64,000 nt of DNA from contig JARGNG010000012.1 of assembly GCA_029213265.1 (NCBI GenBank), positions 3,512 through 67,511 of the forward strand, in the 5' to 3' direction. This DNA is from Verrucomicrobiales bacterium (GTDB taxonomy: Bacteria > Verrucomicrobiota > Verrucomicrobiia > Verrucomicrobiales > DEV007). Positions 1-64,000 of this stretch are shown piece after piece; positions within the stretch are counted from its first letter, which is position 1, and each line of letters opens with the position of its first letter. The notes below the pieces were generated by a model. It saw only the letters and a list, made by a program, of their open reading frames with translations. It searched no databases and was not told the origin of the DNA. Position numbers and translations under genes: made by a program.

Positions 1-1
1 A

Positions 2-2161
2 CCGCCCTCCATCAAAATCGCTCTCTCCCGCGATCGCTCGGTCGACTACCAGGAAAGGGTCACCCTACTTCTCAAAAACGGAGCGACCGGCCTGATCCTC
101 GTTCTTATCGCTCTCGGATTCTTCCTCGAACTGCGGGTCGCCTTCTGGACCGCCATCGGGATTCCCGTTTCTATACTCGGATCGCTCATCCTTATGCCGA
201 TAATGGATGCGACGATCAATATGATCTCGCTCTTTGGTTTCATCATTACACTCGGAATCGTAGTCGATGACGCCGTCGTGGTCGGGGAAGATATCTTTCA
301 CAAAATGTCGCGAGGGATGTCCCGTCGCGATGCCGCCGTCGCCGGGGCCCGCCAGATGACCGTCCCGGTTCTCTTTGCGGTTTCGACCAACATCATTGCC
401 TTTCTGCCCCTCCTTTTCGTGCCGGGTGAGATCGGGCAATTCTTCAAAATTCTCCCTGCCGTCGTCATCGCGGTTTTTACCGTCTCGCTCGTCGAATGTC
501 TTCTCATCCTTCCCTCCCATCTCGCCTTTTCCCATGCGAAAGAGGAAGCCCAAACCTGGTTCGGACGTTTCGATCGGCTGCAGACGCGTTTTCGCAATCG
601 CCTCGACGCGGCGCTGGAAGCCTTTTACCGGCCGCTCCTCCAAACCGCGATGCGACTGCGCTACCTCACCGTCGCTGTCTTCGTGGCGGCACTTCTCATT
701 ATGGGCGCGTGGATCGCGAGCGGACGGATCGATTTCATTTTCCGTCCCGCGATCGAAACGGATTTCGTGCAGGCCGAGATCGAGCTTCCCTCGGGAACTC
801 CGGTCGATCGTACCCGTGTCGTCACTTTCGAGATCGAAGATGCCGCCCGCCGGGCACTGGAGAAGACCGGGGAAAAAGACATTCTGGTCGGCTTTCTCAC
901 TGAGGTCGCCGAGAGCGGAAGCAACAACGGCGAGGTCAATGTCATGCTCGTTCCGCAAAGCCAGCGCACCATCACCGCGGAGGAATTCGTCCATCTCTGG
1001 CGTGAGGAAATCGGGGAAATCCCCGACCTTGAGTCGCTCTTTTTCGACTGGCTCATCGGTCCCGGGGGGGAGGCGGAAATTGATATCCAGCTCGCTCATC
1101 CGGAAACCGATACGCTTCGTCACGCGGCCGACGAGGTGGCGGAGGCAATCGCCCGCTACCCCGGCGTGGAAGACATCCGGAAAAGCTTCGGGCGGGAAAT
1201 GCCGCAGCTGAATTTTGAAATTAAACCGGAGGGACGCAGCCTCGGGATCACGGCCCGGGACCTCGGACAACAAATCCGACACTCTTTCTACGGAGCGGAG
1301 GCACTCCGGCAACCTCGCGACCGACAGGAGCTCCGGGTCATGGTGCGGCTCCCGGAAGCAGATCGACGGTCGATGAGCGGACTGGAGGAACTTCTCGTTC
1401 GCACGCCCGAAGGCGGAGAAATTCCGATCGCGCAGGCGGCGACGATCACGGAAGCGAGCGCTCCGGTTCGGATCGAGCGAGTCGACGGGGGCCGGGTCGT
1501 CAATGTCACCGCAAACGTACTCCCGGATGTGACGACGGGGAATCGTGTCCTCAATGCCTTTTCCAAACAGGAGCTTCCCAAGATCCTCGCCGGCTACCCC
1601 GGACTCCGTTACTCGTTCGAGGGAGAGCAACGGGAGCAGCGTGATGCGATGTCCGAACTGCTCTGGGGACTGGTCGCCTCCCTCTTCGCGATCTATGCCA
1701 TCATGGCGGCCCTATTGCGGAGCTACGCGCAGGCGTTTGTCGTTCTCCTGACAATTCCCTGGGGATTGTCAGGTGCCGTGATCGGGCATGAGCTTCTCGG
1801 ATTTGAGCTGAGCATCTTCAGTGTCTTTGGCATGATCGCTTTGTGCGGGATGGTCGTGAATGGAGCCTTTGTTCTCGCAATCACCCGCAATCGTTACTTT
1901 GAGGAGGGAGAGGACCCGGCTCTGGTGACCGAACACGCGGCCCTTCGTCGTTTTCGTCCCATCCTTCTCACTGCAATCACCACCTTCCTCGGCCTTGGAC
2001 CGATGATTTTCGAAAAATCAACTCAGGCGCTTTTTCTCGTCCCCATGGCGATCTCGCTGGGGATCGGCACACTCGTGTCGACCTTTGTGATCCTCCTGCT
2101 GATTCCCTCCCTCTTTCGAATCATCGAAGATTTTTCGGGACGTCCTTCGAGAACCGGGTGA
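2..2161 (+). CDS. RND-family efflux transporter, inner-membrane subunit (5' truncated by window)
   Basis: The reading frame is open from base 2, so the first part of the gene lies outside the window and 719 residues remain. The protein is the proton-driven inner-membrane pump of a tripartite efflux system (HAE1 / AcrB-MdtC-CusA superfamily). The start of the visible part is a hydrophobic helix. It is followed by the family's TM4 signature GIVVDDAVVVGED, whose two adjacent Asp residues relay protons in AcrB. A large periplasmic loop (about residues 240-530) and a second block of transmembrane helices (FAIYAIMAALLRSYAQ, then three to four more) complete the second repeat. The end RIIEDFSGRPSRTG is typical of the family. 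The membrane-fusion partner is not visible. Substrate cannot be inferred. There is no obvious CusA-type metal motif. Confidence 0.93.
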   Translation, partial: PPSIKIALSRDRSVDYQERVTLLLKNGATGLILVLIALGFFLELRVAFWTAIGIPVSILGSLILMPIMDATINMISLFGFIITLGIVVDDAVVVGEDIFHKMSRGMSRRDAAVAGARQMTVPVLFAVSTNIIAFLPLLFVPGEIGQFFKILPAVVIAVFTVSLVECLLILPSHLAFSHAKEEAQTWFGRFDRLQTRFRNRLDAALEAFYRPLLQTAMRLRYLTVAVFVAALLIMGAWIASGRIDFIFRPAIETDFVQAEIELPSGTPVDRTRVVTFEIEDAARRALEKTGEKDILVGFLTEVAESGSNNGEVNVMLVPQSQRTITAEEFVHLWREEIGEIPDLESLFFDWLIGPGGEAEIDIQLAHPETDTLRHAADEVAEAIARYPGVEDIRKSFGREMPQLNFEIKPEGRSLGITARDLGQQIRHSFYGAEALRQPRDRQELRVMVRLPEADRRSMSGLEELLVRTPEGGEIPIAQAATITEASAPVRIERVDGGRVVNVTANVLPDVTTGNRVLNAFSKQELPKILAGYPGLRYSFEGEQREQRDAMSELLWGLVASLFAIYAIMAALLRSYAQAFVVLLTIPWGLSGAVIGHELLGFELSIFSVFGMIALCGMVVNGAFVLAITRNRYFEEGEDPALVTEHAALRRFRPILLTAITTFLGLGPMIFEKSTQALFLVPMAISLGIGTLVSTFVILLLIPSLFRIIEDFSGRPSRTG

Positions 2162-2315
2162 TCGATTCCTCCAAGGGCCCTCACGGGACACACGGCATGA
2201 AGCCGCCACCGGGGGGACACGACGACGGCGCCGGGGAAGGGCCGATTCGCTTGCTGACCAACGCGGAAGGCCGACTCCTCGGATACACCTGGTCGACCTT
2301 TTCCAATTCAAAGCT

Positions 2316-3215
2316 ATGGCTCGTGAAAGACCGGCCTATGGTCTCGAACTCGCGCGGCACGGGTTTGTCACCTTCAGCATCGACCTGCTTACCGACGGCG
2401 AACGCATCGAACCCAAGCGGCGAGTCATGGACACACGGGTGTTTTACGAGAAGCACCCCGAGTGGTCCATTGTCGGCAAGAATGCCTGGGACTGCAGCCG
2501 CAGCGTCGATTTTCTCCAGACCCTCGACCTCGTCGATCCAGACCAAATCGGTGTCACAGGATGGTCGCTCGGCGGTCACTCCGCTATCTTCGCCGCCGCG
2601 TTCGACACGCGCTTCACAGCCTGCGTCAGCAACGGCGGGGTGCTGGACTGCTATCGTCACGCCGACGCCTGGTCGCGTATTCCCAAACCCTCCTGGAAAC
2701 CGTGGGAAGAAGGCGTCGACGAGCCTACCAGCAGTGCGAAGCTAGAGAAACGCTTCGGCTTCAAAACCAACAGCGGGCCCTATATCTATATCAAGCGACT
2801 TCGCAAGTACATCGACAATCCCGACCTCCCTCTCCCGGTCGACTTCGATGACCTCATGTCCCTCGTCGCGCCACGGGCTCAGTTGATCATTTCCTCTGAG
2901 CAGGAGTTTTCCCGCCACAAGTTTTTCGAAAAGTGCCAAAACGCCCCCGATGTCTACATCCACTGGGAAGACGCTCAAGGACTCCCGAGTCCGACCCGGG
3001 CGAGGCAGGAGCGTCTCGGCTACGGGGAAACGCTCGACTAGTACGACAGCCAATACGGCATGAAACCTGAGAAGATCGAAAACGACTTCCGAAAACTCGG
3101 CGCGGGCGATGCCTACAGCTGGTTTTCCTTTCCGGGAGGACACGCCTTTCCGGGAGTCGCCCACCGCATGACCTTCGCCTGGTTCGATCGCTGGCTGGGG
3201 AGAACGATGATGTAG
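2316..3215 (+). pseudogene. decayed alpha/beta hydrolase (acetyl-xylan-esterase-like)
   Basis: A 241-residue frame carries the nucleophile elbow GWSLGGHSA, preceded by the family-like sequence YGLELARHGFV. It stops at an in-frame TAG at 3039-3041. The same frame then continues for about 57 residues with FSFPGGHAFP, which fits the catalytic-His end of the same fold, and ends at TAG 3213-3215. The N-terminal strand block normally found before YGLELARHG is missing. Upstream DNA (2162-2315) is open in this frame but does not give recognisable hydrolase sequence. One nonsense codon and a lost N-terminus argue for a pseudogene. A sequencing error at 3039 cannot be excluded. PVC genomes carry many such exported hydrolases. 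Confidence 0.7.
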
Positions 3216-3394
3216 ATCTGTTGGCTTTAAGCTGATTTCCAGTGGATCTGGTAGCGTCTCACGGTCAGCGGAAGCCTACTGTTTCACGGCTCCAACCTTT
3301 TTGCGTTTGCAACAATCACGCAGCTTGAAAAGCGAAACTCAGCAGAGACACTATCACGGAAATCTTTCGCTTCGTCCTTTACCCCTCATTTTCT

Positions 3395-4369
3395 ATGTCC
3401 AAACGGAGTCTCGTAACGCATCACACACGCCGCAGCGCGCTTGCCCTCTCCGGAGCGGCCGGAGCCGCCCTGCTTTTTCCGCGTTGCCGGACCATTCCCA
3501 ATGAGGAAGGTTCCACGGCCCTCCGCCAACCGAGATTGCCCTGGTCCACGGTTTTCAAGGGAGAAGCCAGGTTCCAGGAGCTCTGCCAACGAGCCGGCAG
3601 GGAAAAATGGGCCTCCCTGCCAATCGGGAAGCGCACGACAGCTGTCGGAACCTCTCTTTGCGGCACTGCTTACGTGAATTACACCCTCGAAATCGATGAT
3701 CGTGTCGAGTCCCCCTCCGTGAATTTCAACGGGATGGATTGCTGGACGTTCTACGAGACCTCTCTCGCAATGGCTCGACTCGTGAAGAATCCGCCTTTCC
3801 AGTGGACGCGGGAAGCACTTCTCCACTACATCGAACTCGAACGCTACAGGAGTGGCCGGTGCGATGGCACTTACGTGAGCCGGATGCATCATTTGGAGGA
3901 GGTATTTGCAAACAATGAACAGCGCGGACTCGGTAAAAATGTCACTGCCTCACTGGGAGGACAACAGCTACGCCGGCGGGTCAAATACATGCAGACCCGA
4001 ACTGCAGTTCGCAACTCCCGGTATCTGCGAAACGATCCCTCGATGGTCCCGGCAATGGCAAGAATCGAAAGTCACATTTCCACTCTTCCCGTTTACTACA
4101 TTCCCAATTCCAAGGTCGCTTCGATTGAGTCAAAATTGCAAGACGGAGATGTGCTGGCGATCGTGACGAACTGGCATTCCACCTACACCTCCCACGTCGG
4201 GCTTGCGAAGCGGGATGGGGCGACCTGCCGCTTCATGCACGCCTGCTCTCAGCGCAGCAAAGGGAGGCGTTGCATCACCGATTCCCGCATTTCCCATTAC
4301 CTGCGAGAGAAAAGCACCAATATCGGAGTGATCGTATTCCGCCCCGGGGAAGCCCCGCTGCTCGGTTGA
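3395..4369 (+). CDS. exported DUF1460 / NlpC-P60-fold amidase-like protein
   Basis: 324 residues. The N-terminus TRRSALALSGAAGAALLF is a Tat-like or Sec export signal, followed by Cys31. The body matches the DUF1460 family, in which the known structure is an N-acetylmuramoyl-L-alanine amidase-type NlpC/P60 fold. The likely nucleophile is Cys116 in NFNGMDCWTF (family pattern GLDCxTF), and the likely base is the His of YTSHVGLA. The segment DGDVLAIVTN is also a family block. It probably acts on cell-wall peptides in the periplasm. The gene stands alone between two decayed genes. The ribosome-binding site is weak. The start was chosen because it gives the complete signal peptide. Confidence 0.75.
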   Translation: MSKRSLVTHHTRRSALALSGAAGAALLFPRCRTIPNEEGSTALRQPRLPWSTVFKGEARFQELCQRAGREKWASLPIGKRTTAVGTSLCGTAYVNYTLEIDDRVESPSVNFNGMDCWTFYETSLAMARLVKNPPFQWTREALLHYIELERYRSGRCDGTYVSRMHHLEEVFANNEQRGLGKNVTASLGGQQLRRRVKYMQTRTAVRNSRYLRNDPSMVPAMARIESHISTLPVYYIPNSKVASIESKLQDGDVLAIVTNWHSTYTSHVGLAKRDGATCRFMHACSQRSKGRRCITDSRISHYLREKSTNIGVIVFRPGEAPLLG

Positions 4370-4403
4370 TGCGCCCCGTCAGAGAAACCTGCGTTTTGCC
4401 CAC

Positions 4404-4746
4404 TCAGTACGGTTCGATCCAGTAATCCCCGTCGCCGGCATGTCGATGAAAGACGCTGCCTTCGAAGTGGAAGCGCGCTTCATTCTCCTCCCTCGAACCG
4501 ACCCATCGAGAAATTTCGAAGCACAATCCCGCCGCCTCTTGCGAGGGCTTTGTCGGAAAGAAAAAACGAAACTTCGCCCTCGATCGTGGCAGGGTCGTAG
4601 TCGAAATCCAATCGCACTTTCTCGAACTTCGGGATCACTTGCGCCCAGGTTCCATCTGCTTTTTTCGCATCCGGGATCTTACTCACTTTCGTCCCCGGTT
4701 TCAGAAGGGATTCCACTCTGAAACCGGCTCTTTTGGCTGTGATTTT
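4404..4746 (-). pseudogene. frameshifted 3' remnant of an unidentified gene
   Basis: On the minus strand an open stretch follows a TAG at 4747-4749 and runs through KITAKRAGFRVESLLKPG to FSMGRFEGGE, where it stops. If one extra base near 4490 is ignored, the reading passes into another frame and continues as ENEARFHFEGSVFHRHAGDG, ending in DYWIEPY and a TGA at 4404-4406. The two halves have the same composition and plausible beta-strand periodicity, so they look like the C-terminal part of one former gene. I do not recognise the family. Nothing upstream at 4747-4799 continues it. It lies between the DUF1460 gene and the sialidase-like gene. Confidence 0.45.
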
Positions 4747-4799
4747 CTAACCGGAACGCGGGATGGTAGAAGCGGATTCGTCCCGATAGAATTTCAGAG

Positions 4800-6002
4800 A
4801 TGTCGCTTCGATCCATCCTTCTCACCGCCATCCTCTTTCCCCTCGCGGCCGGGGCAGCTGATCCGGTCCAGATTCTCCACCTCCCAGGCACTGGCAGCGA
4901 GCCGGAGGCGATTCGGTACGACGAACTTCCCGTGATCGAAGGCACCCATGCCGTGATCAACTTCGCCAAACCCGGTCCCGGGGCTACCGCGGCACCGGAA
5001 ATGGACATCCACCACCTCCGGCTCAACCTGCACAACTACCTGATTCATTACGGAGGGAAATTTCACGCGATCTGGAGCGACGGCCCGAGGATCGAAGATC
5101 TTCCGACCCAGGAAATCCTTCATGCCACGAGTGAAGACGGGCTTCACTGGAGCAAGGCACAATCACTGACCGGTCGCCCGTCCGAACCCTACGCATTCAT
5201 CGCCCGCGGGCTCTGGGAGCGGGATGGTGAACTGCTCGCGCTGGCGGCCCACTACCAGGGAAAGGGTGCCTTCGGGTCGGACAAGGAACTGAAGTTACAG
5301 GCCTATCATTACGACGGAAAGACGGGCGAGTGGAAATTCCGCGCAACCCTGTTCGACGATGCTATCAACAACTTTGCCCCACAGAAACTTCCCTCGACCG
5401 GCGACTGGATCCTAACGAGGCGGGATTCGAGATTCAACGTATCCGTCCTCATCGGGGGGAGAGAATCCCTCACCGACTGGAATGCCTACCCGGTCGTCGG
5501 AGTGGGCGAGGTGAAAGGTTTTCGACCGGACGAGCCGATTTTCTGGCCGCTTGGAGACGGAACCCTGTTCGCCCTCTACCGCGACAACGGAGGTTCGCAG
5601 CGACTCTTTCACTCCGTTTCAAAAGACAACGGTCAAACCTGGGGCGTTCCCGAAATGACGAACTTCCCGAATGCGACGAGCAAACTGTTCGCCTTTCCCA
5701 CGAGCCGGGGGGAGCGCATCCTGATCCTGAACGCCAACCCGAAAGCAGGGCGTCGCGAACTTCATCTCGCACTGAGCCGCGATGACAAAACATTTACGGC
5801 CCTCGCCCGCCTGGGCATTCCCTCATCTCCTCCGCTGCCTCGCGAACTGGCTCATCGGACCAAAAAGTTTTCGGAAGGAATCGCTTCGCTGCAGTATCCG
5901 CATGTCATCGAACACGAGGGCTTTCTCTGGATTGCCTTTTCGAGGCTAAAAGTGCAGACAGAAATCTTTCGCGTGCCGCTGACGGAGTTGGACAAGCTAT
6001 GA
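4800..6002 (+). CDS. exported sialidase-like (BNR-repeat) beta-propeller protein
   Basis: 400 residues with a signal peptide (MSLRSILLTAILFPLAAGAA). At least two Asp-box/BNR-type turns are visible, SEDGLHWS (about residue 117) and SKDNGQTWG (about residue 275), in the spacing expected for a six-bladed propeller. That suggests an exo-sialidase or related glycan-binding/hydrolysing protein acting outside the cytoplasm. The arginine triad and Tyr/Glu pair of true sialidases cannot be assigned by eye, so catalysis is unproven. It is convergent with the next gene, with a stem-loop between them. It belongs to the block of exported carbohydrate-active genes between 4.8 and 12.8 kb. Confidence 0.65.
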   Translation: MSLRSILLTAILFPLAAGAADPVQILHLPGTGSEPEAIRYDELPVIEGTHAVINFAKPGPGATAAPEMDIHHLRLNLHNYLIHYGGKFHAIWSDGPRIEDLPTQEILHATSEDGLHWSKAQSLTGRPSEPYAFIARGLWERDGELLALAAHYQGKGAFGSDKELKLQAYHYDGKTGEWKFRATLFDDAINNFAPQKLPSTGDWILTRRDSRFNVSVLIGGRESLTDWNAYPVVGVGEVKGFRPDEPIFWPLGDGTLFALYRDNGGSQRLFHSVSKDNGQTWGVPEMTNFPNATSKLFAFPTSRGERILILNANPKAGRRELHLALSRDDKTFTALARLGIPSSPPLPRELAHRTKKFSEGIASLQYPHVIEHEGFLWIAFSRLKVQTEIFRVPLTELDKL

Positions 6003-6009
6003 GGTATCG

Positions 6010-6053
6010 CGGGCCGGGCAGCTCAGAGGAAACGCCCCGTCCTGCGCGGCCCG
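6010..6053. terminator. inverted repeat between convergent genes
   Basis: Arms CGGGCCGGGCAG (6010-6021) and CTGCGCGGCCCG (6042-6053) pair in 11 of 12 positions around a 20-base loop, just after the stop at 6002 and before the minus-strand stop at 6109. The position suits a bidirectional transcription end. No T-tract follows, so intrinsic termination is uncertain. Confidence 0.4.
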
Positions 6054-6055
6054 AC

Positions 6056-6075
6056 TCGCTCACGCTCGCAGCTAC
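6056..6075 (+). repeat. 20-bp intergenic repeat, copy 1
   Basis: The 20-mer TCGCTCACGCTCGCAGCTAC occurs here and again, identical and in the same orientation, at 7667-7686. The two copies lie just outside either end of the gene at 6109-7542. Such short repeats are usually dispersed genome-wide. Only two copies are visible here. Confidence 0.6.
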
Positions 6076-6108
6076 CGGCAAGGTGGATCAGCGTACTCCC
6101 GCGAAAAG

Positions 6109-7542
6109 CTACTCCGCAAACCGATAGGAATAGAGATCGCATTCCGTCAGGACAAAGCGGAGCCGGATCGGCTTGCCTGCGAGGGCGGAGAGATCGGGGT
6201 CCCCTTTCCACTTCATCATGAGCTCGATCGCGTCGCCGAAAAGAGCTTGGCAGTTCTCCAGTTCCAGTCCCGGGATCGCCTTTCCATCGGCATTCTGGAT
6301 TTCCACCCTCGCGCTACCGACGGCACTGGTGCTCAGGTTGAGAATCAGTTTCGAACCGTAACATTGAACCGGCTTCGTGAGCAGCTCCCCCGGTTCTGAT
6401 CCCGCCTGAACCGAGACAAATCCGTCGGTTCGCAGAACATAACGATCCCCGCTGCGATGATAGATCGACATTTCATTCGGACCGGTCGGAACCACATTCA
6501 GGGCGACATAGTTGGCCCGGTTCCCCCACTGCTTCTCCTCGAGCCCCGGCCGGATGAAGGCCTCCGGAAAGAGTCGATCATAGGTTTCCGAACCGGCGCG
6601 GGTCGACATTAGGAGAATGTCGGTCGCATTCCTTTCCGAAGACTGCCCCCCGGCATCGTCGCCGCGACCGGGAACATAACGCGTCGCCAAAGCAACGTAG
6701 ATATGAGGCGCGCGGAAGTAGGGATGAGTCTGCGTCGTGTAGAGATGCTCGCCGGGAAAATTCGGATTCATCGCCACCGGCGCGGTCCAGGTCTCGAAGT
6801 CTTTCGAGGTGGTCCGGCTCACGCTGCGCAATGGATCCGGCTCGAGCCAGGTTCGAAAATAACAGACATATTGCTGCTCCGCCTCCGACCAGAACGAAAC
6901 ATTGGCCGAGTCAAAGGCATGGCGCCACCCTTTCCGGTAGGGAATGACCTCATCCTTTTTTGTCCAGTGAATGCCATCCTCCGAAACAAAGGCATAGAGC
7001 CCCCGACCGGCCACCTCCTCGAGCTTCTGTTTGTTTCCGGTACCTGGATGCCCTGCGAGTGCTTTGTACCGTTCCGCCGCCGGAACACCGGGCAGGGTGT
7101 CGAGGAAAGGAACGAAGTTGTGCAGAAACTTTGGCATTTTCGCGAGAATGACGTTGTTCGCTTTCGTCCCCGCGACTTCATGAAGGCCCAACTCCGGGAA
7201 GGTCCATTCGTGCCCGTCCGTGCTTTCAGCGTAACAAACCGTTTCCCCTCCCCCGCCGGATTCGGCCTTCCCGGAAAAAGCCGGATCGGATCCCCGCCAG
7301 TAGGCGCGGAAGAGGTTCTCGTCACGAATCACGGTGATGTAGTGCTTTTCAGGAAGAGGTGAATTCGGACGCGGGACTTTGACCGGAGAATGCATCCGGA
7401 ACTCCAGATTCTCCTTCGATTCGACAAGAGAGGCATCGAGGAACAATTCCAGACGAGAGCCGATGTCGACGGGTTCCGCTGCTTTCCCGGGCAAAAGCAG
7501 ACCGAACAAAATGAGGAAAGAAATGAGTTCGATGCGTTCCAT
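6109..7542 (-). CDS. exported beta-propeller glycosidase-like protein (GH32/GH43-superfamily type)
   Basis: 477 residues from the ATG at 7542. The frame extends 44 codons further upstream, but only this start gives a clean signal peptide (ERIELISFLILFGLLLPGKAA). The sequence has repeated propeller-like blocks: YITVIRDENLFRAYWRG, VCYAESTDGHEWTFPE, YAFVSEDGIHWTK and CYFRTWLEPD. It ends in a beta-rich domain (LRFVLTECDLYSYRF). This arrangement is common in Planctomycetes and Verrucomicrobia proteins annotated as glycosyl hydrolases of the five-bladed propeller clan. The acid/base residues cannot be assigned with certainty, so the substrate is unknown. It is framed by two copies of a 20-bp repeat. 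Confidence 0.55.
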   Translation of the reverse strand: MERIELISFLILFGLLLPGKAAEPVDIGSRLELFLDASLVESKENLEFRMHSPVKVPRPNSPLPEKHYITVIRDENLFRAYWRGSDPAFSGKAESGGGGETVCYAESTDGHEWTFPELGLHEVAGTKANNVILAKMPKFLHNFVPFLDTLPGVPAAERYKALAGHPGTGNKQKLEEVAGRGLYAFVSEDGIHWTKKDEVIPYRKGWRHAFDSANVSFWSEAEQQYVCYFRTWLEPDPLRSVSRTTSKDFETWTAPVAMNPNFPGEHLYTTQTHPYFRAPHIYVALATRYVPGRGDDAGGQSSERNATDILLMSTRAGSETYDRLFPEAFIRPGLEEKQWGNRANYVALNVVPTGPNEMSIYHRSGDRYVLRTDGFVSVQAGSEPGELLTKPVQCYGSKLILNLSTSAVGSARVEIQNADGKAIPGLELENCQALFGDAIELMMKWKGDPDLSALAGKPIRLRFVLTECDLYSYRFAE

Positions 7543-7666
7543 GGAAAGCCGATTCTGACAGAGCGAAGACTTTTGGCGAGCCTGTGCAAAAACAGGATTA
7601 CGTGGGGGGATAGAGGGAGTGGGACAATAGAGGGACAGACCTTTTATTGAGGTTCGGCAACCTGAT

Positions 7667-7686
7667 TCGCTCACGCTCGCAGCTAC
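7667..7686 (+). repeat. 20-bp intergenic repeat, copy 2
   Basis: Identical to 6056-6075 and in the same orientation. It lies in the 259-bp gap between the glycosidase-like gene and the acyltransferase gene. Confidence 0.6.
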
Positions 7687-7748
7687 GGGAGCAGGGGGCG
7701 GCTGACCCTCCCACTAGTTCAGTATTTCTTATATTCCGGGTTTTCCAC

Positions 7749-7790
7749 ACTTGTTATAATTACAAGTTTTATTTAAGTGTTAGTTCACTT
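7749..7790 (+). promoter_or_regulatory. extended -10 promoter with inverted repeats upstream of the acyltransferase gene
   Basis: A perfect TATAAT at 7755-7760 is preceded by TGT, giving an extended -10 element (TG-N-TATAAT). No good -35 is seen. The -10 is embedded in an inverted repeat, ACTTGT (7749-7754) and ACAAGT (7762-7767), which could be an operator. A second small dyad, AAGTG (7775-7779) and CACTT (7786-7790), falls in the predicted leader. The stretch is markedly AT-rich compared with its surroundings. The ATG at 7802 would lie about 35 bases from the expected start of transcription. Confidence 0.6.
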
Positions 7791-7801
7791 GAAATACTCT
7801 C

Positions 7802-8917
7802 ATGAATCGTGAGGGTAGCTGGCCCAAACGCCTCTTCAGTTTGCACATTTCGAGGGGCATTGCGGCTCTTGCGGTGGTGGTCTGGCACTGGGAACATTTT
7901 GCCGATTCCTCCTACGCCCGACCCGAGAATCTCGACAAGAGCGCCTACCCATTTCACTCCTTTCTGAAGGTCTTTCACGAGAAGGGCTACTTCGGAGTCA
8001 GCTACTTTTTTCTTCTCTCCGGCTTCATTTTCTTCTGGCTCTATCGCCAGCGGATTGAAGAACGCACCGTGGGCTTTGGGAACTTCTGGCTTCAGCGATT
8101 TTCGCGGCTCTACCCATTGCATTTCGTGACCCTGCTCCTCGTCGCCGGGTTGCAGTTTCTCTTTTCTTCCACCAACCCGTCCGGCGAGTTTTTCATCTAC
8201 CCGTCGAACGATGCTCCCCATTTTCTCCTGCAGCTCGGCTTCGCCTCGCACTGGGGATTGGAATCCACGAAATCGTTCAATGGTCCGATCTGGTCGGTGT
8301 CGGTGGAGATCCTTCTCTATCTCGTCTTCTTCGTCGTCGCCCTGCTAGGGAAAGGACGATTTTTCTCCTGCGCGCTCATCGCTCTGGTCGGCATGGTGCT
8401 GTATCCGGCCACGAAACACATGTTCTTTCTCGGACTCTCCCTTTTCTTCCTCGGGGGAGTTGTCTACGAAGTGACGGGCTGGCTGTTTCAACGCCGCGCC
8501 TTCCAGCACCGGCTTCTCTACCTGGCCACTGGCGTTTCCTCGATGGCCTGGCTCGCGACCATCTTCGTTCCGGGAATCGAAGATTCGATTGCTTCGCTCT
8601 CGCTGCTCGAACTCAACCGGGGCGAAGGCATTCTCCCGCGCTTCTCGTGGATCGGCGATATCACCTACTCGCCCTACCTCCTGCATTTCCCGCTGCAGCT
8701 CGTTCTCATGATTGCGGTAACCAACAGCTTCCTACGCCCTGACTTCTACTTGAGTCCGCTCTGGTTACTTCTCTTCCTCACCGTTCTCGTCGCCTCCTCC
8801 TACGCAACCTTCCGCTACTTTGAAGTGCCCATGCAAAGACGCATCCGGAACCTCGCAAAATCACCTCCCGGAAAACCCATTCGCGGAGCGGTTGCGGGCA
8901 GTGGCATTTTGCGGTAA
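7802..8917 (+). CDS. acyltransferase 3 family membrane protein (OafA/YrhL type)
   Basis: 371 residues, about ten membrane-spanning helices. The N-terminal helix carries the family motif HISRGIAALAVVVWHW, with the conserved Arg and the His needed for acyl transfer. Next come GVSYFFLLSGFIFFW and a conserved FWLQRFSRLYPLH block. These enzymes move acetyl or other acyl groups from the cytoplasm onto surface polysaccharides, lipid A sugars or peptidoglycan. No glycan-biosynthesis genes adjoin it, so the acceptor is unknown. It is transcribed alone from an extended -10 promoter. Confidence 0.88.
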   Translation: MNREGSWPKRLFSLHISRGIAALAVVVWHWEHFADSSYARPENLDKSAYPFHSFLKVFHEKGYFGVSYFFLLSGFIFFWLYRQRIEERTVGFGNFWLQRFSRLYPLHFVTLLLVAGLQFLFSSTNPSGEFFIYPSNDAPHFLLQLGFASHWGLESTKSFNGPIWSVSVEILLYLVFFVVALLGKGRFFSCALIALVGMVLYPATKHMFFLGLSLFFLGGVVYEVTGWLFQRRAFQHRLLYLATGVSSMAWLATIFVPGIEDSIASLSLLELNRGEGILPRFSWIGDITYSPYLLHFPLQLVLMIAVTNSFLRPDFYLSPLWLLLFLTVLVASSYATFRYFEVPMQRRIRNLAKSPPGKPIRGAVAGSGILR

Positions 8918-8948
8918 GGGAGCTGAAACGCCCCAGGGGTATAAACCC

Positions 8949-8976
8949 GGAGGACAGAGCAGGAGCTCTATCCTCC
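8949..8976. terminator. stem-loop between convergent genes
   Basis: GGAGGACAGAGC (8949-8960) pairs with GCTCTATCCTCC (8965-8976) around a four-base loop, with one mismatch. It sits between the acyltransferase stop (8917) and the sulfatase stop (9087), the right place for a bidirectional terminator, but lacks a strong T-run. It could instead be an interspersed palindrome. Confidence 0.45.
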
Positions 8977-9028
8977 CTTTGCGCCTCCGCGCCTTGGCGT
9001 GAGATTGTCTACCCGCCCCGCGGAACTC

Positions 9029-9068
9029 TGAGCGTTCAAAGTTGAGCGTTGGACATTGAACGTTCAAG
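9029..9068. repeat. three imperfect 14-bp tandem units
   Basis: Units TGAGCGTTCAAAGT (9029-9042), TGAGCGTTGGACAT (9043-9056) and TGAACGTTCAAG (9057-9068) follow one another without spacers. Just upstream is a GC-rich run with internal similarity (GCGCCTCCGCGCCTTGGCG). This looks like non-coding repeat sequence between convergent genes. Confidence 0.5.
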
Positions 9069-9086
9069 CCCCCGGAGAACCAAAGC

Positions 9087-11276
9087 CTACTGCTCCCCGA
9101 AGACCGGAGCCTTCCAGTCCTTCGGCAGCTTGCCCTGCGGGCGCACTCCATAGGCATCGGCCGGGAGCGGGGCGTCTTTCGCTGTCTTGAGCGGCAGGTC
9201 ATCGGGGAGGTGCTTGATCTTGAAATCCTTGTATTCGATTGTCATCGCAGGGCCGACGTGAACCTGGACCGCAAGAACGCCTTCAAGGGCACGGCCGTTT
9301 TCATCGAGGTCGATCAGATCGGCGGTCTTATGGCCGTCAATCCAGTGCTGATGATGATTTCCCTCGGCAAGGACCCGGTACTCATGCCATTCGCCGGGGG
9401 CGAATTCCTTCTTCGGCATTTCCTCGATGACCCAGGGCTGCCCTTTCGGATCGACGATGACTTTCTCCCCGGTGTGGGAGAGGATGCGCCGCCCCTTCTC
9501 TTCGTAGAGCATGCCGTTGTATTTGGAAATGTCGGCGACGACGTCGCACTGGTAGCCGGTCACTATATCGAGCCCGAGTTCCGGAGCGGATTTGCCCCGG
9601 TATTGAATTCCGCTGTTGCCTCCGGGACTGACGCGCACCTTCACGCGGAGATCGAAATTCTGAATCGTGGATCCTTTCCAGGTGATGAAACGGTTCATCT
9701 TGAGAGAGCCGTCCGTCTTCCCGGTAAGGACGCCGTCTTTGACCGACCAGTATTTCGGATCACCGGTCCATCCGCTGAGCTTGTTCCCTTTGATCAGATT
9801 CACGAATCCGTCCGGTCCCGGTTTGTCGGTGACGGCGGCGGAGGCTTCGGGATGAGGGACGGTGGAGGCGGAGAGCGGAGCCGTCATCGGATCGAGCGGC
9901 CCCCCGAGTTCGTTGATCCGGGCGGTCGTGCGCTCGCGCATCGCCTCGAGCGTACCTGCATGCTTTGGATCGTCCGCGAGGTTGACCAGTTCGTCGGGGT
10001 CGTTTTTCAGATCGTGGAGGAACTCGTAGTTGTCCTCGTCGATGTAGCGGACGTATTTGAAGTCGGCATTGCGGATGCCTTCGAAAGCGGGAATGCGGTT
10101 TCGCACCGCAAAGTGTTCGTGGAAAGATTCGCTGCGCCAGCCACCGGGTTTCCCGGTATTGACGATCTGCTTGAGACTGTGGCCCTGGTAACGCTCCGGA
10201 ACGTCCGCTCCGGCCCAGTCGAGGAAGGTCGCGGGCAGGTCAAGGTTCAGAGCGATCGCATCGGTCACCTGTCCTTTTTGGGAAGCGGGAACGCGTGGAT
10301 CATAGACGATCAGGGGAACGCGGAGGGACTCCTCGTAGTGGGACCATTTCCCGGCAAAGCCGCGATTGCCCATGTGGTAGCCGTTGTCCGCTGAGTAAAC
10401 AATGATGGTGTTGTCGGCGAGACCCTGCTCTTCGAGCACCTCGATGAAACGTCCGATCGCCCCGTCAATTCCGCTGACCATGCGGAAGTAGGCACGCATG
10501 TTGGCCTGGTATTTCTCCTCCGTGTTCCAGCGCCAGAAGTAGCGCTCGCGATTGATCGTGGTTTTGAGAAAGTCCGGCTGCGCGTCAAAGATCGCGGGAT
10601 CGTTCAGGCGCGGTTGATACATCTCGACGTCGTCATACATGCCGTCGACGGCGCGTGGCCAGGCGAAGTGGCCGATGCCGGGACGGCGGTCACCATCCTC
10701 GGCGTGGCAGGCGTTGAACCACATGTTCAGCGCGAACGGTTTGCCCTTGGGCTGATTCTTCACAAACTCGATTCCGCGATCGACGATCACTTCGGTTTCG
10801 TGTCGGAGGCTCCCGTCGGGCTGCTTTTTGTAAAACGGGTTGCGACCGATTGCCTCGAACTCATCAAAGTGATCCGCCTGTTTGTAGCCCTTTGGCATCT
10901 TGGCATGCCACTTGCCGAAGTAGCCGGTGCGGTAGCCGTTCTCCCGGAGAATGTCGGAATAGAGAGTCTCGACCGCATCGGCTCGCGCCGTGTCCGGATT
11001 GCTTGAGGTGCCGAAGCTCCGACCAGTGAGGCCGGAAAGGATCGTCGTCCGGCTGACCCAGCAAATCGAGTGGCTCACGAATGCATTTTCGAATCGGGTG
11101 CCCCGGGCCGCGAGGCCGTCGATATTCGGAGTCTGCACGATGGGATTGCCGTAGCATCCAATCGTGCTGGTCGTCTGATCGTCGGTAAAGAAAAAGACAA
11201 TGTTAGGAGGTTCCGCCGCAGAGACCGTGTGCGGGAACAGCAGGAGAGCAGGGAGAAGTGCGAGTAGAAATTTCAT
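9087..11276 (-). CDS. exported sulfatase fused to a C-terminal DUF1080 domain
   Basis: 729 residues from the ATG at 11276, which begins the signal peptide KFLLALLPALLLFPHTVSAA. Upstream in-frame codons do not look like protein. Residues about 22-490 are an arylsulfatase-type domain with metal-binding PNIVFFFTDDQ. The formylglycine site reads SICWVSRTTILSG: the Cys and Arg of C-x-P-x-R are kept, but the Pro is replaced by Val. The remainder is a DUF1080 (3-keto-disaccharide hydrolase/LamG-like) domain with GFVNLIKGNKLSGW, GGNSGIQYR and GEWHEYRV. Both parts point to cleavage of sulfated glycans outside the cytoplasm. It is divergent from the SGNH hydrolase at 11444. Confidence 0.85.
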   Translation of the reverse strand: MKFLLALLPALLLFPHTVSAAEPPNIVFFFTDDQTTSTIGCYGNPIVQTPNIDGLAARGTRFENAFVSHSICWVSRTTILSGLTGRSFGTSSNPDTARADAVETLYSDILRENGYRTGYFGKWHAKMPKGYKQADHFDEFEAIGRNPFYKKQPDGSLRHETEVIVDRGIEFVKNQPKGKPFALNMWFNACHAEDGDRRPGIGHFAWPRAVDGMYDDVEMYQPRLNDPAIFDAQPDFLKTTINRERYFWRWNTEEKYQANMRAYFRMVSGIDGAIGRFIEVLEEQGLADNTIIVYSADNGYHMGNRGFAGKWSHYEESLRVPLIVYDPRVPASQKGQVTDAIALNLDLPATFLDWAGADVPERYQGHSLKQIVNTGKPGGWRSESFHEHFAVRNRIPAFEGIRNADFKYVRYIDEDNYEFLHDLKNDPDELVNLADDPKHAGTLEAMRERTTARINELGGPLDPMTAPLSASTVPHPEASAAVTDKPGPDGFVNLIKGNKLSGWTGDPKYWSVKDGVLTGKTDGSLKMNRFITWKGSTIQNFDLRVKVRVSPGGNSGIQYRGKSAPELGLDIVTGYQCDVVADISKYNGMLYEEKGRRILSHTGEKVIVDPKGQPWVIEEMPKKEFAPGEWHEYRVLAEGNHHQHWIDGHKTADLIDLDENGRALEGVLAVQVHVGPAMTIEYKDFKIKHLPDDLPLKTAKDAPLPADAYGVRPQGKLPKDWKAPVFGEQ

Positions 11277-11443
11277 GTTGCGATGCAGGGAGGAATGAAA
11301 GCCGATTCCAACGGAAAAGAAAAGACCAACCTTCTCCGTGATACCGCCCGAAACCTCGACGATCCACCAAACACCCGGGCCGAAAGACCGGATCACGTCC
11401 ACTCCGGCCGTTTGCAGGTCCGCGAAATTGGCCAGGCTTCGGA

Positions 11444-12760
11444 ATGCTGACTTCGATGAGACGATTTCGCGCCGGGAAAGACCGGTCCGCCCGGGTTTTT
11501 CTACTGGCCTCGCTGCTGCTTTTTCCGATCGGTGGCAAGTCCGAGGAGGAATATCCGCTTCGCGATGCAGTCGAGTGCCATCCCCGGGGTGGACTTCCCA
11601 ACGTAAAATCGAAGGCGGGAAAGAACGAGACCCTCAAGGTGGCGTATCTCGGCGGGAGCATCACCGCCGCGCCCGGTTGGCGCGTCCTCTCAAGAGAATG
11701 GCTCGGCGCCCTCTATCCCGAAACGAAGGTGGAGGGAATTCACGCTGCGATCGGCGGAACCGGCTCGGACCTCGGCGTGTTCCGACTGCAGCAGGATGTC
11801 CTGCAGCACGATCCTGATCTCCTCTTTGTGGAATTTGCGGTCAATGATGGAGGGACCAGCCCCGATCAGATTCACAAGTCGATGGAAGGCATCATCCGTC
11901 AGACCTGGAAGGCCGATCCGGAAATCGACATCTGCTTCGTCTACACACTCCGGGACACGATGCTCACCGACCTGCAGGCGGGGAAAATGCCCCGGGCGGC
12001 GAGTGCGATGGAGGAACTGGCGGATCGATACGGGATTCCCTCGATTCACTTCGAAGTGAAAGTGGCCCGGATGGAGAAGGAGGGCGAGTTGGTTTTCAAA
12101 GCGCCGAAGCCGGAAAATCTCGCCACCGCGAAACCGATGATCTTCTCGAGCGACGGTGTCCACCCCCACGTCGAGACCGGTCATCAGCTGTATCTCGAGG
12201 CCATCGCCCGCTCCTGGCCCGGGATCATGGAGGCCGGCGGTGAGGCCGCTCCCCACGCCCTACCTTCACCGCTCCGTCCCGACAACTGGGAACAAGCGAA
12301 ACTGGTCCCGATTCGTCCCGACATGCTGAAAGGCAAATGGGAGACTCTTTCCGCCGACCACCCGGTGGCGAAACGCTTTGCCAAAAATATGCCGCAACTG
12401 TACCGGGCCGCGGCCCCGGGAGCGGAACTGGCCTTTTCTTTCGAGGGAACCACCGCCGCCATCTTCGATATCCTCGGACCGGACGGTGGCGAAGTTCGCG
12501 TGAAGCTCAACGACGAAGAACCGGTGACACGCAATCGCATTGACGGCTATTGCACCTACCACCGGATGTCGAAGTTGAATCTCGCGACCGAAAAGGAGTC
12601 GGGGACCTACCAGGTATCGATCACCCTGACACCGACACAACTCGACAAGCGAGAGATTCTTTTCGAACGGAACCGGGACAAGTTCGACGAGAACCCGGAG
12701 CCGTATGCGGACCACGCCTGGTATGCTTCGTCCATTCTCGTGATCGGCGAAATCGAGTAG
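11444..12760 (+). CDS. exported SGNH/GDSL-family hydrolase
   Basis: 438 residues, signal peptide near the N-terminus (ARVFLLASLLLFPIGGKS). The start may be the ATG at 11444 or that at 11456. The four SGNH blocks are visible: nucleophile Ser72 in YLGGSITAAPGW, Gly in IGGTGSD, Asn in FVEFAVND, and Asp/His in SSDGVHPHVETGH. A beta-rich C-terminal domain follows from about residue 285 (AFSFEGTTAAIFDILGPDGG). This layout is common in PVC esterases that deacetylate polysaccharides. Divergent pairing with the sulfatase-DUF1080 gene suggests joint use on a modified glycan, which is inference. Confidence 0.82.
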   Translation: MLTSMRRFRAGKDRSARVFLLASLLLFPIGGKSEEEYPLRDAVECHPRGGLPNVKSKAGKNETLKVAYLGGSITAAPGWRVLSREWLGALYPETKVEGIHAAIGGTGSDLGVFRLQQDVLQHDPDLLFVEFAVNDGGTSPDQIHKSMEGIIRQTWKADPEIDICFVYTLRDTMLTDLQAGKMPRAASAMEELADRYGIPSIHFEVKVARMEKEGELVFKAPKPENLATAKPMIFSSDGVHPHVETGHQLYLEAIARSWPGIMEAGGEAAPHALPSPLRPDNWEQAKLVPIRPDMLKGKWETLSADHPVAKRFAKNMPQLYRAAAPGAELAFSFEGTTAAIFDILGPDGGEVRVKLNDEEPVTRNRIDGYCTYHRMSKLNLATEKESGTYQVSITLTPTQLDKREILFERNRDKFDENPEPYADHAWYASSILVIGEIE

Positions 12761-12911
12761 GAAATCAGTCCGGCGACGTCACTTTCCCATTCGCGAAGGA
12801 GACCGTTTCCCGAAACCGGAGGCCCGTTTCGAGGAAAACGTGACCGATTGATAACAAAGACTTTGTGATTTCCGGGTTGAAAAGAGGGGGTATTTCGCGC
12901 TACAGAAGACC

Positions 12912-13547
12912 GTGACTCCTCCGTTCCCCACTCTGACGGCCCTTTGCGGGTCGATCTGCTCTCTTTTGCTTTTTCAAAGCACCGCTTTGTCAGGCCCTGA
13001 TGCACTGTCGATCAGCGATGAGTCAAAGAAGCGACTCGAAACAGGGGAAGCGGTGATTCTCTCCGGACCGGAGGGGGGCGAGCGCAAAGCCCTCGCGGCG
13101 ATCATCGTTCCGTATCCTGCGGCAGCGATCTGGGAGGTTCTCGATGACAAAGAGTCCGGCGTGGAGTGGGTCGATGGATTGCGTGCGGCCAGGGTCGTCG
13201 AGGAATTCGAGGGCTACACCCTCGTCTACCAGGAATTGAAAGTCGGGTTTCTCCCCGGCACCTTCAAGTATGTCATTCGCCACATTCCCACGGAGTTCGA
13301 ACGCCGCATTGATTTTCGGAGAGAAAGCGGCGCTTTCAAAAGCGTCGATGGCTACTGGATCCTAAGCCCCATGGAGGATCCCTCGCGGACGCTGGTCCTT
13401 TATCAACTCCACATCGATCCGGGCGTTCCCATTCCCGCAGTCGTGATCCGGAACTCCCTCCAGAAAACACTGCCCAATGCGCTCACCGGACTGCGGCAAC
13501 AGGTTGCCAAAGTCGAGGCTGCCAAAGAGGAAGAGAAGGCTCCGTAG
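12912..13547 (+). CDS. exported START/SRPBCC-fold protein
   Basis: 211 residues starting at GTG. An N-terminal hydrophobic segment (LTALCGSICSLLLFQSTALS) looks like a signal peptide. The rest fits the helix-grip SRPBCC/polyketide-cyclase fold: IIVPYPAAAIWEVLDD, then VYQELKVGFLPGTFKY, YWILSPMEDPSRTLVLYQ, and a long C-terminal helix (IPAVVIRNSLQKTLPNALTG). Such proteins bind lipids or other hydrophobic ligands. Ligand and pathway are unknown. The gene stands alone, convergent with the zinc-finger gene. Confidence 0.6.
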   Translation: MTPPFPTLTALCGSICSLLLFQSTALSGPDALSISDESKKRLETGEAVILSGPEGGERKALAAIIVPYPAAAIWEVLDDKESGVEWVDGLRAARVVEEFEGYTLVYQELKVGFLPGTFKYVIRHIPTEFERRIDFRRESGAFKSVDGYWILSPMEDPSRTLVLYQLHIDPGVPIPAVVIRNSLQKTLPNALTGLRQQVAKVEAAKEEEKAP

Positions 13548-13570
13548 CCTCCGCCCGGTTTCTTTCCGAT

Positions 13571-13960
13571 TCAGCTTTTGGAATCCGTCGAATCCGCGAC
13601 CGGATACTGAGCGCTCTTCCGTAATCTCACGACGCCGTACCCGAGAAAGACCAATCCGAAGACCATCAGAAAGGTGGCGAGGAAATCGGACTCGATCGAA
13701 TACTGCCACGCGCCAAAAATCAGGAAGGCGATCCCGAGGATCAAAATGAAAAGCGCGGCCGTTCGCATGGATTGATTGGAGGTGGAAAGAACCCGGGCAT
13801 TTCCCTCGACCATTCGATTGATGATTCGGACCTTCTCCTCGCAAGGGCCTGCACAGGAAATGCCTTCGCCCACTTCGACGACGCAGTCCTGACAAAGTCC
13901 GCGGCCGCAGGATTTGCAGATTCCCACGGCACTCTTTTCGTGATGAATATAGCAATTCAT
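13571..13960 (-). CDS. small zinc-finger (B-box-like) membrane protein
   Basis: 129 residues from the ATG at 13960. Residues 2-45 carry a Cys/His-rich cluster, beginning CYIHHEKSAVGICKSCGRG and continuing through LCQDCVVEVGEG and CAGPCEE, that fits a B-box-type zinc finger. Two adjacent hydrophobic segments follow (TAALFILILGIAFLIFGAW and FLATFLMVFGLVFLGYGVV), so the finger is probably held at the inner face of the membrane. The tail is short and polar. Function is unknown. It lies 16 bp after nagZ on the same strand and is probably co-transcribed. Confidence 0.7.
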   Translation of the reverse strand: MNCYIHHEKSAVGICKSCGRGLCQDCVVEVGEGISCAGPCEEKVRIINRMVEGNARVLSTSNQSMRTAALFILILGIAFLIFGAWQYSIESDFLATFLMVFGLVFLGYGVVRLRKSAQYPVADSTDSKS

Positions 13961-13976
13961 AGCGTGATCTCCGGAA

Positions 13977-15086
13977 TCAATACAACTCCACCGGCGATCG
14001 CTTACCGTCTTCGACCGAAAGCTCCCTGGCCCGTTCTTCTCCGAGGGTGTCGACACGAAGGTCCCAGATCTGGGAATCGATTTCCTGGAATTTTTCGATC
14101 GACCAGTCGTAGGGCGCTTTCATTTTTGACTTGGTTTTATCAATCCGGAGAAGCGCATCGTGGAGGATTGGGTCGGGAAGGGTTTCGATCACTCTGGCAG
14201 CCTGTTCGACCAACTCGACGCGATGACAAATCATAGCGAGATCGTTGCCGGCTTCGATACAGGCGCGGATGGTTTCGTCGAAGGTGACTTCGTTGAGAAT
14301 CGCTCCCATGTCGAGATCATCCGTCATGACGAGGCCCTCATAGGCGAGTTGATTCCGGAGGAACTGCCCGATGATATTCTTCGAAAGCGACGCGGGCCAG
14401 CGCGGACGGTCCGCATCCCAGCAGGGGTAGTGGGAGTGACAGGTCATAATGCTGTCGAGGTCGGGCAGGAGGGCACGGAACGGACGCAACTCCAGTTCCT
14501 CCATCTCTTCCAGCGTCTTGTTGATCACGGGAAGCTCATGATGGGGGTCGACGTCGGCGGAAGCGTAGCCGGGAAAGTGCTTTCCGGAACTGAGAACCCC
14601 TTCCTTCCGCATCCCCTGGTTGAAGCGGGTCGCATTGAGAATGACTTCGTCCGGAGTCTTGCCCCAGCAGCGTCCTTTGAGAGAATTATCAGCCTCGTCA
14701 TCGAAGGAGAGATCGAGCACCGGACAGAGATCGAGATTGAACCCGAAAACCCGGAGAATCTGCCCCGTGAGTCGTCCGTGGCGTTCGATCAGTTGGAGAT
14801 CTGCCTTTTCCCTAAGCTGCTGCGCATTGGGTGGCTCGCTGCCGATGAGACGAAGACGGGAAACGCGCCCGCCTTCCTGATCGATCGTGATAAAGGGCTC
14901 GATTTCACTGAGATCGCGCAAATCGTCGATCAGTTTTCGCAGTTGCTCAGGCGATTCAATATTGCGACCGAACAGGATAAATCCTCCCGGCTGAAGCTTG
15001 CGGAAGCGCTCCGCCGTTTCCGAATCGAGCACCGTTCCCGGTACTCCCGTGAGTAACAATTGTCCCAATCGCTTGCTGTCCTGCAT
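13977..15086 (-). CDS. nagZ: beta-N-acetylhexosaminidase (GH3)
   Basis: 369 residues, slightly longer than typical NagZ. The GH3 signature IDQEGGRVSRL is at residues 68-78. KHFPGYASADVDPHHELP holds the Asp-His pair acting as acid/base, and VMTDDLDMGAI holds the Asp nucleophile. No signal peptide, so it is cytoplasmic. NagZ removes GlcNAc from anhydro-muropeptides during peptidoglycan recycling. The C-terminal 50 residues (WSIEKFQEIDSQIWDLRVDT) are an extension of unknown role. It leads a minus-strand pair with the zinc-finger membrane protein. Confidence 0.9.
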   Translation of the reverse strand: MQDSKRLGQLLLTGVPGTVLDSETAERFRKLQPGGFILFGRNIESPEQLRKLIDDLRDLSEIEPFITIDQEGGRVSRLRLIGSEPPNAQQLREKADLQLIERHGRLTGQILRVFGFNLDLCPVLDLSFDDEADNSLKGRCWGKTPDEVILNATRFNQGMRKEGVLSSGKHFPGYASADVDPHHELPVINKTLEEMEELELRPFRALLPDLDSIMTCHSHYPCWDADRPRWPASLSKNIIGQFLRNQLAYEGLVMTDDLDMGAILNEVTFDETIRACIEAGNDLAMICHRVELVEQAARVIETLPDPILHDALLRIDKTKSKMKAPYDWSIEKFQEIDSQIWDLRVDTLGEERARELSVEDGKRSPVELY

Positions 15087-15143
15087 GGCGTAGAGCTAAC
15101 AGGAAGAGGTGGGATTGCTCAACGGGAGTTTTTCAGAAAGTAA

Positions 15144-15163
15144 CCGCCGTCGCAAGACGGTGG
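15144..15163. repeat. GNRA-loop hairpin repeat, copy 1
   Basis: CCGCCGTC-GCAA-GACGGTGG forms an 8-bp stem with one G-T wobble and a GCAA (GNRA) loop. A near-identical hairpin lies at 22788-22807. A companion hairpin CGCTC-TTGC-GAGCG follows at 15183-15196, as it also does (as GCGCTC-TTGC-GAGCGC) beside the second copy. It lies between nagZ and serS. Confidence 0.6.
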
Positions 15164-15215
15164 TCCCCGGTGCTCTGCCCCACGCTCTTGCGAGCGCGGC
15201 CACAACGGAGTTGTT

Positions 15216-15257
15216 ACCGTGGCGCGGCTACCGTGGCGCGGCTACCGTGGCGCGGCC
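15216..15257 (+). repeat. 14-bp tandem repeat, three copies
   Basis: ACCGTGGCGCGGCT occurs at 15216-15229 and 15230-15243, then as ACCGTGGCGCGGCC at 15244-15257. It lies directly beyond the serS stop codon (15263 on the minus strand). Confidence 0.7.
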
Positions 15258-15262
15258 ACAAC

Positions 15263-16537
15263 TTATGCCTGGATCCGGTCTGTCCCTACGTAGGGCTGCA
15301 GCGGCTCGGGGATCAGGATCGATCCGTCGGCCTGCTGATAGGTCTCGATGAGGGCCACGTAGAGGCGCGGGAGGGCGGTTCCGGATCCGTTCAGCGTATG
15401 ACAGAAACGGTTTTTCCCGTCCGCGTCCTTGAAGCGAAGTCGCATCCGGCGGGCCTGGTAATCGGCGAAACTGGAACAGCTCGACACTTCGAGGTAGCCT
15501 CCGTGTCCCGGGGCCCAGACTTCGATGTCGTAGGTTTTGGCGGAGCTGAATCCGATGTCACCGGTGCACAGCTCGATGGTACGGTAGTGCAGGCCGAGAA
15601 GCTGGAGAACGGTCTCCGCTTCTTTCGTCAGCTTTTCCAGCCTCTCCATCGACTGATCGGGGTGAACCACATTGACGAGTTCGACTTTATCGAACTGATG
15701 CATGCGGATCATGCCGCGGCTTTCGCGACCGGCCGAACCAGCTTCGCGTCGAAAACACGGCGTGTAGGCCGTTGTTTTGACCGGCAGGTCGGCTTCTTTG
15801 AGCAGTTCATCCCGATAGAGATTGGTCACGGGAACTTCGGCCGTCGGCGCGAGGAAAAAGGCACCGTCCTCGAGGCCATACATGTCATCCTCAAATTTCG
15901 GAAGCTGCCCGGTTCCGAACATGCAGTCGCGATTGATGATGAAAGGCGGCGACACTTCCTTGTAGCCGTGCTGGGTCGTGTGGAGATCGAGGAGAAACTG
16001 GATCAGACCCCGCTGGAGCTTCGCTCCCGGGCCGGTAAAGGTGATAAAGCCTCCGCTGCTGATCTTGGTGGCGAGCTCGAAGTCGAAGAGTCCGAGATCG
16101 GCTCCGATCGCGACATGGTCTTTCGGCTCAAAATCAAAGGCCGGCTGCTCACCCCAGACACGAATCTCGGGGTTGGCGGTTTCGTCTTCCCCGACCGGAC
16201 AGTCAGAGTGGGGCATATTGGGGACCTGGAGAAGAAGCTCCTGCTGACGGGATTCCGCAGCGTCGACCTCTTCGCCGATTTCTTTGATCCGTTCTCCGAT
16301 CTTTCGGACCTCGGCCTCGACATCGCTGCTGTCCTTGCCGTCCTTTTTCAGCATCCCAATCTCTTTGGAGATGCGATTCCGGTCCGCCTGGAGCTGTTGC
16401 TTTTCGGTTTCGCCGATACGGCGTTTTTCGTCGCAAACAAGAATTTCGTCGACGAGCTCCCAGGCGTCACCGCCGCGCTGTTTGACGCTGGCTTTGACGG
16501 CTTCGGGATCTTCTCGGAGAAGTCGGATATCAAGCAT
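15263..16537 (-). CDS. serS: seryl-tRNA synthetase
   Basis: 424 residues, the usual length. The N-terminal coiled-coil arm (about residues 30-105, EKQQLQADRNRISKEIGMLK) binds tRNA-Ser. The class II core has motif 2, FRREAGSAGRESRGMIRMHQF split around Arg and Glu, and motif 3, GSGTALPRLYVALIETYQ. The enzyme charges tRNA-Ser in the cytoplasm. Start at ATG 16537 reads MLDIRLLREDPEAVKASV, the standard beginning. It is a single gene with repeats at its 3' side. Confidence 0.97.
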   Translation of the reverse strand: MLDIRLLREDPEAVKASVKQRGGDAWELVDEILVCDEKRRIGETEKQQLQADRNRISKEIGMLKKDGKDSSDVEAEVRKIGERIKEIGEEVDAAESRQQELLLQVPNMPHSDCPVGEDETANPEIRVWGEQPAFDFEPKDHVAIGADLGLFDFELATKISSGGFITFTGPGAKLQRGLIQFLLDLHTTQHGYKEVSPPFIINRDCMFGTGQLPKFEDDMYGLEDGAFFLAPTAEVPVTNLYRDELLKEADLPVKTTAYTPCFRREAGSAGRESRGMIRMHQFDKVELVNVVHPDQSMERLEKLTKEAETVLQLLGLHYRTIELCTGDIGFSSAKTYDIEVWAPGHGGYLEVSSCSSFADYQARRMRLRFKDADGKNRFCHTLNGSGTALPRLYVALIETYQQADGSILIPEPLQPYVGTDRIQA

Positions 16538-16675
16538 GGGCAGAGTGTAACGCAGCGTCCCCCACCGTCAAATGACCTGAGCAGGGCCGTCGAACTTTTC
16601 ATCGGACAGGGAACAGGGTTGAGCGCCGGACCTAACCCGGTTGAGTTTCCCTGATTTCCCGCTAGTAGTGCTTCG

Positions 16676-17284
16676 ATGCCGAAAGAAGAATCGTTTCCGC
16701 TTCCCCACGAACTCTACCCGGAGGAGTGGTTTGCGAGATTGACCCGCGATGCGCTGTTCCCGGGAGACACTCCGATCGATCTTGATCTGGGGTGCGGCGA
16801 TGGATCGTTTCTCGCCCGAATGGGAGAAGGCCTCCCCGATCGAAACTTCCTCGGCGTAGAGCGACTCCTCGGACGCGTTCGCAAAGTGAGCCGAAAGGCC
16901 GCGAAAGGCGGATTGGAAAATGTGAAGGTTCTTCGGGCCGACTCCAACTACACGGTGGATTGGCTACTACCCCGGAAGGCGTTTCGGAGAATCCATTTTC
17001 TCTGTCCTGATCCCTGGCCGAAAAAGAAGCACGCACGGCGCAGGCAGATGTGTCAGCTGCCCTTTCTCCAGGCGCTGCACGATTTACTGGAGGAAGGCGG
17101 GGAACTGCTTTTCAAAACGGACTCGCCGGAGTACTATGCGGAGGCGCTTGAAGTCCAGGAAACATGTGAATTTTTCACCGAAGAACCTTGGGAACCGGAT
17201 GCGTTTTTCTACCCGAAAACCGACTTCGAAGAGCAATGGCTCGCCGAAGGAAGGACGATGCACGGTCTTCGACTTCGAAAGTAA
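16676..17284 (+). CDS. trmB: tRNA (guanine-N7-)-methyltransferase
   Basis: 202 residues. SAM-binding LDLGCGDGSFLARM is followed by FLGVERLLGRVRKV and by the TrmB fingerprint FLCPDPWPKKKHARRR. LFKTDSPEYYAEAL and the C-terminal TDFEEQWLAEGRTMHGL are also family blocks. It methylates G46 in tRNA variable loops. The N-terminus is short for the family. It is convergent with the membrane GrpE-like gene, 5 bp apart. Confidence 0.93.
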   Translation: MPKEESFPLPHELYPEEWFARLTRDALFPGDTPIDLDLGCGDGSFLARMGEGLPDRNFLGVERLLGRVRKVSRKAAKGGLENVKVLRADSNYTVDWLLPRKAFRRIHFLCPDPWPKKKHARRRQMCQLPFLQALHDLLEEGGELLFKTDSPEYYAEALEVQETCEFFTEEPWEPDAFFYPKTDFEEQWLAEGRTMHGLRLRK

Positions 17285-17289
17285 GAGGC

Positions 17290-17859
17290 TCAACCAATCA
17301 TGATCTCGGCTTTCCGGATGATCATCGTATCATCATCGCCGTGAAGGTAGAGATACCCGCACTGCACCGTTTCAGCGACGACAGAGCGCTCGCCTTTGAC
17401 CTCGCCGCCGACGATCTGGATCCGGTTTCGAGTATCTGAATCGATCACGGTGCCGGAGGCAAATTCAAAGGCCTCAACGGAGCATTCCCCGAGCAGAGCA
17501 ACGAGTTCCTTTCGGAGAATCTGCAATTGATCTTCGCTTTGGCCATCGCCTTTTTTGACTGCCGCTTTGATCATCGACTCGAGAAAATCGATTTGTTGAA
17601 CCAGCGATTTCCCCACCGAAAGATCGCGGTGGCGGTCGTGGGGGGAGCGCGCCATTTCGATCATGGGCGCAATGGGTGCGGTCGGATCCTCGGCCTCCTC
17701 CTCCCCTTCCACCTCGACGGGTCCGGCTTTCTCTGCCGCCTTCGATGGGGGGGAACGCTTTCCAAGGAAAAAGCCGACGGCGAGAAACGCAAAGCCGACG
17801 ATTCCGATCAGAACGAGGCCGAAACCTTCCCACTCGATCACTGTATATTCTGCAGACAT
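17290..17859 (-). CDS. membrane-anchored GrpE-like protein
   Basis: 189 residues. A single N-terminal membrane helix (FGLVLIGIVGFAFLAVGFFL, about residues 13-32) is followed by a charged linker and a helical segment (VGKSLVQQIDFLESMIKAAV). The last 75 residues resemble the GrpE beta-wing domain: LLGECSVEAFEFASGTVIDS, then VVAETVQCGYLYL and MIIRKAEIMI. In position these match the true GrpE elements QGVEVIPSDG, VLYTMRRGY and ILRAANVVV encoded at 39.6 kb. It may be a nucleotide-exchange-like factor or a scaffold at the membrane. The start overlaps bioD by 22 bp, so translation is probably coupled. Family assignment is by eye. Confidence 0.55.
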   Translation of the reverse strand: MSAEYTVIEWEGFGLVLIGIVGFAFLAVGFFLGKRSPPSKAAEKAGPVEVEGEEEAEDPTAPIAPMIEMARSPHDRHRDLSVGKSLVQQIDFLESMIKAAVKKGDGQSEDQLQILRKELVALLGECSVEAFEFASGTVIDSDTRNRIQIVGGEVKGERSVVAETVQCGYLYLHGDDDTMIIRKAEIMIG

Positions 17860-18473
17860 AGCTCTACCAGTTGCTCCAGATTCTGATCGATCAGCGGAAC
17901 TTCCTCCAGATTCTTCTCCAGCATTTTTGCATTCGACCGGGAAGAAAGATCGCCGTCCGGGTCGAGTTGATTCAAAAAGACGCCGCAGCAGGAAAGTGAA
18001 GTCGCCCGGATTGCCCCTACCGTCAGGAGAGTGTGATTCAACACGCCGAGTCGATTGGCAGCGACCACGAGAACGGGCAGGGCAAAATGCGCGGCGAGGT
18101 CGGCAACGGTTCGGCTTTCATCAATCGGCACGAGCCAGCCGCCGGCACCTTCGACGACGACGAACTCATGTTGTTCGGCCAGGCTCTCAAACTTTTGCTT
18201 CAGCTGCGCAAAGTCGATCACAACCGGTTCGCTCGCAGCAGCCGGCGCGAGGGGTTCGGGAAGGTGAACGGGATTGACGTCTTCGAGGGAAAGGCCGGGC
18301 GTGTCGGAGGCCTCGAGAAGCGCTTGAGAGTCTTCGTGGCCTCCGCATTCAATCGGCTTCATTCCCACGGCATCGATACCCCGAAGTCGCAGCTCGCGAA
18401 CGAGACGAACACTGATCCAGGTCTTTCCGACATCGGTGTCAGTCCCGGTCACGAATACGCCGTTGGATTTCAT
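17838..18473 (-). CDS. bioD: dethiobiotin synthetase
   Basis: 211 residues. The P-loop GTDTDVGKTWISVRLV is the BioD hallmark. GMKPIECGGHED and VVVEGAGGWLVPIDES hold the substrate and Mg-binding residues. The enzyme forms the ureido ring of dethiobiotin from DAPA, CO2 and ATP. No other bio gene is visible here. It overlaps glmM by 4 bp (ATGA) and the downstream GrpE-like gene by 22 bp, so it sits inside a tightly packed operon with unrelated functions. Confidence 0.93.
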   Translation of the reverse strand: MKSNGVFVTGTDTDVGKTWISVRLVRELRLRGIDAVGMKPIECGGHEDSQALLEASDTPGLSLEDVNPVHLPEPLAPAAASEPVVIDFAQLKQKFESLAEQHEFVVVEGAGGWLVPIDESRTVADLAAHFALPVLVVAANRLGVLNHTLLTVGAIRATSLSCCGVFLNQLDPDGDLSSRSNAKMLEKNLEEVPLIDQNLEQLVELCLQNIQ

Positions 18474-19834
18474 TCTCCGATTTCTTCGCGAATGGCCGCG
18501 GCCAGGTCATCGGCCTGTTGCTGGATCTGTGCTTCGTCTTTCCCTTCGATGAGAATGCGAAGGAGCGGCTCGGTACCCGAATAGCGGAGGAGAACTCTTC
18601 CCGCGCTGCCATGTCCCTCTTCGATTTCCTTTTGCAGCGACGACATCTTCAGTTCCTCCATCGGAGGTTTGCTGGAGACACGAACGCTTCGCTGTGCCTG
18701 CGGAAGCTTCGTCATGACTTGACGCAGTTCGCTCAATAGTTTTCCGCTTTCCCTCACGATACGAAGGAGCTGAACCGCGGAAACGATTCCATCGCCGGTG
18801 GTATTGTGATCGAGAAAGATGAAGTGCCCGCTCTGTTCGCCGCCCAAGTTAAAGCCCCCCGCTCTCATTTTTTCCAGCACGTATCGATCCCCGACTCCGG
18901 CGCGTTCGACATTTCCTCCCGCTTTCTGAACTGCTTCGTCGAGCCCGGCATTGCTCATCACGGTAGCGACGAGAGTGTTCTCCCGGAGAGTTCCGCGCTC
19001 GATCATATTTACCGCCGCGATCGCCATGATTTCGTCCCCGTCGAGGACGGAACCGGTTTCGTCGCAAAGCAGAACCCGGTCGGCATCGCCGTCGTGAGAA
19101 ACCCCCACGTCCGCTCCGGTTTCGCGTACGAGATCTTCGATCACCAAGGCATGAGTGCACCCGCAATCTTCGTTGATATTGATCCCGTTAGGATGGTGGT
19201 GAAAGGATTTCACAGTAGCGCCGAGGGACCGGAGAATCGCCTCACTCGTCTGACAGGCCGAACCGTTGGCGGAATCGAGGGCAATCGTCATGCCCGAGAG
19301 AAGCTCGGAATCTTCCGCCCCGGCCCGGACGAAATCGACATATCGTTCAATGGCCCCTTCCAGAGGCGCGGTTCGTCCGATCGGGAATGAGCCACTCTCA
19401 GATGGCGGGGTGAGAAGTCGTTTCTCAATTTCCAGTTCAACGGCGTCGTCGAGTTTGAAGCCGTCGGGTCCGAAAAATTTGATCCCGTTGTCTCCAAACG
19501 GATTGTGGGAGGCCGAAATGACAATTCCGAAAGCGGCTTCGCTTTCCCGGGTCAGCATGGCAATGGCCGGTGTCGGGATCACCCCGGCAAGGCGGACGTC
19601 AACACCCCGCGAATTCAGTCCCGCGGCCATCGCGCTTTCCAACATATCGCCGGACTGCCGCGTGTCTTTTCCGATCACGACGCAGGGCCATTCGCGGGAA
19701 TCGCCACGCATTTCGAGGAGAACTCCCGCCGCGGCCTGCCCCAACCGCACAACCGACTCCGGGGTCAGCGGTCCGACATTCGCTTTCCCGCGAATACCGT
19801 CTGTGCCAAAGAACTGTCTTTTAATTTCGCTCAT
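18470..19834 (-). CDS. glmM: phosphoglucosamine mutase
   Basis: 454 residues. Start RQFFGTDGIRGKAN is standard. The phosphoserine loop is IVISASHNPFGDNGIKFF, the metal loop is GDADRVLLCD, the sugar-binding loop is GGEQSGHFIF, and the phosphate-binding end is RYSGTEPLLRILIEG. It converts glucosamine-6-phosphate to glucosamine-1-phosphate for UDP-GlcNAc, peptidoglycan and lipid A. It follows cdaA and a CdaR-like gene, the order known from Firmicutes, where CdaA activity is tuned by GlmM. Confidence 0.96.
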   Translation of the reverse strand: MSEIKRQFFGTDGIRGKANVGPLTPESVVRLGQAAAGVLLEMRGDSREWPCVVIGKDTRQSGDMLESAMAAGLNSRGVDVRLAGVIPTPAIAMLTRESEAAFGIVISASHNPFGDNGIKFFGPDGFKLDDAVELEIEKRLLTPPSESGSFPIGRTAPLEGAIERYVDFVRAGAEDSELLSGMTIALDSANGSACQTSEAILRSLGATVKSFHHHPNGININEDCGCTHALVIEDLVRETGADVGVSHDGDADRVLLCDETGSVLDGDEIMAIAAVNMIERGTLRENTLVATVMSNAGLDEAVQKAGGNVERAGVGDRYVLEKMRAGGFNLGGEQSGHFIFLDHNTTGDGIVSAVQLLRIVRESGKLLSELRQVMTKLPQAQRSVRVSSKPPMEELKMSSLQKEIEEGHGSAGRVLLRYSGTEPLLRILIEGKDEAQIQQQADDLAAAIREEIGE

Positions 19835-19875
19835 ACAATAAGGAAAGAGAAACTCCCGGGGCCGATGATGACCGC

Positions 19876-20109
19876 TTAGTTGCCGTTCTCATTCCCCGGA
19901 ACGGGCGGGGCGAGAGGACTGAGAAGAGTACCGTCGAGATTCGGTCCCGTCGAAGGACGCGGCGCCGGGGCGGTCGTGGTTCCCGGAACCGGGAAGGAGG
20001 GATTCTCCGCATCGAGATGCGATTTGATCAGGTACCAGATCGCGAAGGATATGAGAAGCGAAGCAAGCTTCCCCCGCCAGTTCTCCAGGAAAAAAGACTT
20101 AACTGTCAT
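19876..20109 (-). CDS. CdaR/YbbR-like membrane-anchor small protein
   Basis: 77 residues from the ATG at 20109, overlapping the end of cdaA by 11 bp. The N-terminus FFLENWRGKLASLLISFAIW resembles the single membrane helix that starts YbbR/CdaR proteins (N-x3-KLLSLLIAFLLW pattern). Instead of YbbR repeats only a Pro/Gly/Thr-rich tail of about 45 residues follows (VPGTTTAPAPRPSTG). Position between cdaA and glmM is where cdaR sits in Firmicutes. I infer a reduced CdaR, or an independent small anchor with the same role. Alternative: an unrelated small membrane protein. Confidence 0.6.
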   Translation of the reverse strand: MTVKSFFLENWRGKLASLLISFAIWYLIKSHLDAENPSFPVPGTTTAPAPRPSTGPNLDGTLLSPLAPPVPGNENGN

Positions 20110-20917
20110 CTTCGTCCTCCTCTCCTGAATCTTCTTCGTCGACGTGCTCCTGGTTGCTGAGAAGTTCGTTGAGTCGCTCGCGCAATTCGTCTTCCTTGAG
20201 GTCGCGCTCCAGTTTACCGCCGACGGAAATGGAGATGGCTCCGGTTTCTTCGGAAACAACCAAGGCAATCGCATCGGATTCCTCTGTGATTCCCATGGAA
20301 GCCCGGTGGCGCAAACCAATGCTTTGGTCTCCCAGCTCACGCTGATTGAGGGGGAACACACAGCCGGCGCCGGAGATTCTTTCATCGGCGACGCGGATGA
20401 TCATGCCGCCATCGTGAAGCGTCGTTCCGCTGTAAAAGATGGTGTAGACCATTTCCGGGGAAAGCTGGCAGTCCATCTCCGTTCCGGTCTCGAGGTATTG
20501 CTTCAAATCGATGCTGCGCTCCAGCGCGATGAGAGCACCGGTTCTCCGGCCCGAGAGCGTTTCGACAATCTCGATGAGGTCATCGGCAAATCGGGCCCGG
20601 GCCCCTTCATTCAGGGTTGAAAAAAGCCGGTGGCTTCCCAACTCCGCAAGAGCCCGTCGAAGTTCCGGCTGGAAAATGATGACCAAGGCGATGGCGAGGA
20701 AGACGGAGACGTATTTGAGCAACCAGCCAATCACGAAGAGATCGAGCCACCCGGAGAGGAGCGTCATCCCGATATAGATTCCGACGAGAGCCGTGAAGAT
20801 ACGGGCTCCACGGGTTGCCCGAAAGTATCGGTAGGTATTGTAAATGATCACCCAGAGGATCACGATCTCGAGAGCGTGCTTCCAGTGCTGGCTGATAAAA
20901 AGGCCGACGGCTTCCAT
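20099..20917 (-). CDS. cdaA: diadenylate cyclase (CdaA type)
   Basis: 272 residues. Three N-terminal membrane helices (ALEIVILWVIIYNTYRYF, ARIFTALVGIYIGMTLL, WLLKYVSVFLAIALVIIF) precede the DAC domain. Its catalytic motif is LHDGGMIIRV at residues 168-177, where the family usually has DGA. The second motif is GLRHRASMGITEESDA (residues 201-216), holding the RHR triad. It condenses two ATP to c-di-AMP at the membrane, controlling osmotic and wall homeostasis. The tail is strongly acidic (EEDSGEEDEDDS). It heads the cdaA / CdaR-like / glmM / bioD / GrpE-like block. Confidence 0.93.
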   Translation of the reverse strand: MEAVGLFISQHWKHALEIVILWVIIYNTYRYFRATRGARIFTALVGIYIGMTLLSGWLDLFVIGWLLKYVSVFLAIALVIIFQPELRRALAELGSHRLFSTLNEGARARFADDLIEIVETLSGRRTGALIALERSIDLKQYLETGTEMDCQLSPEMVYTIFYSGTTLHDGGMIIRVADERISGAGCVFPLNQRELGDQSIGLRHRASMGITEESDAIALVVSEETGAISISVGGKLERDLKEDELRERLNELLSNQEHVDEEDSGEEDEDDS

Positions 20918-21007
20918 TCAAATTTGAAACGCGAAGGCAGATTTCATTCGCGCAGCACTAATCTACATCGGGAAACCGTGGATTGCACCTCGCAGGAAGT
21001 AGAAAAA

Positions 21008-21496
21008 TCAATCCCGCTCCGGCAGGGCAATCATGGCCGAGGCGAGAGCGGCGATTCCTTCCCCCCTCCCGACGAATCCCATGGTCTCATTGGTCGTCGC
21101 TTTGATTCCGATATCGCAGGCTTCCAGCCCCAACGCTTCTCCGATTGCCTTTTTCATCGCAGCGGAGTGCGGCATGACTTTCGGCTCTTCGGCAATCAAC
21201 GAGGCGTCGATGTTTTCAATGCGACCACCCTTTTCGGCCACCAGTTCGGCTGCCTTTTCGAGAATTTTCAGGCTGCTGATGCCCTCGATCGATTCGTCGG
21301 TCGGCGGGAACCAGTATCCGATATCCGGTTCACCGATCGCGCCGAGAATGGCATCGGCAATCGCATGCGAAAGAACATCCGCGTCGGAATGCCCCGCGAG
21401 ACCCCGATCATGGGGAATGGTTACTCCGCCGAGAACGAGAGCCCGCCCCTCGGCAAATTGGTGCACGTCATATCCGATTCCGCTTCGATATCTCAT
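21008..21496 (-). CDS. ispF: 2-C-methyl-D-erythritol 2,4-cyclodiphosphate synthase
   Basis: 162 residues, the normal size. GIGYDVHQF at the start and LAGHSDADVLSHAIADA contain the zinc-binding Asp/His residues. DIGYWFPPTDE and IKATTNETMGFVGRGEGIAA complete the active site of the trimer. It acts in the non-mevalonate isoprenoid pathway. It lies 17 bp after suhB on the same strand. The gap to cdaA is 90 bp. Confidence 0.96.
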   Translation of the reverse strand: MRYRSGIGYDVHQFAEGRALVLGGVTIPHDRGLAGHSDADVLSHAIADAILGAIGEPDIGYWFPPTDESIEGISSLKILEKAAELVAEKGGRIENIDASLIAEEPKVMPHSAAMKKAIGEALGLEACDIGIKATTNETMGFVGRGEGIAALASAMIALPERD

Positions 21497-21513
21497 GTCT
21501 GTATAGAAAAATG

Positions 21514-22266
21514 TTAGAGAACGCCGTCGAAACTCAGTTTGCCGTTGCTAGAGACAATGGCTGACTTGTCCGGATTGATCTCAGAAGGTGTTAATTCGAC
21601 TTTTCCACCGCCCCGCTCAAGGAGAAGTTGCCCGGCCGCGATATCCCAGATGCTGATCATTTCTTCGATGTAGGCGTCGAGCCGCCCGCAGGCGATGTAG
21701 GCGAGAGCGAGGGCGGCGCTTCCCATCATGCGGGTTTTGCGGACACGGTGAGCGAAGCGCTTGTATTTTTCCATCCCGGCATCAATCGACTCAGCGTTCT
21801 TGGAAAAGCCAATCATCACAACCGCTTCGGAAAGTTCGGAGCGAGTGCTCGGCTTGATCGGGATGCCGTTCCGGGTAGCGGGACCTTCGAAGTCGACCGC
21901 AAACATTTCATCCATCATCGGGTCGTAGATCGCCCCGATTTTCAACTCCCCCGCCTGTCGCATCGCGATGGAAATGCAGAAATGGGGAATGCCGAAGAAG
22001 TAATTCACGGTTCCGTCGATCGGATCCACGATCCACTCGGTGTCGCTTTCCTGATTTCCGGCGACACCTTCTTCGCCGTAGATCGCGTGGTCGGGAAAGG
22101 TGGCGAGAATGCGGTTTTCAATCAGTTCCTGGCTCTTGACGTCGAGGGCCAGCTTGATGTCATGGGTGAGCATTTCATCCACCTCCAGATCCCCCCCGTA
22201 GTTTTCATGGAGGAGAGCACCGGCCTCACGGGCTGCGGCGGTGGCAAGTTCGAGCTCAGGGGACAT
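21514..22266 (-). CDS. suhB: inositol monophosphatase family protein
   Basis: 250 residues. Metal-binding motifs of the Li-sensitive phosphatase family are all present: YGEEGVAG (Glu), WIVDPIDGTVNYF (DPxDGT) and ISIWDIAAGQLLLERGGG (WDxAAG). It hydrolyses sugar or inositol monophosphates. In E. coli SuhB also binds the rRNA antitermination complex. Which role applies here is unknown, so the symbol reflects family only. It lies in the minus-strand block with the GNAT gene before it and ispF after it. Confidence 0.88.
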   Translation of the reverse strand: MSPELELATAAAREAGALLHENYGGDLEVDEMLTHDIKLALDVKSQELIENRILATFPDHAIYGEEGVAGNQESDTEWIVDPIDGTVNYFFGIPHFCISIAMRQAGELKIGAIYDPMMDEMFAVDFEGPATRNGIPIKPSTRSELSEAVVMIGFSKNAESIDAGMEKYKRFAHRVRKTRMMGSAALALAYIACGRLDAYIEEMISIWDIAAGQLLLERGGGKVELTPSEINPDKSAIVSSNGKLSFDGVL

Positions 22267-22296
22267 GCAGCAAGTGTGGCGCAGGAAACGGCATCC

Positions 22297-22749
22297 TCAA
22301 GCAGAAGAGAGGGCAAGAACCATCTTCCGATGCGGAATTCCCACTTCTTCAAACTCCGAACCGAGAAAGGAAAAGCCAAGACGCTCGTAAAATCCCACCA
22401 CATGGCTGCGGGAATGAAGGACGATTTCGGCGATGCTCTCTTCACCGGCGTCCCCGATCGCACGTTCCATAAGCCGGCGACCCAGCCCCTGCCCCTGGAG
22501 GGAAGGCTCGATCGCGACCTGCCGGATTTTCCAGGTCTCCGGACTGAGGGGAACGACGATCAGCCCCCCGATGACACCATTTTCCTCCACCGCAATCAGA
22601 TGGCGATGGTTACTTTCCATCTCCAGCTCCGCTTCCGACGTCTTCAGGCCGAGGGGCTCCCGGAGTATTCGTTGACGCAAAGCGACCCACCCGGGGTAGA
22701 GCGGGTCGCGTTTCTCAATCCAGGTGAGAATGTGCTTCCGGAATTTCAC
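22297..22749 (-). CDS. GNAT-family N-acetyltransferase
   Basis: 150 residues from a GTG at 22749 (KFRKHILTWIEKRDPLYPGW). The frame extends to an ATG at 22791, but those 14 codons are made entirely of the intergenic hairpin repeat, so the GTG is preferred. The acetyl-CoA loop is VAIEPSLQGQGLGRRLMERA (Q-x-x-G-x-G), followed by HSRSHVVGFYERLGF. The N-terminal ILREPLGLKTSEAELE resembles ElaA-type members. Substrate unknown. It is followed by suhB after 30 bp. Confidence 0.82.
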   Translation of the reverse strand: MKFRKHILTWIEKRDPLYPGWVALRQRILREPLGLKTSEAELEMESNHRHLIAVEENGVIGGLIVVPLSPETWKIRQVAIEPSLQGQGLGRRLMERAIGDAGEESIAEIVLHSRSHVVGFYERLGFSFLGSEFEEVGIPHRKMVLALSSA

Positions 22750-22760
22750 TGAAGCGGGCC

Positions 22761-22807
22761 GCGCTCTTGCGAGCGCAGCGACTGTGGCCACCGTCGCGAG
22801 ACGGTGG
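22761..22807. repeat. paired hairpin repeat with GNRA loop, copy 2
   Basis: Two hairpins: GCGCTC-TTGC-GAGCGC (22761-22776) and CCACCGTC-GCGA-GACGGTGG (22788-22807), the latter a perfect 8-bp stem with a GNRA loop. Both modules also occur at 15144-15196, in the opposite order. It lies just after the aspC stop on the minus strand, so it might help end that transcript, though no T-run is present. Confidence 0.65.
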
Positions 22808-22815
22808 TTTCAGGA

Positions 22816-23982
22816 TCAGTGGGCGTGACAGAATTCCTCGAACCGGTCGAGGCCCTTCTTGATGATATCGAGGCTGGTCGCGTAGCTGAGACGCAGCGAC
22901 TGGTCGTATCCGAAGGCAACACCGGGAACGGCAGCAACGAGAAAGCGGGAAAGGAGTTTTTCCGTCAGATTCATCGAGTTCAGGCCGATCTTGGTCGTGT
23001 CGACGAGAAAGTAGAAGGCGCCTTCCGGCTCGACGACGTCGATGTTGTTGATCTTCTGGAGGCGACTCAGCATATACTGACGGCGCATGTCGTATTCTTC
23101 GACCATCTCCTCGATCTTGCTCTGGTCCCCCTGAAGGGCGGCAATCGCACCGTACTGAGCGAAGGTGGTGGGATTCGAAGTCGTGTGGCTCTGGATGATG
23201 CTGATCGCTTTGGCGATCTCAGGAGGAGCCGCGGTGTAACCGAGACGCCATCCGGTCATGGAGTAGACCTTACTGAATCCGTTGATCGTAATCGTGAGCG
23301 CTTTGGCCTCATCACTGACAGAAGCGATGCTGACGTGCTTCTTGCCGTTGTAGACCAGCTTTTCGTAGATTTCGTCGGAGAGAATGATGATGTCCTCGGA
23401 AGCAGCCACTTCAGCAAGAGCCTTGAGTTCTTCTTCTGTATAGACCGAACCGGTCGGGTTGTTCGGGCTGTTGAGGATGAGCATCCGCGTGCGTCCGCTG
23501 ATGGCATCTTCAAATTCGTCCGCCGTCAGCTTCCAACCATTTTCCCGCTTCGTCTCGACGAAGTAGGGATCTGCTCCGACGAGGCGAACCATATCGGGGT
23601 AGCTGGTCCAGTAGGGAGCCGGGATGATCACTTCGTCTTCGGGATCACAGCAGGCAAGGATGGCATTGTAGCAGGAGTGCTTTGCTCCGCAGTTGATGGA
23701 AATCTGGCTGGTCTCGTATTCGATCCCGTTGTCGACGAGCAACTTGGCGGCGATGGCCTCTTTCAGTTCCGGAATACCGGTCGCGGCAGTGTATTTGGTT
23801 TTCCCCTCCTGAAGAGCTTCGATACAGGCATCCTTGATGTGCTGTGGAGTATCAAAGTCCGGCTCGCCGGCTCCGAAGCTGGCTACGTCCTGGCCTTCGT
23901 CGCGCAATTTCTTTGCGGCGGCGGTGATGGCAAGAGTCTGGGAGGGGGCGATTTCTGAGAATTTTTCGGCGATGAAGCTCAT
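22816..23982 (-). CDS. aspC: class I/II aminotransferase, aspartate aminotransferase type
   Basis: 388 residues. Typical subgroup-Ib features: FGAGEPDFDTPQHIK, AKHSCYNAILA, NSPNNPTGSVY, the PLP-Lys in NGFSKVYSMTGWRLGY, and a C-terminal Arg in SLRLSYATS that binds the substrate carboxylate. It is cytoplasmic and transfers the amino group between aspartate and 2-oxoglutarate. Prephenate or other activities are possible in this subgroup. It is the first gene of the minus-strand block. The 327-bp gap upstream is where its promoter should lie. Confidence 0.9.
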   Translation of the reverse strand: MSFIAEKFSEIAPSQTLAITAAAKKLRDEGQDVASFGAGEPDFDTPQHIKDACIEALQEGKTKYTAATGIPELKEAIAAKLLVDNGIEYETSQISINCGAKHSCYNAILACCDPEDEVIIPAPYWTSYPDMVRLVGADPYFVETKRENGWKLTADEFEDAISGRTRMLILNSPNNPTGSVYTEEELKALAEVAASEDIIILSDEIYEKLVYNGKKHVSIASVSDEAKALTITINGFSKVYSMTGWRLGYTAAPPEIAKAISIIQSHTTSNPTTFAQYGAIAALQGDQSKIEEMVEEYDMRRQYMLSRLQKINNIDVVEPEGAFYFLVDTTKIGLNSMNLTEKLLSRFLVAAVPGVAFGYDQSLRLSYATSLDIIKKGLDRFEEFCHAH

Positions 23983-24309
23983 GTCTGGTGTCTACTTGGG
24001 GCTGAGTTCGAAAATGCGAATGCCTCCTGCTTCCCAACGACTCCTGACCGGTTTTGTAGACCCGGATTCGGAGTGCGTCGTTCGGACATTCAGCCTTCAC
24101 GATACACGTATCCCGCATCGACGGGGATTTGGTGATGGCTTGGCGTAGGCACGACCGCAACTCCGTGAACAATGCGGATTGATCCAGTACCAGATCTCAC
24201 GTCGGTTTCAAGCGAAATGCTCTCTGGAATGAAATTTCCTTCCCCAAATCGGGCCAAACTCGGTTTCGCCGTTGCAGACAGTGGTGTGACCCGCTATCAC
24301 TGAAGCGGA
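23983..24309. other. 327-bp divergent intergenic region, no gene seen
   Basis: The region lies between the divergent starts of aspC and holA. Short frames on both strands show no recognisable family. I see no tRNA, no clear hairpin with T-run and no strong promoter hexamers. It presumably contains promoters for both directions. Confidence 0.5.
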
Positions 24310-25416
24310 ATGGCGGGAAAATCGAACATTCATGCCTTTTTCGGAAGCGACGAGGCGCAGGTCAAGGAGGCCGCCTTGCGACTTTCTGAGAAAATAGCAC
24401 CCAAGGACGACGAATTCGGTCTCGAAATCGTGAGTGGAGGCGCAGATAACGCCGATCACGCGACCCGGATCGTTGCGAGCACGATCGAGGCCATCCAGAC
24501 GATGCCCTTTTTCGGGGGAGACAAGGTCGTCTGGCTGCAGGGAGCCAATTTTTTCAGCGATAACCAGACCGGAAAGGCCGAATCGACCCTGCGGGCCGTG
24601 GAATCGCTCACCGATCTGCTGGAGCAGGGCCTTCCGCCCGACGTGCAATTGATCATCAGCGCGAGCGAGGTCGACAAGCGCCGTGCCTTTTACAAACGGA
24701 TCAGCAAGGTCGGCAACGTCGAGACTTTTGACAAAGTCGACATCTCCAAAGCCGGATGGGAAACCGAGGTCATGGCCTGGGTGGGAAAAAAGGCGGACGA
24801 AATCGGATTGGGTTTCGAAGGGGCGGCCCTCGAGCGCTTTGTCCTCATGGTCGGTGCCGATTCGAGAGTTCTGGAGAGTGAACTCGAAAAACTATATCTC
24901 TACACAGGCGGAAAACTGGCGACGGAAGAAGATGTCAGTCAGATTGTCGCATCGAGCCACCTCGGCGTGATTTTTGAAATCGGCGATGCCATCGCGCGGA
25001 AAAATCTTCCGAAAACGATCGATCTGATCGAGCGCCAGCTGAACCAGGGGGAAAATGCCGTGGGAATCCTCCTCGCCGCGATTGTTCCCCGCGTTCGGAG
25101 CCTACTCCACGCCCGGGATCTGATGGAGCGCCACGGATTGCGCGCGAGTGGTCGGTATCCGGCCTTTGCCAAAGCGATTGACTCCCTGCCAAATTCTGAA
25201 ACAGCGCATTTGCCGAGAAAGAAAGACGGCGGTGTTTCGGCCTACCCCCTCTTTCTCGCCGCGCAGGTATCGAACCGGTTCACGACCTCCGAGCTGCGAG
25301 TCGCTCTCGAAGCCTGCCTCGAGGCGAACGAGCGCCTCGTGACTTCCAGTCTCGAGCCTCACATGGTCCTGAATCAACTGGTGACCAAAATGCTGGCTCA
25401 GGACGGAGTTCGCTGA
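24310..25416 (+). CDS. holA: DNA polymerase III delta subunit
   Basis: 368 residues. The start KSNIHAFFGSDEAQVKEAAL matches HolA N-termini. VVWLQGANFF, LIISASEVDKRRAFYK and ELEKLYLYTG, followed by a C-terminal helical collar domain, are in family order. Delta opens the sliding clamp in the clamp-loader complex. Sequence similarity in this family is low, so the call relies on layout and several short blocks. It is followed 50 bp later by the TSUP-like gene on the same strand. Confidence 0.82.
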   Translation: MAGKSNIHAFFGSDEAQVKEAALRLSEKIAPKDDEFGLEIVSGGADNADHATRIVASTIEAIQTMPFFGGDKVVWLQGANFFSDNQTGKAESTLRAVESLTDLLEQGLPPDVQLIISASEVDKRRAFYKRISKVGNVETFDKVDISKAGWETEVMAWVGKKADEIGLGFEGAALERFVLMVGADSRVLESELEKLYLYTGGKLATEEDVSQIVASSHLGVIFEIGDAIARKNLPKTIDLIERQLNQGENAVGILLAAIVPRVRSLLHARDLMERHGLRASGRYPAFAKAIDSLPNSETAHLPRKKDGGVSAYPLFLAAQVSNRFTTSELRVALEACLEANERLVTSSLEPHMVLNQLVTKMLAQDGVR

Positions 25417-25466
25417 CGGGCAATCCCGTTTCCTCTTACTATCACTCTTACTTCCCGGCGCCCCTC

Positions 25467-25829
25467 ATGAAACTCATTCTTATCCCCTTTCTCATCGGAA
25501 TCTTTGCCGGCGTCATGGCCGGGCTTTGCGGAGTTGGTGGCGGGATTGTCATGGTCCCCGCCTTTACTTTCTTTCTCGGGATGGAACAGAAAGCGGCCGT
25601 CGCGACCAGCATGGCCGTGATCGCTCCAACGGCGATCCTGTCGATCGGCCGTTTTTCCCAGGCCGGATTGGTTCAATGGAATATTTTTCTACCCACGGCA
25701 ATCGGGGCACTCATTACCGCCTGGCTCGCAACGGGATGGTTGCGGAAGTTGAGCAATGAACAACTGACCAAGATCTTCGCGGTCATGATGATTCTGATCG
25801 GTATTACGATGCTCTGTAAGAAGGCTTGA
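25467..25829 (+). CDS. half-size TSUP (TauE/SafE-like) membrane protein
   Basis: 120 residues with about four membrane helices. GIFAGVMAGLCGVGGGIVMV is the TSUP signature, and AAVATSMAVIAPTAILS and ALITAWLATGWLRKL also fit. Full TSUP permeases have two such repeats in about 250 residues, so this is a single repeat that would need to dimerise. The family carries sulfite, sulfoacetate or other organic anions. It ends 25 bp before a convergent gene. Confidence 0.8.
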   Translation: MKLILIPFLIGIFAGVMAGLCGVGGGIVMVPAFTFFLGMEQKAAVATSMAVIAPTAILSIGRFSQAGLVQWNIFLPTAIGALITAWLATGWLRKLSNEQLTKIFAVMMILIGITMLCKKA

Positions 25830-25854
25830 ACCGCAAGAAGCAGTAAACATTCCT

Positions 25855-27366
25855 CTACGGCGCTTTGAGCTCGATGGCGACTTTGGCGAAGCGACGGAAA
25901 GAGTTCGCGGTTGTCTCGGAGTCATCGACCACGACTCGCTCAAACTCACTATTGATGGGAGTCACGACCTCTGCGTTGGGAGAGACATCAAAGCCTCCCG
26001 GGAGCGTTCCGCTGAATTGCGCATGGGCGGCAAAGTCAGCATCGGAAATGCGACGGAGAAACTCCACCTGAAACCGGCCACCCACCACGCGAATCAAAGG
26101 CAGGCCCGAGGTTCCGGATCCCGGCGTCAGGATTTCCCGGTCCCGCTCCGTTGGATTGAGATTGTAGGCGTATTCCTCGATCAGAGTGATCTGGTCTCCG
26201 TCGTCATCCGCATTGGGGAGAAGTTGATCCCCGCTCAGCCCGAAACCCGCTCCCCACGAAGTGAGCGTGGTAGCCGGGATTCCCATGCCCGTGAGTGCGA
26301 TTTCAAACGGGTTCTCGTCGGCATCGTTGCTCGCGATGGACAGAGTAGCTGTCTTGGCACCTTCCTCATCGGGCTGAAATTGAACCGTAAAGCTGGTGCT
26401 TTGACCGGGGTCCAGAGAAGTCACCAGAGGCACCGAGGCGACGAATTCTGAAGAATCCGCTCCGGCAACGGATGTCGCCAGCCCGTTCAGCTCTCCGGTT
26501 CCCGGATTTCGAATCGTGAAGGTCAATTGCCCGCTTGCCCCTTCGCCAACCTCCCCGAAATCAATGATCGAACTGCCATCCGTCAGGTCGACGTTGACGG
26601 GCTGTTCCACCGAGATCTCGGGAAGTTCGGTTCCCTGGTAGGTGACGGCGGCCTTGAGGGGAGTGCCCGCGGAGGAGAATCCTGCGAAGAGCGGCGTGAT
26701 GGGAGTCTGGTCTTCCTGACGAATGACGAGGAGGGCGCCGTTTTCGATGACCTGCTTTCCGACATCCGTCGCGGGTGCCGATGCATCGATCCAACGCCCG
26801 AGATCGCTTCGATAGCGAAAGACTGCCGAAGTGGAAAAATCAACTCCACCCGGAACAGTCACAGGGAACAGAATTTCACTCCCGATTGTCGAGTCGGTCG
26901 AAACGATGAGACTCTTTCCATCCGGGAAAAGCTGATCGAGTGACCACTTTGCAACGACCCGCATTTCATCTCCCGGAGAAATCGAGCCGAGGTTTCCGCC
27001 GTCGAGATCGACGGTCACGGAATTCCCACGGTTTCCCACGATGTCAAAACGAGCGCCAGCAGCGGCTCCTGTCGTTATTTCGATGAAGAAATGTTGATCC
27101 TGGGTGCCCGGATCATACACGAACTGATCCACCTTCCAGAACGCTCCCGTCACTTCGATATCCGCCCCCGAAGCCGCCGCTATCACTCCGTCAAAAGCAA
27201 TGAATGCGTCCAGATCAATATCGGCAAATCGATCCGGATCATCCCAGGCTTTGTTGTCTTCGGAAGGAAGCCCGGTGAGCCGATGAAAGCCGACTCCAAT
27301 TTCCAGGGCGGAAAGGGAAAGCGGCAATAAGCCAAGAGAAACCAGGATCAGGGCTGCTTTTTTCAT
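25855..27366 (-). CDS. TIGR02597-type exported protein with ASH-like domain
   Basis: 503 residues, signal peptide KKAALILVSLGLLPLSLSA. Residues about 20-240 resemble the TIGR02597 family seen in Verrucomicrobia (FFIEITTGAAAGARFDIVGN, then ISPGDEMRVVAKWSLDQLFP). Residues 255-355 look like an ASH/choice-of-anchor-D immunoglobulin-type domain (IDFGEVGEGASGQLTFTIRN). The C-terminal 140 residues (TSWGAGFGLSGDQLLPNADD) are a beta-rich module common in verrucomicrobial exported proteins. The start overlaps the stop of the diheme gene by 4 bp (ATGA), so the two are translationally coupled. Role unknown, probably surface or periplasmic. Confidence 0.7.
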   Translation of the reverse strand: MKKAALILVSLGLLPLSLSALEIGVGFHRLTGLPSEDNKAWDDPDRFADIDLDAFIAFDGVIAAASGADIEVTGAFWKVDQFVYDPGTQDQHFFIEITTGAAAGARFDIVGNRGNSVTVDLDGGNLGSISPGDEMRVVAKWSLDQLFPDGKSLIVSTDSTIGSEILFPVTVPGGVDFSTSAVFRYRSDLGRWIDASAPATDVGKQVIENGALLVIRQEDQTPITPLFAGFSSAGTPLKAAVTYQGTELPEISVEQPVNVDLTDGSSIIDFGEVGEGASGQLTFTIRNPGTGELNGLATSVAGADSSEFVASVPLVTSLDPGQSTSFTVQFQPDEEGAKTATLSIASNDADENPFEIALTGMGIPATTLTSWGAGFGLSGDQLLPNADDDGDQITLIEEYAYNLNPTERDREILTPGSGTSGLPLIRVVGGRFQVEFLRRISDADFAAHAQFSGTLPGGFDVSPNAEVVTPINSEFERVVVDDSETTANSFRRFAKVAIELKAP

Positions 27367-29084
27367 GGGAGGGGGGGAGCAAACTGCTCATCAGTAAGGG
27401 TTTGGAGAAAGGCGACCAATGCGATCTTGTCTTCCTCGGGTAAGGGAATTCCCGGTTCTGGGTGTTTTGCGAGATTCGGATCCAGCGAGCCACTTCTCCT
27501 GACACCGGACGTGTAGTGATCAATGACCTCTTCGAGAGTTTCGAATCGACCGTCGTGCATGTAGGGCGCGCTCAGGGCAATGTTACGAAGAGATGGACTG
27601 ACAAATTTCCCGCGGTCGGTTTCTTTCGAGGTCACCCCTTCGAGGCCGATGTCACCGGTCGAAACGAGTCCGTTGTTGTGAAATTGGTGAAGGGTAAAAA
27701 ACGGTCCGCCATGGCAATGAAAACAGTCGGCTCCGTGGAGACCGCGCCGCGGATCAAACTCCGTCATGAACAATTCGAGCCCGCGCTGCTCCTGTTGCGT
27801 GAGAGTGGTCTCCCCGCGCCGGGCCTGATCGAATTTTGAATCGAAAGAAGTCAGCGTGAGAAGGAACTGCTCCATCGCGATCGCGATGCGCTCCCCGGAG
27901 ACTTCCCGTGAACCAAAGGCTTCCGCAAACAACCCCGGATAGTTCGGGTCTCCTGCGAGCTTCTTTGCCACATTCTCAATCGACTCGTTCATTTCGAAGG
28001 GATTCTCAATCGGTTCGAGAACCTGCTCGCGAAGGGACTTTTTCCGGCCATCCCAGAAGAACGAGTTTTTCCAGGCGAGATTGAGAAGCGACATGGAATT
28101 TCTCGTGCCCGTTTCTCCGGACACGCCCATCGAAAGAGGACGCGGATCAGAAAAGGCGTGCTCCGATTGATGGCAGGAGGCACAGGAAATGCTTTCGTTC
28201 CGGGAAAGGAGGGTTTCGTGAAACAATCGTTCACCGAGTTCCACCCGCTCGTTGGTGAGGGGATAGTCCGAAGGAAGCTCCGGAATCGGAAATCCATTTT
28301 TCAGGCGGAAAGAATAGGGCGTCCCTACCTGATCGAGCGTGACCTCATGCTTGATCTCCGGGACCTCAACCGACTGGCGGATTTCACGAATCGTAAATAC
28401 CGTGGAGAGGCGCTTCTTCAGGAGAGATGCGACAGGGTCACCCTCCCGCGAGTGAGTCGAGGTCTGCGTCTGCGTCGCCCATGACGGAGCACCTTGAAAC
28501 AGTCGATCGAGATGGAAGTCGATCGAAATGGTCGCAGCATCCTCCAGCCTGATGCGAAGGGGAATTTCGCAGAGCACGCGATTTCGACCTGTGCCGAGAT
28601 GATAGGAAAACCCGAGACCGCCCTCCGCTTTACCTTCCAGTGCGAAATAGATATATCCTCCCTGGGGTGTCCAATGGAGATTGTTCACAAGTGGGTTGAG
28701 CGGGTGCCGGGGCGGATATTGATTCGGGTCGGATTCATCGGTAGCCGGATCCGGACCAATAAAGAATTGCAGCCGGGCGTACTCGCCGGAGGGAACTCCC
28801 TCGAGTGACAATTCGGAGACCGTATTCTCTGCGTTGACGAAGGCGTTCCAATCTTTCCTCACGACGGTTTTCTCTTCCGATGCCGAGACAAAGCCCGGCT
28901 CGCTCAGGAGGTAGGCGAGGCGGGTATAGCGCAGTTGTTCCGCTGCCGCGGTAGTCACCGCCGAACCGGGAAGCTCCAACGGCTCCCCTTCCCAGAGGTG
29001 GCGGATCTCCAGACGCACCGTGGCGGCCTCCGTCAACAACGGAAGCAGCAAGAGGCAAAGGAGAATGGAGGAGGAGAAGCGCAC
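27363..29084 (-). CDS. MbnP-like / MbnH (MauG-type diheme) fusion protein
   Basis: 573 residues with a signal peptide (residues 1-20). Residues about 22-200 resemble MbnP, the copper-binding partner in MbnPH systems: GVPSGEYARLQFFIGPDP, HPLNPLVNNLHWTPQGGYIY and GFSYHLGTG. Residues 260-573 are a bacterial diheme peroxidase/MauG-type domain with two heme sites, C301ASCH305 and C454FHCH458, plus MHDGRFETLEEVIDHYTSG. In characterised pairs, MbnH uses peroxide and its two hemes to oxidise a Trp of MbnP to kynurenine. Here both are one chain, which is unusual. W138 is one candidate target. The gene lies 21 bp after the YHYH-sulfatase gene. Confidence 0.75.
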   Translation of the reverse strand: MRFSSSILLCLLLLPLLTEAATVRLEIRHLWEGEPLELPGSAVTTAAAEQLRYTRLAYLLSEPGFVSASEEKTVVRKDWNAFVNAENTVSELSLEGVPSGEYARLQFFIGPDPATDESDPNQYPPRHPLNPLVNNLHWTPQGGYIYFALEGKAEGGLGFSYHLGTGRNRVLCEIPLRIRLEDAATISIDFHLDRLFQGAPSWATQTQTSTHSREGDPVASLLKKRLSTVFTIREIRQSVEVPEIKHEVTLDQVGTPYSFRLKNGFPIPELPSDYPLTNERVELGERLFHETLLSRNESISCASCHQSEHAFSDPRPLSMGVSGETGTRNSMSLLNLAWKNSFFWDGRKKSLREQVLEPIENPFEMNESIENVAKKLAGDPNYPGLFAEAFGSREVSGERIAIAMEQFLLTLTSFDSKFDQARRGETTLTQQEQRGLELFMTEFDPRRGLHGADCFHCHGGPFFTLHQFHNNGLVSTGDIGLEGVTSKETDRGKFVSPSLRNIALSAPYMHDGRFETLEEVIDHYTSGVRRSGSLDPNLAKHPEPGIPLPEEDKIALVAFLQTLTDEQFAPPLP

Positions 29085-29105
29085 TGGATGGGTTGCGTGA
29101 TGGTT

Positions 29106-32100
29106 TCAGGGACCCGCGATAATTTGAACAGAATTGAACACGCGGGAATCGCCCGTATTGGGATTATCCGAAAAGGTAACGGTGGCGGAGTTGTAAGGCG
29201 GAGCTTCAGGAACGGTGCATTTCACCCAGTAACGGTCCTGCGTCTCCGTATTATCGACCCGCGCGACAAAACTTGCGGCGACCCCATCCACCGTAATCGA
29301 AGTGGGACTGAGGTTCAGATTCTGCGGAACGCTCGCCGGCCCGGTCGAAGTCGGCAGCTCAATATAGAGCGTATCCTCCGGTCCTGAAGGAGGATCGCTG
29401 TAGCCGCCACCCAGCAATGCATCCATCGCAATTGCGGCGTTATAGGCATCGAGCGATTCGCCGGTCAGGTTCGCAATCGTGAGGGGGGAATTTTCGTTCG
29501 GATCCGTAGCCAGGTGATAAAACTCAAACACAGGATCGTCCTGGGTATCGAGCGGGTTTCCGTGGATAATCAACTTGTAGTCCGGATACGTTCCGAGACG
29601 GATCGAACGTCCCGCGCCACCTGCACCGGCCGCTCCGAAAACTTCTGCAATTGCGTTTCGCTGTGCGGTATCTGATCCCATCAGAATCGGAGTGATACTG
29701 GTTGAATCGACCGCCTCAGCGGGAACAGGGATGTTGGCCATTTCCAAGATGGTGGCGAAGAGATCCGTAACGTGAACGAGCTTGTCAGTCGTGCTTCCGG
29801 ACGGGACTGCGACAGAAGGGCCCCGCACCACCATGGGCACATGGATGCCCCCTTCGTAGAGGTCACCCTTCGAGTGCCCCATTCCTCCGGTTGGTCCGTA
29901 GGGAGCCTGCACCACCTGGGCCGGGGTGCCGTTGTCACCCACCAGAATGATATTGGTCGTCGCAAGATCCACCGACTGCAGCAATCGTCCGATCTCCGTA
30001 TCGAGCGCTTCGAGTGCCTTTTGATAGAGCTCCTTGTTGCTCGTCCCGGTTCCGCCCTGCAAAAGGCCGGCCGGAGGTTCGTGGAAAGGCGTGTGAGGCG
30101 CGTTGAAGCCCATCCAGACAAACCAGGGCTGACTCGAAGCTTCCCGTGCATCGATAAAGCTTTTCGCATCATCAACCTGATCGGTCGTCGAATAGGCCGT
30201 CGTCGCAGCATTCGTCCCGTTCGTATTTTTCGTCCAGTTGGTATACCCATCCGCCTGTTCGGGAACGCCGCCGCCAGTGATACCTGCAAATTCAGTCCAC
30301 CCTCCCAGAGTGTTGTATCCGTTCACGTTTCCACCAAGGTGCCATTTCCCAAAGGTCGCCAGCTGGTAGAGCGAACTCGCAGACGTAAAGGCATCGGGAA
30401 GGGTGGTTTCCGCAGCGTCCAGCAGGTCTCCCGGATTGCCAACCCCGGTTCGAAAAGCCTGTCGCCCGGTCAGCAGCGAAGCTCTGGTAGGAGAGCAAAC
30501 CGGCTGGGCGTAGGCCCGGGTAAAACGCAGGCCGTTCGCCGCGAGAGCACTCAGGTTGGCCATCGTCGCAAAGGTAGTCCCCGGGTTCAGGGTCGCATTG
30601 TTATCGATCGGACTCGAGTCGACCCCCCAGTCATCCACAATGAGTAGCAAAATGTTAGGACTCTTCACCAATTGATAATCTCCGCTCCAGGTGATGGAAC
30701 CGGGCCAGGTTGCACTGGCAGGATAGCTACCGTCAGCAAGGCTGTCCGTGTTCACTTCAATCTCGATCACATACCGGGAAGGCCGGGACGCAAGGACAGC
30801 AGGCTGTCCGTTGAAAGTCAGGGAAGCAGGCAGCGCCGCCAGATTTGCAGGAGGAAAATCATTTCCACTGGTCAGGGTGACGAAGATCGTGTTCCGGGGT
30901 GCCTCCACATTGCTGTTGTCGTAGTCAAATCCCTGATCGTCGAAAGCAGCCAGCGTATCGAGCCGGGGTCGGTAGTGGGCTTTTTCGAGACTGTTCGCCC
31001 GGGCCCCGTCTGTCCACGTCGTCGACGCTCCGTCCGCCGCAACGCGGATGGGAAGGTCCGTCCACGCATTGGCATCCGGTGAGGTCTCCACCTTGTAGTG
31101 ACCTCCTTCTGCCGACGTCCACTTGAGAACGATATCTCCGCTGGCATCATCCGCGGAAACGGATTGCACGGTCGTGGACCGTTCGGGGCCTCCCTCGAAG
31201 TAGGTCGTCGCTCCCGCGGGTATCGAATTGCTGTTACCACCAGTTGGATCCCCGTAGTAGGAACGCCCGATATTGTAGGGGTAGGTCGGCGTTCCATCCG
31301 ATTCGATTGCGACAAAGTAGGCAAAGGTTCCGTCGGGAAATTCCGGCGTTTTGCAGAAGCGACCGTTGTGAAGATCGAGATCAAAATCGACTCCCAGAGT
31401 CTCTCCGACATCGCCTTTGTACTCATAGTCTTCCAAGTAGTGTCCTACCGGATATTGAGCGCTGACGTTGGGGCCGTACTGATTCGCAGCAATCGTGGTG
31501 GACCGACCTTCCAAAACCACGACCCACTGGGGGAGGCTTGTTCTCGCCGCTCCATTGGCAAGCGATCTCGGCTGATAGCCCGTAATCATGCGGCGAACCG
31601 GGCTGTCCGGGTCATTCGGATCAGAGAAGCCGTAGGGTCCGTAGACCGGATAGCCGTCCTCTACCCATCCGAGAATGGGGGAATGCTTTCCATTGAAGTT
31701 CTCGGTGTAGACATTCGAAGGTTCATCATGGTCGACACTGTCGCCGAGGAGATGACGAAGTCCGGGCGGATTGGCATGGTAGTGGTGATTTGCCCCCGCC
31801 TGATGTGCATTGGCGTTGTCAAAGGTGACCGATTCATTCACAAACGCATCCCGGTTCCACACTCCGTCTCCGGTAAAAGCGGATCCCGGAGTGGAGTCCC
31901 GATTGTTTACATTGGAGAAGGAGAAGGCATCACGGCTATCGAACATGGCAATGCCATCGACGAAGTAGCCAATCACACCGAGACCGGTTGGAACCTTGGT
32001 CGAAGGTGGTGTGCCCGGAATCCGGGGGAACCGGAAAATGGCGGCCCGATTGGCGGGGTAGTTCGGAAAGAGGTTGGTCTTTTCCTCATTCCCGTACCAG

Positions 32101-32426
32101 GGACCCATGATGTGAAACCCCAATCCCGTTGTCCGAATATACACGTCAGTCGCCGTATAGCTGATCTCGTGAACTCCCGCGTAGGTCGGCAGCGCTTGAA
32201 CTCCAGCGCCGCGATTCCAGGTCGTCGTCGGGGTTTGTTGACTCTGATCCTCCAGCGTTTCGTAGATACGGGCATATTTACCGGAGTGATCCGTGAACCA
32301 GGAGGTGACGACGGGTTCCGCCAGCGATGAGTTGGCGCTTAGAAAAAGAGCCAGAAAACCCAATAACAGGTGGCCAGGGGAACCTGTTTGGTTCCGGTTT
32401 AATAGGGAGGAAGTCGCTGCAGTCAT
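29106..32426 (-). CDS. exported YHYH-domain / sulfatase fusion
   Basis: 1106 residues with a signal peptide near LLLGFLALFLSANSSLA. Residues about 40-400 match the YHYH domain: GANHHYHANPPGLRHLLGDS (HHYH at 214-217) and GWVEDGYPVYGPYGFSDP. Residues 425-585 are two beta-rich linker domains. Residues 588-1010 are a sulfatase: metal site NILLLIVDDWG, formylglycine site C644-S-P-T-R648, FGKWHLGG, and FYHLATDPNE near the end. A final beta domain closes the chain. The sulfatase needs a formylglycine-generating enzyme, not seen in this window. The YHYH domain has no settled function. Confidence 0.8.
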   Translation of the reverse strand: MTAATSSLLNRNQTGSPGHLLLGFLALFLSANSSLAEPVVTSWFTDHSGKYARIYETLEDQSQQTPTTTWNRGAGVQALPTYAGVHEISYTATDVYIRTTGLGFHIMGPWYGNEEKTNLFPNYPANRAAIFRFPRIPGTPPSTKVPTGLGVIGYFVDGIAMFDSRDAFSFSNVNNRDSTPGSAFTGDGVWNRDAFVNESVTFDNANAHQAGANHHYHANPPGLRHLLGDSVDHDEPSNVYTENFNGKHSPILGWVEDGYPVYGPYGFSDPNDPDSPVRRMITGYQPRSLANGAARTSLPQWVVVLEGRSTTIAANQYGPNVSAQYPVGHYLEDYEYKGDVGETLGVDFDLDLHNGRFCKTPEFPDGTFAYFVAIESDGTPTYPYNIGRSYYGDPTGGNSNSIPAGATTYFEGGPERSTTVQSVSADDASGDIVLKWTSAEGGHYKVETSPDANAWTDLPIRVAADGASTTWTDGARANSLEKAHYRPRLDTLAAFDDQGFDYDNSNVEAPRNTIFVTLTSGNDFPPANLAALPASLTFNGQPAVLASRPSRYVIEIEVNTDSLADGSYPASATWPGSITWSGDYQLVKSPNILLLIVDDWGVDSSPIDNNATLNPGTTFATMANLSALAANGLRFTRAYAQPVCSPTRASLLTGRQAFRTGVGNPGDLLDAAETTLPDAFTSASSLYQLATFGKWHLGGNVNGYNTLGGWTEFAGITGGGVPEQADGYTNWTKNTNGTNAATTAYSTTDQVDDAKSFIDAREASSQPWFVWMGFNAPHTPFHEPPAGLLQGGTGTSNKELYQKALEALDTEIGRLLQSVDLATTNIILVGDNGTPAQVVQAPYGPTGGMGHSKGDLYEGGIHVPMVVRGPSVAVPSGSTTDKLVHVTDLFATILEMANIPVPAEAVDSTSITPILMGSDTAQRNAIAEVFGAAGAGGAGRSIRLGTYPDYKLIIHGNPLDTQDDPVFEFYHLATDPNENSPLTIANLTGESLDAYNAAIAMDALLGGGYSDPPSGPEDTLYIELPTSTGPASVPQNLNLSPTSITVDGVAASFVARVDNTETQDRYWVKCTVPEAPPYNSATVTFSDNPNTGDSRVFNSVQIIAGP

Positions 32427-32465
32427 GGTGCAAAAAAGTGAGAAGGTCAGGAGGAGTGTCCGGCG

Positions 32466-34295
32466 CTACGGTTTGTGCTTCGCCTTCACTTTTACGGCGT
32501 CCTTTTGTGAGGAATTCGATTCCGCGTAGGATTTCACGATCAAAGAATAGGACTTCTTACGATCTTTTGTCTTCGCCGTAGGCTTCAATTGAATTTGAAT
32601 CGACTCCTGTGTTTCTGTCGACAGGGAAGTACTGAAATATCTTCCCGTTTTGACCGCAGAGGTGATGTTGCCGGACGTGGGGGACTTCTTCAGGTATTTC
32701 ACTTTGAAGTATCGATTCCCTTTGGATCCACTTACAACCATTCTGTCATCCACCGCGGTATCGTTTTGGAGGAAACTGTAACTGGTGATGCGGGAGTGCC
32801 TTTTCGATTTCTCTGTAATTTTCTGCCCGCTGGCTGAGGAATTATAGATGTTGTCCCCCTTTTTCTGCGAGGATTTGGATCCGATCGTCAAATCCGGACG
32901 AACATCTCCGCGTCGTCCGGACGCACCCGATTCGCCCGCAGGGCCTGCAATCTGACCATTCGTGGCTTCGACCCAGTAGTAGTAATCCGTCAGCGGCCCG
33001 GCTGAAAGATCATCAAATTGAACCTCCCCGGTATCCCCCAGGTATACAGCATCCGAAAAATCATCGCTCGAAGAACGATAGATCTTGTAGACGGTCGCGC
33101 CAGCGACGGACGCCCAGGAAAGAGAAACCCGGCCCGCGAATTCCCCTGTCGAGGCGACCAGTCCGGCAACGGATCCCATTGTCTTCCATCCTGCGTCGCC
33201 GACTCCCGGCTCACTCGAGTTCCCCCCCTGCTTCGCCACGACCCAGTAGTAGTAGGCAACCCCCTCCCCCACGGTGGTGTCGCTGTGGGAATTCGAAGCA
33301 GTATTGATCAGGAACGACGAGGTCACAAAGCTGTCTTCCGTATTGCGAAAGACATCGTAGCTGCCAGCACTCGTATGAGCATTCCAGGAGAGGTCAACGG
33401 CCGAGGCGGAGCTTCCTTTGGTCGCCACGAGGCCTTCCACGGCAGCGATATCCCGGGAACCAGTCGCCGGAAGGCTTTCCGCTCCATTTCCCAACTCATC
33501 GTAGCCCAATACCCAATAGAAATAAGACACTCCGAAATCTCCGGAACTGTCCTCGAAAGTGTTCGTGGCCAACTGTGTCAGCTCGGAAGCACTGGAGAAA
33601 TCATTCCCCGCACTCCGAAAGACCCGGTATCCCTGGGCTCCGGAAAGGGCGTCCCACGAGAGCACGACCTTGTCCGGATGAGTTCCGTCGGTAGCCGTCA
33701 AGTCGGTCGGCGCAGGGAGTGGCGTTCCCACCACTCCGCTGGCGTGGTTTCCGGTTGCCGCTGGATTCAACGGATCAAAATCTCCATCGAAAGCAGCGCT
33801 CAAGTGCGAAATGCGATACGAGCCTCTTTCGGCCGGAGCAAGAAATCCGATCGTTCCGCCACTGGTGCCAATGTCTGATGTTTGAAAGCAGGACCAGGAG
33901 TCTCCCCTCGCAAGAGTCCCGCCAGGCAACTGGTGCCCCGGAAACCAACAGAATTGCAGGGGGGTATTTTCGCTGATTCCCAGGGCAGTGTAATCAATCG
34001 CAGACAGCGTATCGGAGAACCCTGTTGCTCCGTTCCAGTACCCTCCGTCATCGGCCTGAATGGTGGCGATAATCTTGTCATCAGATCCGGAAATCGTCGA
34101 TCCAACTGCGAGAACGGTCCCGGCTCCGTCAAGCAGACTCGTGAATCCATCTTGATCCACATCGGCAACCAGAATCCCGATCGTCCCGTTCGCTACCGCC
34201 AACTCCCCAAAGGAAAACTCGATCGTAACCGTCGCACGCACAGCCACGAGCCAAAGGAGGCTCACAAAGAAAAAGGTAAAAAGGCGTTGCTTCAT
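32466..34295 (-). CDS. exported fibronectin type III repeat protein
   Basis: 609 residues from the ATG at 34295 (signal KQRLFTFFFVSLLWLVAVRA). An N-terminal domain of about 170 residues is followed by three fibronectin III repeats, each with a V-x-LSW core and a YYYW strand: KVVLSWDALSGAQGYRVFRS, AVDLSWNAHTSAGSYDVFRN and RVSLSWASVAGATVYKIYRS. The last 130 residues form a Lys/Ser-rich beta domain (RPDLTIGSKSSQKKGD, GNRYFKVKYLKK, YSLIVKSYAES), a module often found at the end of verrucomicrobial surface proteins. Probably an adhesive or scaffolding surface protein. It lies 39 bp before the YHYH-sulfatase start. Confidence 0.75.
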   Translation of the reverse strand: MKQRLFTFFFVSLLWLVAVRATVTIEFSFGELAVANGTIGILVADVDQDGFTSLLDGAGTVLAVGSTISGSDDKIIATIQADDGGYWNGATGFSDTLSAIDYTALGISENTPLQFCWFPGHQLPGGTLARGDSWSCFQTSDIGTSGGTIGFLAPAERGSYRISHLSAAFDGDFDPLNPAATGNHASGVVGTPLPAPTDLTATDGTHPDKVVLSWDALSGAQGYRVFRSAGNDFSSASELTQLATNTFEDSSGDFGVSYFYWVLGYDELGNGAESLPATGSRDIAAVEGLVATKGSSASAVDLSWNAHTSAGSYDVFRNTEDSFVTSSFLINTASNSHSDTTVGEGVAYYYWVVAKQGGNSSEPGVGDAGWKTMGSVAGLVASTGEFAGRVSLSWASVAGATVYKIYRSSSDDFSDAVYLGDTGEVQFDDLSAGPLTDYYYWVEATNGQIAGPAGESGASGRRGDVRPDLTIGSKSSQKKGDNIYNSSASGQKITEKSKRHSRITSYSFLQNDTAVDDRMVVSGSKGNRYFKVKYLKKSPTSGNITSAVKTGRYFSTSLSTETQESIQIQLKPTAKTKDRKKSYSLIVKSYAESNSSQKDAVKVKAKHKP

Positions 34296-34315
34296 GCTGC
34301 TGGAAATAGAGCGGA

Positions 34316-35407
34316 TCAGTAGGAGGGCGTATTGATCCAAACGTGGGTGGCGCCATCGTTGGAGAGTGACTTTCGAATCAATAGACCGGCACCCGGAGAA
34401 ACCGGGACGTCGTTAGAAAGGGGATACGAGCTTCCATCGTCGAGAACCCAGTTCCCTCCTGTCCGAAAGTAGACCGCGGAAGGTAGCTTGTTGATGGTCG
34501 CATTGGCATTGTCGAATAGATGGAGCTCATCTTTGCGTTGCTCCGGATCAGGGGAAGGGCTCTCCACGAATCCATTGGCTGTCGTCAGACCCAGTTCGGA
34601 AAGCGAAACCGGAACCGGGCGAACCAGCCCTACGGAAAAATCTTTGGCTGTCGCGTCGCTCGTCTCGAAGAGAGTAGCGAAGTCCTCCGTATCGACCCAT
34701 TGCTGAGAAACAAACGAAGTGGGAACCACTGTACCCGGATGGCGAATCAGAAAGGAGGATCCAGGCGGAATGACTTTTGCGCCAGCTGCGGGAAAGCCCT
34801 TCACAGCCTGACGCCAGGTCGCGCCCTGAAGGAAATAGATTTGATCCGGAGCCAGTTCGGTACCATTCGAGTTCGCGTCAAAAAATTGAATCTCCGTTTT
34901 CCGGCCGGAAGCAAAAGCGGACGAAGAGGGATGAACGGTTTCTTGCGTTCCCGGAGGGAATACCGAGTCGAGAGTCCAGTGGGGAATGATTTTCAGTTCA
35001 TCCCCCAAATGGATATCACTGGAATCGCCCCCCTTGAGATCGACGGTTACACTCGCTGCGCCATTGGCGACCACCGCAAAGACATAACCGGATCGAGCAC
35101 CGGAAGTGAAACGCACATACGAAGGAGACAGGACCAACTCGTCATCAGAAAAATCCGGAGTGCCTGTCAGAGAGAGAACGGCCTCGTCACCATTCAAAGA
35201 GGGAGCCCCGCTGAGTTCGCCTACATAGACAGGCTCCTGATGAAACGGCACCGAGACAATCGTATCAGAGCCAGCCGGGCAGTCGACACGGACGAAGCCT
35301 CCAATTCGTTCTGCCTGAACAAGAGCGAGACCGCACAGCAAAATCACGCAGAAAAGAGCAAGAGTTTCGCTCCTGGTGGAAATGAGGGTTTCGAAGGGTG
35401 GTTTCAT
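34316..35407 (-). CDS. TIGR02597-type exported protein
   Basis: 363 residues from the ATG at 35407. A hydrophobic signal (LALFCVILLCGLALVQA) precedes GGFVRVDCPAGSDTIVSVPF. The segments VRFTSGARSGYVFAVVANG, IHLGDELKIIPHWTLDSVFP, FFDANSNGTELAPDQIYF and VSPGAGLLIRK follow the TIGR02597 pattern. Compared with the gene at 25855, this one is a stand-alone TIGR02597 domain with no added Ig-like part. Its role is unknown. It is the first gene after the LytTR regulator, across a 93-bp gap that may hold a regulated promoter, and it is 20 bp from the fibronectin gene. Confidence 0.7.
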   Translation of the reverse strand: MKPPFETLISTRSETLALFCVILLCGLALVQAERIGGFVRVDCPAGSDTIVSVPFHQEPVYVGELSGAPSLNGDEAVLSLTGTPDFSDDELVLSPSYVRFTSGARSGYVFAVVANGAASVTVDLKGGDSSDIHLGDELKIIPHWTLDSVFPPGTQETVHPSSSAFASGRKTEIQFFDANSNGTELAPDQIYFLQGATWRQAVKGFPAAGAKVIPPGSSFLIRHPGTVVPTSFVSQQWVDTEDFATLFETSDATAKDFSVGLVRPVPVSLSELGLTTANGFVESPSPDPEQRKDELHLFDNANATINKLPSAVYFRTGGNWVLDDGSSYPLSNDVPVSPGAGLLIRKSLSNDGATHVWINTPSY

Positions 35408-35500
35408 CGGGTTGCTCTCGTGAAAGAGTAACACCGGAGAAACGCGCTCGGCGTTCGATTGGGACGAACCCTGTCGTTTTTGGGATGAACTTCCAAAATC

Positions 35501-36283
35501 TCAGGTTGAAACCAGCAATTTTTTCAATTCGGCAAGGTTTCGAGTGAGGGCAATCCGCTCCGACGAGTGAAGCTTTACCCACACTTCCCCTCTCGCAGGA
35601 GTTTCGATGGAATTCACCCCTCCGACCGGAATGATGACCGACCGACTGATTCTGACGAAGCTTGCGGGATCGAGTTGACCTTCCAATTTCCCCAAGGTCT
35701 GGCGCCAGAAGTAGGTTTTCGCAGCGGTATGAACCTCGATGTAATTCCCGTCGGCCTGGAAATACAGGACCTCGGCTGTCGGAACATAGGAAATTTCCCC
35801 CCGGTCACGGATTTCGATCCGTTTCAGGTATTCCGATACCTCCCCGGAACGGCGTTCTTTCTCGTCTGCCAACCATTTTTGAATCTGATCCCGGGAGGCG
35901 TTCAGCGCTCCTGCCTGAAGAGAAGAGCGTGCCTTTTCGACTGCTTTCTCCAATCTCTCCCGACGAAACGGCTTCAAAAGGTAGTCAATTGCATTCACGT
36001 CAAAAGCACGGACCGCAAGATGGTCAAATGCGGTTTGAAAAATCAACAAGGGCAACTCGATCGATTCAGCAGCCAACTCCGACACCACCTCAAATCCATC
36101 GAGATCAGGAAGACCGATATCGAGAAAGACCAAGTCAGGTTGTTTCTCCGAAATGGCTTCCACCGCTTCCGATCCGGAAGAACATTCTCCAATCAGGGTC
36201 ACCCCTTCGATCGGGGAGAGCATATGACGAAGCCTCTCCAGCGCAAGGGGCTCATCGTCGACAATCAGAGTGCGGATATCCAT
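35501..36283 (-). CDS. LytTR-family response regulator
   Basis: 260 residues. The receiver domain (1-120) has the acidic pair DD at 9-10, the phospho-acceptor D55 in LVFLDIGLPD, and the Lys of DYLLKPFRRER. The C-terminal half is a LytTR DNA-binding domain: VPTAEVLYFQADGNYIEVHT, FVRISRSVIIPVGGVNSI, RIALTRNLAELKKLL. It starts immediately after the histidine kinase stop codon, the standard LytS/LytR pair. LytTR proteins bind paired direct repeats. Likely targets are the operon downstream and its own promoter. Confidence 0.93.
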   Translation of the reverse strand: MDIRTLIVDDEPLALERLRHMLSPIEGVTLIGECSSGSEAVEAISEKQPDLVFLDIGLPDLDGFEVVSELAAESIELPLLIFQTAFDHLAVRAFDVNAIDYLLKPFRRERLEKAVEKARSSLQAGALNASRDQIQKWLADEKERRSGEVSEYLKRIEIRDRGEISYVPTAEVLYFQADGNYIEVHTAAKTYFWRQTLGKLEGQLDPASFVRISRSVIIPVGGVNSIETPARGEVWVKLHSSERIALTRNLAELKKLLVST

Positions 36284-37510
36284 TCAGTGCTCTTTGATCG
36301 ATTCTTCGGAGGCGGGAAAACAAATCGTAATTCGGGTTCCCCCTGCTTCCGGTGTGGAAATCGACACCTCACCTTCACCTCCGTAAAGAGCTTCCAGACG
36401 GGATCGTATATTTGCCAGACCGAAACCTCCGGGTGGTTTGTCCTTTTTTCGCGTATTCTCCCACCCAATCCCGTCGTCTTCGACGGTCAACTCGATACGC
36501 TTGTCGTCCCGCATGCGGGAACGAATGAGAAGTGTCGACCCCTCAAGCTTCGGTTCGATTCCATGTCGAATCGCGTTTTCCGCAAGTGGCTGAAGCAGCA
36601 AGGTCGGAACGAAATACGCAAGCGTCTTGTCATCGATGTCCTCCTGAATTGCGAGGCGCTCCGGAAATCTGATTTTTTGAATGGCCAGATATTCCCGCAA
36701 CAAATCCAGTTCCTCCCGCAGAGCAATCTGCTGAGTTTCGCTGCGGGCAAGAACCCGGCGGAGCAACCCGCTCAGCAGGGCAATCATTTCATCCGCCTTC
36801 TCCGGGTCGGAGTGCACCAAACTCGAAATCGAATTTAAAGTGTTAAAGAAGAAGTGGGGCTCCAGCTTGCTTTGAATCGCCTTCAACCGGGCCTTGGCCA
36901 GATCGCGCTCCAGTTGGAGGGCCTCCTTCTCCCGCTCCTGAGCTTCGCGGTAGTGCTGAGCGGAACTGGTTAGAAACACAAGGACCCAGTATAGCGGGAA
37001 CCAATACTGCGCTTTGCGGACGAGCAGGAATGTTTGGAACTCATATTCGCCGTCCCCATGCCTTGCATTGATCGGTCGGCGCCTCTGCTTGGGACCCTTG
37101 GCATTGCCACCTCCTCCCCGCGGAGGAGACGCGGACTGAGCCGTGCCCTGGGAAATCAACGTTTGGGTCAAAGGGCCAACCGCATAGACAATCATCGCTT
37201 CAGCGAGAATGACGAGTCCCACCGATACGACGACATGGAGCAAAATTTTGCGAAGCCTCCCCTCTTTCTCAAAAATGGAAAATCGATTGGCGAGCCACCA
37301 GACAAAGGGTGCCAGAATCATCCACGGACTCCAGTCAACGACAACCCGGGTAACCGCCCGCTGCCAGGTGAGATCAAATCCCCAACGATATTGAGCCGCA
37401 AAAGCCCCCAGCACGAGCACCCAGATCAGCAGATAAATTCCCAGGAACCGAAGGCGGCGGATCGGAGCAATGGGGACGGGACGCGACATTTGCGGGGACT
37501 GTAACTCCAC
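36284..37510 (-). CDS. LytS/YehU-type membrane histidine kinase
   Basis: 408 residues with four membrane helices (about 20-40, 61-77, 90-112, 165-183). The loop of about 50 residues between helices 3 and 4 is Gly/Arg-rich (SPPRGGGGNAKGPKQRRR) and should face outside, making it the only obvious sensing part. A coiled coil leads into the His_kinase domain with phospho-acceptor H219 in KLEPHFFFNTLNSISSLVH (families usually show HFLFN). The ATPase domain has LLQPLAENAIRHGIEPK and GGFGLANIRSRLEALYG. It pairs with the LytTR regulator directly downstream. The start could also be the Met at residue 8. Confidence 0.92.
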   Translation of the reverse strand: MELQSPQMSRPVPIAPIRRLRFLGIYLLIWVLVLGAFAAQYRWGFDLTWQRAVTRVVVDWSPWMILAPFVWWLANRFSIFEKEGRLRKILLHVVVSVGLVILAEAMIVYAVGPLTQTLISQGTAQSASPPRGGGGNAKGPKQRRRPINARHGDGEYEFQTFLLVRKAQYWFPLYWVLVFLTSSAQHYREAQEREKEALQLERDLAKARLKAIQSKLEPHFFFNTLNSISSLVHSDPEKADEMIALLSGLLRRVLARSETQQIALREELDLLREYLAIQKIRFPERLAIQEDIDDKTLAYFVPTLLLQPLAENAIRHGIEPKLEGSTLLIRSRMRDDKRIELTVEDDGIGWENTRKKDKPPGGFGLANIRSRLEALYGGEGEVSISTPEAGGTRITICFPASEESIKEH

Positions 37511-37544
37511 TTACACGGGAAGATCAAACCACCAATTAACTACT

Positions 37545-37619
37545 ATCAATTGATCAATAGGGAGGCGGAACCAGCCTTCTTTCTCCTGAGAATACGCTTT
37601 CCAATAGGCGTATTTTCAG
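37545..37619. promoter_or_regulatory. divergent regulatory region with dyad elements
   Basis: The 126-bp gap between the histidine kinase and SHD1 gene starts holds a perfect palindrome ATCAATTGAT (37545-37554). It also has a longer dyad, CTGAGAATACGC (37586-37597) and GCGTATTTTCAG (37608-37619), with 11 of 12 positions matched and a 10-base spacer. The dyad ends 17 bp before the ATG at 37637. Either could be an operator. It does not look like a LytTR direct-repeat site. Confidence 0.45.
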
Positions 37620-37636
37620 GCTACCCTCCGGAATCC

Positions 37637-38362
37637 ATGAAACACCTTCGCTCTCAACTACTAGTATTATTGGGAATCTGCCTGATACCGCACCTCCAGG
37701 CGGAGCCGCGAACATTTACTTCGACCGATGGAAAGAGCTTTATCGCAGTGCCGGTCAAAGTCACCGAAACCAGTGCAGTATTCAAACGTGCGGGTGCGCC
37801 CAACGTAACCGTTCCAATCTCGCGCTTCACGCTCGACGACCAGGCCTGGCTGAAAAAATGGGCGATCGAGGAAAAGAAGAATCTGATCCCCAAGATTGAA
37901 CTCCGGATCAACACGAACAAGCGGGATCGCCGGGAAGACAACGCCTACGAAGATCGTCGCGGGGAGTTTCAGTTCGAAATCGAAATCGAAAATGAGGAAC
38001 GAAACTTCGATCTCAAAGGGGCATCTGCTACTTTGATTGCCCTCGGTGACTATATGTATACCAAGGGTGAAGGCGTCGTGATGGAGAGAACGGAGTTCAA
38101 AAAGATTGATATACCAGAGGGCCAGACCACTAAAATCAAAGGCAAGCTGGTTCAATATGAGTATGACAAAGACGGATACAAGCACGGGGAGAAATACACC
38201 GGCTACTTGTTCCAACTGCGAACCGCCAACGGGAAAATCATCGAAACACGCGGGTCAACCGCCCGAATCGAAAACGACGCGGAGTTGATTCTTAAGTTCA
38301 AACAGAACGAGCACTTCGACGAGCGCACTTTCCGTTCGAAATCCGGTTCGATACGCCGGTAG
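37637..38362 (+). CDS. exported SHD1-domain protein
   Basis: 241 residues from the ATG at 37637. The signal peptide is KHLRSQLLVLLGICLIPHLQA. Residues about 22-72 match the SLA1-homology-1 (SHD1) domain widespread in PVC bacteria: RTFTSTDGKSFIAVPVKV, PISRFTLDDQAWLKKW. The remaining 170 residues are an Ig-like beta domain (FQFEIEIENEERNFDLKG, LVQYEYDKDGYKHGEKY). Role unknown, probably periplasmic. Its stop lies 2 bp from the convergent dnaJ stop. Confidence 0.65.
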   Translation: MKHLRSQLLVLLGICLIPHLQAEPRTFTSTDGKSFIAVPVKVTETSAVFKRAGAPNVTVPISRFTLDDQAWLKKWAIEEKKNLIPKIELRINTNKRDRREDNAYEDRRGEFQFEIEIENEERNFDLKGASATLIALGDYMYTKGEGVVMERTEFKKIDIPEGQTTKIKGKLVQYEYDKDGYKHGEKYTGYLFQLRTANGKIIETRGSTARIENDAELILKFKQNEHFDERTFRSKSGSIRR

Positions 38363-38364
38363 GC

Positions 38365-39534
38365 CTACCCTTTGAAAAAACGCTTCGCTTTCTCGAAGAA
38401 GCCTTCTCCGACCGGGTGATTTTTCTCGGTCACAGTCTCCGCAAACTCAGTCAGGAGTTTTTCCTGATCCTTCGTCAGCTTGACGGGGACTTCGACCTGC
38501 ACATTGACGAGCAGATCGCCTTTGCGACCGGTCTGGAGATCGGGCAGTCCTTTTTCGCGCAGGCGGAATGAGGTATTCGTTTGCGTTCCGGCCGAAACTT
38601 TGATCGAAGCTTTCCCGTTGAGGGTTGGCACAATCAGTTCCCCACCCAGTGCGGCCAGGGTAAACGGCAGAGGCACCTCGCAAAAGAGATCGGAATCCTC
38701 GCGTTCGAAGACTTCATGTTCCTTGATGTGAATCACCACATAGAGGTCACCCGAGGTGCCTCCCTGGCGACCTGCATCTCCGTGTCCGAGGGATCGCAGA
38801 CGTCCGCCCTCCATGATTCCTGCGGGAATCTTGAGCTTAATCCGGCTGCTTCCGCTGGTCCGCCCTTCGCCGGAGCAATCCTGGCAGGGATTGGAAATAC
38901 TTTCTCCACTGCCATTGCAGTCAGGGCAGGTTTGCTGGACCTGGAAAAAACCACGGCTCGTGATGACCTGACCCACTCCGCCACAGGTGGAACAGCTGCG
39001 AATGTCGCTGCTGCCGCCTTTCGCTCCGGATCCGGAGCAGGAATCGCAGTCGACGAGACGCTCAATCTTGAGCTCTTTTTCCACGCCATTCGCTGCTTCT
39101 TCCAGTGTGATCTGGAGATCGTAGCGCAAATCCGAGCCACGCTTGCGCCGTTCGGCGCGCCCGGCCCGGGCACCTCCACCTCCCCCGAAGATTTCGTCGA
39201 AGATGCTTCCTCCGCCCCCGCCTCCGCCGCCGCTGAAGACTTCACGAAAGATATCGAAAGGATCAGCCCCGCCAAATCCGCCCCCTCCGGCGGACGCTCC
39301 GGTTCCCTGACTGAAGGCGCGATGCCCATAGCGGTCGTAGGCAGCCCGCTTCTGCTCATCCATGAGGATTTCGTAAGCCTCACCCAGTTCCTTGAATTTG
39401 TCCTCCGCCTCCGGATCGTCGGGATTCTTGTCGGGGTGAAACTGGATCGCCAGTTTTCGGTACGACTTTTTGATGACCGTGCCGTCAGCATCCCGGGACA
39501 CTTGCAGGACTTCGTAATAATCACGTTTTTCCAT
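38365..39534 (-). CDS. dnaJ: chaperone DnaJ
   Basis: 389 residues, type I J-protein. The J domain (1-70) has the HPD motif in QFHPDKNPDDPEAED. A Gly/Phe-rich linker (about 78-125) and a zinc-binding region with four CxxCxGxG repeats (about 163-226) come next, then client-binding beta domains. It stimulates DnaK ATPase and delivers substrates. It follows grpE by 41 bp on the same strand. dnaK is not in the window. Control probably comes from upstream of grpE. Confidence 0.97.
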   Translation of the reverse strand: MEKRDYYEVLQVSRDADGTVIKKSYRKLAIQFHPDKNPDDPEAEDKFKELGEAYEILMDEQKRAAYDRYGHRAFSQGTGASAGGGGFGGADPFDIFREVFSGGGGGGGGSIFDEIFGGGGGARAGRAERRKRGSDLRYDLQITLEEAANGVEKELKIERLVDCDSCSGSGAKGGSSDIRSCSTCGGVGQVITSRGFFQVQQTCPDCNGSGESISNPCQDCSGEGRTSGSSRIKLKIPAGIMEGGRLRSLGHGDAGRQGGTSGDLYVVIHIKEHEVFEREDSDLFCEVPLPFTLAALGGELIVPTLNGKASIKVSAGTQTNTSFRLREKGLPDLQTGRKGDLLVNVQVEVPVKLTKDQEKLLTEFAETVTEKNHPVGEGFFEKAKRFFKG

Positions 39535-39575
39535 GGGATACAGGGGGAAGAAATTTCAAAGGGAAGGAGCTGGAC

Positions 39576-40163
39576 TCAGCCCTCTTCGCCGGCAGGACCG
39601 GAAGAGACGACTACATTGGCAGCCCGGAGAATGCGATCCTTGAGGCGATAGCCCCGGCGCATCGTATAGAGAACCTGGCCCTCGGGAACGTCGCTGCTGG
39701 CTTCCTGCTTGAGAGCCTCGTGCACGTTCGGGTCAAAGGCAATGCCATCCGAAGGGATCACTTCCACTCCCTGTTCCGTGAGAAAGTCGTCCATCTGCTT
39801 TTTCACCATGGCCATCCCCTGGAGGATCATGGAGGAGGACTCCCCGTCCGCATCCTGCGCTGCTTTCAGGCCCATTTCGAAATTATCGATGACGGGAAGG
39901 AGCTGCTCCAGGAGATTGCGGTTCGCGTAGAGAATCGCCTCGGTCTTCTCGCGGGCCATCCGCTTGCGATAGTTTTCCAATTCAGCCTGGGAGCGGGCGG
40001 CATGATCTTTCCACTTTTCCACTTCCTCCGCCGGAACTGGCTCCGCAGTGGCTGGCTCCGCAGCGGCATGACCCTCCACCGCTTCCTCTGAAATTTCCAA
40101 TTCCTCTTCGCCCTCTTCAGGAACGAGTGAATCTGAATTCTCTTCTTCGTGATCAGTGCTCAT
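39576..40163 (-). CDS. grpE: nucleotide exchange factor GrpE
   Basis: 195 residues from the ATG at 40163 (another ATG lies 12 bases upstream). An acidic, disordered N-terminus is followed by a long coiled coil (about 45-100), with the family core SQAELENYRKRMAREKTE. Then LLPVIDNFEMGL and the beta-wing QGVEVIPSDGIAFDPNVHEA and MRRGYRLKDRILRAANVVV. It releases ADP from DnaK. Paired with dnaJ. This is the classical family member, useful for comparison with the membrane-anchored GrpE-like protein at 17.3 kb. Confidence 0.96.
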   Translation of the reverse strand: MSTDHEEENSDSLVPEEGEEELEISEEAVEGHAAAEPATAEPVPAEEVEKWKDHAARSQAELENYRKRMAREKTEAILYANRNLLEQLLPVIDNFEMGLKAAQDADGESSSMILQGMAMVKKQMDDFLTEQGVEVIPSDGIAFDPNVHEALKQEASSDVPEGQVLYTMRRGYRLKDRILRAANVVVSSGPAGEEG

Positions 40164-40238
40164 CGTGGTTTGCAAAAGTCAAAATCGGTCCGCCAAATCG
40201 CAGCAGTTTGCTTCCGATTTCGGCAGGGCGGGGACTAT

Positions 40239-41699
40239 TCACCTTTTCTCGATGGCAATCAAGGTGATGTCGTCAGTTTGCGGCATCCCATTGGAAAACT
40301 CCGTGATTTCCCGGGTGATCGAATTGACGAGATCTTCGGAAGATGACTTGCTGTAGGTCTCCACGGCCTGAGAGAGCCGCTCAATTCCAAACTCATCGCC
40401 TTTGCGGTTTTCACTTTCGATAATTCCGTCCGTGTAAAGCAGAAGAATGTCTCCCGATTCCATCTGAAACCGGTGATCCTTTACCGACCGCTTGAAAACA
40501 GGACCCTCGTCGATTCCGGCGGCAAGGCCCGGGGGCTCAATCAGTTCCAGTGTCCCGGTCGCCTTTCGATAGAGAATCGGGGGTTCGTGCCCGGCCCGGG
40601 CGAGAGTGACCTCATTGGATCCGCGCTCCAGGATGAGATAAAGCAGGCTGACAAAGAGATCCTCTTTGATGTCCGGAAAAATCATCCGATTGACCTCGTG
40701 CAGGACGGAAGCCGGTGACAGGTTCTCAAAGGTTCGCCCGCGTAGATTTGCCCGGCACATCGCCATAATGAGGGAAGCGGCGACGCCCTTTCCACACACA
40801 TCGCCGATCGCGATTCCATAGCGGTCATCATCGACTTTCAGATAATCATAGTAGTCCCCACTCAGAATCCGGGCGGCTTTGTAGTCCGCGAAGATTTCGT
40901 AGTCACTCAGCTCCGGGGAATTCCGGGGAAGCAGGACCCGCTGGATTTCGCTGGCCTGCATCAACTCCTGCTCCAGCCGCCGTTTTTCTGTCACCTCCGA
41001 GTGAATAATGGCGCTGCCGAGAGCGAATGAGCTTTGCTCGGAAACGCTTGTAAAGACTTCCCGGTCATTGGTGGAAAAGACGCCCTCGTTACTCTTGATC
41101 ATGATCAGGACGCCCACCCGCTTCTTTCCATAGACAAGCGCAGCTCCGAGATATCCTGCGCCTTCCTGAAACGGATTTTCATTCGTGCTGAAATCGGCGT
41201 GATCGGAAATCCTGACCAGGTGAATCGGTTCCTCCGAGGCCAGGGTTTCGCCAACCAGGCTGCCTTTCATCGGAATCGGAGACAGGCGGACATAATTTTT
41301 GTAGTCCCTCTCTCTTCGTTTCTCGTCTTCCTGCGCAAGAATCTCAGAGGGGAGAGGCAGGACGGGCGCCAGCTTCGGAGTTTGCGCAACGGGAACAAGC
41401 TTGTCGGTGTCCGCATCGAGCAGGTAAAGGATTCCTGCATCGGCACCGATGACCTCGGCGACCCCGTTCACAACGTAACGATGCATGTTGCCCGGAGAAT
41501 TGTCTTCCTGGAGCACTTCACCCAGTCCGTGCAGAAAGCCAAACATGCGGCGCTCTTCAATCTCAATCGCATCGCGCTCTTGCGCGAGGGTCCGAGCGTT
41601 CTCATGCGCGCGCTTCCTCGCCCGATGCTCATTGCCCCAGAAAAAGAGGGCGGAGATCCCCAGGATCAAAATGACGGCGGCATAGACGAAGTGTTCCAT
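40239..41699 (-). CDS. GAF-domain PP2C-type phosphatase (RsbU/SpoIIE family)
   Basis: 486 residues. One N-terminal membrane helix (FVYAAVILILGISALFFWG), a coiled coil, and a GAF domain (about 65-230) end in a signalling helix. The PP2C/SpoIIE domain follows, with metal sites in LSGDYYDYLKVDDDRYGIAI, GDVCGKGVAASLIMAM, GILLLYTDGI-type LLLYTDGIIESEN, and the terminal MPQTDDITLIAI. Such enzymes dephosphorylate STAS antagonists in partner-switching pathways. The adjacent upstream gene encodes one (23 bp away). No HATPase anti-sigma kinase is nearby. Confidence 0.92.
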   Translation of the reverse strand: MEHFVYAAVILILGISALFFWGNEHRARKRAHENARTLAQERDAIEIEERRMFGFLHGLGEVLQEDNSPGNMHRYVVNGVAEVIGADAGILYLLDADTDKLVPVAQTPKLAPVLPLPSEILAQEDEKRRERDYKNYVRLSPIPMKGSLVGETLASEEPIHLVRISDHADFSTNENPFQEGAGYLGAALVYGKKRVGVLIMIKSNEGVFSTNDREVFTSVSEQSSFALGSAIIHSEVTEKRRLEQELMQASEIQRVLLPRNSPELSDYEIFADYKAARILSGDYYDYLKVDDDRYGIAIGDVCGKGVAASLIMAMCRANLRGRTFENLSPASVLHEVNRMIFPDIKEDLFVSLLYLILERGSNEVTLARAGHEPPILYRKATGTLELIEPPGLAAGIDEGPVFKRSVKDHRFQMESGDILLLYTDGIIESENRKGDEFGIERLSQAVETYSKSSSEDLVNSITREITEFSNGMPQTDDITLIAIEKR

Positions 41700-41721
41700 G
41701 GGGGGCCGACGGGGGTCGAAC

Positions 41722-42258
41722 TCAGCGTTCGGAAGCTTGCGATTGAAGGTCCTGCTTCAAATACTCCACCACATCGCAGAAACGGTTCCGATTCTCTTCG
41801 TTCGCCTCGATCAGCGCTTCGTGCGCGTCGAGAATGAGTTCGGCCCGCTCTTCTCTACTCTTCGGCCCCTGGCAGAGAGGGTGTTTTAAATTTTCTTCGA
41901 TCAAGGATCTCTCCTCGGCCCATTTAGAGCCGTCGGAGTCGATTTGAATGAGATTGTCGAGCCCCAGTTTGCGAATCGAGCGCTCGTTGCGATCATTGGG
42001 ACTGATGACTTCGACGCTGCCGGATTCCTCTTTGGAAATCACATCCACCGCAAGTCGGTAGAGCATACCGATGAAGGTCGAATCAATTCCCGCGCAATCC
42101 TTGAGATCGATCACAAATCGCGTCCACCCGTTGTCCATGCGACCGCGCAGGAATTCCCGGATCTGACCGGCATTTTCCTGGTTTGCAGAACCGGTGATGC
42201 GCACCCATGCCACTGAACCTAAACAACCAACAAGTATGGAACTTTGTATACTCACCAT
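41722..42258 (-). CDS. STAS-domain anti-sigma-factor antagonist with helical extension
   Basis: 178 residues from the ATG at 42258. Residues about 5-105 are a STAS domain with the phosphorylatable Ser60 in FVIDLKDCAGIDSTFIGML. Beyond the STAS fold lies a 65-residue charged helical extension (AELILDAHEALIEANEENRN) that ordinary SpoIIAA/RsbV proteins lack. Dephosphorylated STAS proteins capture anti-sigma kinases. The phosphatase gene directly downstream is its likely partner. Upstream in-frame codons to 42342 overlap the lipoprotein gene's end and look non-coding, so this start was chosen. Confidence 0.85.
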   Translation of the reverse strand: MVSIQSSILVGCLGSVAWVRITGSANQENAGQIREFLRGRMDNGWTRFVIDLKDCAGIDSTFIGMLYRLAVDVISKEESGSVEVISPNDRNERSIRKLGLDNLIQIDSDGSKWAEERSLIEENLKHPLCQGPKSREERAELILDAHEALIEANEENRNRFCDVVEYLKQDLQSQASER

Positions 42259-42332
42259 GTTTTTTTGACCCCCAATTTCCGAAATCGTTCGATTCCAGTC
42301 CGCTGACAAGCGAATGGGGGAGGGTTTTGGTC

Positions 42333-42815
42333 TTATTTCCACAGGAAGGATTTGTATTCCGCAACGACGGTGCCGTTTTCAATAATGGATGCTTTCCACT
42401 GCGTCACCCGGCCCAGCTTCTGGTATTCGGTCCCGACAATCTCAACGCGGGTTGCGTTTCTGCGCTTCGGATCGGAAACCTGAATTTCCTTCGTATGGAT
42501 TTCCGGGCCGGTCGCGCCCTGACGGTAATCAAACCGGACCGTAGCGGGTGCCTTGTTTTTTGAGTTCCAGAAAACCGTGTAGTAGTAGCCCTTGTGCTCC
42601 CGGAGATCGGCCGCATCAACATTGCCGTAGATATGGCGACGATGCTCAAATTTGATCATCTCATCCTCCGTCTTCACCAACTTCGATTCGGTGAGGTGGT
42701 ATGGATTCACCTTGGTAATGGCAACCGGTCCGGAGTCCGTGGTGGTACACGCTGTCGCGAGCAAGGCGGCACCAAGAAGGAAAAGAACGAAATGGATCTT
42801 GGGGGATAACGTCAT
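42333..42815 (-). CDS. putative lipoprotein of unknown function
   Basis: 160 residues from the ATG at 42815. KIHFVLFLLGAALLATACTT is a signal peptide ending in a lipobox-like Cys, although the -3 residue is Ala and not the usual Leu. The mature part is a small beta-rich domain with YYYTVFWNSKNKAPATVRFD, IHTKEIQVSD and QWKASIIENGTVVAEYKSFL. This pattern suggests an Ig-like fold. I do not recognise the family. It lies between mazG and the STAS gene on the same strand. Confidence 0.65.
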   Translation of the reverse strand: MTLSPKIHFVLFLLGAALLATACTTTDSGPVAITKVNPYHLTESKLVKTEDEMIKFEHRRHIYGNVDAADLREHKGYYYTVFWNSKNKAPATVRFDYRQGATGPEIHTKEIQVSDPKRRNATRVEIVGTEYQKLGRVTQWKASIIENGTVVAEYKSFLWK

Positions 42816-42922
42816 CCTGAGAGACTGAGATAGCATTCTTTCCGTTCTGAAGCTTGTCACGTGGAAAATTGATGAATGCTTCGGAAAAGATACGCCCATT
42901 TTCCGCGAGAGAAAACGAAAAG

Positions 42923-43744
<822 letters not shown>

Positions 43745-43801
43745 TGGTTTCGGTGGTGGACAAAATCGGGGTTTCCCGTTTACTGATCCCATATTCCCAC
43801 C

Positions 43802-44551
43802 ATGGCAACGCATCGTTTTTACATTCCCGCATCGGATTGGAATCTGGAAAACCTCGCTTTATCTGCAGAGGAAGCTCATCACTGTATCGATGTGATGCGC
43901 TGTCGCGAGGGAGATCGCGTTATTGTTTTCAACGGAGAAGGGACCGAGGTCGAGGCTGAAATCACCGGCGCTTCCAAAAAACTCGTCGAGCTCCGCTCGC
44001 TCCTCGTCGGCCAAACGAACCGCCCACCGGCGGCGTTGACGCTGGGACAGGCGATCCCGAAAGGGAAAAATATGGATTTGATCATCCAGAAAGCGACCGA
44101 GCTCGGTGCTTCGACGATTGTTCCGCTTCTGTCCGAACGAACCGTTGTCCAGATCGACAAAGACGATCTCGAAAAGAAGCGTCAGAAATGGCAGCGCGTC
44201 GCAATCGAAGCCTGCAAGCAATGCGGCCAGAACTGGCTCCCCACGGTGGAAACCCCTCTCAGCGTGGAGGCCTTCGTGAAACGCGCCGGAGATCCCTTTC
44301 GTGTTGTCGCCGCGATCAGCCCCGAATCGAAGACACTCAAAACGATTTTGCAGGAGTGGGACGGCGAAAACGAAAGCCGTCCTGCCGCAGCGACCCTCCT
44401 GATCGGGCCGGAAGGCGACTTCACTCCCGCCGAGATCTCCACATCGCTCTCCGCCGGATTTTCTCCGCTTTCCCTCGGACCCATTATTCTGCGAAGCGAG
44501 ACGGCTGCGATCTACGCGCTCAGTGTCGTGGGATACGAATTGATGACCTGA
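43802..44551 (+). CDS. rsmE: 16S rRNA (uracil(1498)-N3)-methyltransferase
   Basis: 249 residues. The N-terminal PUA-like domain (HRFYIPASDW, EAHHCIDVMRCREGDRVIVF) is followed by a SPOUT knot: LGQAIPKGKNMDLIIQKATE, LLIGPEGDFTPAE and SLGPIILRSETAAIYAL. It methylates U1498 in 16S rRNA. It is probably followed in the same transcript by the hydrolase at 44592 (40 bp gap). Confidence 0.94.
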   Translation: MATHRFYIPASDWNLENLALSAEEAHHCIDVMRCREGDRVIVFNGEGTEVEAEITGASKKLVELRSLLVGQTNRPPAALTLGQAIPKGKNMDLIIQKATELGASTIVPLLSERTVVQIDKDDLEKKRQKWQRVAIEACKQCGQNWLPTVETPLSVEAFVKRAGDPFRVVAAISPESKTLKTILQEWDGENESRPAAATLLIGPEGDFTPAEISTSLSAGFSPLSLGPIILRSETAAIYALSVVGYELMT

Positions 44552-44591
44552 GAGGTGAAAGAAACCTTTTGCCCCTCCCGTATCGGGCGGC

Positions 44592-45662
44592 ATGAGTTTT
44601 TTTCCTCTCCGCAGGCTCCGCCGCAACTGGATGACAATCGCAATTTGCCTGGTCGGAGTAACGGTGTTGGCCGGTTTCATTTTTCTCTGGATCGGATCCT
44701 CCCGATTCATCATTCCAAAACGACGCCCTCTTGAGGATCGACATCATCAGCTTCTGGCAGCCCCCGCTGAATTCGGAATGGAGCTGGAGCCCTTCGCCGT
44801 CAAGCTTCCGGACGGGGTCGTTTTGCAAACCATCGTGGCGACACGGGCTGATCCGATGGGACTTGCCGGGACAACCCGCCATATGGAGGCCCGACTTGTC
44901 GAAGCGGGAATCATTCCGCCTTCGAGGGGTCGCGGGACGATCGTTCTGCTCCACGGGAGAGGTGGATTGAAAGAAAACATGCTCTCCGTCGCGCAGCGAT
45001 TGGTCGCAGCGGACTTTCGCTGTCTCGTCTACGATGCCCGCGCTCACGGACAGAGCGAAGGCACGTTCTGCACTTTTGGAAAAAGGGAAACGAAGGACCT
45101 CTCCTTCCTCCTCTCGCATTTTGAGTCACTCCTTTCCGCACGCGGAGAAAGCGCCGGACCCTTCGGCGTCTTCGGAAACTCGCTCGGCGCTGCGGTCATT
45201 CTCCAGGCTCTTTCCACAAACCCGAAAATTGAAGCCGCAGTGACGGTCGCTCCGTTCGCAGAGCTTCCGGAAATCGTCATTCGATCCTCGCACCGGACGA
45301 TTCACCCCTCCCTGCCGGAGTTTCTCATTCGCGGGTCCATGAAGCTGGGCGGATGGCGCGCCGGATTCAACCCTTCTTCGATCGTCCCGTCCGACGGACT
45401 CGCCGACGTCGAAGTTCCAATCTATTTGATGCATGGAATGAAAGACGAAGTCATTCCTCCTTCCCATTCCCTGAGAATCCTCGATTCCATTGGTTCGACG
45501 GAGAAAGTCTGGCGCGAAATCCCAGACGGCTACCACTCCAATGTGCTCGCCAAAGGTGGCGACGATCACTACCAGGAAATGATCGAATTTTTCATCCGCC
45601 ACCTCGAGCCCGCCGCCGGGTCTCCTGCCGGGAACTCCCTTACAGCTGGGGACTCGCAATGA
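44592..45662 (+). CDS. membrane-anchored alpha/beta hydrolase
   Basis: 356 residues. A single N-terminal helix (MTIAICLVGVTVLAGFIFLW) anchors the protein. The hydrolase fold has the oxyanion strand TIVLLHGRGG, the nucleophile Ser in GVFGNSLGAAVIL, the Asp in HGMKDEVIPPSH, and the His in IPDGYHSNVL. It resembles the BEM46/YqkD-type serine hydrolases facing the periplasm. Substrate unknown. Its 3' end overlaps the convergent gene at 45640 by 23 bp. Confidence 0.82.
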   Translation: MSFFPLRRLRRNWMTIAICLVGVTVLAGFIFLWIGSSRFIIPKRRPLEDRHHQLLAAPAEFGMELEPFAVKLPDGVVLQTIVATRADPMGLAGTTRHMEARLVEAGIIPPSRGRGTIVLLHGRGGLKENMLSVAQRLVAADFRCLVYDARAHGQSEGTFCTFGKRETKDLSFLLSHFESLLSARGESAGPFGVFGNSLGAAVILQALSTNPKIEAAVTVAPFAELPEIVIRSSHRTIHPSLPEFLIRGSMKLGGWRAGFNPSSIVPSDGLADVEVPIYLMHGMKDEVIPPSHSLRILDSIGSTEKVWREIPDGYHSNVLAKGGDDHYQEMIEFFIRHLEPAAGSPAGNSLTAGDSQ

Positions 45663-46629
45663 CGTGGATTAAGCGGAGAATCGCGGTCTGCTCCACCGGA
45701 ATCTGCGACGGGGGCTGACCGGGAGCACCGGGCAACTCCATCAGCATACTGATCATCTGTTCGCTGAGGCGGATCGTTTTTTCCATCGGGTCGAAAATGA
45801 TTTTTCCGCGCAGGCTTGTTCCCTGGAAATCCATCCGCCCGCCCGAAAAGGCGCTACCTCCGGCGGAAGGAAGAGCGACGTCGCCGGAGAGACGCCCGCT
45901 CAGATCAATCTGCACACAGTTGTGGCCTTCGTGAACCACGGCACCGGCATTTCGATAGGTAATATCGAAACCCAGTGCCCCGACCTCTCCAACCTCCCGG
46001 CTTCCCTTGAGAACCCATTCATCGCTAGGCGCGACAGGATCTTCGGGCAGCCCCTGCGGAATCAGGGCAACGAGCTGTTGCAGCTCTTTCGGACCGAATT
46101 GAGGCATTCCGGGAAGAGGAGAGGCAATCCCGGCGCGCCCTCCCTCCACCGCACTTACAACGCGAAAGTCCCGGTTCAAAGTCAGATCAACCCATCGATT
46201 CAGAGAAGCCCGAAAGTGTTTTCCAATGCGCTTCTCCTTGTCCTCTTCCTTCAGGGAATCAAAGGTATACTGCTTTTCCCCGGAACGGATTTCGATGTTG
46301 AGTCGTTCGGTCCGGGCCTTGACCTCGGCCCCTTCTTTTCCGTCGCCCCTCGATTTCGAATCGAACCGGGCCTGGTGCTCGATCGCAATTTCCCGGATTC
46401 CGCGACCGGGGAGCTGCATCCGCACCTTGGTCTTGTTCACAAAGCGATAGGTCTTGCCGGGAAGAAATGCTGCTTCGAGTTTCTCCGGCTTCGCTGCCTC
46501 CGGGCGCAGGGAAGGCGAATCCGGAACCGGAGGTGCCTCGGGAACTTGAGCCGACAGCGAAGTGATTCCCGCGAGCAGGGAAAAAGTGAGGATGGAGGAA
46601 GAGATACGCACGCGCCCAGTGAAACACAT
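45640..46629 (-). CDS. exported protein of unknown function (DUF6263-like)
   Basis: 329 residues from the ATG at 46629. It has an export signal (ISSSILTFSLLAGITSLSAQ) and a Pro-rich linker (VPEAPPVPDSPSLRPEAAKP). The body begins FLPGKTYRFVNKTKVRMQLP and has long beta-strand alternation, with GFDITYRNAGAVVHEGHNCV near the middle. The pattern is like DUF6263 proteins, which have no known function, but the resemblance is weak. Frame upstream of 46629 overlaps the divergent gene's promoter region and was not used. Confidence 0.55.
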   Translation of the reverse strand: MCFTGRVRISSSILTFSLLAGITSLSAQVPEAPPVPDSPSLRPEAAKPEKLEAAFLPGKTYRFVNKTKVRMQLPGRGIREIAIEHQARFDSKSRGDGKEGAEVKARTERLNIEIRSGEKQYTFDSLKEEDKEKRIGKHFRASLNRWVDLTLNRDFRVVSAVEGGRAGIASPLPGMPQFGPKELQQLVALIPQGLPEDPVAPSDEWVLKGSREVGEVGALGFDITYRNAGAVVHEGHNCVQIDLSGRLSGDVALPSAGGSAFSGGRMDFQGTSLRGKIIFDPMEKTIRLSEQMISMLMELPGAPGQPPSQIPVEQTAILRLIHVIASPQL

Positions 46630-46693
46630 TTCCAGAGGCGGATCAATGCTGACGGTTTCCCTCGCATTCCGCCAGTGGCAGGGAGCAAAATTT

Positions 46694-49600
46694 ATGGAAC
46701 ATTCCACGATGCGTTTATTCATTTTCTCGATCCTCGTCGGGTGCCTCTCCCTGTTTCCCGCCCGGTCAGAGGAACTCCCGCTCGTGTTTGCGGATGATTT
46801 CTCCGGGGGCATCGAGTCCTGGATTTCCACCGATACCAGGGCCTGGAAAATCACGGAAATCGACGGGAACCCTGTCTATGAGAACCTCGGCGGATCGAAA
46901 TACGAACCTCCTTTTCGCAGCCCGAAGAATATCTCGCTTCGCAAAGATCACGTTGTCGGCGATTTTGTTCTCACAGCGAAAGTGCAATCGAAGCAGGAGC
47001 CGCGCGATCATCGCGACATGTGTCTTTTCTTTGGATACCAGGATCCTGCTAACTTCTACTACGTGCATCTCGGGCAGAAAGCCGACCCGCACGCGAACCA
47101 GATTTTCCTCGTGAACGAAGCACCCCGCGTCGCGATTTCCGAAAAGGCGTCGGACGGAACCCCCTGGAAAAGTGAGACCTGGCACGAAGTGAAAATCGTT
47201 CGCCAAGTCGCGACCGGTCTCATCGAGATCTATTTTGATGACATGGAGACTCCCACCCACGTCGCCCACGACAAGACCTTCACCTGGGGACAAATCGGAA
47301 TCGGAACCTTTGACGACCTCGGCCTCTGGGATGATGTGGAATTGCGGGGAACCGTGGTGGAGGCACCGAAGCAGGCGCAGGCTGATCCGAAACAACTCAA
47401 GTTTGAAAAGTGGACTCCGGATTTCCCCGTTCCCGATCCCGTTGCGATTTCCTTCGATCCGCAGGGACGGGCCTACGTGACGCAAACGCAGCGCCGCAAG
47501 GCGAACGATCTCGATATCCGGCAGAATATGGATTGGCTGCTCGACGATCTCCGATTCACCTCACCGGAAGACAAAGAAAATTTCTACCGCGAGCAATTCA
47601 CTCCGGAAAACAGCGAAGCGAACAAAAAGCGGGTCGCGGACTACAACGAAGACGGCGTTCACGACATCAAGGACCTCACCGCGCTCAGCGAAAAGATCCA
47701 CCTGATCACCGACGACGACGGGGATGGCTTCGCGGACTCGATCTATACCTATGCCGAGCAGCTCGACCATCTCATCGGCGGTGTTGCGGGCGGCGTGCTC
47801 TTTCACGAGGGCGATGTCTTCGTCAGCCCGGTTCCGGAACTGGTTCGATTTCGCGATACCAATGGAGACAAGCAGGCGGATGAGCGCGAAGTGATCGCCT
47901 CCGGATTCGGAGTCCACCTTGCCTACGCCGGCCATGACATGCACGGGCTTTTCATCGGGCCCGACGGACGCGTCTACTGGTCCATCGGCGACAAAGGAAT
48001 CCGGGTGAAAACGGCCGATGGTCTCGACTATCGTTTTCCCAATCAGGGCGGGTTGATGCGCTGCGAACTCGACGGATCAAATTTCGAAGTCTTTGCCCAC
48101 GGTCTCCGCAACATCCAGGAGGTTTCCTTTGATCAGTTCGGAAATTTCTTCGGGGTCGACAATGACGCGGACAACGGCGGGGAGAAAGAACGCCTCGTCC
48201 ACATCGAGCAGTATGCTGATATCGGGTGGCGGGCCAACTGGCAGTATCTTAAGGAAGACTACAATCCGTGGATGGACGAGATCATGACGATCCCCTGGGA
48301 GAAAGATCAGCCCCGCTGGTTTTCCCCGACCTTGAAAAACTACGAGAACGGACCGGCCGGATTCAAATTCAATCCGGGCACAGCTCTCGGTCCCGACTAT
48401 GAAAACTACTTCTTCCTGACAAGTGCACCTGCCGGCCAGCAGTGGGCCTTTCAGATCAAGCCTGCGGGAGACAGCTTTGCGATGGTCAACGACCACAAAA
48501 TCGGGGAGGGAGTTCCGCTCGTCGGACTGAACTTCGCCCCCGATGGAGCCCTCTACGGAGTCGACTGGGGCGGCGGCTACCCGCTTAACCAGGGCGGAGC
48601 AGTCTGGCGCATCGATGTTCCCGAAGACAAGCGAACCCCTGACAGAGCCACCACAAAAGAACTCATCGGGGCCGACTTTTCCGAACAAGAGAGCCAGGCA
48701 TTGCAGGGTTTGCTCGGGCACGCCGATCAGCGCGTGCGACTAAAAGCCCAGTTTGCCCTGGTCAAGCGGGAGGAACTCGATTCGCTCGAGTCGGTCGCCA
48801 CCGATGTGGAACTAGCCACCCTTCCGCGCATCCATGCCATCTGGGGAATGGGGCAGCTGCACCGAAGTGCCAAAAGCGATTCGAATCGCGAGCTTCTTAA
48901 GGATCCCGACCCGGAAGTCCGCGCCCAGTGGATTCGCACGTTTACCGATCCTTTCGGTCGCCGCCTCGGACTGGATCGCGTAACCGGCCCGGTGGGTGAA
49001 CATTCCCTGACCAAAGACGTCGTCGCCGCACTGGAGGACCCTTCGCAACGGGTTCGGATTCAGGCTCTGTTAGGATTAGGGCGCATTGGGGATTCCACCG
49101 CCATGGAAAACATCCTGAGGTTACTCGCCCGGAAGGAACATCATGTGGGAATGATAGGACTCCGACATGGGGCAATTCAGGCGCTGGCCGGCGCCGCCAC
49201 GACGGAACAGCTTGCCTCACTCAAGGACCACAAAAGCGATTTTGTCCGTGCCTGTGCCGTGATCGCCCTCCGCCGACGGGGCGACGAAGCGGTTTCCCTT
49301 TTTCTCTCCGATGCCGATCCGATCACCGCAGCCGATGCAGCCCGGGCCATCAACGATGACTGGACAATCCCCGAAGCAATGCCGGCTCTAGCCGGCGCGC
49401 TGGGAAGGAGTTCGGGCAACGAGCCGTTCACCCGTCGGGCGATCAATGCGAACTTCCGCATCGGAACACCCGAATCCGCCGCACGGGTGGCCGACTTTGT
49501 CGCTCAGGGCCAAGCCGAAATTGCTCTGCTCGAAGCCGGGTTGGAGGCGCTTCAGCACTGGACGAAACCTGCCGAGCTTGATCTCGTCGTGGGACGCTAC

Positions 49601-50641
49601 CGTCCGCTGGAGCCACGTGATCCATCGATCATTGCCGATGAAATCGAAATGTATCTCGATGCGATGCTGACATCCGATCATTCCATCGTCCGATCCACCG
49701 CGATTGAGCTGGCACGGACCAATGAACTGACGATTCCGAGTCCAACTCTGGTCGCCGTGTTGGACAACCGGGAGGCCAGTCCCTCCCTTCGTGCCGAAGC
49801 GCTCAAGACGCTGGCATCCCAGAAGGCCCCTGTGGCGGAGTCTGTGATTTCCAGGTCGCTCTCCGATCAGGACGACCTCGTGAAAATTGCTGCCCTCGAT
49901 CTTCTCGCGGAACGCGACCCGGCTGCCGCTTCCAGCGAAATCGGGGCGCGAGTGAAGGGCAGTTCCCCTCTCCCGGTCAAACAACATGCCGTTCGGACTC
50001 TCACTCAAACGGAGGGAAAGGAGACTCTGAAAGGACTTGTCGCGGGCCTTCTTTCCGGGACTCTCGACCCCGAACTGCATCTCGACGTCATCGAAACCGC
50101 GAAGGCTCCGGCTTTTACCGGCGAAGCTGACATTTTCAACAAAGTGTCAGATTTGGAGGCCCAATGGCAGGCCGCCCTTGCGACGGATCCACTCGCTCCC
50201 TTTCTCGTGACCATGGAGGGTGGGGATGCCAAACGTGGCGAATCCGTCTTCATGAATCACGCCGCCGCGCAGTGCATCCGCTGTCATAAAGTGAAGGATG
50301 GAAAAGGCAGTAATGTCGGGCCAAACCTCAAAGAAACCGGAAAGAAAAAGGACGCCAGATACATTCTCGAAAGCCTCGTCGATCCCCAAAAGGTGATTGC
50401 GCAGGGATACGGAAACATAGCTCTGACCTTGCAGGACGGAACCAGCCTGGCCGGTCAGTTCCGGAAGGAGGAAGCCGGTCACGTCGTCATCCGCGATCCG
50501 GAAAACAAGGAAACGAGAGTGCCGGTCGATTCAATCAAAGAGCGCAGCGCGGTCGTTTCGACGATGCCTCCGATGGGCTACCTTCTGCAGAAGAGCGAGC
50601 TGCGGGATGTGGTGGCGTATCTGCGAAGTCTCGGGAAGTGA
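46694..50641 (+). CDS. PVC-type giant protein: LamG-like, dehydrogenase propeller, HEAT repeats, cytochrome c
   Basis: About 1315 residues from the ATG at 46694 (or 46709). After a signal peptide (MRLFIFSILVGCLSLFPARS), residues about 28-225 form a LamG/DUF1080-like jelly roll (FSGGIESWISTDTRAWKI). Residues 232-645 are the PVC 'membrane-bound dehydrogenase' propeller (TIGR02604 type: GLRNIQEVSFDQFGNFFGVD, GPAGFKFNPGTALG). Residues 650-1130 are HEAT-like repeats. The final 130 residues are the TIGR02603-type heme domain with C1194IRCH1198 and NVGPNLKETG. It should be a periplasmic redox enzyme on sugars. Substrate is not known. Confidence 0.88.
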   Translation: MEHSTMRLFIFSILVGCLSLFPARSEELPLVFADDFSGGIESWISTDTRAWKITEIDGNPVYENLGGSKYEPPFRSPKNISLRKDHVVGDFVLTAKVQSKQEPRDHRDMCLFFGYQDPANFYYVHLGQKADPHANQIFLVNEAPRVAISEKASDGTPWKSETWHEVKIVRQVATGLIEIYFDDMETPTHVAHDKTFTWGQIGIGTFDDLGLWDDVELRGTVVEAPKQAQADPKQLKFEKWTPDFPVPDPVAISFDPQGRAYVTQTQRRKANDLDIRQNMDWLLDDLRFTSPEDKENFYREQFTPENSEANKKRVADYNEDGVHDIKDLTALSEKIHLITDDDGDGFADSIYTYAEQLDHLIGGVAGGVLFHEGDVFVSPVPELVRFRDTNGDKQADEREVIASGFGVHLAYAGHDMHGLFIGPDGRVYWSIGDKGIRVKTADGLDYRFPNQGGLMRCELDGSNFEVFAHGLRNIQEVSFDQFGNFFGVDNDADNGGEKERLVHIEQYADIGWRANWQYLKEDYNPWMDEIMTIPWEKDQPRWFSPTLKNYENGPAGFKFNPGTALGPDYENYFFLTSAPAGQQWAFQIKPAGDSFAMVNDHKIGEGVPLVGLNFAPDGALYGVDWGGGYPLNQGGAVWRIDVPEDKRTPDRATTKELIGADFSEQESQALQGLLGHADQRVRLKAQFALVKREELDSLESVATDVELATLPRIHAIWGMGQLHRSAKSDSNRELLKDPDPEVRAQWIRTFTDPFGRRLGLDRVTGPVGEHSLTKDVVAALEDPSQRVRIQALLGLGRIGDSTAMENILRLLARKEHHVGMIGLRHGAIQALAGAATTEQLASLKDHKSDFVRACAVIALRRRGDEAVSLFLSDADPITAADAARAINDDWTIPEAMPALAGALGRSSGNEPFTRRAINANFRIGTPESAARVADFVAQGQAEIALLEAGLEALQHWTKPAELDLVVGRYRPLEPRDPSIIADEIEMYLDAMLTSDHSIVRSTAIELARTNELTIPSPTLVAVLDNREASPSLRAEALKTLASQKAPVAESVISRSLSDQDDLVKIAALDLLAERDPAAASSEIGARVKGSSPLPVKQHAVRTLTQTEGKETLKGLVAGLLSGTLDPELHLDVIETAKAPAFTGEADIFNKVSDLEAQWQAALATDPLAPFLVTMEGGDAKRGESVFMNHAAAQCIRCHKVKDGKGSNVGPNLKETGKKKDARYILESLVDPQKVIAQGYGNIALTLQDGTSLAGQFRKEEAGHVVIRDPENKETRVPVDSIKERSAVVSTMPPMGYLLQKSELRDVVAYLRSLGK

Positions 50642-50702
50642 AGTGGTCCACTCCCTCCAGGCCGGCCCGTCCTCGATTCGGAAAAGAGGGAATGTCCGAA
50701 GG

Positions 50703-51098
50703 CTACGCCTTCTTCCCCCGCATCGCATCGACGCCGAATGTTCCACCACCGGCGGCAGCGAGGTAGAGATAGACAAAGCAATAGAGCACGGCCAGCTCTC
50801 CTCCGTTGAGCATGGGCCAGAAGCCTTTCCCAGCGTGAACCATAAAATAGGCAGCCGCCATCACTCCGGAAAGAACGAAGGCAGCGGGGCGTGTAAACAA
50901 CCCGATCGCGAGGAGGAATCCTCCAACCAGCTCGAGAATCCCAGCGAGCCCCATCTGGGAAAAGAGTTCGAAGGGTGCCTTTGAAGCGGCGGGAACCCCC
51001 AACACTTTCTGACCGCCATGCTGCATCATGAGCAGCCCGGAAATGATACGGAGAACACTGAGGAGAATGCCCTGGTAGGGGGTGAGTGATAGTTTCAT
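50703..51098 (-). CDS. DoxX-family membrane protein
   Basis: 131 residues, four membrane helices. ILRIISGLLMMQHGGQKVLG at the start and LAGILELVGGFLLAIGLFTR are standard for DoxX. PAAFVLSGVMAAAYFMVHAG and LAVLYCFVYLYLAAAGGG complete the bundle. The family has varied redox-related roles, so no reaction is claimed. It is convergent with the giant cytochrome gene and divergent from the gene at 51230. Confidence 0.88.
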   Translation of the reverse strand: MKLSLTPYQGILLSVLRIISGLLMMQHGGQKVLGVPAASKAPFELFSQMGLAGILELVGGFLLAIGLFTRPAAFVLSGVMAAAYFMVHAGKGFWPMLNGGELAVLYCFVYLYLAAAGGGTFGVDAMRGKKA

Positions 51099-51229
51099 GG
51101 GGGATGGGATCCGAAAAGGTCTACCATAGACAGCCTGTCCCCAACAAGGTTAGATTATCCGGATGCCTGAAAGCCGGAACGGATACTCCGCAATTGCACG
51201 GGCCTGACAAGGGCAATCCCGTTCACCCT

Positions 51230-52792
51230 ATGAAACGCATTTCTTTCCTCCTCGTCTTTTCCCTGTTGATTCACGTGTCGGGTGCCCGGGACGCGGTGCC
51301 CCCGGAAGAAGCCTCTCCCGCCATTTCCTACCGCAGCGGGAAGATCGCGGAGGGAACGGATTGGGAGACCGAATTCTTTATCGCTGACTCCGGAAAGAGC
51401 GGATCCACCGTGCTGATCGTCGGCGGCATGCACGGCAACGAACCAGCCGGCTCGCGGGCTGCGGACCAAATCCGGCATTGGCCCATCGTGAGCGGCAAAC
51501 TGATTGTCATTCCACGAGCCAATGTTCTCGCCCTCGAAGCGAACAAACGTATGAGTCCGGGGCAGCCGGAAGAGGCAGGGAACTTGAACCGCAACTTCCC
51601 CTCCATTGAACCCGGGGACGGGAGCGAGGTGAAGCCGCGGGGAGAACTGGCAGCCGCCCTCTGGCGGTTTGCGTTCAAAATGAAACCCGACTGGGTCATC
51701 GATCTTCATGAGGGTTTCGAGTTTCACGGTTCTCACACTCCCCCCGAGGGGAGGAAGAAGTCAGTGGGCTCCAGCGTTATCTACCTCGGCGGGGAAAAAA
51801 TGGATCCCCTCATCGAAAAGGTCATCGCCGCCGCCGACACGACGATAAACGATCCTGCGAAACGGTTTTCCCGAATCTCCAGCGGGCCCGTCACCACGGG
51901 ACTGGCCCGGGCCTGTATCAATGTGATGGGAGCGGAGGCGCTCATTCTTGAGACCACCTACAAAGGCCAGCCCCTCTCCCTGCGAACGAGACAGCACCGG
52001 GTGATGGCAAATATTCTTCTGAATCACATCGGCCTGGTCGGGAGCGACTGCGCCAACCGGATCGCGGCTCCGAAACGCGCCGGGCGATTGCAGGTTGCCC
52101 TGTTTGACGGGGCCGGAACGAGTAGCTCCACCTTGATGAATGTCATCGATGCGGCAGCCGACCTGTCCCTTTCTCCTGTGGGCCCTGAGGAGATGCAGCC
52201 GGAAGTGCTGGAACAGTTCGACGTCGTGATTTTTCCGGGAGGAAGCGGATCCAAACAGGCCAATGCGATCGCTGAGAAGGGTCGGGCTGCCGTAACAAAC
52301 TTCATCGACTCCGGTGGCGGAGTGGTCGGGGTCTGCGCCGGGGCCTACCTGTGCTCAGCCAACTACAGTTGGTCTCTCAAGGTGGTTGATTCGAGGGTCT
52401 TCACCGGCTCGGTCGAGATTCCCGGGAAAGGGAGGAAGCAACTCTGGTATCGCGGGCCTGAAACCGGCATTGATCTGGAACTCACTCCGAAAGGGCAGGC
52501 ATTGTTCGGCAGCAAGGGAATCCCGAAGGCTTTCGAAGTGCGCTACGCCAATGGGCCGATCATCACCCCTCACGGGTCGGAGACTCTGGAGGAGTACGAA
52601 GTGCTGGCCTGGTTCCGAAGTGAAACCGGCCTCTGGGAGCCGCAGAAAGGGACCATGATCCATACGCCGGCCATCGTTTCCGCCAAATTCGGGAAAGGCC
52701 GCGTCGTTTCGGTCAGTCCCCACCCGGAGAAGACACCGGCCCTGCGTCCCATCATCCACCAGGTCGTCCGCTGGTCCGCGGGGGCGGAATAG
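51230..52792 (+). CDS. exported fusion: M14-like zinc amidohydrolase + GATase1-like (BPL_N) domain
   Basis: 520 residues from the ATG at 51230, which opens the signal peptide KRISFLLVFSLLIHVSGA. The N-terminal half is a succinylglutamate-desuccinylase/carboxypeptidase-like domain: zinc ligands H68 and E71 in GGMHGNEPAG, LNRNFPS, H160 in VIDLHEGFEFHG, and catalytic E241 in LILETTYKG. Residues about 285-520 are a class-I glutamine-amidotransferase-like fold of the BPL_N type: VVIFPGGSGS, Cys369 in GGGVVGVCAGAYLCS, and His-Glu in VSVSPHPEKT. Both halves keep their catalytic residues. Substrate is unknown and could be a cell-wall peptide. Confidence 0.72.
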   Translation: MKRISFLLVFSLLIHVSGARDAVPPEEASPAISYRSGKIAEGTDWETEFFIADSGKSGSTVLIVGGMHGNEPAGSRAADQIRHWPIVSGKLIVIPRANVLALEANKRMSPGQPEEAGNLNRNFPSIEPGDGSEVKPRGELAAALWRFAFKMKPDWVIDLHEGFEFHGSHTPPEGRKKSVGSSVIYLGGEKMDPLIEKVIAAADTTINDPAKRFSRISSGPVTTGLARACINVMGAEALILETTYKGQPLSLRTRQHRVMANILLNHIGLVGSDCANRIAAPKRAGRLQVALFDGAGTSSSTLMNVIDAAADLSLSPVGPEEMQPEVLEQFDVVIFPGGSGSKQANAIAEKGRAAVTNFIDSGGGVVGVCAGAYLCSANYSWSLKVVDSRVFTGSVEIPGKGRKQLWYRGPETGIDLELTPKGQALFGSKGIPKAFEVRYANGPIITPHGSETLEEYEVLAWFRSETGLWEPQKGTMIHTPAIVSAKFGKGRVVSVSPHPEKTPALRPIIHQVVRWSAGAE

Positions 52793-52897
52793 GAGGAGGA
52801 CCTTTACCGAATCGGCCGCCCAACAGAGTCCGGTCCCGCGAACAGGAATCTTCATCCTTGAAAAGGGGACCGTTTCTCTTCATCAAGGTGGGCAACC

Positions 52898-55369
52898 ATG
52901 ATTCGCCTCTTTCCCCTCATCGGTCTTTTCCTTGTTCTCACCTCCCCTGCATTTCCCCAGGGAATCCAGCAGACCAAGGTAAATTTCGCCGACAAGTTCC
53001 GCCAACTGGAGGAAGTTCTCCCCACGCCGAATTCCTATCGCAATGCGGCAGGTCAACCGGGCCACGAATACTGGCAGCAGCAGGCGGACTATGTCATCGA
53101 GGTAAGTCTCGACGAAGCGAACCGTCGTCTCTCGGCCTCGGCAATGATCACCTACCGGAACAATTCCCCGGACTCGCTCGAGTTCCTCTGGGTGCATCTC
53201 GATCAAAACATTTTCCGCCGGGATTCGATCAAGGAGCGGACCTCGGACTTTGGTGGTCTCGGGCGCCGCGGCCCTGCGACCGAAGCTCCGGCAGGGAGGG
53301 AACCCGCCAAGATCAGTTTCGGCGAGCTGCGCCGACAGCAGGGATTCGATGATCGAGACTACGGATTCGAAATCGGAAACGTAAGCGGGGAAAATGGCGC
53401 CCCCCTCGAGCATACCATCGTCGGGACCCTGATGCGGATCGATACCGAACAACCGCTCGCACCGGGAGCGGAGATCACATTCTCGATCGAATGGGAATAC
53501 AATATCGTGGAGGAGAATGCGATTGGAGCCCGCGCCGGATACGAGCATTTCCCGAAAGACGAGCGGGACGGCGGTAATGATATCTTTCTCCTCGCGCAAT
53601 GGTTCCCCCGCATGGCTGTCTACTCGGACTACGAAGGATGGCACAACAAGGAATTCCTCGGCCGGGGCGAGTTTACCCTCGAGTTCGGAAACTACGAAGT
53701 TTCGATTACGGTTCCGGAAGATCATATCGTCTCGTCCACGGGAGTCCTTCAGAATCCGGAGGAAGTCCTGACCGAAGCACAACGAGAACGCCTCGAACAG
53801 GCCCGGTCGGCAGAGCGCCCCGTTTTTGTCGTCACCCCGGCGGAAGCGCTGAAGAACGAAAGTTCGCTCACCGAAGGAACGAAGACCTGGAGATTTGTTG
53901 CGGACGAAGTGCGTGATTTTGCCTGGGCGTCATCCCGGAAATTCATCTGGGATGCTCAGGGCTACGAACAACCCGGCGCCGAAGTCGAAACCGTCATGGC
54001 GATGTCGTTCTGGCCGAAGGAGGGCGGTGAGCTTTGGAGGAAATATTCCACGCCCTCCATCATCCACACGATGGAGGTCTATGGCCGCTTCTCCTTTGAC
54101 TTCCCCTACCCGGTCATCCAATCCGTGAACGGACCCGTGGGAGGCATGGAGTATCCCATGATCACCTTCAACGGACCGCGAACCAAATTGCAGGACGACG
54201 GCGACCGGACCTACTCCATGTCGGAAAAAGTCTTCCTCGTGGGTGTCGTCATTCACGAAGTCGGGCACAACTATTTCCCGATGATCGTGAATTCCGACGA
54301 ACGCCAGTGGACCTGGATGGACGAAGGCATCAACAGCTTTCTTGACTCGGTTGCCGGCTACGAATGGGATCCCGAAATGCCCTGGACACGATCCCTCGCC
54401 CGCGATCTCGTTCCCTACATGGTAAGCGAAAACCAGGTTCCGATCATGACGCAATCGGACTCCATCCTGCAGTTTGGCAACAATGCCTACGGCAAGCCCT
54501 CCGCCGCGCTCCATGTCCTGCGCGACACCATTCTCGGTCGGGAACTCTTCGACCATGCGCTCAAGACATTCTCTCAGCGCTGGAAGTTCAAGCGACCTAC
54601 TCCCGCTGATTTTTTCCGAACGATGGAGGAAGCTTCCGGAGTCGATCTGGACTGGTTCTGGCGCGGTTGGTTCTACACGACAGATCATGTCGACATCTCC
54701 GTCGACCACATCTATCGACTCCGTCTCGATACGGAAGATCCTGACATTGATTTCACTCGAAGCCGGGAGGAGGAGAAAGACAAGCCGACCAAGGTGGGAA
54801 TCAAGTTAAACGAGGAAGCCGGCGTGAAAAACTGGGTCGAGCGCCATCCTGATATCAAAGATTTCTACGATGAAAACGACATCTATACCGTCACCAACAA
54901 GGAGCGGAACAAATACCAAACCTTTCTCAAAGAGCTTGAGGACTGGGAGCGGGAGGCATTCAACCGCGCCGTAAAGGAGGACAAGAACTACTACGTCCTC
55001 GAATTCTCCAATCTCGGAGGACTCGTCATGCCGATCATCCTCGATCTCGAATTCGCCGACGAGCGGAAAGAGCGCCTCCACATCCCGGCGGAAATCTGGC
55101 GCCGCAACCCTCATAGCGTGCGCAAACTGATCATTCTTGAGAAAGGAGATGAACTCACCAGCGTTACGGTTGATCCCGACTGGGAGACCGCAGATGCCAA
55201 TGTCGACAACAATTCCTATCCGAGACAAATCATCCCTTCGCGGATCGAAGCGTTCAAAGAGAAGAGATCCGGACTGTCCCGGCGGGACATCATGCAGGAC
55301 CGCAAAACCAAGCTCAAAAGCGACAAAGAGGAGAAGGACGAAAAGGGCAAGGAGGCAAAAGATGAATAG
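52898..55369 (+). CDS. exported M1-family zinc metallopeptidase
   Basis: 823 residues with a signal peptide (IRLFPLIGLFLVLTSPAFP). The exopeptidase motif is GGMEYP (415-420). Zinc ligands are H453 and H457 in VVIHEVGHNYFP and E476 in WMDEGINSF, with catalytic E454. A long beta domain precedes these (about 60-300). It ends with a very charged tail (KLKSDKEEKDEKGKEAKDE). It probably trims peptides in the periplasm. Its stop overlaps by 8 bp the start of the DUF6702 gene, so the two are coupled. Confidence 0.9.
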   Translation: MIRLFPLIGLFLVLTSPAFPQGIQQTKVNFADKFRQLEEVLPTPNSYRNAAGQPGHEYWQQQADYVIEVSLDEANRRLSASAMITYRNNSPDSLEFLWVHLDQNIFRRDSIKERTSDFGGLGRRGPATEAPAGREPAKISFGELRRQQGFDDRDYGFEIGNVSGENGAPLEHTIVGTLMRIDTEQPLAPGAEITFSIEWEYNIVEENAIGARAGYEHFPKDERDGGNDIFLLAQWFPRMAVYSDYEGWHNKEFLGRGEFTLEFGNYEVSITVPEDHIVSSTGVLQNPEEVLTEAQRERLEQARSAERPVFVVTPAEALKNESSLTEGTKTWRFVADEVRDFAWASSRKFIWDAQGYEQPGAEVETVMAMSFWPKEGGELWRKYSTPSIIHTMEVYGRFSFDFPYPVIQSVNGPVGGMEYPMITFNGPRTKLQDDGDRTYSMSEKVFLVGVVIHEVGHNYFPMIVNSDERQWTWMDEGINSFLDSVAGYEWDPEMPWTRSLARDLVPYMVSENQVPIMTQSDSILQFGNNAYGKPSAALHVLRDTILGRELFDHALKTFSQRWKFKRPTPADFFRTMEEASGVDLDWFWRGWFYTTDHVDISVDHIYRLRLDTEDPDIDFTRSREEEKDKPTKVGIKLNEEAGVKNWVERHPDIKDFYDENDIYTVTNKERNKYQTFLKELEDWEREAFNRAVKEDKNYYVLEFSNLGGLVMPIILDLEFADERKERLHIPAEIWRRNPHSVRKLIILEKGDELTSVTVDPDWETADANVDNNSYPRQIIPSRIEAFKEKRSGLSRRDIMQDRKTKLKSDKEEKDEKGKEAKDE

Positions 55370-55892
55370 GCTTGCGAATTCAACTCCCCTGAGAACCCTG
55401 CTTCTGACTGCGGTTTTCGCTTCTCTGGATTCACCTCTTTCGTTCGCTCACGAGCAGAAAACCGCGCTGACCGACCTCTTCTACAATGAGCGCTCTGGAA
55501 ACCTGGAAATCGCCCACCGGTTCCGCCTTCATGATGCAGAACACACGCTTCATAAGGCGACGGATTCCAGGGGCGATCTCAGTCTCTCCGAGGAGGCCCG
55601 GAAGGCATTCGCACGGTATGCCGCGGAACGATTTGAGCTCACTCTGGAGAACAATAAGCAACTCCCCCTGACCCTGGTCGGACAGGAGCTGGAAGGCGGC
55701 TATCTCTGGGTCTACCAGGAGACCCCGATCCCGGAATCTGTCGGCACGTCGTTTTTCATCCAAAACACGATTCTTCTGGATGTCGTGAAAGGGCAGGTCA
55801 ATACCGTCAACATCCGCTACCGATCGCAGGTCTCGACCTTCGTGTTTCAAGCCGGAACGGGACGCAAGTTGTTTGAGGGCGCCCGCCCGTGA
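55362..55892 (+). CDS. DUF6702-family exported protein
   Basis: 176 residues from the ATG at 55362. Signal peptide LLLTAVFASLDSPLSFA, then HEQKTALTDLFYNERSGNLE and IAHRFRLHDAEHTLHKA. RFELTLENNKQLPLTLVGQE and GGYLWVYQETPIPES also follow the DUF6702 layout. The family has no known activity, but members often sit next to M1 peptidases, as here. Overlap of 8 bp with the peptidase gene suggests a fixed pair. Confidence 0.7.
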   Translation: MNRLANSTPLRTLLLTAVFASLDSPLSFAHEQKTALTDLFYNERSGNLEIAHRFRLHDAEHTLHKATDSRGDLSLSEEARKAFARYAAERFELTLENNKQLPLTLVGQELEGGYLWVYQETPIPESVGTSFFIQNTILLDVVKGQVNTVNIRYRSQVSTFVFQAGTGRKLFEGARP

Positions 55893-55940
55893 GCCGCCAT
55901 GCAATCAAACGCGATAGCCTGACAGGAGAGTTGCGCCCAT

Positions 55941-57149
55941 TCACGATTCGAGCAATTCGCTGTTTTTGATCGCAGCCTGTAGACCCGGCAAGAGCTGGTC
56001 CGGGGAGGTTCGGTGCAGGCGAAGGCGGCTGCATTGATTGAATGTCAGGAAGGATTCCAACTCGCGGCACAGGGCCTGAAAAAAGGCATCGGTCTGGACT
56101 ACCCCGGGCTCCAGCGCGAGATGCAGGATATGCAGCCGTGATTCTTTCCTCTCCGCTTTGCAGTCCATGCGCGCAGCCAGTCGCCCGTCCCAGAGAATTG
56201 GGAGCGTGAAGTAGCCGTAGCGCCGCTTGGCTGCGGGAAGATAACATTCGATCAGGTAGTCAAATCCAAACAGAGCCTGCATTCGCTTCCGCTGAATCAC
56301 CAGGTTGTCGAACGGGGAAAGGATCTTCAGTTTTCGACGGGACAGCGGTTTCTTGAGAAGTTCCAGCGATCCCGGCAGGACATGATAGTTTTCCTCCCCG
56401 ACCCGGATGAGTCTCAGTTCTCCGGAGGAAGTCATCTCCTGCATTGTATCAGCAATGAGCGGCTTCGCACCCTTCCGCAGGTAAGCCACTTCGGCCGGAC
56501 GCCCGAGACCGTTGGCCTGGAGGTATCGGGCGATCAGAAAACGTGCCTGTTCCTCCGGCGTGGGAACCGTCGTGTTCGTGCCCTCGGGCAGGACCCGTTC
56601 CGTGAGATCATAGACCTTGTGGAAGTTCACTCTCCGGGCCGACATGAGGTCGCCCTGCATCCACAGATTCTCCAAAGCGCGTTTGGTTGGCTTCGTTTTC
56701 CATTCACCGGTCCTTTTGCCCCTGCACTCGAAATCTTTTGCCATGAGAGGGCCTTCTTCCGAGATGCGTTTGAGGACCCGGGTTTCCAATTTTTCATCGC
56801 GGTCAAACCAGTGCTCCTCCACTCCGCTGGCGAAGGCCTCTTTGCGAGGCAGGCTGAAGCGATAATCGCGCATCGGCAGGCAGGCGGCAGCGTGAGACCA
56901 ATACTCAAAAACCTGCTTGTCGTGAATCAACTGATCGAGCTGCGACGGCTGATACCGGGGGTTGCGATTCCACAGCGTATGATGATGCGCACGCTGAATG
57001 ACCGAGATCGTGTCGATCTGGATATAGCCGAGGTGCTCAATCGCCGCCAGAGTTGCTGCGGTCGCTGGACCGGGCGTTTTCGCCGGGGGAACCCGCTGGG
57101 ACAGCAGCACCAGTTTTCGCGCTTCGTGCAGGGAGAGGGAATCTGTCAT
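55941..57149 (-). CDS. YcaQ/AlkX-type DNA glycosylase (crosslink repair)
   Basis: 402 residues of the HTH_42 winged-helix family. GYIQIDTISVIQRAHHHTLW contains the conserved Q-I-D catalytic site, and FEYWSHAAACLPMRDYRF is a second family block. ILSPFDNLVIQRKRMQALFG and RRYGYFTLPILWDGRLAARM come later in standard order. E. coli YcaQ excises bulky N7-alkyl adducts and unhooks interstrand crosslinks. Acts on cytoplasmic DNA. It is followed downstream by the convergent DUF6702 gene (48 bp gap). Confidence 0.9.
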   Translation of the reverse strand: MTDSLSLHEARKLVLLSQRVPPAKTPGPATAATLAAIEHLGYIQIDTISVIQRAHHHTLWNRNPRYQPSQLDQLIHDKQVFEYWSHAAACLPMRDYRFSLPRKEAFASGVEEHWFDRDEKLETRVLKRISEEGPLMAKDFECRGKRTGEWKTKPTKRALENLWMQGDLMSARRVNFHKVYDLTERVLPEGTNTTVPTPEEQARFLIARYLQANGLGRPAEVAYLRKGAKPLIADTMQEMTSSGELRLIRVGEENYHVLPGSLELLKKPLSRRKLKILSPFDNLVIQRKRMQALFGFDYLIECYLPAAKRRYGYFTLPILWDGRLAARMDCKAERKESRLHILHLALEPGVVQTDAFFQALCRELESFLTFNQCSRLRLHRTSPDQLLPGLQAAIKNSELLES

Positions 57150-57333
57150 GAGGCGCTACATCTGGCGAACCGGCCGTAAGAGAATCACGCTCCGGGAGTT
57201 GCGTCCAGCCCGTTTCCGGGATCTTCGTCCCGTCTTCGACAGGGTGACGGGGCAACCCCGGCCGGCCCCCTCCGCCAATCTCCAGCGGCCAGGCAGCCTG
57301 CGAAAATTTCCCGGCAATCGCTTGCAGGGCAAC

Positions 57334-58428
57334 CTACTCAGGCTGACCAAACCAGCCCTGCGTCCTCTGACAAACACGAACGAGAAAGAGCATCAGCGGT
57401 ACCTCGATCAGCACACCGACGACAGTAGCGAGCGCCGCTCCCGAGGAGAGGCCGAAGACCATTACCGCCGTGGCAATGGCCACCTCGAAGTGATTGGACG
57501 CGCCGATCATCGCCGACGGAGCAGCGTCTTCATACCGGAATTTTAGAAACTTCGCTGCGACATAGGTCAGCACAAAGATCAGTAGCGTTTGAACGGCAAG
57601 CGGAATGGCGATCCAGAGAATCGTGAGCGGATTCGCGAGGATCGTTTCCCCCTTAAAGCTGAAAAGCAGCACCAGGGTGGCCAGCAGTGCGGTAATAGAT
57701 ACCGGAGTCAGAAAATGAAGAAATTTTTTCTCGAACCACTCCGGGCCTTTTGTCTTCATAATCCAGCGGCGAGATAGGTAACCCGCTACGAGCGGTAGCG
57801 CGACGTAGATGGCGACCGAAAGCAACAGCGCCTGCCAGGGAACCGGCATTCGATTCACACCCAGCAACCAGCCTCCGAGAACGCCGTAGAGCAGTAACAT
57901 CGTGAGAGAATTAATCGCCACCATTACCAGAGTAAGCCCCTGGTTTCCACGGGCGAGGTATCCCCACACCAGGACCATGGCGGTGCAGGGAGCAATGCCG
58001 AGCAAAATCGCGCCGGATATATAGGAGCGGTAGAGTTCGACTTCATCGCCGCCTTTGACAACTTCCGTGCCGGGGAGAAAGTCTTTGAAAAAGACACCGA
58101 GAAACAGGGTCGCGATTCCCAACATGGTGAAAGGTTTAATCACCCAGTTCACAAACAAGGTAAGGAGGACCGGCTTGGGATTGCGGCTGGCCTGAACCAC
58201 TTCACCAAAGTCGATCTTCACCATGATCGGATACATCATGAAAAAGAGGCAGATAGCAATGGGGATGGAAACCACCGGGGCGTCATTCACATAGATCGCC
58301 ATCCCGTCGAGCGTTTGGGCAAGGTTGGGGGCGAGTTTGCCGAGCGCAATTCCGGCAACAATGCAAAGCGCCACCCAGGCGGTAAGATAGCGCTCAAAAA
58401 AGCCCATCGAAGATTTGTCGATACTCAT
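57334..58428 (-). CDS. acr3: arsenite efflux permease, ACR3 family
   Basis: 364 residues, ten membrane helices. [20 protein letters not shown] carries the essential Cys of ACR3 transporters, and [20 protein letters not shown] is the second broken-helix motif. [19 protein letters not shown] also matches. It expels As(III) (and possibly Sb(III)) across the inner membrane. It lies 58 bp after arsR on the same strand, so induction by arsenite is expected. No arsenate reductase gene adjoins it in the window. Confidence 0.94.
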
Positions 58429-58486
58429 GGCGAAGATTGTGGTTGGGAGAGATTTCTGATTCCCTGCAAGTAGCGGGGGAATGCTT

Positions 58487-58849
58487 TCAGACGCTCAGGA
58501 TTTGCTCCTTCTTTGTTGAAGTCTCGCAGCAGGAAGGAGCCGCCTGCGGCAGGCAGAGATCGGGATGCCCCTGGCAGCAATCCTCCGTAAGAAACGACAT
58601 CAGCACCCCGATGTTCCCGGCATGCATTTCGTAAATGACCGATCGCCCGACCTTCCGCGATTTCACCAGCCCGGCGTTGGCGAGTTCTTTGAGGTGAAAG
58701 GAGAGAGTGTTGGCAGGAATCTTCAGTTTCTCCGCGATTGTCCCGGCAGGCATACCTTCAGGGCCTGCTTTCACGAGCAACCGAAAGACCTTGAGCCGCG
58801 ATTCCTGGGCTAAGGACGAGAGAGCGATGACGGCCATTTTTAATTCCAT
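58487..58849 (-). CDS. arsR: ArsR-family arsenic-responsive repressor
   Basis: 120 residues. A winged helix (about 5-75) has the recognition helix [19 protein letters not shown]. The As(III) site is not in the alpha-3 helix but at the C-terminus, C91, C92 and C99 in [12 protein letters not shown], resembling the CC-x5-C site of Acidithiobacillus ArsR. A further Cys pair lies at 107-108. The start is ATG 58849 by family length. An ATG at 58837 is also possible, because the promoter and operator overlap the first start. Confidence 0.93.
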
Positions 58850-58886
58850 ACTTCTAGAAGTATCGAGATATCAAATCCGTTGTCAA
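58848..58886 (-). promoter_or_regulatory. arsR promoter with overlapping ArsR operator
   Basis: On the minus strand a perfect TTGACA (-35, 58886-58881) is followed, 16 bases on, by GATACT (-10, 58864-58859). A perfect 16-bp palindrome ATACTTCTAGAAGTAT (58848-58863) covers the -10 and reaches the first arsR start codon. A repressor bound there would block RNA polymerase. This is the expected autoregulated ars operator. Confidence 0.8.
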
Positions 58887-59053
58887 TTGATTCTCCCGCA
58901 AGCGAAGGGAGGAGAGAGCTCCCGCTCTGCCCTATGGGAAAATGGAGGGGCAGACTTTCAGGACGCCGGTTATTTCCTCAAAAAGAAACTGACAACGGGT
59001 CTCCCATCGTATGTGATGTTGCGCTTCTCCGGTCCTCCTCAACAGTTTGTAAT

Positions 59054-59067
59054 CAAGGGCCCCCTTG
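59054..59067. promoter_or_regulatory. short palindrome upstream of FabZ-like gene
   Basis: CAAGGG-CC-CCCTTG is a perfect inverted repeat 28 bp before the ATG at 59095. It could be a binding site or a small leader hairpin. No function is known. Confidence 0.3.
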
Positions 59068-59094
59068 TAACCCCGGCATCATTGAAAGAATAGA

Positions 59095-59574
59095 ATGGCA
59101 TCTCTACCGATTATAGACCCAGCTACCATCGACACCGCAAACGAGGCGGTTTCCAAAGAGGAGATTCTTGCCCTGAATGCGCAGCGAGACGAATTCGAGC
59201 AGGTCGACAGGCTGATCTCGATTAATCTGGAGGAAGGCCTTGCGGTGGGAATCAAAACACAAACCCCCGATGAATTCTGGACCCGGGGCCACATTCCGGG
59301 GCGTCCGATCATGCCGGGCGTTCTGATGATTGAAATGGCCGCTCAGATCAGCTCCGTGATCTATCATATGAAATTCAACACAGCCGGAAAAAAATTCTTT
59401 GGTTTCGGCGGGGTCAACAAGGTGAAATTTCGTGGCAGCGTAGAACCCGGATGTGACTTGCTCATGATCGTCAAAGCGAAGGCTTTGCGATCGAGAATGG
59501 CCGTCTTTGAAGCGCAGGGCTTTGTGGATGGAAAAATGGTGTTCGAGGGAGAAGTGACCGGACTGGTTCTCTGA
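59095..59574 (+). CDS. FabZ/FabA-like 3-hydroxyacyl-ACP dehydratase
   Basis: 159 residues, hot-dog fold. The catalytic His lies in FWTRGHIPGRPIMPGVLMIE (family H-x-P-x-x-P-x-M-P-G) and the Glu in IEMAAQISSV. FGFGGVNKVKFRGSVEPGC is the usual following block. It dehydrates beta-hydroxyacyl-ACP in fatty acid synthesis or a related pathway. It stands alone, away from other fab genes, so a specialised role is possible. The N-terminal 20 residues (ASLPIIDPATIDTANEAVSK) extend beyond typical FabZ. Confidence 0.85.
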   Translation: MASLPIIDPATIDTANEAVSKEEILALNAQRDEFEQVDRLISINLEEGLAVGIKTQTPDEFWTRGHIPGRPIMPGVLMIEMAAQISSVIYHMKFNTAGKKFFGFGGVNKVKFRGSVEPGCDLLMIVKAKALRSRMAVFEAQGFVDGKMVFEGEVTGLVL

Positions 59575-59628
59575 GGGGGAGGGCGGAAAAACCCGAGCTG
59601 CCGGAGACAGCCCGGAAGCCCGCCTCGA

Positions 59629-61125
59629 CTACTCCTTCTTCTTTCCCTTATGGGCCTTTCCGGCGGATTGAGAGTCCGGCGTGTAGGTGATCTCGCTCCC
59701 CGGCCGTCCCGATTTCCATTCCCCGCTGGCCGCTTTGACCTTCACATCCCAGGGTTGCGGGGCGAGAGGCAGGTAGATCGGATCATTGTCCTTCGTGAGC
59801 TGGTCGGCTACCGGAGCAAACAGGGCTTCGACGACGGATTGAAGCCCGGTGTTCCCGATCAGGTTGTTTTCTTCGAACAGATCCTTGCTCAGGTCGATCA
59901 ACTTGACCGGTTCCCGGGCGGGGGAAACCCAGAGCTTGTAACGATCTCCCCGGATCACCCGGTCCCGGAAATACCACATATTTTCGACTCCCTCATTGGT
60001 AAGCGCAGCCGAATTCTGTCCTCCCATCGCCATCGACCACTCCCGCGGACCGGCTTCGCTTTTCCCGAGGATAACGTCGGCGAAGGAGAGGCCGTCAAAA
60101 ACAGGCTCTTCCGGGAGCTTCGCACCGCCAAGCGAGGCAAACGTCGGCAGCAGGTCCGTCACGTCGCAGAGGGTGTGATTGACCTTTCCTTTCGGAACGA
60201 GGCCGGGTCCATACACGATAAACGGACCATTGATCCCGTTCTCGGTCGTCTTCGTTTTCCCCCCTCGAACGAGACGATCGGCCATGGTCCCGGAGATGCT
60301 TCCGGAGGTGCCATTGTCAGTCGTCACGATAAGGATCGTGTGATCGTCAATTTCCAGCTCCTCGATGGCCTTGACCAGTTTTCCAACGACGTGATCGGCA
60401 TACCGTACCATCGCTTTATGCATCCCGATTTTACCCTCTGCCTCCGGTTCCAGAGGTGTGGTGACAAAGGGAGTGTGGGGCAGGCACATCGGGTAGTAGA
60501 CAAACATCGGTTCGTCCCGGTTTTGCTTCATGAAATCGATAAGGAAGTCGGCAAAGATGTCCTCACCGAATTCACCCTCGTAGGTCCTGCTCCCCGCCCT
60601 GGTGTGAATGTAAGGATCCCAGTAGCGATTTCCACTGGGTGGATTGCCCGCCTCATACCCGGTCCACATGCAGTAGTCATCAAAGCCGTGCTTCACCATC
60701 ACCTCGGGCTCGACCCGGAAATCGTTGATCTGCCACTTGCCCGCCACCGCTGTCTTGTATCCGGCCGACTGCATGACCCGGGCGATACTCGGATTTTTGG
60801 AGGAATCAAAGTGGCATCCCCCACCCCAGCGCGGGACATCCCAGTGATTGACCCAGCCATTTCGAAAGGGGTATTGCCCGGTCAGGAAGGCGACTCGCGT
60901 CGGGGTACATTGAGGCATCGAGTAGAAGTTCTCGAAGCGAATTCCCTCCGCCGCCAGTCGATCAAAGACAGGGGTCTCAATCTCGTCCGCGCCATAGCAA
61001 CTGACCCACTCCTTGCCGAGATCATCGAGGAGAATGAAAATAATGTTGGGTTTCTCATCGGCGGAGAAAAGCGTGCTTCCTGAAACAAGGAAGAGGAGAA
61101 GAAAAACCGGGATGCATCGTGCCAT
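59629..61125 (-). CDS. exported arylsulfatase-family sulfatase
   Basis: 498 residues from the ATG at 61125. The signal peptide is CIPVFLLLFLVSGSTLFSA. Metal site PNIIFILLDDLGKEW and the canonical formylglycine site CTPTRVAFLTG are present, then AVAGKWQINDF and TILIVTTDNGTSGSISGT. The C-terminus ends in a Lys-rich tail. It removes sulfate from a glycan or small sulfate ester in the periplasm. Unlike the sulfatase at 9.1 kb it keeps the Pro of C-x-P-x-R. It is divergent from the ABC exporter with a 226-bp gap. Confidence 0.9.
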   Translation of the reverse strand: MARCIPVFLLLFLVSGSTLFSADEKPNIIFILLDDLGKEWVSCYGADEIETPVFDRLAAEGIRFENFYSMPQCTPTRVAFLTGQYPFRNGWVNHWDVPRWGGGCHFDSSKNPSIARVMQSAGYKTAVAGKWQINDFRVEPEVMVKHGFDDYCMWTGYEAGNPPSGNRYWDPYIHTRAGSRTYEGEFGEDIFADFLIDFMKQNRDEPMFVYYPMCLPHTPFVTTPLEPEAEGKIGMHKAMVRYADHVVGKLVKAIEELEIDDHTILIVTTDNGTSGSISGTMADRLVRGGKTKTTENGINGPFIVYGPGLVPKGKVNHTLCDVTDLLPTFASLGGAKLPEEPVFDGLSFADVILGKSEAGPREWSMAMGGQNSAALTNEGVENMWYFRDRVIRGDRYKLWVSPAREPVKLIDLSKDLFEENNLIGNTGLQSVVEALFAPVADQLTKDNDPIYLPLAPQPWDVKVKAASGEWKSGRPGSEITYTPDSQSAGKAHKGKKKE

Positions 61126-61351
61126 GTCCGAGTAAATACCGCCCGGAGGGAAGCCCGACAAGACAAATGCCGCATCAGGGTGACTCGCAAAAGAAACGGG
61201 ATTTCCGGAGCTTGGGTGCGAACACGACGAAAGTCTCCCCGAATGCGCCATCAAGGTGCGTCGCGAGCCACCGTAAATTTCCGTCAGATCGCGCTTCCGG
61301 GTTTGCCGGGGGATACGGAACCCTGTTAAGTCTCGTATCCAACCCTATTCC

Positions 61352-63139
61352 ATGGAGCCGACAAAAGAAGAAGACAGCAAAAAGATATGGGACCGGGCCG
61401 CGTGGAAAGACGCCGGCTTTTTCCTGACCTACCTGCGCCCGCACTACAAGGTCTTCGTTCCGGCGCTTTTTGCGCTGGCTCTCACCGGGGCCTTGACGAT
61501 TCTTTTCATCAAGGAACTCACCGCCCTCGTCGGAAAAGGAATCGGCGGCGCTACCGGAGCCGAGTGGATGGCGGAGCTGAATGACAAGGCCTGGTTTCTC
61601 GTCGCGATCGTCTCGATCCAGGCCTTCATTGCCTTCTGGCGCATTCTCCTTTTCGCAAAGGCATCGGAACGCGCCCTCTCTGCGCTCCGCCTAGATACCT
61701 TCAGCCGGATCATCCGCTTCCCCATGTCGACGCTGAATGAAAGACGCGTCGGGGAGCTGGCCTCCCGCCTCGCCAACGACGTCGAGGCGATGCGGGAAAC
61801 CCTCGTCGGCACCATTCCCATGTTGATTCGTCACTCCGTCATGCTCGTACTCTGCCTCGTGCTCATCCTGCAGATGTCGGTCAAACTCTCGCTTTTCATG
61901 ATCGGCACCATTCCCGTTGTGATTGTCCTCATCGCCGTCTTCGGGGCCCGCATCCGGAAACTGACGCGTCGCGCCCAGGACAATCTCGCCGCCTCGCAAG
62001 TCGTCGTCGATGAAAGTCTCCAGAGCATCATCAGCGTGAAAGCCTTTCGCAACGAGAGCTACGAGCTTGCCCGCTACAACAAGAACCTCGGTGAATACCT
62101 CACCACCGTGATCAAAGCCGCCGTCCCGCGGGCTTCTTTCATTGCTTTCATTATCTTCGCCTTCAGCGTCGCGATGATCCTCGTGACCTGGTTCGCGATG
62201 AGAATGTTGAACAACGGGGACATCGGCAACGAGGAACTCACTCAATTCGCGGGCCTCACCGGAATGATTGCCGCCTCCTTCCTCGCCTTTCCCGAGTTGA
62301 TCGCCCAGCTGCAGCGCTCACTGGGAGCGACGGAACGAGTCCGCGAAATCCTGAAGGATGAGATCGAGCCGGAAGACACCGGCGAGGAGGACCTGACTCG
62401 ATTCCGGGGAGAGATCGAGATGCGCGGCGTCAATTTCGCGTATCCGGGTCGTCCTGACGTGACCGTACTCCACGACTTCAATTTGAAAGCGGAAGCCGGA
62501 CAACGAATCGCTCTCGTCGGCCCGAGTGGTTCCGGAAAATCAACGACCGTTTCCCTGCTCTTCCGTTTCTACGATCCGACCGCCGGGGAAATCCTGATCG
62601 ATGGAAAACCGATTCGCGAGATGTCACTCACCGGACTTCGACGGAACCTCGCTCTCGTTCCGCAGGAAGTGCTTCTCTTTGGCGGCAGCATCAAAGAAAA
62701 CATGAAGTATTGCAAACCCGAGGCCAGCGAGGAGGAAATCGTCGACGCCGCGAAACAGGCCAATGCCCATGAGTTTATCGAAGGCCTCACCGAAGGCTAC
62801 GAGACCCTCGTCGGAGATCGCGGCACCCAGCTTTCCGGCGGCCAGCGTCAGCGGATCGCCATCGCCCGCGCCATTCTCGCCGACCCCGCCATCCTTATTC
62901 TCGATGAAGCGACCAGCAGCCTCGATGCCGAGAGCGAGCGTCTCGTGCAGGGAGCTCTCGACAAGCTGATGGAGAACCGCACCAGTATCATCATTGCCCA
63001 CCGTCTCAGCACAATCCGACGCTGCGATCAGATTCTCGTGATCTCAGGCGGTGCTATTCTTGAGCGCGGAACGCATGAAGAGCTGACGGCACAAGCGGGC
63101 GGACTTTACGGATCGCTCGCGAAACTGCAGTTGGAGTAG
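61352..63139 (+). CDS. ABC exporter, fused permease and ATPase (MsbA-like)
   Basis: 595 residues. Six membrane helices occupy about residues 25-320. The ATPase half has Walker A GPSGSGKSTT (about residue 389), the Q-loop in LVPQEVLLFGGS, the signature LSGGQRQRIAIARA (about 494), Walker B ILILDEATSSLD and the H-loop IIIAHRLSTI. Homodimeric exporters of this kind flip lipid A core or export drugs and peptides. MsbA is plausible but cannot be separated from other half-size exporters by eye. Confidence 0.92.
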   Translation: MEPTKEEDSKKIWDRAAWKDAGFFLTYLRPHYKVFVPALFALALTGALTILFIKELTALVGKGIGGATGAEWMAELNDKAWFLVAIVSIQAFIAFWRILLFAKASERALSALRLDTFSRIIRFPMSTLNERRVGELASRLANDVEAMRETLVGTIPMLIRHSVMLVLCLVLILQMSVKLSLFMIGTIPVVIVLIAVFGARIRKLTRRAQDNLAASQVVVDESLQSIISVKAFRNESYELARYNKNLGEYLTTVIKAAVPRASFIAFIIFAFSVAMILVTWFAMRMLNNGDIGNEELTQFAGLTGMIAASFLAFPELIAQLQRSLGATERVREILKDEIEPEDTGEEDLTRFRGEIEMRGVNFAYPGRPDVTVLHDFNLKAEAGQRIALVGPSGSGKSTTVSLLFRFYDPTAGEILIDGKPIREMSLTGLRRNLALVPQEVLLFGGSIKENMKYCKPEASEEEIVDAAKQANAHEFIEGLTEGYETLVGDRGTQLSGGQRQRIAIARAILADPAILILDEATSSLDAESERLVQGALDKLMENRTSIIIAHRLSTIRRCDQILVISGGAILERGTHEELTAQAGGLYGSLAKLQLE

Positions 63140-63369
63140 GTGGCGGTTGAACGTTCGCTGCCATTCCGCAAATCGCCCCCCCAAAGATCCCCGGTCGCCA
63201 CGGATGCTCTCTTGAAAGAATTACAGCGTCAGACCCGTCTGACCTGGAGGACGGTCGATGTCGGGACCGGGAAAGAACTGCCTGAGTCATCCAGGAATGG
63301 AAGAAAACCGAATCGAGGTCAAAGACGATTCTCACCGGACCCGCGGAACGGGGAGGTTCGTAAAACCAG

Positions 63370-64000
63370 TTATACCAATTCGCGAATTACCTCGCCTTCG
63401 CCGACGAGATACTGCGGTCTTCCGGTAGGATCGATCAATTGTGCGCTCTTCGGATCGATTCCGAGATTGTGATACAAGGTCGCAAACACATCCTGAAAAT
63501 GAACCGGACGCTCCGTAGCCTCGGCGGCGCTGCGATCCGATGCACCGATCACCTGGCCGACCTTCATGCCGCCTCCGGCCATCACGCCCATCGACAATTT
63601 CGGCCAATGATCCCGACCACCATTCTTGTTAAACACCGGTGTGCGGCCAAATTCTCCCCAGGCCACAATCGTCACATCATCGAGCATTCCGCGCTCATCG
63701 AGATCCGTAACCAGCGCCCACAGCGCATGATCCAAAATCGGACCAAGCTGTTCCATCCGCGTGTTGTTGTTCCGGTGAGTATCGAAATCACTGATCGAAA
63801 CGCTGACCACTCGCGCCCCGGCTTCGACGAGGCGCCGGGCCATCAACATCTTCCGCGCTGCCATGGGGCCTTCGCTCGTCACCTGAGCTAGCTCGGTCTC
63901 CCGCATATTCGGCGTGTATTTCGCCAGTACCTTTGGATCTTCTTTCTCCAAGTCCATTGCCTCAGCCAATCGACCCGAGGTCAAAATGTTCATTGCCTGC
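63370..64000 (-). CDS. DUF1501 protein, C-terminal part (runs off window)
   Basis: The frame is open to the last base, so the N-terminus lies outside the window and about 209 residues are visible. DUF1501 blocks are clear: MARRLVEAGARVVSVSISDF, TIVAWGEFGRTPVFNKNGGR and DHWPKLSMGVMAGGGMKVG, with FQDVFATLYHNLGID near the end. The fold is alkaline-phosphatase/sulfatase-like. In PVC genomes DUF1501 genes usually pair with a DUF1553/DUF1549 cytochrome gene. The 230-bp gap to the ABC gene shows no other gene. Confidence 0.9.
   Translation of the reverse strand, partial: QAMNILTSGRLAEAMDLEKEDPKVLAKYTPNMRETELAQVTSEGPMAARKMLMARRLVEAGARVVSVSISDFDTHRNNNTRMEQLGPILDHALWALVTDLDERGMLDDVTIVAWGEFGRTPVFNKNGGRDHWPKLSMGVMAGGGMKVGQVIGASDRSAAEATERPVHFQDVFATLYHNLGIDPKSAQLIDPTGRPQYLVGEGEVIRELV

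Follow-up and report, generated by a model that had tools for sequence, protein, structure and literature searches.

The conserved part of the seven-gene locus described here is smaller than the locus itself and comprises a fused MbnP–MbnH protein together with a YHYH-domain protein, a recurrent unit often encoded side by side in related bacteria. This core pair links two poorly understood protein families, and its recurrence, as adjacent genes and once within a single open reading frame (ORF), gives each family a testable partner. Concerning the locus as such, the best-supported reading of the sequence is that five of its genes form one LytTR-controlled exported unit, and the candidate operator shared with relatives offers a route to the regulon and perhaps to its signal. 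Altogether, the locus is probably an operon under LytTR control that encodes an exported metal/redox system, an explanation that we hold with some reserve.

Genetic organization of the locus

The window, i.e., the whole analyzed stretch of 64,000 nucleotides, originates from a Verrucomicrobiales genome (5.87 Mb, 182 contigs). According to the ORF list of this 64-kb window, seven ORFs, all located on the minus strand, fill positions 25855-37510. These ORFs, their domains, and the candidate regulatory elements are as follows:

36284..37510, minus strand: LytS-type sensor kinase (His_kinase PF06580 and HATPase_c)
35501..36283, minus strand: LytTR response regulator (Response_reg and LytTR)
35503..35510, minus strand: degenerate in-phase third copy TTCAACCT, 21 bp upstream of the candidate operator, overlapping the LytTR gene end (two-mismatch match 35482-35510)
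35461..35489, minus strand: LytTR-type candidate operator TTCATCCC-N13-TTCGTCCC, 21-bp period, in the gap separating the LytTR and TIGR02597 genes
35425..35433, minus strand: possible extended -10 TGTTACTCT, 27 bp after the operator (by eye, weak)
34316..35407, minus strand: predicted exported TIGR02597 protein, first gene past the operator (208.2 bits, cut-off 50)
32466..34295, minus strand: predicted exported fibronectin-III protein (fn3 match)
29106..32426, minus strand: predicted exported YHYH-sulfatase, 1106 aa (YHYH 120.7 bits, Sulfatase 130.3 bits)
31302..32036, minus strand: YHYH domain as delimited by Pfam, with H208, H215, H217, H248, D203, and E198 conserved
29730..30659, minus strand: S1-type sulfatase domain (CSPTR, a Cys-type CxPxR site)
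27363..29084, minus strand: fused MbnP–MbnH protein, 573 aa (MbnP and CCP_MauG in one ORF; structure match)
28473..29024, minus strand: MbnP domain, NNLHWTPQ with Trp138 (WxP for WxW), His137, His127, and His162
27381..28274, minus strand: MbnH/MauG-type diheme domain (CCP_MauG 185.5 bits; two CxxCH motifs, CASCH and CFHCH)
25855..27366, minus strand: predicted exported TIGR02597 and choice-of-anchor-D protein (TIGR02597 97.7 bits)

As stated in the preliminary description, the kinase gene (36284-37510) directly adjoins the regulator gene (35501-36283), and the gaps of 93, 20, 39, 21, and -4 bp given there for the following genes proved exact, provided that ATG starts at 35407 (TIGR02597) and 34295 (Fn3) are used. 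Export signals had also been assigned to all five downstream products, each of which indeed features a hydrophobic, signal-peptide-like N-terminal stretch, so that export is predicted. Four of the five passed the Kyte–Doolittle cut applied (1.6, 19-residue window), and the N-terminus of the YHYH-sulfatase (HLLLGFLALFLSANSSLA followed by EP), which lies below this cut, was judged signal-like by eye. Beyond the last gene of the locus, and convergent with it, a small TauE/SafE-like membrane protein (recognized by eye) is encoded at 25467-25829 on the plus strand.

Conservation of the core pair

The synteny check suggested initially gave a divided result: MbnP–MbnH together with YHYH recurs in relatives, so that a conserved neighborhood does exist, whereas TIGR02597, Fn3, and the LytSR pair, which were mostly not seen there, are lineage-specific parts. 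Among the 33 family MbnP loci, several of them on short contigs, all seven genes were present only in the window and in one other genome (G031), where their order is also the same; the idea of a conserved seven-gene system was therefore rejected. The arrangement is not due to chance, given that numerous relatives share the core pair and that G031 shares the complete set in its order. In the open-access literature, no paper was found on the combination of genes, in agreement with the preliminary description, which did not know it as a described system, nor on MbnP and YHYH together, nor on TIGR02597, a family with five genes in the studied genome.

Within a phylum sample of 288 genomes, YHYH was detected in 30 and MbnP in 16, all 16 being among the 30 (hypergeometric 2e-18, relatedness ignored). 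A YHYH was located within 5 kb of 12 out of 20 MbnP matches (20 of 21 rows, the second piece of the G181 match being left out), and the other eight were without YHYH nearby. When YHYH types were distinguished (matches under 74 bits left out), MbnP was found within 5 kb for 12 of the 16 lower-scoring domains, compared with one of the 18 high-scoring stand-alone domains; MbnPH-linked YHYH domains reach 74-155 bits on the Pfam profile, and the stand-alone type at least 199 bits. The link is far weaker in the family sample, where YHYH was present in 25 of the 31 genomes with MbnP and in 25 of the 43 without it (counted by eye). A YHYH is visible in 15 of the 33 family MbnP stretches, several of which are short.

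Furthermore, named species were scanned, the only seed being an alignment built from 28 YHYH domains that all originate from this phylum, the majority of them from MbnP loci. Among the matches listed, 80 of 520 confirmed loci were kept, with titles naming Verrucomicrobiota groups and, in a single case, Kiritimatiellaceae; given this seed and this selection, the scan says nothing on other phyla. About ten of the 80 lie on the same contigs as family loci. Again among the matches listed, MbnP was encoded within 500 bp on the same strand in 40 of the 80 loci (36 downstream, three upstream, and one in the same ORF) and farther away in two. Another 22 loci without MbnP have a flank shorter than 2.5 kb, three of which (L125, L129, and L140) extend at least 5 kb downstream and still lack it. 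The remaining 16 were without MbnP despite both flanks being at least 2.5 kb long, with MbnP located elsewhere in 13 of these 16 genomes and absent in three. At one locus (genome G034, L043:9361-14301, identical to L122), MbnP, MbnH, YHYH, and sulfatase reside in a single 1647-aa ORF, for which a deletion or an assembly error is possible because its MbnH part scores low (389 bits versus usually about 500).

A plasmid collection contained 11 YHYH and 11 MbnP records, none being common to both, and no MbnP–YHYH pairing was detected in the 11 plasmid neighborhoods examined. On a Deinococcus plasmid (L163:7677-9753), the neighbor of a YHYH protein belongs to the HupE/UreJ family, which may indicate a link to metal transport. 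Several YHYH-less MbnP–MbnH genes (L049:1-8496, L050:3-4727, L055:2-5929, L077:9762-17999, L080:1-7710, and L082:10207-18000) are located beside, or overlap, very long ORFs of 1575-2832 aa, some of them cut, which show a weak second MbnH-like match and perhaps encode an alternative partner.

Features of the MbnP–MbnH fusion

The MbnP domain scored 79.6 bits with PF20243 (cut-off 27), and its fold matches that of the solved MbnP 7l6g. This relation is visible by fold comparison only, because searching the PDB by sequence returned nothing relevant (best E-value 0.89) and a profile search yielded no match. The MbnP equivalog TIGR04052, featuring WxW, likewise gave no match at E ≤ 0.1; the motif of the fusion reads WTP. 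For the diheme domain, the MbnH equivalog TIGR04039 was the best NCBIfam match, with 247.8 bits being below its cut-off of 362.85, and MbnH 6e1c was the best fold match. The Cys and His residues of both heme motifs (CASCH and CFHCH) are invariant in 29 aligned sequences, and Trp138 of the MbnP domain is invariant in 31 aligned sequences. With its two CxxCH heme sites, the diheme domain fits the MbnH/MauG family. According to work by Manesis and colleagues from 2021, MbnP reportedly contains WxW as well as His/Met ligands, and its Trp is oxidized to kynurenine. Putative Met and His ligands of the MbnP site were assigned from an alignment with the 7l6g sequence.

In a tree for which the W/P column itself was part of the alignment used, 15 rows, including L157 (LHWTPQ), form a WxP clade (fork 97/83); the MbnPs of L137, L145, and L160 are of the WxW type, as judged by eye. 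TIGR02597 combined with Ig was considered as a marker of WxP MbnP and rejected, since Roseibacillus loci lacking TIGR02597 and Ig contain WxP as well.

Features of the YHYH-sulfatase

The YHYH domain matched PF14240 above the cut-off (120.7 bits) and contains the H...HYH core. The residues H208, H215, H217, H248, D203, E198, and D166 are kept in all 28 aligned YHYH domains, and W43, W70, W190, and W254 in at least 27 of the 28. For the structural model (pLDDT 91.9, pTM 0.91), viral YHYH models were the top and clear fold matches, and the PDB contained no confident solved relative by fold, a missing match that does not show a new fold. No tested function of YHYH was found in the open-access literature, and no solved relative in the PDB fold search. 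In the available excerpt of a jumbo phage survey, a YHYH metal site of three His and one Asp was predicted, and the domain was proposed to be a metal-dependent hydrolase (PMC7824862).

The sulfatase domain combines a Sulfatase profile match (130.3 bits) with an intact CSPTR (CxPxR) site, as found in S1 sulfatases, and may undergo formylglycine maturation and hydrolyze sulfate esters; its nearest solved relatives are carrageenan sulfatases. Among the matches listed, a sulfatase was encoded in the same ORF in 54 out of 83 YHYH ORFs, all 54 featuring CSPTR or CSPMR. Since YHYH proteins without sulfatase are still located beside MbnPH (e.g., L103, L108, L146, and L148), the sulfatase looks dispensable. 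The reverse domain order (sulfatase–YHYH) was observed in four distinct loci (L136, L142, L153, and L160, the latter being identical to L074).

Candidate LytTR operator and its occurrence in relatives

A scan of 35408-35500 for LytTR direct repeats, recommended in the preliminary description, revealed a repeat pair at 35461-35489. In the excerpts at hand, published LytTR sites consist of repeated units of 8-11 bp separated by 10-13 bp, with three copies in some cases (PMC11347149, PMC4847170), and the repeats of the window agree with this geometry and with a position near the target gene. The exact pair occurs only once in the studied genome. With up to two mismatches, 33 matches in this genome compared with 23 for the reversed control represent no clear enrichment, so exact sites alone are informative; the two matches in the window at this level were also reached by 5 of 100 window shuffles. 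Sigma-70 promoter and terminator scans showed nothing above shuffles or background, and the former did not list the candidate extended -10 at 35425..35433. A possible extended -10 (TGTTTAACT; by eye) occurs in L083 at the same spacing from the operator as in the window.

In the seven-gene relative G031 (L061, identical to L083), the exact pair is kept at the position matching that of the window. G063, belonging to another genus, encodes LytTR and LytS homologs (47% and 33% identity, respectively), both beside YHYH, and features three exact pairs, located before MbnPH, a CotH protein, and YHYH, respectively. Across loci L031-L162, four distinct exact pairs were observed versus about 0.0035 expected from a base-composition model. 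The loci of the cultured relatives Pelagicoccus mobilis (L098) and Persicirhabdus sediminis (L138), which contain the core genes, yielded no exact pair. Regarding the initial claim of one regulated exported system, co-regulation by LytS/LytTR is thus supported by an operator at the predicted place that is kept in G031 and precedes separate MbnPH and YHYH genes in G063, whereas the conserved seven-gene unit could not be maintained.

Within 74 family genomes, 13 exact sites in nine genomes were detected, compared with one for the reversed pattern. Close regulator homologs (E ≤ 1e-35) were present in nine of the 74, the studied genome included, and eight genomes contain both (hypergeometric 5e-9, relatedness ignored). 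The LytS homolog adjoins the LytTR homolog in G031, G063, G028, and G017. An exact site is located 41 bp before a planctomycete-cytochrome gene in G028 and G017, a second exact site of G031 42 bp before such a gene, and the site of G028 lies between this gene and the divergent LytS–LytTR pair. An exact operator also precedes a YHYH gene in G065 (L194). Two of the 13 sites fall in TTCATCC tandem repeats of G066, whose LytTR gene is, however, closely followed by a site with one mismatch; the exact sites of G020 and G050 are not tied to an exported gene; and G051 possesses the regulator and no exact site, a site with two mismatches being located some 3 kb ahead of the LytS gene.

Two further arrangements were observed. 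Directly upstream of LytS–LytTR, G065 encodes another, stand-alone YHYH protein (L210:2768-3859) that contains an EF-hand; a two-mismatch operator precedes its gene. In G050, three phased repeats (L213:15047-15096), none being an exact pair, precede a gene set ending in LytS–LytTR, the products of which look like an outer-membrane factor, a fusion protein, and a MacB-like permease (named by eye).

Class-wide, 33 exact sites (four for the reversed pattern) were found in 286 genomes and regulator homologs (E ≤ 1e-45) in 44 of them; ten genomes contain both, only about twice the chance value. The site context was represented by 20 stretches of the 33 sites: in seven, the site lies inside a long same-strand open frame, few of the 20 are plausibly before an exported gene, and most others are without a clear target. 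Two exact sites stand out, one in G547 at 13 bp beyond the LytTR match end and one in G540 at 57 bp before the gene of an exported plastocyanin-like and multicopper oxidase protein (L252:2231-4933).

Proposed mechanism and alternative explanations

As their families suggest, the sensor kinase would phosphorylate the LytTR regulator, which would bind TTCRTCCC-N13-TTCRTCCC at 35461-35489, a candidate operator deduced from sequence and conservation, and drive the five-gene exported unit. After its presumed export and the insertion of two c-type hemes, the MbnP–MbnH fusion may modify itself: the MbnH domain would oxidize Trp138 in the MbnP domain, either in cis or from one copy to another, and thereby form kynurenine, consistent with the fold and residues detected. 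The result would be a His-rich copper(I) site, for which CorA/MopE (two His and Kyn) would be a closer model than canonical MbnP (His, Met, and Kyn). Given the genomic association, this site may supply or buffer copper for, or work electronically with, the multi-His YHYH domain, which is joined here to an S1 sulfatase and, together with the TIGR02597/Fn3 surface proteins, probably acts on a sulfated polysaccharide. In its most specific form, the fusion would be a self-maturing copper donor with YHYH as its client. YHYH would then be a copper or other-metal enzyme, oxidative or hydrolytic on sulfated glycans when combined with the sulfatase, and LytTR would switch the system on via TTCRTCCC, along with further exported copper and heme proteins. 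This specific version is put forward tentatively and appears doubtful in its entirety.

Alternatively, degradation of sulfated polysaccharides may be the purpose of the locus, with the sulfatase at its center, YHYH as a hydrolase or binding module, TIGR02597/Fn3 as surface scaffolds, and MbnP–MbnH as an accessory peroxidase or metal scavenger. The intact CSPTR site, the carrageenan sulfatases as nearest solved relatives, the sulfatase carried by 54 of the 83 YHYH ORFs among the matches listed, and the hydrolase prediction in the jumbo phage excerpt (PMC7824862) would fit such a function. However, the sulfatase looks dispensable for the pairing with MbnPH, and none of the seven genes gave a glycoside hydrolase, SusC/D, or TonB receptor match in the domain profile searches; this explanation is considered rather unlikely.

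MauG acts on a partner protein, and following this precedent, MbnH as a MauG-like diheme enzyme might install an amino-acid-derived cofactor in YHYH rather than (only) in MbnP, which would serve as a docking domain. Whereas the four conserved Trp residues of YHYH and the single ORF of L043/L122 are compatible with this idea, the invariant Trp138, the matched MbnP fold, and the occurrence of MbnPH without YHYH nearby argue against it, and we consider it quite improbable. Least probable of all is a loose neighborhood, in which separate transcription units travel together and the repeat pair is coincidental or serves the TIGR02597 gene alone. Gaps of only -4 to 39 bp within the five-gene unit, the conservation of the exact pair in the ortholog, its separate occurrence ahead of MbnPH and of YHYH in G063, and the four distinct pairs in L031-L162 versus about 0.0035 expected speak against it, although the lineage-specific occurrence of TIGR02597, Fn3, and LytSR and the background-level promoter and terminator scans would be in line with it.

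Comparison with known systems

The fusion resembles the MbnP/MbnH copper pair of Methylosinus and Methylocystis (TIGR04052/TIGR04039, PF20243) in both folds, two CxxCH motifs, export signal, and pairing, and it keeps the Trp that is reportedly oxidized in MbnP (the 2021 work mentioned above). It differs by being one fused polypeptide, by featuring WxP instead of WxW, and by its profile results (no TIGR04052 match, TIGR04039 cut-off not reached); compared with canonical MbnP, Leu replaces Met two positions before the Trp, with His next to this Leu. The frequent neighbor is YHYH here, and not methanobactin genes. MbnP–MbnH pairs occur far beyond methanobactin producers, as stated in the available excerpt of PMC3621798. 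For MopE/SACCP and CorA/CorB of methanotrophs, a diheme peroxidase partner and a copper(I) site of Kyn and two His are described in the excerpt of PMC3912023. As far as described there, this site is resembled by the His-rich site of the window. We know of no YHYH protein associated with MopE/SACCP or CorA/CorB.

Among YHYH proteins (PF14240, including phage forms), the window form is typical with respect to its Pfam match, its H...HYH core, and viral models as top fold matches, and it differs from the others by its fusion to a sulfatase. Finally, the candidate operator shares direct repeats of 8-11 bp, spacers of 10-13 bp, and sometimes three copies with published LytTR operators such as the YpdB, RcoM, and CoxC sites, as far as these are covered by the excerpts; it is distinguished from them by the sequence TTCRTCCC and by its location before genes for exported metal and heme proteins in Verrucomicrobiota.
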